NCBI GenBank assembly: GCA_937129395.1
Contig: CAKZNE010000183.1
Coordinates: forward strand, 1 to 34,645
Source: an uncultured Cryomorphaceae bacterium
GTDB lineage: Bacteria; Bacteroidota; Bacteroidia; Flavobacteriales; Schleiferiaceae
Reading direction: 5' to 3'
Length of the DNA: 34,645 bases
Shown here one piece after another: positions 1-34,645 of this stretch. Position numbers and translations under genes: made by a program. Positions within the stretch are counted from its first letter, which is position 1. Every line of letters begins with the position of its first letter. The notes beneath the pieces are model-generated. The model did no database searches. It had not been told where the DNA came from and saw nothing but the letters and a program-made list of their open reading frames with translations.

Positions 1-117
1 TTTTACGAGAAAAAAAGGCTGCGGTTGAGATCGTTGCCTTGACTGCGCACGCTTTTGAAGCGGATCGACGTAAGTGCTACGACAGTGGAATGGGGCATTT
101 TTTGACTAAACCGATTC
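1..117 (+). other. Likely foreign or chimeric left end (hybrid-kinase receiver fragment)
   Basis: This segment encodes only the last part of a receiver domain of the type found in hybrid histidine kinases. It is visibly richer in G and C than the S24 part that follows. The switch occurs near an EcoRI-type hexamer GAATTC at 118-123. That may be chance, or it may mark a cloning or assembly join. The exact boundary cannot be fixed from this sequence alone. Confidence 0.45.
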
Positions 118-419
118 GAATTCCTGAACTTGAAAAAGTTGACTTTCTGGCTCGTGTTAAAGGTGATAGTATGATTCCTAGTTTCAATAGTGGCGACCTA
201 GTAGCCTGCCGAAAGATTCAAACTGACACCTTTATTCAATGGAACAAGCCTCATTTAATTGATACCATAGATCAAGGCCTAATGGTCAAAAGGGTGAAAA
301 AAGGAAGCGCAGGACATATTGTTGCAGTTTCAGATAATAGCAATTATGATCCTTTTGAAATTCCAAAAGAGCAAATAAGAGGTCTTGCCATTATTGTTGG
401 AGGTGTATTCTTTGAGTAA
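3..419 (+). CDS. Receiver-domain fragment fused in frame to an S24/LexA-type repressor C-terminal domain (5' partial, probably chimeric)
   Basis: One reading frame is open from base 3 to the TAA at 417-419. Its first ~38 codons read like the end of a response-regulator receiver domain (ALTAHAFEADRR, then the conserved Lys in FLTKPI). From about base 118 the protein becomes an S24 peptidase/LexA C-terminal domain: the nucleophile Ser lies in KGDSM, and the general-base Lys is in MVKRV about 40 residues later. The C-terminal SDNSNYDPFEI and IIVGGVFFE are typical of Bacteroidetes XRE-S24 repressors, which act by DNA binding and self-cleavage. The expected N-terminal helix-turn-helix is absent; receiver sequence stands in its place. 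I know of no receiver-S24 family, so the fusion is probably a join between unrelated DNAs. The S24 part is confident, the fusion is not. Confidence 0.7.
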   Translation, partial: LREKKAAVEIVALTAHAFEADRRKCYDSGMGHFLTKPIRIPELEKVDFLARVKGDSMIPSFNSGDLVACRKIQTDTFIQWNKPHLIDTIDQGLMVKRVKKGSAGHIVAVSDNSNYDPFEIPKEQIRGLAIIVGGVFFE

Positions 420-433
420 TAATGAGGCAAAAA

Positions 434-457
434 GGCAAAACCAATAATGAAATAATT
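434..457 (+). repeat. Repeat copy 1 (forward), core AACCAATAATGAAA
   Basis: This 24-base unit begins GGCAAAACC and is identical to the copy at 533-556. It lies 14 bases after the S24 stop codon. With the reverse copy at 489-504 it can form a 16-bp stem. Confidence 0.75.
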
Positions 458-488
458 CAATTTTTCAGGACATTATGTCATTTCTAAA

Positions 489-504
489 TTTCATTATTGG
501 TTTT
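489..504 (-). repeat. Repeat copy 2 (reverse)
   Basis: These 16 bases are the exact reverse complement of AAAACCAATAATGAAA in copies 1 and 3. They are separated from copy 1 by about 32 bases, so a long hairpin could form in DNA or RNA. Confidence 0.75.
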
Positions 505-509
505 AATTC

Positions 510-531
510 TTTTATGGGATTTCCCATAAAA
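510..531. repeat. Short palindrome between repeats 2 and 3
   Basis: Two 10-base arms (TTTTATGGGA and TCCCATAAAA) are separated by only 2 bases. It could be a dimeric protein-binding site or a small hairpin. It lies exactly between the second and third copies of the larger repeat. Confidence 0.5.
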
Positions 532-532
532 C

Positions 533-556
533 GGCAAAACCAATAATGAAATAATT
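533..556 (+). repeat. Repeat copy 3 (forward)
   Basis: This is a 24-base exact duplicate of 434-457, again beginning GGCAAAACC. It can pair with the reverse copy 4 at 700-724 across about 143 bases. Confidence 0.75.
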
Positions 557-699
557 TTTTTTGGCTTTCATTTTAACAAAACCTAACCTTTACAGGCATT
601 CACAAAGCTTTTAATAAACTTTATCTTCAAAAACCAAAGAATTGTCCATAAACCCAAAATGGCCAGATCGCCCATTCTATAAGGTTTTTCCTTTTTTTT

Positions 700-724
700 G
701 CCTTTTTTCATTATTGGTTCTGCC
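700..724 (-). repeat. Repeat copy 4 (reverse, diverged ends)
   Basis: Read on the minus strand it begins GGCAGAACC and contains the 14-base core AACCAATAATGAAA intact. One base differs from copies 1 and 3 in the GGCAAAACC part, and its far end also differs. Confidence 0.65.
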
Positions 725-756
725 TATTATAATTTAATGTTTAATTAAAATGAAAA

Positions 757-795
757 TCAAAAAAAAAACCGCCCCGTAATAACGGAACGGTTTTA
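757..795 (-). terminator. Rho-independent terminator of dnaK
   Basis: The outer arms AAACCG (766-771) and CGGTTT (788-793) enclose inner arms CCGT (774-777) and ACGG (782-785) with a 4-base loop. On the minus strand the hairpin is followed by a run of about ten T. It lies just past the dnaK stop codon. Confidence 0.8.
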
Positions 796-816
796 AAACT
801 TTAAAGCATTAATGAA

Positions 817-2742
817 TTATTTAGTTTCATCTTCTACTTCTTCAAACTCTACATCAGTAACATCATCTGCTGCACCTTCTGCTGAAGGATTTCCAGCATC
901 ACCGGCAGCACCTGCGTCTGGACCAGCTTCTGCTCCGTCTTGTTGAGCCTTATACATTTCTTCAGAAGCGTTTTTCCATGCTTCGTTTATTTTTTCCATA
1001 GCTGCATCAATCGCGGCAATATCTTGACTTTGATGTGCGGCTTTTAATTCAGTTAAAGCAGTTTCAATTGGAGCTTTCTTATCCTCAGATAATTTTTCTC
1101 CAAATTCTTTCAATTGCTTTTCAGTTTGGAAAACCATAGCATCGGCACCATTAATCTTTTCGATTTTTTCTTTGGCTTCTTTATCAGAATCAGCGTTTGC
1201 TTCTGCTTCGTTTTTCATTTTCTCAATTTCCTCTTTCGAAAGTCCAGAAGAAGCTTCAATACGAATACTTTGTTCTTTTCCTGTTGCTTTGTCCTTAGCG
1301 GAAACATTAAGGATACCATTCGCATCAATATCGAAGGTTACCTCAATTTGAGGAATCCCTCTTTGTGCTGGTGGAATATCACTTAAGTGAAAACGACCAA
1401 TTGTTTTATTGTCCTTAGCCATTGGTCTTTCCCCTTGCAATACATGGATTTCAACGGATGGTTGATTATCGCTTGCAGTAGAAAAGGTTTCAGACTTTTT
1501 AGTAGGTACAGTAGTATTGGCTTCGATAAGGTGAGTAAGTACACCACCCATTGTTTCGATACCTAAAGAAAGAGGAGTAACATCTAAAAGAAGTACATCT
1601 TTTACATCTCCAGCTAAAACACCACCTTGAATAGAAGCCCCTAAAGCTACTACTTCATCAGGGTTTACACCTTTAGAAGGTTCTTTACCAAAGAAACTTT
1701 TTACAGCATCTTGAACAGCAGGAATACGAGTACTACCTCCAACAAGAATTACTTCATCGATATCAGAAACATCCATGTCTGCACCTTTAAGAGCAGTTCT
1801 ACATGGCTCAATTGTTCTCTTGATTAAATCATCAGCCAATTGCTCAAATTTTGCACGGCTTAATGTTCTTACCAAGTGCTTAGGGCCGCTAGCAGTTGCC
1901 GTAATATATGGAAGGTTTATTTCTGTGCTACTTGCAGATGAAAGCTCAATTTTTGCTTTTTCAGCCGCTTCTTTTAAACGTTGTAATGCCATTGGATCTT
2001 TAGTAAGATCTACTCCTTCTTCAGCTGTGAATTCTGCTGCCAACCAGTCAATTAATACTTGATCAAAGTCATCACCGCCAAGGTGAGTATCTCCGTCAGT
2101 AGAACGTACCTCAAATACACCGTCTCCCAATTCAAGGATAGATACATCATGAGTACCACCACCACAATCAAATACTACGATTTTTTTGTCTTCGCCTTTT
2201 TTGTCAATACCGTAGGCAAGTGCTGCGGCAGTAGGCTCGTTAATGATTCTTCTTACCTGTAAACCAGCAATCTCACCAGCTTCTTTCGTAGCCTGACGTT
2301 GAGAATCGTTGAAATAAGCAGGTACAGTAATTACAGCTTCTGATACTTCTTGGCCCAAATAATCTTCGGCCGTTTTTTTCATTTTCTGTAAAACCATGGC
2401 AGATAATTCTTGAGGCGTATACATACGACCGTCAATATCTACTCGAGGAGTATTATTATCTCCTTTTACAACTTTATAAGGAACTCTATTTACTTCTTTT
2501 TGAACTTCCGAAAAACTGGAGCCCATAAATCTCTTGATTGAAGAGATAGTTTTTTGCGGGTTGGTAATAGCTTGACGTTTTGCAGGATCTCCTACTTTAC
2601 GCTCTCCACCTTCCACAAATGCTATGATCGATGGTGTGGTTCTTTTACCTTCACTGTTAGGAATTACTACTGGTTCATTTCCTTCCATCACTGCTACGCA
2701 GGAGTTAGTCGTTCCAAGGTCTATTCCAATTATTTTTCCCAT
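817..2742 (-). CDS. dnaK: Chaperone DnaK (Hsp70)
   Basis: ATP-dependent Hsp70 chaperone acting in the cytoplasm with DnaJ and GrpE, neither of which is encoded here. The 641-residue length is normal. The ATPase domain (about 1-380) opens with [10 protein letters not shown] and carries the Bacteroidetes-style phosphate loop [11 protein letters not shown] near residue 195. The substrate-binding domain follows ([13 protein letters not shown] onward), then the helical lid and an acidic C-terminal tail ending FEEVEDETK. It is a single-gene unit with its own terminator. The upstream region carries three TATG(A/C)CAG motifs that may be regulatory. The start is fixed by the canonical [10 protein letters not shown]. 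Confidence 0.98.
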
Positions 2743-2818
2743 TTTTTACTAATTATTAGGATTTGGTAATTTATTTTCTTTCCAACAAATGTCAATCTTT
2801 ATGCCAGTGGAGGAAAAC

Positions 2819-2850
2819 AAAAAAGCCTGCCATTTATGACAGACTTTTTT
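2819..2850 (-). terminator. Terminator hairpin downstream of the unknown lipoprotein gene
   Basis: Fifteen-base arms at 2819-2833 and 2836-2850 match at 13 positions. The two mismatches become G-U pairs only in minus-strand RNA, and the minus-strand hairpin ends in TTTTTTGTTTT. It therefore most likely ends transcription of the minus-strand lipoprotein gene, just upstream of dnaK. Confidence 0.65.
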
Positions 2851-2898
2851 GTTTTTAAAAATAATATGACAGTCTTTTTAGGTGTCTTAATGTCAGAT

Positions 2899-3999
2899 TT
2901 ACAGGCAGTCTATTGTAATGTTGCTGCCAACGTCTTTGCAAATACAGGTATCCGTTCCTTGCAATCGAATAAATCGCAGTGGACACATATCTGGATTTAT
3001 CAGAAGGTTATCTTTTAAGGAAACAGGATTTCCACTTGAATTGAATTGAATATTGTCGTACTCCTTTTTAAATCGGCTTGCTAAAATTCCGATGCCATTG
3101 TCAACCAAGCCTAAAGCATCAGCAGGGTTCGGTCTGTTTTGGTTAATTCCAGTACTAGGCGTTTTTAATTCCGAATAAGTAAGGAAATTTTGATCTGCTG
3201 CCCAAAATTCAAATTTAATTCTTTGAAATTCTCTAAGCACATTGGCTTTTACTGGTATTCTGTTGGCAATAAGCCCAAATAAGCCATCAGTGCCTCCCGA
3301 TGGTCCTATTGTATATTCAGTTCTTGGCCTTTGTTCTCCGTACTTAAATCGGATAGAATCTTCCCTAACCAATCCTGTGTTTTGGTCAATTTCTCTCCAA
3401 TAAAAATTCATATAAACTTGAAAAAGAGCAGCACTTGCAAGTTCACGACTGTCATTGTTATCAAATTTTAAAGTTGAAGATCTTAGTGTTGCCGTGTTTG
3501 AAGTTGAGTTGAATAAAATGCTACTTCCTGAAATACTAATCTTATTCGGATTTAGAATGTTGGTTCTAGCCTTTGTAATTCCTTCGTTTGGTTTGGTGAT
3601 TACCACCTCATATTCAAATTCTGAACTAATTGGGGTAGCACTAGGGATTTTGTAAATCCGATAATCACTTCCTACATCAAAAGGACCATTATCGTTTAAA
3701 GTTATGCTGCGGTCCTCAATTAAAGTAGTGGTTCCTTGAAGGTTATCGTCTTCATCATACCAATTTAATTCCACTGCCAAACTGCTGTAAAAAAAAGAAT
3801 CTGGCTCGCTAAATGAATTTGAAGCAGCCTCAGAACCCAAATAACCTCTTTCAATTCTAATGAAATTTTCATCAGACAAAGGGTCAATAAGCCCAAACAC
3901 AACTGTGGTGTCTTTCCAGTCGGCTGTAATTTTTAATTCATTATCACAAGAACTTATAGTTAAAACTAAAAGGAATGATAGAAAATAGAATAGACGCAT
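2899..3999 (-). CDS. Unknown Bacteroidetes lipoprotein (resembles DUF4249 in layout)
   Basis: This 366-residue protein begins with a short lipoprotein signal peptide, MRLFYFLSFLLVLTISSC, with Cys18 as the lipidation site. It is probably anchored facing the periplasm or cell surface. The mature part is rich in Ser, Asn and aromatic residues and looks beta-rich. The early segment (VVFGLIDPLSDENFIRIERGY) and overall size recall the DUF4249 family seen beside TonB-dependent receptors, but I cannot confirm membership and no receptor gene adjoins it. Four Cys lie within the last ~30 residues (DMCPLRF, TCICKD, final CL), suggesting a disulfide-stabilised C-terminus. It is transcribed divergently from panB. 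Confidence 0.75.
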   Translation of the reverse strand: MRLFYFLSFLLVLTISSCDNELKITADWKDTTVVFGLIDPLSDENFIRIERGYLGSEAASNSFSEPDSFFYSSLAVELNWYDEDDNLQGTTTLIEDRSITLNDNGPFDVGSDYRIYKIPSATPISSEFEYEVVITKPNEGITKARTNILNPNKISISGSSILFNSTSNTATLRSSTLKFDNNDSRELASAALFQVYMNFYWREIDQNTGLVREDSIRFKYGEQRPRTEYTIGPSGGTDGLFGLIANRIPVKANVLREFQRIKFEFWAADQNFLTYSELKTPSTGINQNRPNPADALGLVDNGIGILASRFKKEYDNIQFNSSGNPVSLKDNLLINPDMCPLRFIRLQGTDTCICKDVGSNITIDCL

Positions 4000-4118
4000 T
4001 TATTATAAATTATGGTTCTTTGACTCTGCAATCAGTAAATGGTTGTTTTAAAACCAAAGGCTACAAAGATGGCCGCAAAAATATAACTTTGTACCAATCA
4101 TCCTAGATTATTTTAAAT

Positions 4119-4937
4119 ATGTCCATAGCTAAATCTGATTTTAAGAAAGTAACCACGAATACGGTTCAGGAAATGAAAAGGAAAGGGGAGAAGATTTCCA
4201 TGCTCACCGCCTATGATTATACCCTTGCCAAAATTATCGATTCTGCTGGTATAGATGTAATTCTGGTTGGGGATTCTGCCTCCAATGTAATGGCTGGACA
4301 TGAAACTACGCTACCCATTACTTTGGATCAAATGATTTACCATGCAAGCTCGGTTATTAGAGCGATAGATAGAGCTTTGGTGGTTGTGGATTTACCTTTC
4401 GGGAGTTACCAAGGAAATTCCAAAGGTGCCTTAAGTTCTGCCGTTCGAATTATGAAAGAAAGTGGAGCACATGCCGTAAAATTAGAAGGAGGAGTGGAAA
4501 TTTTAAATTCTATACAACGAATTTTAAGTGCCGGAATTCCTGTAATGGGACATCTAGGTTTAACCCCTCAGTCCATTTATAAGTTTGGAACCTACTCTGT
4601 TAGAGCCAAAGAAGAGGAAGAAGCAGAAAAATTATTAGCCGACGCTAGAGCTTTGGAAGAAGCTGGTTGTTTTGCCCTTGTTTTGGAAAAAATTCCTGCG
4701 AAATTGGCGAAAAGGGTAGCTGAAACTCTAACCATTCCTATTATTGGCATTGGCGCCGGTGGTGATGTTGATGGACAGGTTTTAGTCTTACACGATATGC
4801 TTGGGATGACTCATGAATTTGAACCTCGGTTTTTAAGAAGGTATTTAAATCTTTTTGAAAGTATTGGTGATGCCGTAAAGGATTATGTGAAAGATGTGAA
4901 GTCTGAAGATTTCCCAAATTCTAAAGAACAGTACTAA
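4119..4937 (+). CDS. panB: 3-methyl-2-oxobutanoate hydroxymethyltransferase PanB
   Basis: PanB transfers a hydroxymethyl group from 5,10-methylene-tetrahydrofolate to alpha-ketoisovalerate, giving ketopantoate for pantothenate and CoA synthesis in the cytoplasm. At 272 residues it matches the family. The expected Mg-binding and catalytic positions are visible: Asp52 in VGDS, Asp91 in VVDLPFGS, Glu123 in KLEGG and Glu190 in LVLEKIP. The IGIGAG and [12 protein letters not shown] blocks lie near 209-229. A TAnnTTTG element at 4084-4091 could be part of its promoter, although no good -33 box accompanies it. The next gene starts on the base after its stop codon. Confidence 0.96.
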
Positions 4938-5642
4938 TTGTCATTAAAAAAAGCTAGAATATTATTTGAGGACAATCATTTGATTATTGTCAATAAACTC
5001 GCTGGAGAACTTGTTCAAGGAGATTTTACTGGGGATAAACCTTTATTGGAAATTGTAAGGGATTATATAAAGGTGAAATACGAAAAACCGGGAAATGTAT
5101 TTGTTGGTTTAGTACATCGATTGGATAGACCCACCTCCGGAATTGTGGTTTTCGCGAAAACTTCTAAGGCCTTAACTCGGATGAATGCTTTGTTTGAGAA
5201 GAGGGATGTTGATAAAAGATATTGGACTTTAATAAAAGAAAAGCCGCGGCAAACCACAGAACGCTTGGTTCACTATTTAAAAAAAGACCCCGCAAAAAAT
5301 AAATCCTTTACCTACAGGAAGGAACAAAATGGGGTAAAAAAGGCTGCTCTTAGCTATTCTGTTTTGGCAAAATCGGAGTCATTCTATTTATTGGAAATTG
5401 AATTGGAAACTGGAAGACATCACCAAATAAGGGTTCAATTAGCCTCCATTGGCTGCCCCATCAAAGGGGATTTGAAATATGGTTTCCCGAGGAGTAATAA
5501 AGATGCTAGCATTTCCCTTCATGCAAGATCTCTTTCTTTTGTTCACCCAGTTAGCAAGGAATTAATAAATGTAAAAGCTCCATTGCCCTTAAGCGACAAT
5601 GTTTGGAAATACTTTAATAGTTTGGAAATTTCCAAAATTTAA
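4938..5642 (+). CDS. RluA-family RNA pseudouridine synthase (TTG start)
   Basis: This converts specific uridines to pseudouridine in ribosomal or transfer RNA; the target cannot be read from sequence. The catalytic signature HRLDRPTSG (60-68) contains the nucleophilic Asp63, and GRHHQIRVQLA near 155 is the second RluA-family block. The 234-residue protein has no N-terminal S4 RNA-binding domain. The in-frame codon just before position 4938 is the panB stop and the first in-frame ATG is about residue 83, inside the fold, so TTG at 4938 is the best start. This implies translation coupled to panB. Confidence 0.92.
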   Translation: MSLKKARILFEDNHLIIVNKLAGELVQGDFTGDKPLLEIVRDYIKVKYEKPGNVFVGLVHRLDRPTSGIVVFAKTSKALTRMNALFEKRDVDKRYWTLIKEKPRQTTERLVHYLKKDPAKNKSFTYRKEQNGVKKAALSYSVLAKSESFYLLEIELETGRHHQIRVQLASIGCPIKGDLKYGFPRSNKDASISLHARSLSFVHPVSKELINVKAPLPLSDNVWKYFNSLEISKI

Positions 5643-5645
5643 TAG

Positions 5646-6278
5646 ATGCAGTTACTAATAGAAATAAGCATCTTTTTGTTGGTTCTTGTCCTTCTGCAAT
5701 ATATTGTTTCAATAAAAACAAGAAAGAATGATAGGCCCAAGACAGCAAGTTCCAAACAAATCGAAAAATTTAAAAATGGCATTCTAGGCTTTTTTATTTT
5801 CGCTTGCTTAAGTTTTATTCTTATTTATTTCAGCCTTTTTCTTTTCCATAGAATTGCGGGTTTTGAATATTTCCTTTTTGTAGAATCTATCAGTTTAATC
5901 TTACCCGCATTGGTTTTGGGGTATGTACTTAGTTTTCTTCAAAATAACAAATCTGATGAACAGGAAGTTGAAAAAAACAAGACTAAAAGGATTAAAAAAA
6001 TAATGAAGGTTGGTCTAACTCTAGTCCTTGTTGCCTTTCTTTTATTTGTTGATTTCAGTCATTATTTGCGGTTGGATAAGCGGTATTTATATTTTAAGGT
6101 GTCCAATGAGCCCGAGAAAGTTATTCCACTATCGTCCATTTTAGAAATCAAAGAATCAGAGAATTTACATTTCACAATTTATTGTCAAGATTTGGAAATT
6201 AAAACTGATAAACTAGGTGGTGATATTCAGGCTTTTATCAGCGAGTTGAAAAGGAAAAAGAAGGAGTTAAATAAATAA
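5646..6278 (+). CDS. Unknown membrane protein with basic linker and soluble C-terminal domain
   Basis: I do not recognise this 210-residue protein. It has an N-terminal membrane segment (about 3-23), then three further hydrophobic segments around 47-70, 76-97 and 122-140. Strongly basic, charged linkers separate them (RKNDRPKTASSK, and EVEKNKTKRIKK). The last ~65 residues (LYFKVSNEPEKVIPLSSILEIKE onward) look like a small beta-rich cytosolic domain, reminiscent of PH-like modules, ending in KRKKKELNK. It begins 3 bases after the pseudouridine synthase stop and is probably co-transcribed with it. Confidence 0.7.
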   Translation: MQLLIEISIFLLVLVLLQYIVSIKTRKNDRPKTASSKQIEKFKNGILGFFIFACLSFILIYFSLFLFHRIAGFEYFLFVESISLILPALVLGYVLSFLQNNKSDEQEVEKNKTKRIKKIMKVGLTLVLVAFLLFVDFSHYLRLDKRYLYFKVSNEPEKVIPLSSILEIKESENLHFTIYCQDLEIKTDKLGGDIQAFISELKRKKKELNK

Positions 6279-6330
6279 TTTTCAAACTGACTCATTTTCC
6301 ATTATTTTCAACTTTTGAAAATTGTTTAAT

Positions 6331-7668
6331 ATGGAAGAGGAGAGATCCAAAATATCCCTAAACCAAAACCAATCTCGAGATTCTAAATCCAGGGAAGATT
6401 TGGGGCAAAATTGGGAAATATTAGACCCCAATTTGGCAGAAAGCAGAAGAGGGTTTTTGAAAAAAGGCGCATTGATAACTGCGGCGAGTCTCCTGGGTAC
6501 TCCTATGGTTTTTGGGAAATTGTTTCCATCCAACCTAATACCAATTGGGCTAGGTAACTCTAATGACGATTTTCAAATTCTAGGAAAAAGCGATCAACTT
6601 AAAATATTAAACCAAAGGCCTGTTAATGCTGAGGTTCCTCCTCATTTATTAAATGACTTTAGTACTCCCAACGAGCTCATTTTTGTTAGAAATAATGGTA
6701 TTCCACCATTAAATCCAGATCCACAAAAATGGGTTTTAGAAATTGAGGGGGAATCTGCGACGCAAAAAGTCAGCATTAGCATACAAGATTTAAAATCAAA
6801 GTTTAGCCATTACAGTTACCACTTAACTTTAGAATGTGGTGGAAATGGTAGAGCGGAATTTAATCCCCCTGCTGCTGGAAATCAATGGACAACTGGTGCC
6901 ATTGCTTGTGCAAAATGGACAGGTGTAAGATTAAAAGATGTACTGGAATTTGTAGGAGTAAAGGAAGATGCTGTTTACGTCGCCTATTATGGTGAGGATA
7001 CTCATTTGAGTGGGGATAATTCAAAAGTTGTTATTTCTCGAGGGGTGCCAATTAAAAAGGCATTGCAAGAAGAATCATTAATTGCTTGGGCAGTAAATGA
7101 TAAGGATATTCCTATTATGAATGGCTTTCCCTTGCGTTTGGTATTTGGTGGATGGCCGGCATCATGCTCCGGAAAATGGCTTTCTAAAATTGTTATCCGA
7201 AATAAAGTTCATGATGGCCCCAAAATGCTTGGAAAATCTTATCGGGTGCCTTGCAAACCTGTAATTCCAGGAGAAAAGGTAGATGATGAAGATATGTGCA
7301 TTATTGAATCCATGCCAGTGAAATCTTTGATTACAAAACCCAAGTCGGGCGGGATTTTAACTAAAACTAATAAGCTAATTGTTCAAGGAAAGGCTTGGGC
7401 TGGAGATCTGTTTGTTGCAAAAATGGAGGTTTCAATAAATTTTGGAAAGACCTGGCAAAAAGCAAAATTGGAAAAAGCAGTAAATAAAACAGCATGGCAG
7501 GAGTGGGAATTGGAAGTTCAATTTCCTGAAAACGGCTATTATGAAGTTTGGGCAAAAGCAACAGATTCTGAAGGCAGTTCACAGCCTATGGTAGTGCCTT
7601 CGTGGAATCCAAAGGGTTATTTGAATAATGCCGCTCATAGAATTGCAATAAAAGTGGATCGTGTTTAA
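6331..7668 (+). CDS. Tat-exported molybdopterin sulfite dehydrogenase (SorA-like)
   Basis: Member of the sulfite oxidase fold family, expected to oxidise sulfite to sulfate in the periplasm and pass electrons to a cytochrome c. A twin-arginine signal SRRGFLKKG (38-46) precedes a hydrophobic stretch, fitting export of a folded molybdenum-cofactor protein. The Mo-binding domain spans about 120-290 with the metal-ligand Cys169 in LTLECGGNGR. The C-terminal dimerisation domain covers about 320-440 (VSINFGKTWQKA onward). The ATG at 6331 is preferred over an upstream TTG at 6322. The following genes encode a microprotein, a cytochrome c and a sulfurtransferase, which supports the role. Substrate specificity is inferred, since related enzymes reduce or oxidise other compounds. 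Confidence 0.88.
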   Translation: MEEERSKISLNQNQSRDSKSREDLGQNWEILDPNLAESRRGFLKKGALITAASLLGTPMVFGKLFPSNLIPIGLGNSNDDFQILGKSDQLKILNQRPVNAEVPPHLLNDFSTPNELIFVRNNGIPPLNPDPQKWVLEIEGESATQKVSISIQDLKSKFSHYSYHLTLECGGNGRAEFNPPAAGNQWTTGAIACAKWTGVRLKDVLEFVGVKEDAVYVAYYGEDTHLSGDNSKVVISRGVPIKKALQEESLIAWAVNDKDIPIMNGFPLRLVFGGWPASCSGKWLSKIVIRNKVHDGPKMLGKSYRVPCKPVIPGEKVDDEDMCIIESMPVKSLITKPKSGGILTKTNKLIVQGKAWAGDLFVAKMEVSINFGKTWQKAKLEKAVNKTAWQEWELEVQFPENGYYEVWAKATDSEGSSQPMVVPSWNPKGYLNNAAHRIAIKVDRV

Positions 7669-7784
7669 TGGAAAATGAAAATCGAAATTTTCTCTTGGCC
7701 ATTTTCAAATGGTTGAAAAATATTAATCTGCTTTTGATAATTACGGTCCTTTTGTGGCTGGTTTTGATTTTTAATAAACTGTAA
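7668..7784 (+). CDS. 38-residue single-span membrane microprotein
   Basis: The ATG at 7668-7670 overlaps the stop of the sulfite dehydrogenase gene (TAATG), and the frame runs to TAA at 7782-7784. The product starts MENENRNFLLAIFKWLKN and continues into one strongly hydrophobic helix (NLLLIITVLLWLVLIF), ending NKL. It sits between the dehydrogenase and its cytochrome with no spare bases, so it is probably a real, translationally coupled gene. A role in assembling or anchoring the dehydrogenase-cytochrome pair is inference from position only. Confidence 0.7.
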   Translation: MENENRNFLLAIFKWLKNINLLLIITVLLWLVLIFNKL

Positions 7785-7786
7785 AG

Positions 7787-8257
7787 TTGATAGAAAGCTC
7801 AGAAAATATCAAACTAAAAGAACAAATCCATAAACGGATCCAATGGATGATTCGCCTAATTGGACTAAATCTAATTTTGCTTTTAGTTTGGTTTTACATT
7901 CCTCAAAAAGTAGAAATTGAGAATATAAAACCAATTTTGTCCGAACCCATGTTGGCAATAGGCTCTATCGATCCAGATTCTCAATTAGTTGTGGATGAAG
8001 GCTATATTCAGGTGAAACAGCATTGTCAATCTTGTCACAGTATGGCTCTTGTAACACAAAACTATTTTAGCAGAGAGGTTTGGTTGGAGAAAATACGGTG
8101 GATGCAAGCCGAACAAAATTTGGCTGACTTAGGAGAAAGTGAAAAACCCATTTTGGATTATTTGGCAAAACATTATAATCAAAACCATAAACCGGGGGGA
8201 AAATCCATTTCTGGAAGAAGAAGAAATTTAGATCCAGAATGGTACAAATTAGACTAA
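7787..8257 (+). CDS. Membrane-anchored monoheme cytochrome c (SorB-like)
   Basis: Probable electron acceptor for the sulfite dehydrogenase. The 156-residue protein has an N-terminal membrane anchor at about 22-38 (MIRLIGLNLILLLVWFYIP) and one c-type heme motif, CQSCH (80-84). Met106 in EKIRWMQAEQNL is a candidate sixth ligand, and the helix EKPILDYLAKHY matches the end of SorB-type cytochromes. The start is TTG, 2 bases after the microprotein stop. The next in-frame ATG would be residue 21, right at the membrane helix. Its last 19 bases overlap the next gene. Confidence 0.85.
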   Translation: MIESSENIKLKEQIHKRIQWMIRLIGLNLILLLVWFYIPQKVEIENIKPILSEPMLAIGSIDPDSQLVVDEGYIQVKQHCQSCHSMALVTQNYFSREVWLEKIRWMQAEQNLADLGESEKPILDYLAKHYNQNHKPGGKSISGRRRNLDPEWYKLD

Positions 8258-9210
8258 AACACATTTTTGTTTTTTTGATTTTGGTAAATCTTTCCTGTCA
8301 AGAAAACAAACCTTATAAAATCCGAAACCCAGAGGAAATAAAGTCTGTGGAACTTTCTTTCGAAAAAGAAAAGTCCAGTATTTCAGAACACTCCCAAATT
8401 GCAGATTGTATCGAGGTTCTTAAAAAAATCGACCATCTAGGAAATTGTAAATTAATTGATGTTCGAAAAGTTGAGGATTATGAAAAAGGTCATATCCCTG
8501 GGGCCATTCAAGTTTGGAGGAAGGATTTTAATGAGACGAGAAATGGGCTAAATAGCTTTGTGGCCTCAAAAAATAAAATGGAGGAATTGCTGTCGAAAAT
8601 GGGAATTGACAATAAGGACACCCTGTTATTATATGATGATCGAGGAGGGGTAAATGCCGCGAGATTTTGGTTTGTTTTGAAACATTATGGTTTTGATAAT
8701 ATTAGATTCCTAAACGGTGGAATTGTAAAATGGAAAATCCTAAAATTTCCTTTAGACACAATCACTCCCCTTATTAAAGAGAGCGGCTTTGTTTTTAGCA
8801 CATCTCCAGAAAGAATAAATATTGAACTAGATGAATTTCTGAAAATAATGGATGGAGTTACAATTCTCGATTCTCGTACTCCTCATGAGTTTTCTGGAGA
8901 AATTATAAAAAAAGGAGCGGCAAAAGGGGGAAGAATAAAGGGCTCTGTCCGTTTTGATTATTCTGAATTAAACAAAATTTCTATAGGTGAGGATCATTGT
9001 TTCAGAGAACCCTGGGTAGTAAAAGAAAAGCTCGAAAATCTAAAAATTGATTTAGATAAAGAGATGATTGTTTATTGTCAATCTGGTGCCCGATCTGCTT
9101 TATTGGCTTTTTATTTTAGAGAAATTCTAGAAATGAAAGATGTAAGAAACTATGATGGGTCATGGATTGAATGGAGTCATAGGGAAGATTTACCTTTTCA
9201 AAAAGGCTAA
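8239..9210 (+). CDS. Two-domain rhodanese sulfurtransferase lipoprotein
   Basis: Probable thiosulfate or 3-mercaptopyruvate sulfurtransferase placed outside the cytoplasm. The lipobox VNLSC gives lipidated Cys20. The first rhodanese domain (about 70-170: LIDVRKVEDYEKGHIPGA) is catalytically dead, with Asp in the loop YDDRGG, as is normal for this family. The second (about 205-315) carries the active-site loop CQSGAR with Cys280 and the conserved GGRIKGSVRFDY and YDGSWIEW segments. The gene starts inside the cytochrome gene, so it belongs to the same operon. Rhodanese action on thiosulfate releases sulfite, which would feed the dehydrogenase encoded upstream; that link is inference. Confidence 0.88.
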   Translation: MVQIRLKHIFVFLILVNLSCQENKPYKIRNPEEIKSVELSFEKEKSSISEHSQIADCIEVLKKIDHLGNCKLIDVRKVEDYEKGHIPGAIQVWRKDFNETRNGLNSFVASKNKMEELLSKMGIDNKDTLLLYDDRGGVNAARFWFVLKHYGFDNIRFLNGGIVKWKILKFPLDTITPLIKESGFVFSTSPERINIELDEFLKIMDGVTILDSRTPHEFSGEIIKKGAAKGGRIKGSVRFDYSELNKISIGEDHCFREPWVVKEKLENLKIDLDKEMIVYCQSGARSALLAFYFREILEMKDVRNYDGSWIEWSHREDLPFQKG

Positions 9211-9256
9211 AAAAAAGGAAAGCCTCGCCAGCCCTTAACTAAGGCCGACGAGGCTT
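9211..9256 (-). terminator. Terminator between convergent rhodanese and Hsp20 genes
   Basis: Arms AAGCCTCG (9220-9227) and CGAGGCTT (9249-9256) enclose a weaker inner stem (GCC and TTA against TAA and GGC). On the minus strand the stem is followed by TTTCCTTTTTTTT, so it best serves the Hsp20 gene. The stem alone might also slow plus-strand transcription. Confidence 0.8.
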
Positions 9257-9280
9257 ATTATATATAGACTAATCTGCAGA

Positions 9281-9727
9281 TTAGGAAATCTCTATAGTCT
9301 TTGGAGCCGGTGTTTTAGCTTCTTCCTTTTTGGGTAAACTAAGACTTAAAACACCATTTTCATAAGATGCCAAAATTGCATCCTCAGAAATTTTGTTTTC
9401 AGGCAATTGGAAGGACCTGGTAAAAGAATTTTGAATAAACTCCCTTCTGGTGTAATTATCTCCCTCCTCTTTTTTGTCTTCCTTACGTTTTGCCTCGATG
9501 GTTAAAAGTTTGTTTTCAATCTTTACTTTAAAATCCTCCTTACTAAACCCGGGGGCAGCCAAATCCACTTTAAAATCAGCCTCCGTTTCGGAAATGTTTA
9601 CTGGTGGAAGTTTGTTCCATTTGGAGTCTGCACTTGTGCTGAGCTTAAAAAAGTCATCCTCGAATAAATTGTTGAATGCGGGTTGAAAGTGAGAATTAAA
9701 TCCTGGGTTTCTTTTAATAATTTTCAT
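9281..9727 (-). CDS. Small heat-shock protein, Hsp20/alpha-crystallin family
   Basis: ATP-independent holdase that binds unfolding proteins in the cytoplasm. The alpha-crystallin domain spans about residues 40-135 of 148, with PPVNISETEADFKVDLAAPGF at its start and the conserved ENGVLSLSLPK strand near the end. I place the start at the ATG giving MKIIKRNPGF, since Bacteroidetes family members typically begin with a similar (L/I)KRN. An in-frame ATG at 9760 would add 11 residues. A perfect 16-bp palindrome (9269-9284) covers the stop codon. The gene diverges from the M48 protease gene. Confidence 0.93.
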   Translation of the reverse strand: MKIIKRNPGFNSHFQPAFNNLFEDDFFKLSTSADSKWNKLPPVNISETEADFKVDLAAPGFSKEDFKVKIENKLLTIEAKRKEDKKEEGDNYTRREFIQNSFTRSFQLPENKISEDAILASYENGVLSLSLPKKEEAKTPAPKTIEIS

Positions 9728-9863
9728 GATATCTGAATTTAAGTTTATTTTATTAATCATGATTCGATGTAGTCAAATCGAGTACCAAATCGAAAATTCA
9801 AAACATTTGGACGAATACCGAGACACGATGTCAGTTTTACGATTTAATTAATGACATATAGTC

Positions 9864-9893
9864 TTGTTGGTTATGTTTTTAATGTTAATTTTG
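9864..9893 (+). promoter_or_regulatory. Candidate Bacteroidetes-type promoter of the M48 protease gene
   Basis: A TTG (9864-9866), 19 bases, and TAATTTTG (9886-9893) fit the Bacteroidetes pattern of a -33 TTG element and a -7 TAnnTTTG element. The start codon lies 46 bases downstream, leaving a plausible short leader. Confidence 0.45.
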
Positions 9894-9939
9894 ACAGCTA
9901 AATAGGTTTTAGATTTACAAGAAATAGAAATAGGGTTTT

Positions 9940-10740
9940 ATGAAAAAGATTTTTGCTTACTCCACAGTTTTTTTGCTTGCAGCATGTAGTACAGTTTCCT
10001 TAACAGGAAGAAAAAGATTGCCTTTATTACCAGCAGGACAAATGCAATCCATGAGTTATTCCCAGTACGATCAAGTAATGAAGGATAGTCCAAAAAGTAG
10101 CAATGCGCAATGGACAAAATGGGTAAAAGACTGCGGGAATAAAATCCGACTTGCTGTAGAACAAGATAAGAACAGAAGAAACGAAGCCAAGGACCTTGAA
10201 GGATATGCTTGGGAGTTTAATTTACTAGAAGAGGCAAATACGGTAAACGCTTGGTGTATGCCAGGAGGAAAGGTTGCTTTTTACACTGGGATCATGCCGA
10301 TTTGTGCAGATGAAAAAGGAGTAGCCGTTGTAATGGGCCATGAAATAGCACATGCTATTGCACGCCATGGTGCAGAAAGAATGTCCCAGGGATTAGCTCA
10401 ACAAGCTGGTGGTGTTGCACTAGGCTTGGCAATTAAAGATAAACCTGAACAAACGCAAGCCTTATTTATGGGCGCCTATGGAGTAGCATCTCAGTATGGT
10501 GCTTTATTGCCATTTAGTAGATTACACGAAAGTGAAGCAGATAGAATGGGTTTAATTTATATGGCCATGGCTGGATACGATCCGAGAGAGGCTCCTAAAT
10601 TTTGGGAAAGGATGGCTGCAAAGTCTGGAGGAAATGCACCAATGGAATTTTTATCAACCCATCCAAGTCATAGTACAAGAATTGCCAACCTTAACAAATG
10701 GATGCCGGAGGCCTTGGGTTACTACAATCCTAACAAATAG
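9940..10740 (+). CDS. M48 family zinc metalloprotease lipoprotein
   Basis: Envelope protease of the LoiP/YcaL type, expected in the periplasm anchored by lipid. The signal MKKIFAYSTVFLLAAC gives lipidated Cys16. The zinc site is HEIAH (134-138), with Glu197 of HESEAD as the probable third ligand. The motif NAWCMPGGKVAFYTGI (103-118) is the characteristic segment before it, and STHPSHSTRI near the C-terminus is also conserved. The 266-residue length is normal for the short soluble subgroup. A TAnnTTTG promoter precedes it and a lysoplasmalogenase gene follows 17 bases later. Its position beside an Hsp20 gene fits an envelope or stress quality-control role, which is inference. Confidence 0.93.
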   Translation: MKKIFAYSTVFLLAACSTVSLTGRKRLPLLPAGQMQSMSYSQYDQVMKDSPKSSNAQWTKWVKDCGNKIRLAVEQDKNRRNEAKDLEGYAWEFNLLEEANTVNAWCMPGGKVAFYTGIMPICADEKGVAVVMGHEIAHAIARHGAERMSQGLAQQAGGVALGLAIKDKPEQTQALFMGAYGVASQYGALLPFSRLHESEADRMGLIYMAMAGYDPREAPKFWERMAAKSGGNAPMEFLSTHPSHSTRIANLNKWMPEALGYYNPNK

Positions 10741-10757
10741 TTTTTAATAGGAATTCA

Positions 10758-11456
10758 TTGAAGCTAAAAGATTTTTCCAAGCTTTATTGGTCATTTGTGC
10801 TTTTCCATCTGGCCATTATTTACCGGCCAGATCCTGCCTTATTTTATGTTAGCAAGCCTTTGGTGCTTATTTCCTTGCTTTTATTCTTTTTGAGTAAGGT
10901 TGAAAAACTGCCCAATACTACTAAATGGTTGGTGACTATTGCTTTGGCTTTTTCCTTAGCGGGAGATATTTTCCTAATGAAATTCCAATTTGATTTCTTT
11001 TTGGCGGGTGTGGGCTGTTTTGGTTTGGCCCATGTTTTCTATGCTTTATTTTTTAATAGAAGAAGACAAGGGGATTTTCATATTCCTTCCCTGCTTATCA
11101 ATATAGTATTTGTAGGATTATTGATTTTTAGTCTCAATGAGTTTACAGAATTACCAAAGGACTTAGTATTACCGGTAAATATTTACGGCGGATTACTGGG
11201 TTTAAATTTAATTGCCTCTGTTCAATTTAATTTCAGCAATAAGCTTTCAAATTATTGGCTACCCCTGGGAGTCCTGCTTTTTGTGATTTCAGATTATATG
11301 CTTGCACTAGATAGGTTCAATGGTCTGCCCAAAATTTATGAGTACTTGGTATTTAGTTCTTATGCTGCCGCCCAATATTTAATTGTAGTTGGGGTTTTGA
11401 AGCACTATAAAGTTTTGGGAGAAAAGAGTTTGGATCAAAACGGATCTACAACCTAG
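10758..11456 (+). CDS. YhhN/TMEM86-family lysoplasmalogenase (TTG start)
   Basis: Integral membrane enzyme of the family that cleaves the vinyl-ether bond of lysoplasmalogens; activity in this organism is unproven. About eight hydrophobic segments fill the 232 residues. Family blocks include YVSKPLVLISL (about 29-39), ALAFSLAGDIFLM (about 62-74) and the segment GCFGLAHVFYALFF. TTG at 10758 is the likely start; the first in-frame ATG is within the third helix. Its last codons (DQNGSTT) contain the left copy of the 17-bp direct repeat. Replacing the sequence after that repeat with the priA side would give an equally short ending, GSTS then stop. Confidence 0.85.
   Translation: MKLKDFSKLYWSFVLFHLAIIYRPDPALFYVSKPLVLISLLLFFLSKVEKLPNTTKWLVTIALAFSLAGDIFLMKFQFDFFLAGVGCFGLAHVFYALFFNRRRQGDFHIPSLLINIVFVGLLIFSLNEFTELPKDLVLPVNIYGGLLGLNLIASVQFNFSNKLSNYWLPLGVLLFVISDYMLALDRFNGLPKIYEYLVFSSYAAAQYLIVVGVLKHYKVLGEKSLDQNGSTT
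11434..11450 (+). repeat. Left 17-bp direct repeat flanking the zeta-kinase cassette
   Basis: ATCAAAACGGATCTACA lies in the last codons of the lysoplasmalogenase gene. An identical copy in the same orientation covers the priA 3' end at 12717-12733. The bases on either side differ, so the match is exactly 17. This looks like an insertion-site duplication or recombination site. Confidence 0.8.
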
Positions 11457-11579
11457 ATTATCTTTAACGAATTTTCAAGGAATTGGTCTTCTGATATTGT
11501 AGATATTCCACAAAATAAATTGGAAGTATCTAAGATTAAAAAGGGTTTTCAAAAATCATTACCTTTGAATTATGGCTAA
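11457..11579 (+). pseudogene. Possible truncated 3' coding remnant at the cassette's left edge
   Basis: Immediately after the lysoplasmalogenase stop there are 40 open codons ending in TAA at 11577-11579, with no ATG. The reading is protein-like (for example NEFSRNWSSDIVDIPQNKL). The stop overlaps the ATG of the next gene by 8 bases, a normal operon junction. It may be the tail of an upstream gene from the donor locus whose 5' part was lost at the insertion boundary. An open frame this short can also arise by chance. Confidence 0.35.
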
Positions 11580-11868
11580 TCAGGACAGGTATGAAATATT
11601 AGAAAATGCGATTATGGGTGGATTATTTGGAGCTACTCTAGGTTTGCTTTTTACAGAAAAAAAAGAATCGAGGGTAATTGCATCCTTAGTAGGTGCAGCC
11701 TTGGGAGCTACTTATCAAGCCTATAAAGAAGCAGAAAAAATTAATTCAGGAGTCCTTTTTGAAGAAGATAATATTATTTACCGCGAATTACCAAATGGCG
11801 AAAAAATTCTAGTGAAAAAGTTGGAAAGGCAACAAACCAAAGTCCCAAAAACTTTTACCCTTGGTTAA
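11572..11868 (+). CDS. Small glycine-rich membrane-like protein, candidate antitoxin partner
   Basis: I do not recognise a named family. The 98-residue protein starts MANQDRYEILENAIMG, then has two hydrophobic glycine/alanine-rich stretches (GGLFGATLGLLF at about 16-27 and ASLVGAALGATYQAY at about 38-52) resembling a glycine-zipper hairpin. A charged, basic tail follows, ending LERQQTKVPKTFTLG. Its stop codon overlaps the TTG start of the zeta-like kinase gene by 8 bases, so the two are translated together. That arrangement is typical of toxin-antitoxin pairs, but antitoxin function is inference. A TAnnTTTG motif (TACCTTTG, 11560-11567) ends only 4 bases before the ATG. Confidence 0.75.
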   Translation: MANQDRYEILENAIMGGLFGATLGLLFTEKKESRVIASLVGAALGATYQAYKEAEKINSGVLFEEDNIIYRELPNGEKILVKKLERQQTKVPKTFTLG

Positions 11869-12598
11869 ATCAAAGCGATTAAGGGTTTTTGCAGGCCCTA
11901 ATGGTTCTGGTAAAACAACCTTGGCAAACAAGCTAATCGAAAACGGTGAATTCAACGCATCTGCCTTTGTTAATGCAGATGAAATTGAAAGGGAAATTGG
12001 ATCAAAGAATGGCCTGGATTTTTCTCAATATCATCTTACTTTGGAATTAAATCCGTTAAAGCAATACTTTCAAAATTACGGGATGAGCCTTTCAAAAACA
12101 GAGGATGATAAAATCCCAGAAAAGTTCGCTACTGATGGGGGAAGGTTAAAATATTCTGGGATTATAAATTCATATATCGCGTCTGATCTTGCGGCCTATG
12201 TTAGAGAGCAATTGCTAGCAAACGGTGAAAATTTTTGGTTTGAAACTGTTTTTTCACATACTTCCAAATTGGAAATTATGAAAAAAGCAAGAGATTTGGG
12301 GTATAGAATTTATTTCTATTTCATTGCAACGGATGCCCCTGAAATTAATATTGACAGGGTGAATAATAGGGTTGCCAAAAATGGACACCCCGTACCAGAA
12401 GATAAAATTAGGTCTAGATATTATCGTTCATTAGATTTATTGCTACCAGCTATAAAAATAAGCGATAGAGCATTTTTATTTGACAATTCTCAAAAAGCGT
12501 CGAGATACCTTTGTGAAATTGCCAAAGGTCAGAACGTAACAATGAAAACAAAAGACGTTCCCAATTGGTTTATTGATTTTGTTTACGGAAAAAAATGA
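11861..12598 (+). CDS. Zeta-toxin-like P-loop kinase (TTG start)
   Basis: Member of the zeta toxin/UDP-GlcNAc-kinase-like P-loop group. In characterised zeta toxins the enzyme phosphorylates UDP-N-acetylglucosamine and blocks cell-wall synthesis; the substrate here is unknown. The Walker A motif GPNGSGKTT (12-20) is intact. VNADEIEREIG near 38 fits the Asp-containing substrate-binding motif, FETVFSHTS lies mid-protein, and NRVAKNGHPVPEDKIRSRYYRSL supplies the basic, nucleotide-binding helix. It has 245 residues. TTG at 11861 lies inside the preceding gene. No epsilon-type antitoxin is present; the only partner candidate is the glycine-rich protein upstream. Confidence 0.85.
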   Translation: MVKSKRLRVFAGPNGSGKTTLANKLIENGEFNASAFVNADEIEREIGSKNGLDFSQYHLTLELNPLKQYFQNYGMSLSKTEDDKIPEKFATDGGRLKYSGIINSYIASDLAAYVREQLLANGENFWFETVFSHTSKLEIMKKARDLGYRIYFYFIATDAPEINIDRVNNRVAKNGHPVPEDKIRSRYYRSLDLLLPAIKISDRAFLFDNSQKASRYLCEIAKGQNVTMKTKDVPNWFIDFVYGKK

Positions 12599-12716
12599 CG
12601 CCTTCCTTGCCAATAATTCATTTAGGGTCTTGATAAATTCTGACAAGTGATTTTTAAGGAAAAAGGAGGCCTAACTAAGAATATTGTTCAAGCCCATGTT
12701 TGCCAACTTAAAGGCA

Positions 12717-12733
12717 ATCAAAACGGATCTACA
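12717..12733 (+). repeat. Right 17-bp direct repeat flanking the zeta-kinase cassette
   Basis: This second exact copy of ATCAAAACGGATCTACA covers the stop and last codons of priA (read on the minus strand). The unit from 11434 to 12716 is 1283 bases, one repeat plus the cassette. Confidence 0.8.
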
Positions 12734-15168
12734 TCATAAATCACCCTTACTTTTTCCTTAGGATTGTTCTTAAAGAACATTTCAATCTTGTCTCGCAAAT
12801 TGAATTTTACCTTTTTTAGTGAAACTTCTTCTTCCAATTTTAGCATTATTTCCATCTGGAATAGATTACGAAGTCTAGCCGTTAAAGGAAACTCTGGACC
12901 TAAAACTCGATCTCCAAAAACCCCTCGTAATTCCTTTCCTATCAAACCCGCCGATTGTAGTAAATGAAAACGGTCCTTATGTTTTAGTGTGATTTTAATC
13001 AACCGGTTATAAGGCGGGTAGTTGTAATTTTTGCGTTCATAAATACCATCCAAATACAAATTTAAAAAATCATTATCCATAACCTTGCGAATAACCTGAT
13101 GGTAGGGATCTGAGGTTTGAATCAATACTTTTCCTCGGTCTCCTTTTCTTCCTGCTCGCCCAGCCACTTGCGCCATAAGGTGAAAGGCTCTTTCCTGACT
13201 TCTAAAATCTGGAAAATTTAATAAGGTGTCAGCATTCATTATTCCCACCAAAGCCACATTTTCAAAATCTAAACCTTTGGTTACCATTTGGGTTCCAACT
13301 AAAATATCAATTGCCCCATCCTCAAATTCTTGAATAATATTCTCGTAGGCATTTTTCTTTCGAGTGCTGTCCAAATCCATCCGCTTTATTACTGCCTTTT
13401 CCAACATCAACTGTAAATCATCCTCCAATTTCTCTGTGCCAAATCCCAAGGCTCTAATTTCACTGCTGTTGCAAGCTGGACAGCGCTGCGGAACCTTTCT
13501 GGAAAATCCACAATAGTGACATCGAAGCGTATCTAAATGTTTATGATAGGTAAGGGTAATATCGCAGTTTTTGCAATGGGTTACCTCCCCACAATTATTG
13601 CATTGAACCATGGTAGAAAAGCCACGACGGTTTTGAAAAAGTATGACCTGTTTCTTGTTTTTCAAAACCTCTTTAATCGCATTGATCAATTCGACACTAA
13701 AATGACCCTGCATTTCCTTTTTGGATCGAGCTCTCTTTAAATCAATACATTGGATTTCTGGCAATGGAATATCGCCATGTCTTTTAAATATTTCTACCAA
13801 GCCAAATTTTTTTCTTTTGGCATTGTAGTAGGTTTCAAATGAAGGAGTTGCGGAGCCTAGTAAAACTTTGGTTTTATGAATTTTAGCTAAAACAATGGCC
13901 GAATCTCGAGCATGGTATCTTGGGGCTGGATCTTGTTGCTTAAAACTAGTTTCATGTTCTTCATCAACTACTATCAAACCTAAATTGGAAAAAGGCAAAA
14001 GTAAACTGCTTCGGGCACCAATTACAACAACGGGTTTTTCCGGATTCTCCACCAATTCTAACCAAGTTTCAACCCTTTTTCTGTCGCTAAACCTGGAATG
14101 ATAAATCAGAACTTTATCTCCAAAATATTGTTGCAAGCGACCAATCAGTTGAGTGGTTAAAGCAATTTCGGGAACGAGATATAAAATCTGTTTGTTTTCT
14201 TTTAAAGCTTCGTCAATTAGCCTTACATAAATCTCCGTTTTCCCAGAGCTTGTAATGCCATGAAGTAAAACAGTATCCTTTGTTTTAAATTCGTTTTTAA
14301 TTTCTGAAAAAGCCTTTTTTTGATATTCATTTAGGCCTTTTAGGTCGAAGGTGTCATCTGAATATTTCTCCTCAATATCTTTATCAAAATAGATATGAAA
14401 CAAGCCCTTTTTTTCCAAAGACTTTAGGCTTGAACTTGAAGAAGCACTTTCTTTAATTAATTGAGTTGCTCCTAACTTTTTATTTTCTCCTAGCCGGCCT
14501 TTTAAGGCAAAATAGCTTAATAATAAGTCTCTTTGCTTTGGAGCTTTTTCCAATTTTTCAAACCATCCCGGAATTTCAGTTTCTTCAATTTCTGGATGGA
14601 TTTCTACATACCTTTTTTGCTTTGGTTTATAGCCGGTTTTCAATTCCTCTTCCAAAACAATATAATGCTTGGCCAAAAGGACTTGAATTATTTTTAGAGG
14701 GTTTTTAATATTGATGATTTCTGCAATCTCCTTTACAGATAATGAATCCTGACTTTCCAAAGCTTCAATGATCAAAAATTCGTTATCGCTTATTTCATCA
14801 TCATTTATCACTTTGAGGTGATTCCGTAAAACGACAGTTTCACTTTCCAGTTTCAAACCAGAAGGAAGGGAGGCCGTCATTAGCTCACCTTCAAAACACA
14901 TGTAATATTCCGCAATCCATTTCCATAAAACCATTTGTTTGGTAGTTACAATGGCATGAAGATCTTCTATTTCTAAAATTTCTTTGGTTTGGTAATCCGG
15001 CTTTTCCGAATGGATATTGGCCACTAAACCAGTATATAATTTACGCTTACCAAGCTGAACAACCACACGCATGCCTACCCCTAAAGTATCCTGCATAAAA
15101 GGCGGAATTTGGTAGGTATAATTCTGCGGTAATGAAAGTGGTAATATTATTTCAGCAAATAAATCCAT
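12718..15168 (-). CDS. priA: Primosomal protein N' (PriA helicase)
   Basis: 3'-to-5' DNA helicase that restarts replication at stalled forks and recombination intermediates. The 816-residue protein shows the N-terminal 3'BD domain (LPLSLPQNYTYQIPP), Walker A GITSSGKT (304-311) and the DEEH box (402-405). Eight zinc-binding cysteines lie between 523 and 566 (CNNC, CKNC, CHYC, CPAC), inserted among helicase motifs. The C-terminal VGTQMVTKGLDF and QVAGRAGRKG motifs are intact. I chose the ATG giving MDLFAEIILP over a TTG three codons upstream. The stop codon lies within the right copy of the 17-bp direct repeat, and the gene converges on the zeta-like kinase gene. Confidence 0.97.
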   Translation of the reverse strand: MDLFAEIILPLSLPQNYTYQIPPFMQDTLGVGMRVVVQLGKRKLYTGLVANIHSEKPDYQTKEILEIEDLHAIVTTKQMVLWKWIAEYYMCFEGELMTASLPSGLKLESETVVLRNHLKVINDDEISDNEFLIIEALESQDSLSVKEIAEIINIKNPLKIIQVLLAKHYIVLEEELKTGYKPKQKRYVEIHPEIEETEIPGWFEKLEKAPKQRDLLLSYFALKGRLGENKKLGATQLIKESASSSSSLKSLEKKGLFHIYFDKDIEEKYSDDTFDLKGLNEYQKKAFSEIKNEFKTKDTVLLHGITSSGKTEIYVRLIDEALKENKQILYLVPEIALTTQLIGRLQQYFGDKVLIYHSRFSDRKRVETWLELVENPEKPVVVIGARSSLLLPFSNLGLIVVDEEHETSFKQQDPAPRYHARDSAIVLAKIHKTKVLLGSATPSFETYYNAKRKKFGLVEIFKRHGDIPLPEIQCIDLKRARSKKEMQGHFSVELINAIKEVLKNKKQVILFQNRRGFSTMVQCNNCGEVTHCKNCDITLTYHKHLDTLRCHYCGFSRKVPQRCPACNSSEIRALGFGTEKLEDDLQLMLEKAVIKRMDLDSTRKKNAYENIIQEFEDGAIDILVGTQMVTKGLDFENVALVGIMNADTLLNFPDFRSQERAFHLMAQVAGRAGRKGDRGKVLIQTSDPYHQVIRKVMDNDFLNLYLDGIYERKNYNYPPYNRLIKITLKHKDRFHLLQSAGLIGKELRGVFGDRVLGPEFPLTARLRNLFQMEIMLKLEEEVSLKKVKFNLRDKIEMFFKNNPKEKVRVIYDVDPF

Positions 15169-15215
15169 GGAAGGCAAATGTGCTAAAATTTAAGAATTAA
15201 ACAGGTCTAATTTTT

Positions 15216-16244
15216 TCAAATTAATTTAATGATAAAGGACTTGTCCCAATATTTTCCTGTTACCAAGAAATTCCCAGTTTCTGGAATGTAGGCGATACCA
15301 TTTAAAACCTCCGCTTCAGGGTTATTGAGGTTTTTTCGAAGGGCACTTAAATCCAAATAAGCTTCTGCAACTCCATTTTCAGGGTTAATTACAAAAATAT
15401 AATCTGTAGTATAAATATTGGCATAAAGCTTTCCGTTAACAAATTCCAATTCATTTACCTGGCCTAAAGGCTGCCTCCCGTTGTAAATTTCCTGACCACG
15501 CTTAATATTCATTTTTGAATCTAAAAAATAAATAATATGGCTCCCATCCGAAAGGATCAAATTTTGTCCATCATTAGCCAAACCCCAACCCTCAACCGTA
15601 GGTATTGAAAATTCTCCAATTCTAAATAAGTCTAAATCATATTGAAAGCCTTTTCTAGCTTTCCAAGTTAGCTGATAAACTGTATCTCTTAATATGGTTA
15701 GTCCTTCCGCAAAAATAGTACTTGCCAGAGGGTGAGATTTTAGAATCTCCTTTTTGGGGAACTCTTGTTTTCTTATTTCCGACTGTCTATACTGACCCAA
15801 ACTTTCATAAAGAAAACCATTGTGAATTTCCAATCCTTGGGTATAGGCTTTAGGGTCGTGAGGAAGAGCCTTTACCACCTCATACAAAAGAGGTTTAATT
15901 TTCTTGTTGGAAAGAATCTTAAGATTTACATTTCCAAGCTTTTCCTTTCCTTTTTGGAAGGCTTTAAATCTTATTGATTTGGTTCCTACTTGGGAGTAAC
16001 TAAGTGCAATTTTTTTAGATGATGGGGTGAATTCTTTCCACAAAGATCCATTTACATACAGGGAATCAAATTGTTCGTCAAGTTTTCCAATGCCAATATC
16101 GAAACTGGTATTGATGAAAATTTCTTTTTTTTCAAGCCGAAGTACGAGCTTCTCATTTTTAATTCTATCTATAGGATCCTCGCAAGAGTGGAGAACAAAA
16201 AGGGACACAAAAAGAAACGCGGATATTTTTAGAAATTTATTCAC
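15216..16244 (-). CDS. Glutaminyl-peptide cyclotransferase-like lipoprotein (GTG start)
   Basis: Plant-type glutamine cyclotransferase fold, a five-bladed beta-propeller that converts N-terminal glutamine to pyroglutamate on exported peptides. The family signature HDPKAYTQGLEIHNGFLYESLGQY is clear near residue 130, followed by GWGLANDGQNLILSDGSHIIYF and QVNELEFVNGKLYANIY. I place the start at GTG 16242-16244, because it gives a compact lipoprotein signal (NKFLKISAFLFVSLFVLHSC, Cys21). The ATG at 16283 would prepend 13 polar residues. The roughly 100 residues before the propeller look like an extra beta domain. The gene overlaps the methyltransferase stop by 8 bases. Confidence 0.87.
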   Translation of the reverse strand: MNKFLKISAFLFVSLFVLHSCEDPIDRIKNEKLVLRLEKKEIFINTSFDIGIGKLDEQFDSLYVNGSLWKEFTPSSKKIALSYSQVGTKSIRFKAFQKGKEKLGNVNLKILSNKKIKPLLYEVVKALPHDPKAYTQGLEIHNGFLYESLGQYRQSEIRKQEFPKKEILKSHPLASTIFAEGLTILRDTVYQLTWKARKGFQYDLDLFRIGEFSIPTVEGWGLANDGQNLILSDGSHIIYFLDSKMNIKRGQEIYNGRQPLGQVNELEFVNGKLYANIYTTDYIFVINPENGVAEAYLDLSALRKNLNNPEAEVLNGIAYIPETGNFLVTGKYWDKSFIIKLI

Positions 16245-17406
16245 TTTTATATTTTGATTTTTTGCTTCCAGCGTATAGATCATAACGCACTAGCCAACTC
16301 TCTAATTTACCATTGAAAAGCTGAATTCTTTGTGAAGGTTTTAGGCCAATATTTTTTATTCCTTCTGAAGAAGAGGTAAAAATCCAAGCGCTATACCCAC
16401 CAAATTCTTGTTTCAGTGTATCTCCAATTCCACTATATAGTTCGGGAATATCGGCTTCCATTTTTTCACCATAAGGTGGATTAAACACCAAAAGCCCCTT
16501 ATCTTTAAAATCTTCATGCTTCTTAAATTTTAAGAAGTCCATTTTCTGAACAGAAATCTCATCTTCCATCAAAGCAGAACGAAGGTTTTTCTTCGATTTC
16601 ATAACAGATAAGGTATCCCTGTCATAACCCTCAATTTTAAAGTGAAAGTTTTTTTCCTTCGTCATAGCCTTCCCAAACAAGAGTTTAAAAAGATCCTCAT
16701 CGTAATTTTTCCATTTCTGAAATCCGAATTCTTTTCTAAAAATATTTGGAGCAATATTGTGAGCCATTAAAGCAGCCTCAATCAAAAGGGTTCCAGATCC
16801 ACACATAGGATCAATAAAGTTTTTCATGCCATCCCAACCCGCAAGAGATAAAATTCCCGCCGCTAAAACTTCACTAAGAGGAGCAATATTCGCATCTACT
16901 CGATATCCTCTTTTATGTAAGGATTGACCAGAACTATCTAAAGAAACCGTAACATTTTCATTGTGGATATGTACATTAATTCTGATGTCTGGATCGCTCG
17001 TATCCACGGAAGGCCTTTCATCGAATTTATCGCGAAAACGATCCACAATAGCATCCTTAGATTTTTGAGCAATAAAGAGACTATTTCTATACTGGCGGGC
17101 ATTTACAACAGCGTCGATTGCTATACTTTGATTAAAATCAAAATAATCTTCCCAAGGAATTGCATTGATTTTTTTATAAAGTTCTTGTTCGTTTCTAACT
17201 TTAAACTCAGCCAATGGAACGATTATTCTCAAGGCAGTTCTACACCACAAATTGGCCTTGTAAACGAAACCTAAGTCACCTTTAAACCGAACTCCTCTTT
17301 TTATAGTTTGTACATTTTGTGCACCTAACACTCTTAGCTCCTTAGCTAAAACGTCTTCCAAACCATGGTAGGTTTTGGCAATAATATTTAGGTTCTCAGG
17401 ATTCAA
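16237..17406 (-). CDS. THUMP-domain class I RNA methyltransferase (RlmL N-terminal/Trm14-like)
   Basis: Likely makes N2-methylguanosine in ribosomal or transfer RNA using S-adenosylmethionine. The N-terminal part, about residues 40-150, matches the THUMP RNA-binding domain. The methyltransferase core has DPMCGSGTLLIEAALMA as the SAM-binding loop and FNPPYGE as the catalytic NPPY motif. I prefer a TTG start at 17406 (reads MNPENLNIIAKTYHGLED), which leaves the usual few residues before the conserved IAKT. An ATG at 17436 would lengthen it by 10 residues and overlap the upstream gene by 41 bases. Likely one operon with the flanking minus-strand genes. Confidence 0.9.
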   Translation of the reverse strand: MNPENLNIIAKTYHGLEDVLAKELRVLGAQNVQTIKRGVRFKGDLGFVYKANLWCRTALRIIVPLAEFKVRNEQELYKKINAIPWEDYFDFNQSIAIDAVVNARQYRNSLFIAQKSKDAIVDRFRDKFDERPSVDTSDPDIRINVHIHNENVTVSLDSSGQSLHKRGYRVDANIAPLSEVLAAGILSLAGWDGMKNFIDPMCGSGTLLIEAALMAHNIAPNIFRKEFGFQKWKNYDEDLFKLLFGKAMTKEKNFHFKIEGYDRDTLSVMKSKKNLRSALMEDEISVQKMDFLKFKKHEDFKDKGLLVFNPPYGEKMEADIPELYSGIGDTLKQEFGGYSAWIFTSSSEGIKNIGLKPSQRIQLFNGKLESWLVRYDLYAGSKKSKYKSE

Positions 17407-17743
17407 TATCGAAGCTTTCAAATTTATAAGTAACATCCCCCTTTTCTTGGGTATTGCTTTGGGTAAAAATCACATCACTAGTTAAGGTGTCAGCGCCATT
17501 TAATTCGGCATATACCGTATCAATCCAAACTTTCTCATTTTGGAAAAAGCTTACTTTCAGACCTTTAATCTCCTTTTTATTGTCGGGAGATTTTATTTTC
17601 AGACTAAGTCCGTAAACACTATTGGAACCAAGTTTGGTTTCAAAAACTTCACTTTTTACCACATACTCCGCGGGTTCTATACTCGTTTCAGAACAAGAAT
17701 TCAAGGTAATTATCCCTAGTGCTAAATAGAATGTTTTTTTCAT
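17396..17743 (-). CDS. Small unknown lipoprotein
   Basis: This 115-residue protein has a lipoprotein signal MKKTFYLALGIITLNSC with Cys17 as the modified residue. The mature part alternates charged and hydrophobic residues in a beta-rich pattern and includes LGSNSVYGLSLKIKSP and GDVTYKFESFDIES. It resembles a small immunoglobulin-like envelope domain, but I recognise no family. It heads the minus-strand run of lipoprotein, RNA methyltransferase, glutamine cyclotransferase and priA. Confidence 0.75.
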   Translation of the reverse strand: MKKTFYLALGIITLNSCSETSIEPAEYVVKSEVFETKLGSNSVYGLSLKIKSPDNKKEIKGLKVSFFQNEKVWIDTVYAELNGADTLTSDVIFTQSNTQEKGDVTYKFESFDIES

Positions 17744-17869
17744 TGAAATAATATTTTGCTCGGCAAAGGTACTATTGTAAAAGCAGAATTAAGTCATTGT
17801 TGAAAATCTCCTTAGCAAGCAAGGACTATAAGTTCTAAAACAATAAAAAAATAATTTAGGTTTGTAAAT

Positions 17870-19657
17870 ATGAGCAATTTACATTTCCTCGATTGGGCCG
17901 TTATTATTGGTTTTATGAGCTTTTTCATTTTTATCGGAATTCGATATAAAGCAAAAGCGGGTAACAGTTTAAGTGACTTTTTTTTAGGAGGACGAAATCT
18001 ACCCTGGTATATCGCAGGAGTAAGCATGGTGGCTACCACTTTTGCCGCAGATACTCCTTTATGGGTAACGGAAAAAATTGCGCAACACGGAATCTCAGGA
18101 AACTGGTTGTGGTGGAATATGCTTATTGGAGGAATGTTTACCACCTTCTTTTTTGCAAGATTGTGGAGAAGAGCAAATATTCTTACCGAATTGGAACTGC
18201 TAGAAATTAGATATAGTGGCCCCATTGCCAAATGGTTACGTGGAGTGAAAGCGGTTTACCTAGGCCTTTTTATGAATACCGTTATTATTGGTTGGGTAAA
18301 CGCTGCCTTGATTACTATCCTTAAAATATTTTTTGAAGTTAATTATTGGACGGCCTTTGGAATAGTGGCACTCGCCATGGTTTTGGTAGCTATTTACAGC
18401 GCCCTTTCTGGTTTACTTGGAATTGCCATTACCGATTTTTTCCAATTTATAATCGCCATGGGTGGCTGCATAATTTTGGCCTATATCGTTTTAAATTCGC
18501 CAGAAGTGGGTGGAGTAGATGGACTAAAAGCAAAGCTTCCATCCTGGCGATTGGATTTATTCCCCAAAATTTCAGGAGCATCAGATTTAGCCATTGGAAC
18601 TTTTTCTTTATCCGCCGGAGCCTTCTTTTCTTATATGGCTGTACAGTGGTGGGCGAGTTGGTATCCTGGTTCTGAGCCGGGTGGTGGCGGATATATTTCC
18701 CAAAGAATGATGAGTGCTAAGGATGAGAAAAATGCCGTTTTCTCTAGTTTGTTTTTTCAAATTGCGCATTATTGTCTAAGACCATGGCCATGGATTATTG
18801 TGGGATTATGTGCCCTTGTTTTATATCCAGATTTACCAATTGCAGAATCCAGAAAAGGCTTTGTCTATATCATGCGAGACTTTCTTCCTGTTGGTTTAAA
18901 GGGGCTTTTGCTGGTAGGATTTTTCTCTGCTTATATGAGTACTATTTCCACCCAATTAAATTGGGGAGCAAGCTATCTTACCAACGATTTGTATAAAAGA
19001 TTTATGAGGCCAGAAGAGTCTTTCCCAACTAAAGAAGAGGCCCAAAAAACTTATGTCTTAGCTGGACGTGTCATAACCATTTTAATAATGATAATTGGAC
19101 TTGGAGTAAGCACTCTTATTGAAACCATAGACGAAGCAGCCCAATTTTTAATTGCTAGTGGAGCTGGACTGGGAATGGTTTTAATATTAAGATGGTATTG
19201 GTGGAGAATAAATGCTTGGAGCGAATTGATAGCCACTTTAGCACCTTTTTTAGGAATGCTTATTTCCAAAACAATTTTAAGAGACATTTTACCCGAATCC
19301 TTTTTTGAGCAAAATGGAGATTTCCTTTTCACTGTGGTATTTACATCCATTGCTTGGATTATCGCCACTTTAGTTACCAAACCTACGGACAGAAATGTTC
19401 TTTTGTCTTTTTACGAAAGAGTAAAACCAGGCGGTTGGTGGAAAGGTATACAGCCCAATGGAGAATCGAATAAAGGCCTAAATTATCTATTCGTTTGCTG
19501 GGTCTCTGGAGTTTTAATGGTGTATTCTGTGCTGTTCCTTTTGGGATATCTAATTTTTAAAGAGTGGACGTCCTTTACAATTTGGACAGCCGTTTTTGCC
19601 TTCAGTTTTGTTCTTTTGAGATGGTCCATGAAAAAAGCGGGCTTCTTTAATTCCTAG
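17870..19657 (+). CDS. Sodium:solute symporter (SSS family)
   Basis: Inner-membrane transporter that couples solute uptake to sodium; the substrate cannot be told from sequence. The 595-residue protein has about 13-14 hydrophobic segments. The N-terminal block SDFFLGGRNLPWYIAGVSMVATTFAADTP is the SSS signature around the first unwound helix, and FFSAYMSTISTQLNWGASYLTNDLY is the conserved Ser-containing sodium-site helix. A TAGGTTTG element ends 5 bases before the ATG, which would give an almost leaderless message if used. It is divergent from the minus-strand lipoprotein gene. Confidence 0.93.
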   Translation: MSNLHFLDWAVIIGFMSFFIFIGIRYKAKAGNSLSDFFLGGRNLPWYIAGVSMVATTFAADTPLWVTEKIAQHGISGNWLWWNMLIGGMFTTFFFARLWRRANILTELELLEIRYSGPIAKWLRGVKAVYLGLFMNTVIIGWVNAALITILKIFFEVNYWTAFGIVALAMVLVAIYSALSGLLGIAITDFFQFIIAMGGCIILAYIVLNSPEVGGVDGLKAKLPSWRLDLFPKISGASDLAIGTFSLSAGAFFSYMAVQWWASWYPGSEPGGGGYISQRMMSAKDEKNAVFSSLFFQIAHYCLRPWPWIIVGLCALVLYPDLPIAESRKGFVYIMRDFLPVGLKGLLLVGFFSAYMSTISTQLNWGASYLTNDLYKRFMRPEESFPTKEEAQKTYVLAGRVITILIMIIGLGVSTLIETIDEAAQFLIASGAGLGMVLILRWYWWRINAWSELIATLAPFLGMLISKTILRDILPESFFEQNGDFLFTVVFTSIAWIIATLVTKPTDRNVLLSFYERVKPGGWWKGIQPNGESNKGLNYLFVCWVSGVLMVYSVLFLLGYLIFKEWTSFTIWTAVFAFSFVLLRWSMKKAGFFNS

Positions 19658-19741
19658 CAACCAACATTATAATTATAGGTTTTCGGCTTAAGCCCAATTT
19701 TAAGATTTTACTATGCTTAAGTTTGCAAAAAATTAAAGGGC

Positions 19742-20527
19742 TTGGGAATTACAGAATACCTTTTATTATTTGGTGGTGGACTATTAGCAGGGATAATGAA
19801 CACCCTTGCTGGAAATGGTTCTGCCATTACTTTAAGCCTTCTTATATTTTTGGGACTTCCTCCTAATGTCGCTAACGCCACCAACAGAATCGGGGCCATG
19901 GTGCAAACGATAACAGCAGTTTTAAGTGTAAGGAAAACCCCTCGAACAAAGTTCATGTTCAAAGAAACTCAATGGTTTTTTATTCCTTCTCTTATTGGTT
20001 CTACCCTTGGTGCGTTTTTAGCTGTGAAAATCGATCCAGGAGTTTTGGAATTTATGATCGGCATCATAATGTTATTGTTGTTGGCGACCCTTTTAAATAA
20101 ACCTAAAAAGTGGCTAAAAGCGACCAACCTTGGTTCCAAATCAAAAACACTTTTAAATTGGTTTTTAATATTTCTGATTGGATTGTACGGGGGCTTTTTA
20201 CAAATGGGTATTGGAATTATGATCCTGAGTGTATTGGTCCTTTTAATGCAATACAGTTTAAAAGATGGAAATATTATAAAGCTGTTGCTTGCCATGGTTT
20301 TCCTTATTCCTGCCTTTTTTGTTTTTCTTGGTAGTGGGGAAATGCAATGGAAACCTGGTGTGGCCTTAGCTTGCGGACAAGCAATTGGGGCCGTTATTGG
20401 TGCCAGATATATTTTATTTTTGCCTAAGGCCAATACCTATGTAAGATGGTTGCTTATTGTGATTTTAAGTATATCTTCCATCGTTATGCTGCAATTGCAC
20501 ACATTATTATTTAATTTGTTTCAATAA
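19742..20527 (+). CDS. TauE/SafE family sulfite/anion exporter (TTG start)
   Basis: Membrane permease of the TauE/SafE (DUF81) family, members of which export sulfite or organosulfonates. The 261-residue protein has two repeated halves with about eight helices. The half-signatures GGLLAGIMNTLAGNGSAITL with LGLPPNVANATNR, and later GLYGGFLQMGIGIMIL, are visible. TTG at 19742 gives a short N-terminus directly before the first helix. It sits about 10 kb from the sulfite dehydrogenase operon, and a shared role in sulfite handling is possible but unproven. Confidence 0.9.
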   Translation: MGITEYLLLFGGGLLAGIMNTLAGNGSAITLSLLIFLGLPPNVANATNRIGAMVQTITAVLSVRKTPRTKFMFKETQWFFIPSLIGSTLGAFLAVKIDPGVLEFMIGIIMLLLLATLLNKPKKWLKATNLGSKSKTLLNWFLIFLIGLYGGFLQMGIGIMILSVLVLLMQYSLKDGNIIKLLLAMVFLIPAFFVFLGSGEMQWKPGVALACGQAIGAVIGARYILFLPKANTYVRWLLIVILSISSIVMLQLHTLLFNLFQ

Positions 20528-20535
20528 TTAGAATT

Positions 20536-21273
20536 ATGAGTTCGGAAGACTGGTTTGAATCTTGGTTTAATACAAGCTATTACCATAAGCTGTATGCTCA
20601 TCGCGATGATACAGAGGCTCAATTGTTTATCTCCAATGTTTTGCGAGCTTTGCCTATAAGCCCAAAATGTAAACTCTTGGATTTGGCATGCGGGCGTGGT
20701 AGACATTCCATTTTCTTAAATGATAATAATTGCGATGTTATTGGTTTGGATTTATCCGAAAAGAACATTGAATTTGCCAAAACTTACGAGTCGGAAAGAT
20801 TAAAGTTTGAGGTAGGGGATATGCGCGAAGAATTTGGAAATCAACGTTTTGATTATATTTTTAATCTCTTCACCAGTTTTGGTTATTTTCAAGATAAAGA
20901 AGATAATAGTAGAGCTTGTCAATCCATCCATAAAGCACTAAAACCCGGAGGGAAGCTTGTGCTGGATTTCATGAATGTGAATAAGGTAAAATTGGGATTG
21001 GTAAAGGAAGAAATCAAATTAGTGGAAGGAGTTGAGTTTCATATTGAGCGATTTATTCGATCCAATAAAGTGGTAAAGAAAATTTCTTTTCAAGATAAAG
21101 GCCAGGATTTTAATTACGAAGAGCAAGTACAATTATTGGAATTGTCTGATTTTGAAGAGCTTTTTGCTAAATCAGATTTGAAAATAGAAAACACCTATGG
21201 AGATTTCAATTTAAAAGATTTTGACCCCATAAATTCAGAACGATTGATTTTATTTGCGTCCAGAAAATTATGA
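20536..21273 (+). CDS. Class I SAM-dependent methyltransferase
   Basis: The Rossmann-like methyltransferase motif I is LLDLACGRGRHS (47-58). It is followed by the acidic strand end GLDLSEKNIEFA and by FEVGDMREEF and DYIFNLFTSFGYF, which form motifs II-IV. The 245-residue protein is of the type annotated as a generic methyltransferase; no substrate is evident. It lies 8 bases after the TauE gene and overlaps the ZIP transporter gene by 4 bases (ATGA), so the three are probably co-transcribed. Confidence 0.88.
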   Translation: MSSEDWFESWFNTSYYHKLYAHRDDTEAQLFISNVLRALPISPKCKLLDLACGRGRHSIFLNDNNCDVIGLDLSEKNIEFAKTYESERLKFEVGDMREEFGNQRFDYIFNLFTSFGYFQDKEDNSRACQSIHKALKPGGKLVLDFMNVNKVKLGLVKEEIKLVEGVEFHIERFIRSNKVVKKISFQDKGQDFNYEEQVQLLELSDFEELFAKSDLKIENTYGDFNLKDFDPINSERLILFASRKL

Positions 21274-21974
21274 TAGATTCCCTCATACTTATTGCCTCTG
21301 TAGCGCTTGGAAGTTTAATCGCTTACCTTTTAAAATCTTCCAAGAATAAATCACTAAAAATTCTTCTTACTTTTAGTGGTGCCTACTTATTAAGTGTGGG
21401 GCTTTTGCATTTGTTACCCGAAATTTACGACGGTCATAATCACAGTATGGGCCTTTATATTATGGGTGGTGTCCTTATCCAATTGATACTCGAATTTTTT
21501 AGTATGGGCGTAGAACACGGTCATGCTCACACCGAGCTTTTTAAAAACAAAGGAATCCCCATCGCCATTATTCTCAGTCTTTTTGTTCATGCCTTTATGG
21601 AAAGTTTACCCATTTCTTTGCATACAGATCACGGACATAGTAATTCCTTCCTTTGGGCTATTGTGGTGCACAAACTCCCTGTAAGTATTATTTTATTTTT
21701 AATGATTTCCGAAGTATTTCAATCCAAATGGAAAATTGCATTCTATATGCTTGCCTTTGCTTTAATTGCTCCACTTGGGGTTTTTGTAGGAGGTTATTTT
21801 GAGTTTTTAGCAGACTATTATCGTGAAATTACAGCTTTGGTTCTGGGAATATTTTTACATATTTCCACCACCATTTTATTTGAAGCCACACAATCTCATA
21901 GCTTCAATATTATTAAGTTTATAACCACACTTGCCGCTGTGGCTATAGCTTGGTTAAGCGCTTCTTCCCATTAA
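21270..21974 (+). CDS. ZIP family divalent metal transporter
   Basis: Probable importer of zinc, iron or a similar metal across the inner membrane. The 234-residue protein has about eight helices. The metal-binding helix carries His107 and Glu111 in VHAFMESLPIS, and the next carries His134 in VVHKLPVS, the usual ZIP transport residues. A histidine-rich loop HGHAH (83-87) and the HTDHGHS segment are likely metal-sensing or metal-collecting sites. Translation is coupled to the methyltransferase by the ATGA overlap. Confidence 0.9.
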   Translation: MIDSLILIASVALGSLIAYLLKSSKNKSLKILLTFSGAYLLSVGLLHLLPEIYDGHNHSMGLYIMGGVLIQLILEFFSMGVEHGHAHTELFKNKGIPIAIILSLFVHAFMESLPISLHTDHGHSNSFLWAIVVHKLPVSIILFLMISEVFQSKWKIAFYMLAFALIAPLGVFVGGYFEFLADYYREITALVLGIFLHISTTILFEATQSHSFNIIKFITTLAAVAIAWLSASSH

Positions 21975-22146
21975 TCAATATTCTCCTTTTCTGCTTTTAT
22001 AAGAGTATAATGGAGATTGAGGACTTCATAGAAATTAGCAATCGACATTATTCACCATGGACAACAGAATGCTTATTTTTGTCCTCGCTATCAAAATAAA
22101 AAAAGGATAGTTAAATCAAATAAGTAATTAAATAAAACAAAATAGA

Positions 22147-22779
22147 ATGGCTGTACTTGTAGGAAAAAAAGCCCCAGTTTTCAATGCTTCTGCTGTAATT
22201 AACGGAGGAGAAATCGTAGAAAATTTTAGCTTAGAGCAATATGCTGGAAGCAAGCATGTAATATTATTCTTTTATCCAAAGGATTTTACTTTTGTTTGTC
22301 CAACAGAACTTCATGCATTTCAATCTAGGTTGGAAGAATTTGAAAAATTAGGAGTAGCAGTAGTTGCTTGTTCTACAGATACAGAACAATCCCACTGGGG
22401 TTGGTTGCAATTATCAAAAAAAGAAGGTGGAATTAAAGGGGTTACATATCCTATTGTAGCAGATACCAACAAAACCATTTCTGCAAATTTTGACGTTTTA
22501 GCCGGAAACTACTTTTTTGACGAAAACGAAGAAATGCAAGCTGAAGGGGAAATGATAGCTTACCGTGGTCTTTTTCTTATCGACAAAGAAGGTATTGTAC
22601 GTCACCAATTGGTAAATGATTTGCCATTAGGTCGTAATGTTGATGAAGCTTTACGTATGGTAAAGGCCTTGCAGTTTGTTGAAAATAATGGAGAGGTTTG
22701 TCCAGCAGATTGGAATGAAGGAAAATCTGGAATGAACGCGACTCATGATGGTGTAGCTTCTTATTTAAGCGAAAACTAG
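22147..22779 (+). CDS. Typical 2-Cys peroxiredoxin (AhpC/Prx1 type)
   Basis: Thiol peroxidase that reduces hydrogen peroxide and organic peroxides in the cytoplasm. The peroxidatic Cys51 is in DFTFVCPTE and the resolving Cys185 in GEVCPADW. The 210-residue length is normal, and an acidic insert before residue 135 (DENEEMQAEGEM) looks like the Bacteroidetes form. It is a single-gene unit: ~170 bases of non-coding DNA precede it and a strong terminator follows. Confidence 0.96.
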   Translation: MAVLVGKKAPVFNASAVINGGEIVENFSLEQYAGSKHVILFFYPKDFTFVCPTELHAFQSRLEEFEKLGVAVVACSTDTEQSHWGWLQLSKKEGGIKGVTYPIVADTNKTISANFDVLAGNYFFDENEEMQAEGEMIAYRGLFLIDKEGIVRHQLVNDLPLGRNVDEALRMVKALQFVENNGEVCPADWNEGKSGMNATHDGVASYLSEN

Positions 22780-22799
22780 AATACCTCTAAAGAGTATTT

Positions 22800-22836
22800 A
22801 AAAGGCGGTTCCATTTGGTTCCGCCTTTTTGTTTTT
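22800..22836 (+). terminator. Rho-independent terminator of the peroxiredoxin gene
   Basis: Arms AAAAGGCGG (22800-22808) and CCGCCTTTT (22821-22829) form a 9-bp stem followed by TTTTTGTTTTT. It lies 20 bases beyond the stop codon. Confidence 0.88.
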
Positions 22837-22953
22837 ATGGATTTTTAAATCCTTTGGTGAAAACAGAAATATCCAGAAAAGGAAGGCCCAGTATCATTCG
22901 AATTAATTTTCTTTGTTTTTCATTAAGATACATCTCAGTTAAAAATATATAGC

Positions 22954-24984
22954 ATGATAAATCCATTATTGGAAAAGTTTGAAACTCCATTTGAAACAGC
23001 CCCATTTCATCTTATTAAAGAGGAGCATTTTTTACCAGCCATTGAAGAAGGAATTAAAAGAGCCAAAAAGGAAGTTTCAGAAATCGTCAACAATCCGGCG
23101 GAAGCCACTTTTGAAAATACCATCGAAGCCTTGGAGGCTGGTGGAAATTTGGTAGGAACAGTTGCCGAAATATTTTTCAACCTAAACTCAGCAGAAACCA
23201 ATGATAAAATTCAAGAATTAGCACACAGTATTTCTCCTTTGCTTACCGAATATGGAAATGACATTATGCTAAACGAAGAATTGTTTAAAAGAGTGAAATC
23301 AGTTTACGATAAAAGGGAAACCCTAAATCTTGGAAAGGAAGAAAGCATGCTTTTGGATAAAACCTATTTGGGATTTAGCAGAAATGGAGCCTTATTAAAT
23401 GAAGAAGATAAAAACGAATTAAGGGAAATTGACAAAAAGTTATCTGGACTTTCCCTAAAATTTGGAGAAAATGTATTGGCCGAAACCAATGCCTTTGAAT
23501 TACTTGTTGATGATGAAAAAGATTTAAAAGGATTGCCAGATGGAGCCATTGAAGCAGCTGCAGATACGGCTAAGGATGCGGGAAAAGAAGGATGGTTGTT
23601 CAATCTACAATACCCAAGTTATATTCCCTTTGTTACTTATGCAGATAATAGAAGTTTAAGGGAAAAAATGACCCTTGCCTTTGGTAGTAGAGCCTTTAAA
23701 GGGGATGAGTTTGATAATAAGGAAAATGTAAAGGCTATTGCCCAATTGAGATACAAACGTGCACAATTGTTGGGTTTTAAAAATCATGCGGATTATGTTT
23801 TGCAAAGAAGGATGGCCGAAAATGCAGAAACTGTAAATGGATTTTTGAAAAATATTTTGGAAGCCGCAAAACCTGCAGGGGTAGAGGAAGTAAAGAAACT
23901 AAATGCCTTTGCTAAAGAATTGGATGGTGCAGAAAATATTCAGAAATGGGATTTTGCCTACTATAATGAAAAGCTAAAACAAAAGGAATATGAAATTGAT
24001 GATGAGATTTTAAAACCCTATTTCAAACTTGAAAATGTAATACAAGGTGCTTTTCATGTAGCCAAAAAACTTTATGGAATCGAATTTATAGAAAATGATG
24101 ATATTCCAAAATACCATGAAGATGTAATTTGTTATGAGGTGTTGGATAAAGATCAAAGTCACCTTGCTGCTTTTTATGCAGATTTTTTCCCTCGTTCCGG
24201 AAAAAGAAACGGGGCTTGGATGACCAGTTACCGATCTCAAAAAATGCAAGGATCGAAAAATATCAGACCTCATATTAGTATTGTTTGCAATTTCACCAAA
24301 CCTACTTCGAGCAAACCCTCATTACTAACCTTTCAAGAAGTAACCACCTTGTTTCACGAATTTGGTCACGCCCTACACGGAATACTGGCCAATGGAAAAT
24401 ATGGAAGCTTAAGCGGAACAAGTGTTTTTTGGGATTTTGTAGAACTTCCTTCTCAAGTAATGGAAAACTGGTGCTATGAAAAAGAATGCCTGGATTTATT
24501 CGCAAAGCATTATAAAACTGGAGAATTGATTCCTGAAGATTTAGTTCAAAAATTAAGAAATAGCGCCACCTTTATGGAGGGTTATGCCACTGTAAGGCAA
24601 GTTGGTTTGGCAAGTTTAGATATGGCATGGCATGGGGTAAATCCAAATCATATTTCAGATGTTTCCGAATACGAAAAACAAATTTTGGAAAACACAGACT
24701 TATTACCTGGAATAACATCTAGCAATACATCTTGTGCCTTTTCACACATTTTTCAAGGAGGTTATTCTGCTGGCTACTACAGTTATAAATGGGCAGAAGT
24801 TTTGGATGCCGATGCTTTTGAATATTTCAAAGAAAAGGGTATTTTTAGCCAAGAAGTAGCTCAGAAATTCAGAAAATTATTGTCCTCTGGTGGTAGTGTA
24901 AAACCTATGGATTTGTACAAAGAATTTAGAGGACAAGAGCCAGATCCCAAAGCCCTATTGAGAAGAGCGGGATTAATTAAATAA
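22954..24984 (+). CDS. dcp: M3 family metallopeptidase, peptidyl-dipeptidase Dcp type
   Basis: Zinc peptidase that trims dipeptides or short oligopeptides, probably in the cytoplasm since no signal peptide is seen. The 676-residue length fits Dcp and oligopeptidase A. The zinc site is HEFGH (468-472), with the third ligand Glu497 in FVELPSQ, the spacing expected for M3. The N-terminus (INPLLEKFETPFETAPFHLIKEEHF with FENTIEALE) aligns well by eye with Dcp. A small membrane protein gene follows 6 bases after the stop. Confidence 0.93.
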   Translation: MINPLLEKFETPFETAPFHLIKEEHFLPAIEEGIKRAKKEVSEIVNNPAEATFENTIEALEAGGNLVGTVAEIFFNLNSAETNDKIQELAHSISPLLTEYGNDIMLNEELFKRVKSVYDKRETLNLGKEESMLLDKTYLGFSRNGALLNEEDKNELREIDKKLSGLSLKFGENVLAETNAFELLVDDEKDLKGLPDGAIEAAADTAKDAGKEGWLFNLQYPSYIPFVTYADNRSLREKMTLAFGSRAFKGDEFDNKENVKAIAQLRYKRAQLLGFKNHADYVLQRRMAENAETVNGFLKNILEAAKPAGVEEVKKLNAFAKELDGAENIQKWDFAYYNEKLKQKEYEIDDEILKPYFKLENVIQGAFHVAKKLYGIEFIENDDIPKYHEDVICYEVLDKDQSHLAAFYADFFPRSGKRNGAWMTSYRSQKMQGSKNIRPHISIVCNFTKPTSSKPSLLTFQEVTTLFHEFGHALHGILANGKYGSLSGTSVFWDFVELPSQVMENWCYEKECLDLFAKHYKTGELIPEDLVQKLRNSATFMEGYATVRQVGLASLDMAWHGVNPNHISDVSEYEKQILENTDLLPGITSSNTSCAFSHIFQGGYSAGYYSYKWAEVLDADAFEYFKEKGIFSQEVAQKFRKLLSSGGSVKPMDLYKEFRGQEPDPKALLRRAGLIK

Positions 24985-24990
24985 AATCAA

Positions 24991-25356
24991 ATGCGAATTA
25001 ATATTACTGCTTTGCTTTCCTTGTGTGCCTTGTTTTTGTATGGAGATCAGGGAGCTTTAAGAGCAGCAGGAATCGGTGGACTTGTAATTGTTTTACTTCC
25101 TATAATGGCGGTAATAGCCATTTTATTCATCATAGCTACAGTAGATCGTTTTGTAAAACCAAATGCACTTTCTGCCAGAATGATGAAATATAATGGCGGG
25201 ATGCTTATGTTTTTAATTTTTGTTTTATTGTCTCTTTTTGAGTCCGTAAACCCGCTTTATATTTCTTTAATTGCCCTGGAGTTTGTTTTGGCTTTTATCC
25301 TTTTTCTAAACTGGAAACACAGGGCTAAAATCCCTCCAAAAGATGTTGAGAAATGA
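24991..25356 (+). CDS. Small unknown membrane protein
   Basis: This 121-residue protein appears to have about four hydrophobic helices (near 4-16, 27-48, 69-85 and 90-107) and a short basic tail, WKHRAKIPPKDVEK. I recognise no family. It begins 6 bases after dcp and overlaps the following DUF1801 gene by 4 bases (ATGA), so it is probably part of the same operon. Confidence 0.7.
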   Translation: MRINITALLSLCALFLYGDQGALRAAGIGGLVIVLLPIMAVIAILFIIATVDRFVKPNALSARMMKYNGGMLMFLIFVLLSLFESVNPLYISLIALEFVLAFILFLNWKHRAKIPPKDVEK

Positions 25357-25724
25357 AAGAAGTGGAGGATTTTATTTTCGCGAAAGAAGGAGGACAAAGG
25401 GATCTTCTTCTTTTTCTCCATAATTTATTAGTTGAGGAATATCAATTGGTTTCCAAAATAAGGTATAAAATTCCCTTTTATGATAAAAATTCTTGGCTCT
25501 TTTACCTAAGTCCCCTTAAAAATGGAGCTGTAGATTTTGCCGTAATCCGTGCCTCAGAATTAACCGAGGCGAAAGAACTATTAGATTTCAAAAAAAGGAA
25601 ACAAGTGGCGAGCTTGGAATTGAATCCCAATGAAGACCTTCCCGAAAATGAAATTCGAGCTGTAATTAAGGCTGCTTTAAGTTTGGATGAGAAATCTCCC
25701 TATAAAGGGCCCCGAAAAAAATAG
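25353..25724 (+). CDS. DUF1801 domain protein (YdhG-like)
   Basis: This 123-residue soluble protein matches the DUF1801 pattern: an opening helix pair, then SKIRYKIPFYDKNSWLFYLSPLKNGAVDFAVIR, and a basic end PYKGPRKK. The biochemical role of this family is not established. It overlaps the membrane protein gene upstream and is followed 14 bases later by another small membrane protein gene. Confidence 0.8.
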   Translation: MKEVEDFIFAKEGGQRDLLLFLHNLLVEEYQLVSKIRYKIPFYDKNSWLFYLSPLKNGAVDFAVIRASELTEAKELLDFKKRKQVASLELNPNEDLPENEIRAVIKAALSLDEKSPYKGPRKK

Positions 25725-25738
25725 TAAAATTAAAACCC

Positions 25739-25987
25739 ATGAAGCTTAAATTTATATTGTCCTTTTTTGCTTTGCTTGGAACTGTTCTCCTAGCAATTGT
25801 GGCGATTCTTACTTTACCTTCTTTATTTACCAACCTAGGAAATGCTTTTAGTTTAATTACAGGAAATGGGGAAGATCTTGAGGCTGATAAAGTTATAGGC
25901 TGGTTAATTTATTGGTTCACTCACATTTCCATGATTGTGGTTTTATGGGTTTACGGTAGAAAATGGCTAAAAGAATCAAGATCCTAA
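25739..25987 (+). CDS. Very small unknown membrane protein
   Basis: This 82-residue protein has two predicted membrane helices, near 5-30 and 52-71. They are separated by an acidic loop (TGNGEDLEADKV), and the end is basic (GRKWLKESRS). I recognise no family. It lies 3 bases before the AlkB gene and presumably shares its transcript. Confidence 0.65.
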   Translation: MKLKFILSFFALLGTVLLAIVAILTLPSLFTNLGNAFSLITGNGEDLEADKVIGWLIYWFTHISMIVVLWVYGRKWLKESRS

Positions 25988-25990
25988 ATT

Positions 25991-26590
25991 TTGGACCTTT
26001 TCAATCAAGATAATAAACAAAACTATTTGCCTTTTGATGGGGAAGTAAATTATTATGGCCCGATATTAAATAATCAAGAGCATCAGAGTTACTTAAAAAA
26101 ACTTCTTGAAAACATAGAATGGAAGCGGGATGAAGCGGTGATTTTTGGGAAAAGAATTGTTACGGACAGGAAAGTAGCTTGGTATGCCGACAAAGAATAC
26201 GACTATACTTATTCTAAAACTACAAGACGATCTTTAATCTGGAATCAAGATTTATTGGAGCTGAAAAATTTGGTAGAAAGTAAATTGGAAACAAGATTTA
26301 ATTCCTGTTTATTAAATCTGTATCACAATGGAAACGAAGGGGTTGGTTGGCATAGCGACGATGAAAAATCCTTAAACCGAGAGGCCGAAATTGCTTCTTT
26401 AAGTTTTGGAGCAGAACGGAACTTTGTATTTAAACATAAAAAAACAGGAGATAAGGTTTCCATTCTTTTACAGCACGCAGCGCTTTTGGTGATGAAGGGG
26501 CAAACACAAACCAACTGGCTACACACTATTCCAAAAAGTAAAAAGATAAAAAGCCCTAGGGTAAATCTAACCTTTAGGAAAATGCTCTAA
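25991..26590 (+). CDS. alkB: AlkB-type 2-oxoglutarate/Fe(II) DNA repair dioxygenase (TTG start)
   Basis: Removes alkyl groups from damaged bases by oxidative demethylation. The iron ligands His121, Asp123 and His178 lie in GWHSDDE and WLHTIPK. The 2-oxoglutarate-binding arginines 190 and 196 lie in SPRVNLTFR. The nucleotide-recognition block SLSFGAERNFVFKHKKTG is of the ALKBH2/3-like kind. At 199 residues it is a complete stand-alone enzyme. The TTG start comes 3 bases after the previous stop, and no in-frame ATG occurs before the catalytic domain. Confidence 0.93.
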   Translation: MDLFNQDNKQNYLPFDGEVNYYGPILNNQEHQSYLKKLLENIEWKRDEAVIFGKRIVTDRKVAWYADKEYDYTYSKTTRRSLIWNQDLLELKNLVESKLETRFNSCLLNLYHNGNEGVGWHSDDEKSLNREAEIASLSFGAERNFVFKHKKTGDKVSILLQHAALLVMKGQTQTNWLHTIPKSKKIKSPRVNLTFRKML

Positions 26591-26643
26591 TCTCCCACGC
26601 TCCATCTTTTTAGGCTGAATCTAAAAGCCTAATTTCGCAGTAT

Positions 26644-27408
26644 ATGGTTAGAGCGAAAAAACATTTAGGTCAACACTTTCTAAAGGATCAAAATATTGCA
26701 AAACGAATTGCCGAATCTTTAATTGGCGATAATTATGATGCTGTATTGGAAATAGGCCCTGGAACCGGTGTGCTTACCCAATTTTTAATTCCACGTTTTG
26801 AAGACCTAACCGTAATTGAACTGGATCGTGAATCCGTTGCTTACCTTAATGAAAATTTCCCCTCTCTTAAAAATAAGATAATTGGAGGTGATTTTCTGAA
26901 AATGCCTGTCCCGGAAATTTTCCCAAAACCCTTCGCAATTGTTGGTAATTTTCCTTATAATATCTCTACTCAAATTGTTTTTAAAACCCTAGAAAATAAG
27001 GAGTTAATACCAGAGTTTGCAGGAATGTTCCAAAAAGAAGTGGCGGAAAGAATTGTAGCCCGACCAGGTTCTAAAACCTATGGAATAATGAGTGTTTTGG
27101 TTGCGGCATATTACCATGCTGAATATTTATTCACAGTGGAACCGGGAGTATTTAATCCACCGCCAAAAGTTCAATCAGGGGTGATTCGCCTTACTAGAAA
27201 AGAAAATTACCAATTGGATTGTAGCGAGAAGCAACTTTATATGGTGGTGAAATTGGCATTTAATCAAAGGCGCAAAACTTTGAGAAATGCTTTAAAATCA
27301 CTTAATTTGAGTTTAAGCGAAGATAAAATGTATCTCCTGGGAAAGAGGGCAGAACAACTTAGTTTAGAAGATTTTATATTCATCACCAAAAGCCTAGAAA
27401 CTCCATGA
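26644..27408 (+). CDS. rsmA: 16S rRNA dimethyladenosine transferase RsmA (KsgA)
   Basis: Dimethylates two adjacent adenosines near the 3' end of 16S rRNA during small-subunit maturation. The SAM-binding loop [11 protein letters not shown] (35-45), the N-terminal KKHLGQHFL and the catalytic NFPYNIST are all intact. The length of 254 residues is normal. The stop codon overlaps the mgtE start by 4 bases (ATGA), so the two are translationally coupled. Confidence 0.97.
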
Positions 27409-28757
27409 GTTTTGACTTACAAAAGATTGATATTGATCAATTAGAAGAAAATATCCTTAATGGCCATTCAGAGCTTTATCAGGATGTTATCGAAGATTTA
27501 CACCCAGCGGATGTGGCAGAAATTGTGGATGAAATATCCATTGACGCCGCTAAAAAACTTGTTGAAGAATTGGGTAGTGAAAGAGCGGCTGATGTTCTTA
27601 TTGAATTGGATGAAGATCTTCGTGCAGAAATTATTTCGGATTACACAGGAAAAGAAATAGCGAGGGATTTAGTAGACAATATGGATACGGATGATGCTGC
27701 CGATATTATCCATGAACTTTCGGAAGATCTTCAAAAAGAGGTTTTAGAAAATATAGAAGACCCAGAACATGCAAGCGATATTGCGGATCTTTTAGTTTAT
27801 CCAGAAAACACAGCTGGTGCTCTTATGGGTACGGAGTTGATTAAAGTAAACAAGAAGTGGAAAGTGATGCAATGCGTTCGTGAAATGCGATTGCAAGCTG
27901 AAGAGGTAGAAAAAGTTCACGCGGTTTATGTAGTAGATGACAATGAAAAACTATTAGGGACCTTGTCTTTAAAGAAACTTTTAACTACTTCCTTAAAGAA
28001 CCCAATTGAAGAGGTTTTTCAAGAAAATGTGCAAAAAGTAACCGTAACTACCGAAGCAGAAGATGTGGCCCATACCATGCAGAAATATGATCTTGTGGTG
28101 ATTCCGGTTGTAGATCCTTTGGGACGTTTGGTGGGTAGAATTACTATTGATGATGTGGTTGACGTAATAAGAGATGAAGCCAAAGAGGATTATAACCTTG
28201 CTTCTGGACTGACAGACGAGGTGGAATCTGATGATAATGTGATCACAATTACAAAAGCAAGGTTGCCCTGGTTATTAATTGGATTATTCGGGGGAATTAT
28301 GGCTGCCACGGTAATCCAACAATTTGATGGAGCACTAGAAGCCATACCGAAAATGGTGTTTTTTATTCCCTTAATTGCTGCAATGGGTGGTAATGTGGGA
28401 GTGCAATCCTCGGCCATTGTGGTACAGGCATTAGCAAGTAAATCTGCAATGGGAAATATCTATTCTAGATTAATAAAAGAGGTCCTAGTAGCCTTGTTGA
28501 ACGGGGCAATTTGCGGAATTTTAATTATCGGAGCGAGCTTGTTTTTAGGCTACGGATTAGAATTGGCATTAACGGTAGGAATTTCCCTTTTATTGGTAAT
28601 TATGGTTGCAGCCCTTGTGGGTACATTTGTTCCAATTATTCTGGATAAATATAAAATAGATCCAGCTTTGGCAACGGGTCCATTTATAACTACAATGAAT
28701 GATATACTCGGACTTTTTGTTTATTTCTCCATAGGGAGAATGATTTTGGGTTTTTAA
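27405..28757 (+). CDS. mgtE: Magnesium transporter MgtE
   Basis: Magnesium channel of the inner membrane. The 450 residues contain an acidic N-terminal superhelical domain (about 1-130, with [12 protein letters not shown] repeats). A pair of CBS domains follows (about 135-260, beginning [13 protein letters not shown]), then five membrane helices from about 288. The pore helix block [22 protein letters not shown] and the end segment [14 protein letters not shown] are conserved. Magnesium sensing by the N and CBS domains is known for the family. Confidence 0.96.
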
Positions 28758-28774
28758 CTTTTTACTACTGATAA

Positions 28775-30397
28775 ATGAAAAATTTTAGGAATTGGTTTTT
28801 GGTTTTGATGGTGTTGTTTGGGGTTTCAAGCACTTCCTTTGGTCAAACCACAAGGGATAGTATTAAAAAGAAAGTTTCCATTCAATTGGATTCTGCTCTA
28901 TTGGCTACTAGCGCACCCATTTTATTGGATGGAGATACCATTTTTGTCCTTTATGAAAAAGTACATGGATATATTCCCCTTACCAGAGCAAAATTGGCTA
29001 GTGAACGAATTGATGAATTAGTTCACCAAAGGGAATTTGAGCCGGATAGTTTCCATTTAGTTAGGGATGGAGACTATTTTCATATTAATTACCAAAAGGA
29101 TTTTATTGTAAATATTGGTCAAATTGATGCGGATTGGGCTGGCCTCAGTATAGACAAAGCCTCAGAAGAATGCCTAGATAGGCTCAAAAAAACCTGCATA
29201 GAATCCAACTCAGGAATTAACATTAAAAGCCTGCTCATCCAAATTGCATTGGCGATTTTGGTGATTGTGGTATTTGTATTTGTAATAAAATATATCAACA
29301 AACTATTTAAGTTTTTTGCCACAAAAATTGAAAGCCTTAAAGGAACTTATCTAAAAGGAGTAAAATTTGGTAGCTACGAATTTATTGGTGAAAGTAGGTT
29401 AACCAATATTGCCTTAATGGCCAATAATATACTGCGGATTGCCTTTTTGCTTTTCATCCTTTACCTCACACTTCCTATACTATTTAGTATTTTTCCCTGG
29501 ACCGAAGGAATCGCAAAAACGCTCTTCAATTATGTTTTAAATCCTGTAAAATCGGTATTGCACTCCATTATTGATTTTATCCCATCATTATTTAAAATAC
29601 TTGTGATTTTCTTCGCAGTAAGATATGTAGTAAAGGGAGTTAAATTCCTTTCAGGCGAGGTTGAAAACGGGAAATTGGTAATTCCAGCATTTTATCCAGA
29701 CTGGGCTCAACCCACCTCCAGAATTATAAATTTTATCCTATATGTTTTCATGTTTGTTATGATTTGGCCTTTATTGCCGGGATCAGACAGTGAAGCATTT
29801 AAAGGGGTTTCAGTCTTCCTTGGGATTTTAATTTCTCTGGGTTCCTCTACCTCAATTGCCAATATAATGGCCGGTTTGGTAATTACCTATATGCGTCCCT
29901 TTAGAGTGGGAGATCGCGTGAAAGTTGGTGAGATTTCTGGAGATATTATGGAAAAGAATTTACTGGTTACTAGAGTTCAAACTATTAAGAATGAAATTAT
30001 TACCATTCCTAATAGTATGATTTTGAACAATGCCAGTACCAACTTCACCATGTCTAGCGAAGCTTCTGAAGGATTGGTTTTACATACTTCCATAACCATT
30101 GGGTATGATGTCCCTTGGCGGCAAGTTCACAGTATGTTAATTGAGGTTGCCGATAAAACTCCTTTTATTGAAAAGAGCCCAAAGCCATTTGTTTTACAAA
30201 CCAGTTTGGACGATTTTTATGTTTCATATCAATTAAACGCTTACACAAAGGAACCGGCAAAACAATCTGCTATTTATTCAGATTTACATGCTCTAATTCA
30301 AGATGTGTTTGCTCAAAATGACGTGGAAATTATGTCTCCACATTACCAAGCGGATCGAGAGGGCCCTAGCACAATTCCTCCTAAAAATATTAAGTGA
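28775..30397 (+). CDS. MscS-family mechanosensitive channel with periplasmic N-terminal domain
   Basis: This 540-residue inner-membrane protein is probably involved in release of solutes on osmotic downshock. A cleavable signal peptide (MKNFRNWFLVLMVLFGVSSTSFGQ) is followed by a ~120-residue exported domain, and then several membrane helices from about 148 onward. The MscS pore and beta domain starts near 350 with LGSSTSIANIMAGLVITYMRPFRVGDRVKVG and continues through VTRVQTIKNEIITIPNSMIL. The N-terminal domain is an addition relative to the minimal MscS. The last bases overlap the next gene's GTG start (GTGA). Confidence 0.92.
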   Translation: MKNFRNWFLVLMVLFGVSSTSFGQTTRDSIKKKVSIQLDSALLATSAPILLDGDTIFVLYEKVHGYIPLTRAKLASERIDELVHQREFEPDSFHLVRDGDYFHINYQKDFIVNIGQIDADWAGLSIDKASEECLDRLKKTCIESNSGINIKSLLIQIALAILVIVVFVFVIKYINKLFKFFATKIESLKGTYLKGVKFGSYEFIGESRLTNIALMANNILRIAFLLFILYLTLPILFSIFPWTEGIAKTLFNYVLNPVKSVLHSIIDFIPSLFKILVIFFAVRYVVKGVKFLSGEVENGKLVIPAFYPDWAQPTSRIINFILYVFMFVMIWPLLPGSDSEAFKGVSVFLGILISLGSSTSIANIMAGLVITYMRPFRVGDRVKVGEISGDIMEKNLLVTRVQTIKNEIITIPNSMILNNASTNFTMSSEASEGLVLHTSITIGYDVPWRQVHSMLIEVADKTPFIEKSPKPFVLQTSLDDFYVSYQLNAYTKEPAKQSAIYSDLHALIQDVFAQNDVEIMSPHYQADREGPSTIPPKNIK

Positions 30398-31332
30398 AAG
30401 TATTAGTCGTAGATACAGTTCACCCTGTCCTGATTGAAGGAATTAAGGGATTGCAATATGAAATTGTAGAGGATTATTCATCTTCAAAAAAGGAATTGAT
30501 CTCTAAAATGGGGGAATACCTTGGTTTGGTTGTAAGAAGTAGATTTCCAATTGACCAGCAGTTTTTAAAATCTTGTTCTAAGCTTAAGTTTATTGCCCGC
30601 GTAGGAGCGGGAATGGAGAATATTGATATTCCTTGTGCCAAGGAAATGGGAATCCATTTAATTAGTGCTCCAGAAGGCAATAGGGATGCAGTAGGGGAGC
30701 ACGCTCTTGGAATGTTATTGATGCTATTCAATAATTTGAAAAGATCCGATGCCGAGGTTCGACAAGGGATTTGGAAGCGTGAAGAAAATCGAGGGTTTGA
30801 ATTGAATGGCAAAACAATAGGTATTATTGGCTACGGAAATATGGGTTCCGCTTTCGCTGAAAAGTTGAATGGTTTTGGAGTAGAGGTAATAGCTTACGAT
30901 AAATACAAAAGTGGCTTTGGAAATGAAAATGTAAAAGAAGTTAGTCTGGAGGAATTGCAACAAAAAACAGATGTTTTAAGCTTACATATTCCACAGGCTG
31001 CCGATACGCTAGGAATGGTAAATGAAAACTTTATTAATGCTTTCGCCAAAAATTTCTATTTAATAAATACTGCAAGAGGAAAAAGTGTAAATACCACAAG
31101 TTTGGTTAAAGCTCTTGAAAATGGAAAAATAAAAGGAGCCTGCCTAGATGTATTGGAATTTGAAAAAGCCTCCTTTGAAAATATGTTCGACTCAGATATT
31201 CCAAAAGAGTTTCAATATTTATTAGAATCCGACAAAGTGATTTTAAGTCCTCATATTGCAGGATGGACAGTAGAATCCAACCAAAAAATGGCAGAAACGA
31301 TTGTAAGTAAATTAAAAGCCATCCAATTTTAA
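30394..31332 (+). CDS. D-2-hydroxyacid dehydrogenase, phosphoglycerate-dehydrogenase-like (GTG start)
   Basis: NAD-dependent oxidoreductase of the D-isomer-specific 2-hydroxyacid dehydrogenase family, 312 residues long. The dinucleotide fold shows GIIGYGNMGSAFAEKL (143-158). The catalytic set is Arg228 in NTARGK, a Glu near 255 in LDVLEFE, and His287 in SPHIAGWT. It lacks the C-terminal ACT domain of long SerA proteins, so a role in serine synthesis is possible but not proven. It is translationally coupled to the MscS gene by the overlapping GTGA. Confidence 0.88.
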   Translation: MKVLVVDTVHPVLIEGIKGLQYEIVEDYSSSKKELISKMGEYLGLVVRSRFPIDQQFLKSCSKLKFIARVGAGMENIDIPCAKEMGIHLISAPEGNRDAVGEHALGMLLMLFNNLKRSDAEVRQGIWKREENRGFELNGKTIGIIGYGNMGSAFAEKLNGFGVEVIAYDKYKSGFGNENVKEVSLEELQQKTDVLSLHIPQAADTLGMVNENFINAFAKNFYLINTARGKSVNTTSLVKALENGKIKGACLDVLEFEKASFENMFDSDIPKEFQYLLESDKVILSPHIAGWTVESNQKMAETIVSKLKAIQF

Positions 31333-31343
31333 AAAACAAAAAT

Positions 31344-32999
31344 TTGAACCATTTTAGTTCGTATTTATATCATCTAAAGGCTGGCTCTCAACTGGTTTTG
31401 TTCCTTTTGGGGATTGGACTTTTAACTCTTTCCTGTTCTGAGGAAATTAAATATGATGATCATAAAATTTTCAGGTATAATTCCCATTCAGGAATAAGTT
31501 CTTTAGATCCTGCTTTTTCAAAAGCTCAATATGAAATATGGGCCTGTAATCAAATTTTTAATGGTTTGGTTCAGATGGATAGCGAGTTAACTGTATTGCC
31601 TTGTATTGCTAAATCATGGACCATAGACAGTACCGGAAAGGAATATCGTTTTCAATTAAGAGATGATGTCTATTTCCATGAAAATGAATGTTTTGGAGAT
31701 TCAAAAAGCAGAACCGTAAATTCCAATGATTTCCTTTTTAGCTTTAATCGTTTATTGTCCAAAGAATTAGCCGCTCCAGGTTCTTGGGTTTTTAATAATG
31801 TTGAAGATTTTAGTGCCCCAAACCCAAGTAGTTTCGTAATAAAATTAAAGGAGCCCTTCCCACCCTTTTTAGGTTTACTAAGCATGAAATACTGCTCGGT
31901 TATTCCAAAGGAGGCTGTTGATTTGTTTGGAAATCAATTTCGTTCCAATCCTGTTGGTACCGGGCCTTTTTATTTTAAAATCTGGAAAGAAAATGAAAAG
32001 TTGGTCTTTAGAAGAAATCCTAATTATTTTGAAAGTGACGAAGCTGGAAACCAATTACCCTATTTGGAGTCTGTAGCAATTAGTTTTATTCCTGATAAGC
32101 AAGCGGCATTCTTAGAATTTATTAAAGGGAACATGGATTTTTTGTCTGGAATTGACGCTTCTTATAAAGATGAATTGTTAAATCCAATGGGGAAGTTGAA
32201 TGAAAAGTATAAAGAGCAATTTCAAATTTACAGAAGTCCTTATCTAAACACAGAATATTTGGGCTTTTTAATGGATACTACCCAACCGATATTAAAAAAC
32301 AGCCCCTTAAAAATTAAAAAAATCCGCCAAGCAATTAATTACGGTTTTAATCGTAAAAAGATGATGCGTTACCTGAGAAACAATATTGGAAGTCCTGCAC
32401 ATGGAGGAATCATCCCGAAAGGATTAAAAGCTTTCGACTCGCTAAAAATCCAAGGTTATAATTACAATCCAGAATTGGCCGCACAATTATTAAAAGAAGC
32501 AGGATTTCCAAATGGTAAGGGTCTTCCATCTATAAAAATCCAAACCAATGCCTCCTATATGGATTTGTGTGAATATATTCAAGGTGAACTTTCCGGACTT
32601 GGATTAAAAGTAGAAGTTGAGGTTTCTCCCCCTTCTACCTTACGCCAAATTATTTCGGATTCCGAAGTGGAATTTTTTAGAGGCAGTTGGATAGCAGATT
32701 ATCCTGATGCAGAAAATTATCTGTCCTTGTTCTACTCCAAAAATTGGGTGCCAAATGGTCCAAATTATACCCACTTTAAAAATGCACAATTCGACCAATG
32801 GTATTTGGAATCTTCCAAGGAAACAAATGATAGCATTCGTATTACTTTATATCAGAAAATGGATAGTTTGCTAATTAGCGAGGCCCCAATTGTCCCCCTT
32901 TATTACGATGAGGTATTGCGATTTTACCCAAAAAACATTTCTGGTCTGGAAGGGAATCCCATGAATTTACTGGATCTAAAAAGAGTTTCAAAAAATTGA
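31344..32999 (+). CDS. Peptide/nickel-type ABC transporter substrate-binding lipoprotein (SBP family 5, TTG start)
   Basis: Extracytoplasmic binding protein, 551 residues, of the family that captures oligopeptides or nickel complexes. The signal segment leads to the lipobox LLTLSC with Cys31. Family features include LDPAFSKAQYEIWACNQIFNGLV near the N-terminus, and later NPVGTGPFYFKIWKENEKLVFRRNPNYFE and IRQAINYGFNRKKMMRYL. The TTG start lies 11 bases after the dehydrogenase stop. No permease or ATPase genes adjoin it, so its partners must be elsewhere or it has another function. Confidence 0.9.
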   Translation: MNHFSSYLYHLKAGSQLVLFLLGIGLLTLSCSEEIKYDDHKIFRYNSHSGISSLDPAFSKAQYEIWACNQIFNGLVQMDSELTVLPCIAKSWTIDSTGKEYRFQLRDDVYFHENECFGDSKSRTVNSNDFLFSFNRLLSKELAAPGSWVFNNVEDFSAPNPSSFVIKLKEPFPPFLGLLSMKYCSVIPKEAVDLFGNQFRSNPVGTGPFYFKIWKENEKLVFRRNPNYFESDEAGNQLPYLESVAISFIPDKQAAFLEFIKGNMDFLSGIDASYKDELLNPMGKLNEKYKEQFQIYRSPYLNTEYLGFLMDTTQPILKNSPLKIKKIRQAINYGFNRKKMMRYLRNNIGSPAHGGIIPKGLKAFDSLKIQGYNYNPELAAQLLKEAGFPNGKGLPSIKIQTNASYMDLCEYIQGELSGLGLKVEVEVSPPSTLRQIISDSEVEFFRGSWIADYPDAENYLSLFYSKNWVPNGPNYTHFKNAQFDQWYLESSKETNDSIRITLYQKMDSLLISEAPIVPLYYDEVLRFYPKNISGLEGNPMNLLDLKRVSKN

Positions 33000-33000
33000 T

Positions 33001-34320
33001 TTGCCGAAGTTAGAATCGATATATCGAATTTTCTTTTTTGGAATTAGCAGTTTATTAATTCTAAGTTATTCGTTTACCGCATTAGACCCTTCCTTAATGC
33101 CACGATTTACAATTTTAAGTCTTGGTTTTACGCTTCTCAACTTATTTTCTTGGTGGAGTTTTAAAAAACAAGATTGGAACATTTCCCTCTCTTTTATTCG
33201 ATCAAAATTTGCCCTTCCTTTTTGGCTCTTTCTATTTTCTGGGATGCAGTCGAGTTTTAATGCCATTAATGCAACGGAAGCCTATGGGGTTTTAGGTAAA
33301 GATTTTCTTTTTGTAGGATTAATGATTTTGTTACTTTCTGTATTTACTAAGATTAAAAATTGGGAGCTCTACTTTTTTAAAGGTTTTTTAGTTGCGGTGC
33401 TGATTAGCTCGGCAATTGGGTATTATCAATTGTTCCAAGAAGTCCAAAAAGTATCAATTGAAGCTTTTGATTTATATGCCCTAAACTCCACTTTTGCTCA
33501 TCGCAATTTATGGTCGGCATTTTTAGTTTTAGCGCTTTCCTTTGTAGGCTTTGCTTTTTATTCCTTTAAGGGCTTTTGGAAGGTTTTAGCCACAATTGTA
33601 GCTGCCAATAATTTGTTTTGGATTTATTTTCTAGAATCCCGATCCTCTTGGTTAGGACTTGGAGTTTTAGGAATTTCCTTTCTAGTCTTTTGGGCCTTAG
33701 ACAAATTAAAACTTAAAATATCTACACAGTTTACCAGATTTAAGGCCTTAATTCTAGCCCTAATTCTGCTAATTGGTTTTGGCCTATTTTATTTTTCGGC
33801 TCCTGAAAATCTCCAAGCCCAAGAATTGGGTTTTGATCTGAAATTGGAAAATGAAAGTGAAAAGTCCTTTACCGTTCGCGAACGTGTATTACTTTGGAAG
33901 GGAACAGGTTTAATGATCCAGGATAATAGTTTGTTGGGTGTTGGTCCTGGAAATTGGAAGATTCAATTCCCAAAATATGGCTCAGATATTTGGAGGGCTA
34001 GGCAGGGTTTGGTTCAATTTCAAAGACCTCATAATGATTTTTTGTGGGTATTAAGTGAACGTGGAATTATTGGAGGTGTCGCTTTCCTTTTTATGTTTTT
34101 GCTGATGATTTATTTGGGTTTGAAAAACTCAGAAAATAAAAAATTATCTAAACGAGAAAGGGTTTTAAACCAAATGATTTTGGCTGGCATAATGGCTTAT
34201 TTGGCCATTTCATTTTTCAGTTTTCCGATGGAAAGAATTACACACCAATGGATGCTTTTTGTTTTCTTCTCCATGTTGATTTATTACTTTTTTAAATCCA
34301 AACCAAGATTGACTTGTTGA
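33001..34320 (+). CDS. O-antigen ligase/polymerase-like membrane protein (TTG start; C-terminus probably altered by the chimeric join)
   Basis: Polytopic membrane protein (about 11-12 helices, 439 residues) of the Wzy_C/O-antigen ligase group that joins or polymerises cell-surface sugars. The large periplasmic loop contains FTVRERVLLWKGTGLMIQ, GVGPGNW and the conserved RPHNDFLWVLSERGIIGG; the Arg and His are typical functional residues. The TTG start lies 1 base after the previous stop. The last few residues (around KPRLTC) fall in the zone where the sequence switches to SecD-like DNA, so the true end of this protein is uncertain. Confidence 0.85.
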   Translation: MPKLESIYRIFFFGISSLLILSYSFTALDPSLMPRFTILSLGFTLLNLFSWWSFKKQDWNISLSFIRSKFALPFWLFLFSGMQSSFNAINATEAYGVLGKDFLFVGLMILLLSVFTKIKNWELYFFKGFLVAVLISSAIGYYQLFQEVQKVSIEAFDLYALNSTFAHRNLWSAFLVLALSFVGFAFYSFKGFWKVLATIVAANNLFWIYFLESRSSWLGLGVLGISFLVFWALDKLKLKISTQFTRFKALILALILLIGFGLFYFSAPENLQAQELGFDLKLENESEKSFTVRERVLLWKGTGLMIQDNSLLGVGPGNWKIQFPKYGSDIWRARQGLVQFQRPHNDFLWVLSERGIIGGVAFLFMFLLMIYLGLKNSENKKLSKRERVLNQMILAGIMAYLAISFFSFPMERITHQWMLFVFFSMLIYYFFKSKPRLTC

Positions 34321-34526
34321 TTGGGAAGAAAACCCGGCCAATTGCTCGCCTCTGCGGCGGCAATGTCTGCGGTATAGGCGGCGATATCTGCCGGGGCCTG
34401 TGAGGCCGGTTGGCGGGGTGTGTGACCAAGTGTTGTGGGGGCAAACACATTGGGAAGCGCGAGAAGCGTCCCCCAAAGCGTCACCGCAACAATCAGAAAC
34501 ACCTTCCAAGGTGGGAAATCCAGCAT
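34293..34526 (-). CDS. secD: SecD N-terminal fragment from a different (Proteobacteria-like) genome
   Basis: The minus-strand frame starting at ATG 34524-34526 reads MLDFPPWKVFLIVAVTLWG, a first membrane helix, then ALPNVF and a periplasmic start ending FLPNQQVNLGLDL. This is the standard beginning of SecD, the protein-export membrane subunit, where LGLDL should continue as QGG. Instead the frame reads LKK and stops, because the sequence has switched to the AT-rich Bacteroidetes DNA. The segment is clearly GC-rich compared with the window and carries a perfect Shine-Dalgarno. The taxonomic source (alphaproteobacterial-like) is my judgement from its style. Confidence 0.7.
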
Positions 34527-34645
34527 GGCGGGGCCAAGCCTCCTTCATTTTCAATTAAGATTAGACATGATGAAGGAGAGATAGAGACGGCGTGTGCCAT
34601 CTGCACCCCTCCTCACGCAGAATTAGTCATTTGCCGCTGTAGGTG
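34321..34645. other. GC-rich foreign right end
   Basis: The 325 bases after the O-antigen ligase stop differ sharply in composition from everything to the left. They contain the secD start on the minus strand, and about 120 bases upstream of it in which I see no gene. The join lies somewhere in about 34293-34320, where both reading frames remain plausible. Confidence 0.75.
34539..34545 (-). promoter_or_regulatory. Strong Shine-Dalgarno AAGGAGG upstream of the secD fragment
   Basis: Minus-strand AAGGAGG lies 12 bases before the secD ATG. Such sites are nearly absent elsewhere in this window, supporting a different genomic origin for this end. Confidence 0.6.

Follow-up and report, generated by a model that had tools for sequence, protein, structure and literature searches.

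The analysed stretch of DNA (34,645 nucleotides from an uncultured Cryomorphaceae bacterium, here called the window) carries, between the genes yhhN and priA, a 1,266-bp segment with a zeta-type kinase gene and a small partner gene, bracketed by an exact 17-bp direct repeat. The segment is missing from this junction in related genomes, and the same scar of a duplicated flank is found at many other zeta modules. These comparisons show the insertion, the duplication of the junction, a conserved two-gene module and the recurrence of the scar. We consider it probable that the module is of the toxin-antitoxin type, was acquired horizontally with its own promoter and came to lie where the 3' ends of yhhN and priA overlap by a recombinase-free entry, whose mechanism we infer from the make-up of the scars.

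The direct repeat and its flanking genes

The source genome is a draft of 3.8 Mb in 346 contigs, being 91% complete. The features of the junction are as follows.

10758 to 11456, plus strand: yhhN, a lysoplasmalogenase-type membrane protein (Pfam YhhN, E 2.8e-36), whose orthologue adjoins priA in relatives
11434 to 11450, plus strand: left 17-bp repeat copy (target duplication), from the repeat search of window and genome
11451 to 12716, no strand: inserted segment, 1,266 bp, absent from this junction in relatives
11451 to 11466, no strand: possible decayed continuation of the left copy, with 10 of 16 bases matching the priA end
12717 to 12733, plus strand: right 17-bp repeat copy, containing the priA stop and last codons (VDPF-stop, minus strand)
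12718 to 15177, minus strand: priA, the primosomal helicase, identified by Pfam PriA domains and by relatives and intact to its conserved C-terminus

An earlier note, made from the letters of the window, had reported two copies of the exact 17-mer ATCAAAACGGATCTACA, pointing the same way, one at 11434-11450 and the other at 12717-12733, and both coordinates are correct. It had also read the left copy as the last codons of the lysoplasmalogenase gene and the right copy as covering the priA stop, which the reading frames bear out. The C-terminal codons of yhhN traverse the left copy, the protein ending in ..LDQNGSTT-stop, and when the flanks are joined without the insert, the sequence gives a YhhN ending in ..LDQNGSTS-TAA that overlaps the priA end, just as had been predicted. 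The priA C-terminus is conserved, with a ..DVDP.-stop-like end in nearly all relatives inspected and ..VDPF-stop in the window.

With up to 3 mismatches allowed, the window holds just these two matches to the 17-mer, where 0.13 are expected by chance, and a multi-copy repeat is excluded, as the 3.8-Mb genome has no third exact copy. Ungapped extension lengthens the repeat to 33 bp at 82% identity (11434-11466 and 12717-12749). The rightward extension anchored on the 17-mer beats 295 of 300 shuffles, with the similarity fading, and leftward there is none, the similarity stopping at once. Because the repeat extends rightward only, one of its edges is sharp, and the other may have decayed. We rejected the idea that the left arm holds a longer stretch of decayed priA, as support runs out after about 33-40 bp. 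As regards an attC-like folded site of the kind that ends integron gene cassettes, no structured inverted repeat was noted at the repeat copies.

The empty site in relatives

The family-wide gene order is M48 peptidase, yhhN and priA, with priA convergent. Comparison of the junction among relatives, as the earlier note had proposed, gives a single copy of the repeat stretch, no cassette and convergent genes in a genome of the same genus (G001) and in seven other family members (G019, G020, G016, G029, G010, G026, and G034, yhhN being recognised in G010, G026, and G034 by eye from the reading frame and not by search). At these junctions yhhN and priA abut or overlap over the one copy, with no gene between them, and the yhhN frame of G020 runs on into the end of priA like the joined flanks of the window. 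The single copy is the conserved priA end overlapped by the yhhN end. The simplest account, since the junctions of the relatives have one copy and no cassette, is that 1,266 bp were gained in the lineage of the window with duplication of the junction, which upholds the reading of the segment between the copies as an insertion. The objection that the 17-mer might be a conserved segment of both genes in cassette-free genomes does not apply, because one copy serves both genes there. The junction being duplicated, yhhN and priA have each retained their own ends.

It is extremely improbable that the relatives lost an ancestral cassette, or that the repeat arose by chance. Other genes do occupy the junction in some relatives; however, many independent losses would be needed, each giving back a neat overlap, and this kinase type was not found in 59 relatives. 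For the repeat, far fewer than one match is expected by chance. These 59 genomes gave no close homologue of the window kinase, their zeta matches being of a shorter type, mostly 27-39% identical over part of the length.

The junction occupant in G002 (L031) is a 598-aa gene resembling an M28-type peptidase, with its stop codon directly adjoining that of priA; in G005 (L033), G031 (L043), and G023 (L036) it is an FKBP-like gene. No repeat copy was seen around the junction genes of these four genomes, and we therefore rejected them as products of the same event. The yhhN-priA junction looks like a recurrent landing site.

The two-gene module

The earlier note had seen no integrase or transposase inside the unit, and this is confirmed, the insert holding two genes only; likewise, no transposase or integrase was found among the 15 window proteins scanned. 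The features of the insert are as follows.

11560 to 11567, plus strand: TACCTTTG, which fits the TANNTTTG pattern of Bacteroidota -7 promoters and stands 12 bp ahead of the partner ATG
11572 to 11868, plus strand: partner gene, 98 aa, candidate antitoxin with an N-terminal glycine zipper and a C-terminal conserved segment
11861 to 12598, plus strand: zeta-type kinase, 245 aa, TTG start, assigned by Pfam Zeta_toxin and by fold, overlapping the partner gene by 8 bp
12599 to 12716, no strand: non-coding right arm of the insert, covered by the arm comparison and the terminator scan

The kinase passes the Pfam Zeta_toxin model (PF06414) with 37.2 bits against a cut-off of 22.3, as do all 55 aligned homologues, among which a Walker A P-loop of the GPNGSGK type is invariant. 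An Asp after the second strand, a candidate for the catalytic aspartate of the substrate pocket, is nearly invariant in the same alignment. The structure model has a mean pLDDT of 96 and is nearest to zeta, PezT, and AvrRxo1 (1gvn, 3q8x, 2p5t, and 4z8t being the nearest solved structures), with small polynucleotide kinases tying with these by Z-score. The closest kinase found is 50% identical, and no donor locus for the cassette was found; viral contigs yielded no relatives of the kinase and phage records three weak matches.

Our scan for the pair kept 80 named loci from many phyla, and in nearly all of them the partner gene stands first, immediately before the kinase gene; the small proteins upstream of zeta genes have a common C-terminal segment. 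The pair thus has the layout of a two-gene module, with a small conserved gene and an 8-bp overlap with the kinase gene. The partner model consists of two helices and three strands (pLDDT 79, less certain than the kinase model) and has no PDB fold match at E 0.001 or better. No homology to the epsilon or PezA antitoxins was detected among 42 partners, which gave glycine-zipper-type and stray weak Pfam matches only. By these sequence comparisons, the partner is a member of a widespread zeta-partner family (loci L095-L174 and 11572-11868 of the window) without a Pfam model of its own, and in many Bacteroidota it bears an extra glycine-zipper N-terminus. Working as a putative toxin-antitoxin pair, the kinase would phosphorylate a nucleotide-sugar or a similar substrate and the partner would restrain it.

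The promoter probably travels with the module, because TANNTTTG is found exactly 12 bp before the partner start in nine cassettes, the window and eight others. This spacing before the ATG also suggests leaderless transcripts. Sigma-70 and terminator scans gave nothing above chance, the Rfam scan gave no match, and there is neither an inverted repeat between the left and right arms of the insert nor a terminator-like site in the right arm. The base composition of the insert is not distinct from that of its surroundings.

Flanking repeats at other toxin-type loci

For each locus, we looked for direct repeats, scored in bits, between the flank to the left of the partner and the flank to the right of the kinase. 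Repeats of at least 30 bits flank 18 of 89 loci. Among controls, they are found in 3 of 371 pseudo-cassettes shifted along the contigs of these loci and in 1 of 443 mismatched flank pairs. With the threshold at 40 bits, the counts are 14 of 89 loci versus 1 of 371 shifted windows. Using uniform windows and more loci, 17 of 102 long-zeta loci (about one in six) have repeats of at least 40 bits, as do 8 of 38 short-zeta loci in uniform windows, each of these two counts including one locus fetched twice. The Fisher p for the long-zeta count of 17 of 102 versus the shifted windows is 2e-11, for loci that are not all independent. ParE loci have flanking repeats in 4 of 25 cases (few loci, with some of the repeats non-coding), and the control loci in none (acetyltransferase, 0/27; priA, 0/22). 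About five in six zeta loci show no flanking repeat, through age, clean recombination or another route, old and fully decayed duplications being invisible to a repeat search.

Wherever the repeats could be assigned to a gene, the end of that gene occurs in two copies, one belonging to the complete gene and the other to a stub. Named by eye from sequence, the duplicated C-termini belong to HsdS, HU, and an Xre-type regulator and the duplicated N-termini to HsdR and a dehydratase. Repeats at related zeta loci reach 24-230 bp, several being on the order of 100 bp, with 80-95% identity; their sequences are unrelated and they lie at 5' as well as 3' gene ends. The same-genus relative G001 offers a second case with an empty site (L053). 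A short zeta gene there follows hutU, and beyond it lies a hutU tail that has decayed and contains a TGA. Nineteen further hutU loci were examined, each with a single tail and without a zeta gene.

Three further observations were made in these comparisons. Two ParE loci (L206 and L214) have flanking repeats of 230-290 bp at 93-95% identity that are unlike gene ends and possibly belong to another kind of element. L111 has a direct repeat of 97 bp and 85% identity, its copies about a cassette length apart, elsewhere in the locus and not around the zeta pair; this is the single strong match of the shifted control. L093 has its zeta cassette between a gene resembling a tail-fibre type and what reads as the C-terminal part of a tyrosine recombinase.

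Mode of entry

Homology-assisted illegitimate recombination is the favoured entry mechanism. A self-contained zeta-kinase/partner module with its own promoter would have come in by horizontal transfer at the point where the 3' ends of yhhN and priA overlap. A short homologous flank would have anchored one end and the other end would have been joined illegitimately, with no recombinase of the module's own. The gene end serving as the anchor would therefore appear twice. The junction is duplicated over 17 bp that are exact, the duplication having originally spanned possibly about 33 bp or more.

We favour this anchored capture because the repeats are variable and show an excess of third-position differences and because there is no mobility enzyme inside the unit. 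Repeat length and identity vary widely among the zeta loci. In eight coding duplications, 51 of the 78 mismatches fall at third codon positions, an excess with p 9e-9 against neutral decay of one copy and a marginal p of 0.06 against one constrained and one decaying copy; an imported copy that had been a functional but diverged allele would be expected to leave such an excess. The shortness of the window repeat speaks against the favoured mechanism, as 17 bp fits a simple target-site duplication equally well. The marginal p of 0.06, the five in six zeta loci with no repeat, the failure to find a donor locus and the draft state of the genome also count against the overall account.

For the window taken alone, the main rival is accordingly a true target-site duplication, made by an unknown transposase-type enzyme acting in trans with a 17-bp stagger at the junction. 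The exact repeat with its one sharp edge and the clean empty site agree with this; yet neither the window nor nine related units have terminal inverted repeats, the units have no common end sequence by eye, their ends varying, the repeats of related loci span tens to hundreds of bp, and neither the insert nor the 15 window proteins scanned include a transposase. We regard it as rather unlikely. Service in trans was one of the two options offered in the earlier note; the variable ends, the lack of inverted repeats at the termini and the composition of the duplications lead us to favour recombination-based capture over a dedicated enzyme of this kind.

Tyrosine-recombinase integration typically restores the 3' end of a gene through a short identical core, and the 17-mer could be the att core of a site-specific integration at the priA 3' end by an enzyme supplied in trans. 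The restored gene end with its short identical core has this form, and the cassette of L093 adjoins an apparent recombinase C-terminus. However, the unit is without an integrase, related cassettes sit in unrelated genes and at 5' as well as 3' ends, and the related repeats are unrelated in sequence, variable in length and 80-95% identical, so that we hold this explanation to be highly unlikely.

RecA-dependent exchange would make the repeats the means of movement, a circle with one copy of the gene end re-entering by a single crossover. The duplication of homologous gene ends with coding-type divergence would suit such an exchange, as would the fairly constant unit length (one repeat plus insert) of 1.05-1.47 kb. 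Against this, the length generally regarded as enough for RecA exchange is 17 bp or more and a circular form was not seen, making it very unlikely. In a related and, in our estimate, quite unlikely proposal, toxin-antitoxin-type modules would be recombinase-free integrative elements, their duplicated ends letting general recombination excise and re-insert them while addiction opposes loss. The flanking duplication would then be a means of movement beyond being a scar, common to zeta, ParE, and restriction-modification modules, and re-insertion at the same gene would be expected in related strains.

Comparison with known systems

The window case resembles an insertion mode of restriction-modification (RM) systems. 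According to passages of PMC3874152 and PMC1643837, RM systems insert without mobility genes and with long, variable target duplications on the order of 100 bp, and a passage of PMC3031569 states this mode for all RM types. In these passages, the "insertion with long target duplication" is credited to Nobusato et al. 2000 and Furuta et al. 2010, being summarised in PMC3874152 and shown in PMC1643837. The likeness lies in a small addictive module without mobility genes, set between host genes with a variable direct duplication and variable ends, and in an empty-site comparison that shows a single target copy. The module of the window is, however, a zeta kinase with its partner and not an RM system, and since its repeat is shorter, at 17 bp exact or 33 bp with 82% identity where RM duplications are on the order of 100 bp, we do not file it as a strict member.

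Homology-facilitated illegitimate recombination has been proposed for effector-immunity modules (PMC5361080), where likewise a foreign two-gene module is added through homology at one end and an illegitimate join at the other. The effector-immunity case leaves a displaced remnant of the resident gene, whereas no gene is displaced in the window, and natural transformation would be conjectural for this organism.

With epsilon/zeta and PezAT, the module has in common the kinase fold, the Walker A motif and a two-gene operon with the small partner first, but its kinase shares only about 14% identity with zeta, and its partner, which carries a glycine zipper in Bacteroidota, shows no relationship to epsilon or PezA in Pfam. 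Unlike a DNA transposon or IS, the insert has neither terminal inverted repeats nor a transposase, and unlike an integrase-driven integrative element, the unit has no integrase gene.

Implications

Chromosomal toxin-antitoxin modules are known to move often, and their entry without a mobility gene is mostly unexplained. We found no report of a target-duplication scar for zeta or other toxin-antitoxin modules in a literature search of incomplete coverage. The analysis defines a widespread zeta-partner family that lacks a Pfam name, and it describes a scar that can be counted across genomes, being found at zeta and ParE modules and not at the control genes tried, so that the question of how such modules enter becomes answerable by comparative genomics and simple bench tests. 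The scar ties the zeta and ParE modules to the insertion mode reported for restriction-modification systems and suggests that zeta-type modules, like these systems, spread without a transposase of their own.
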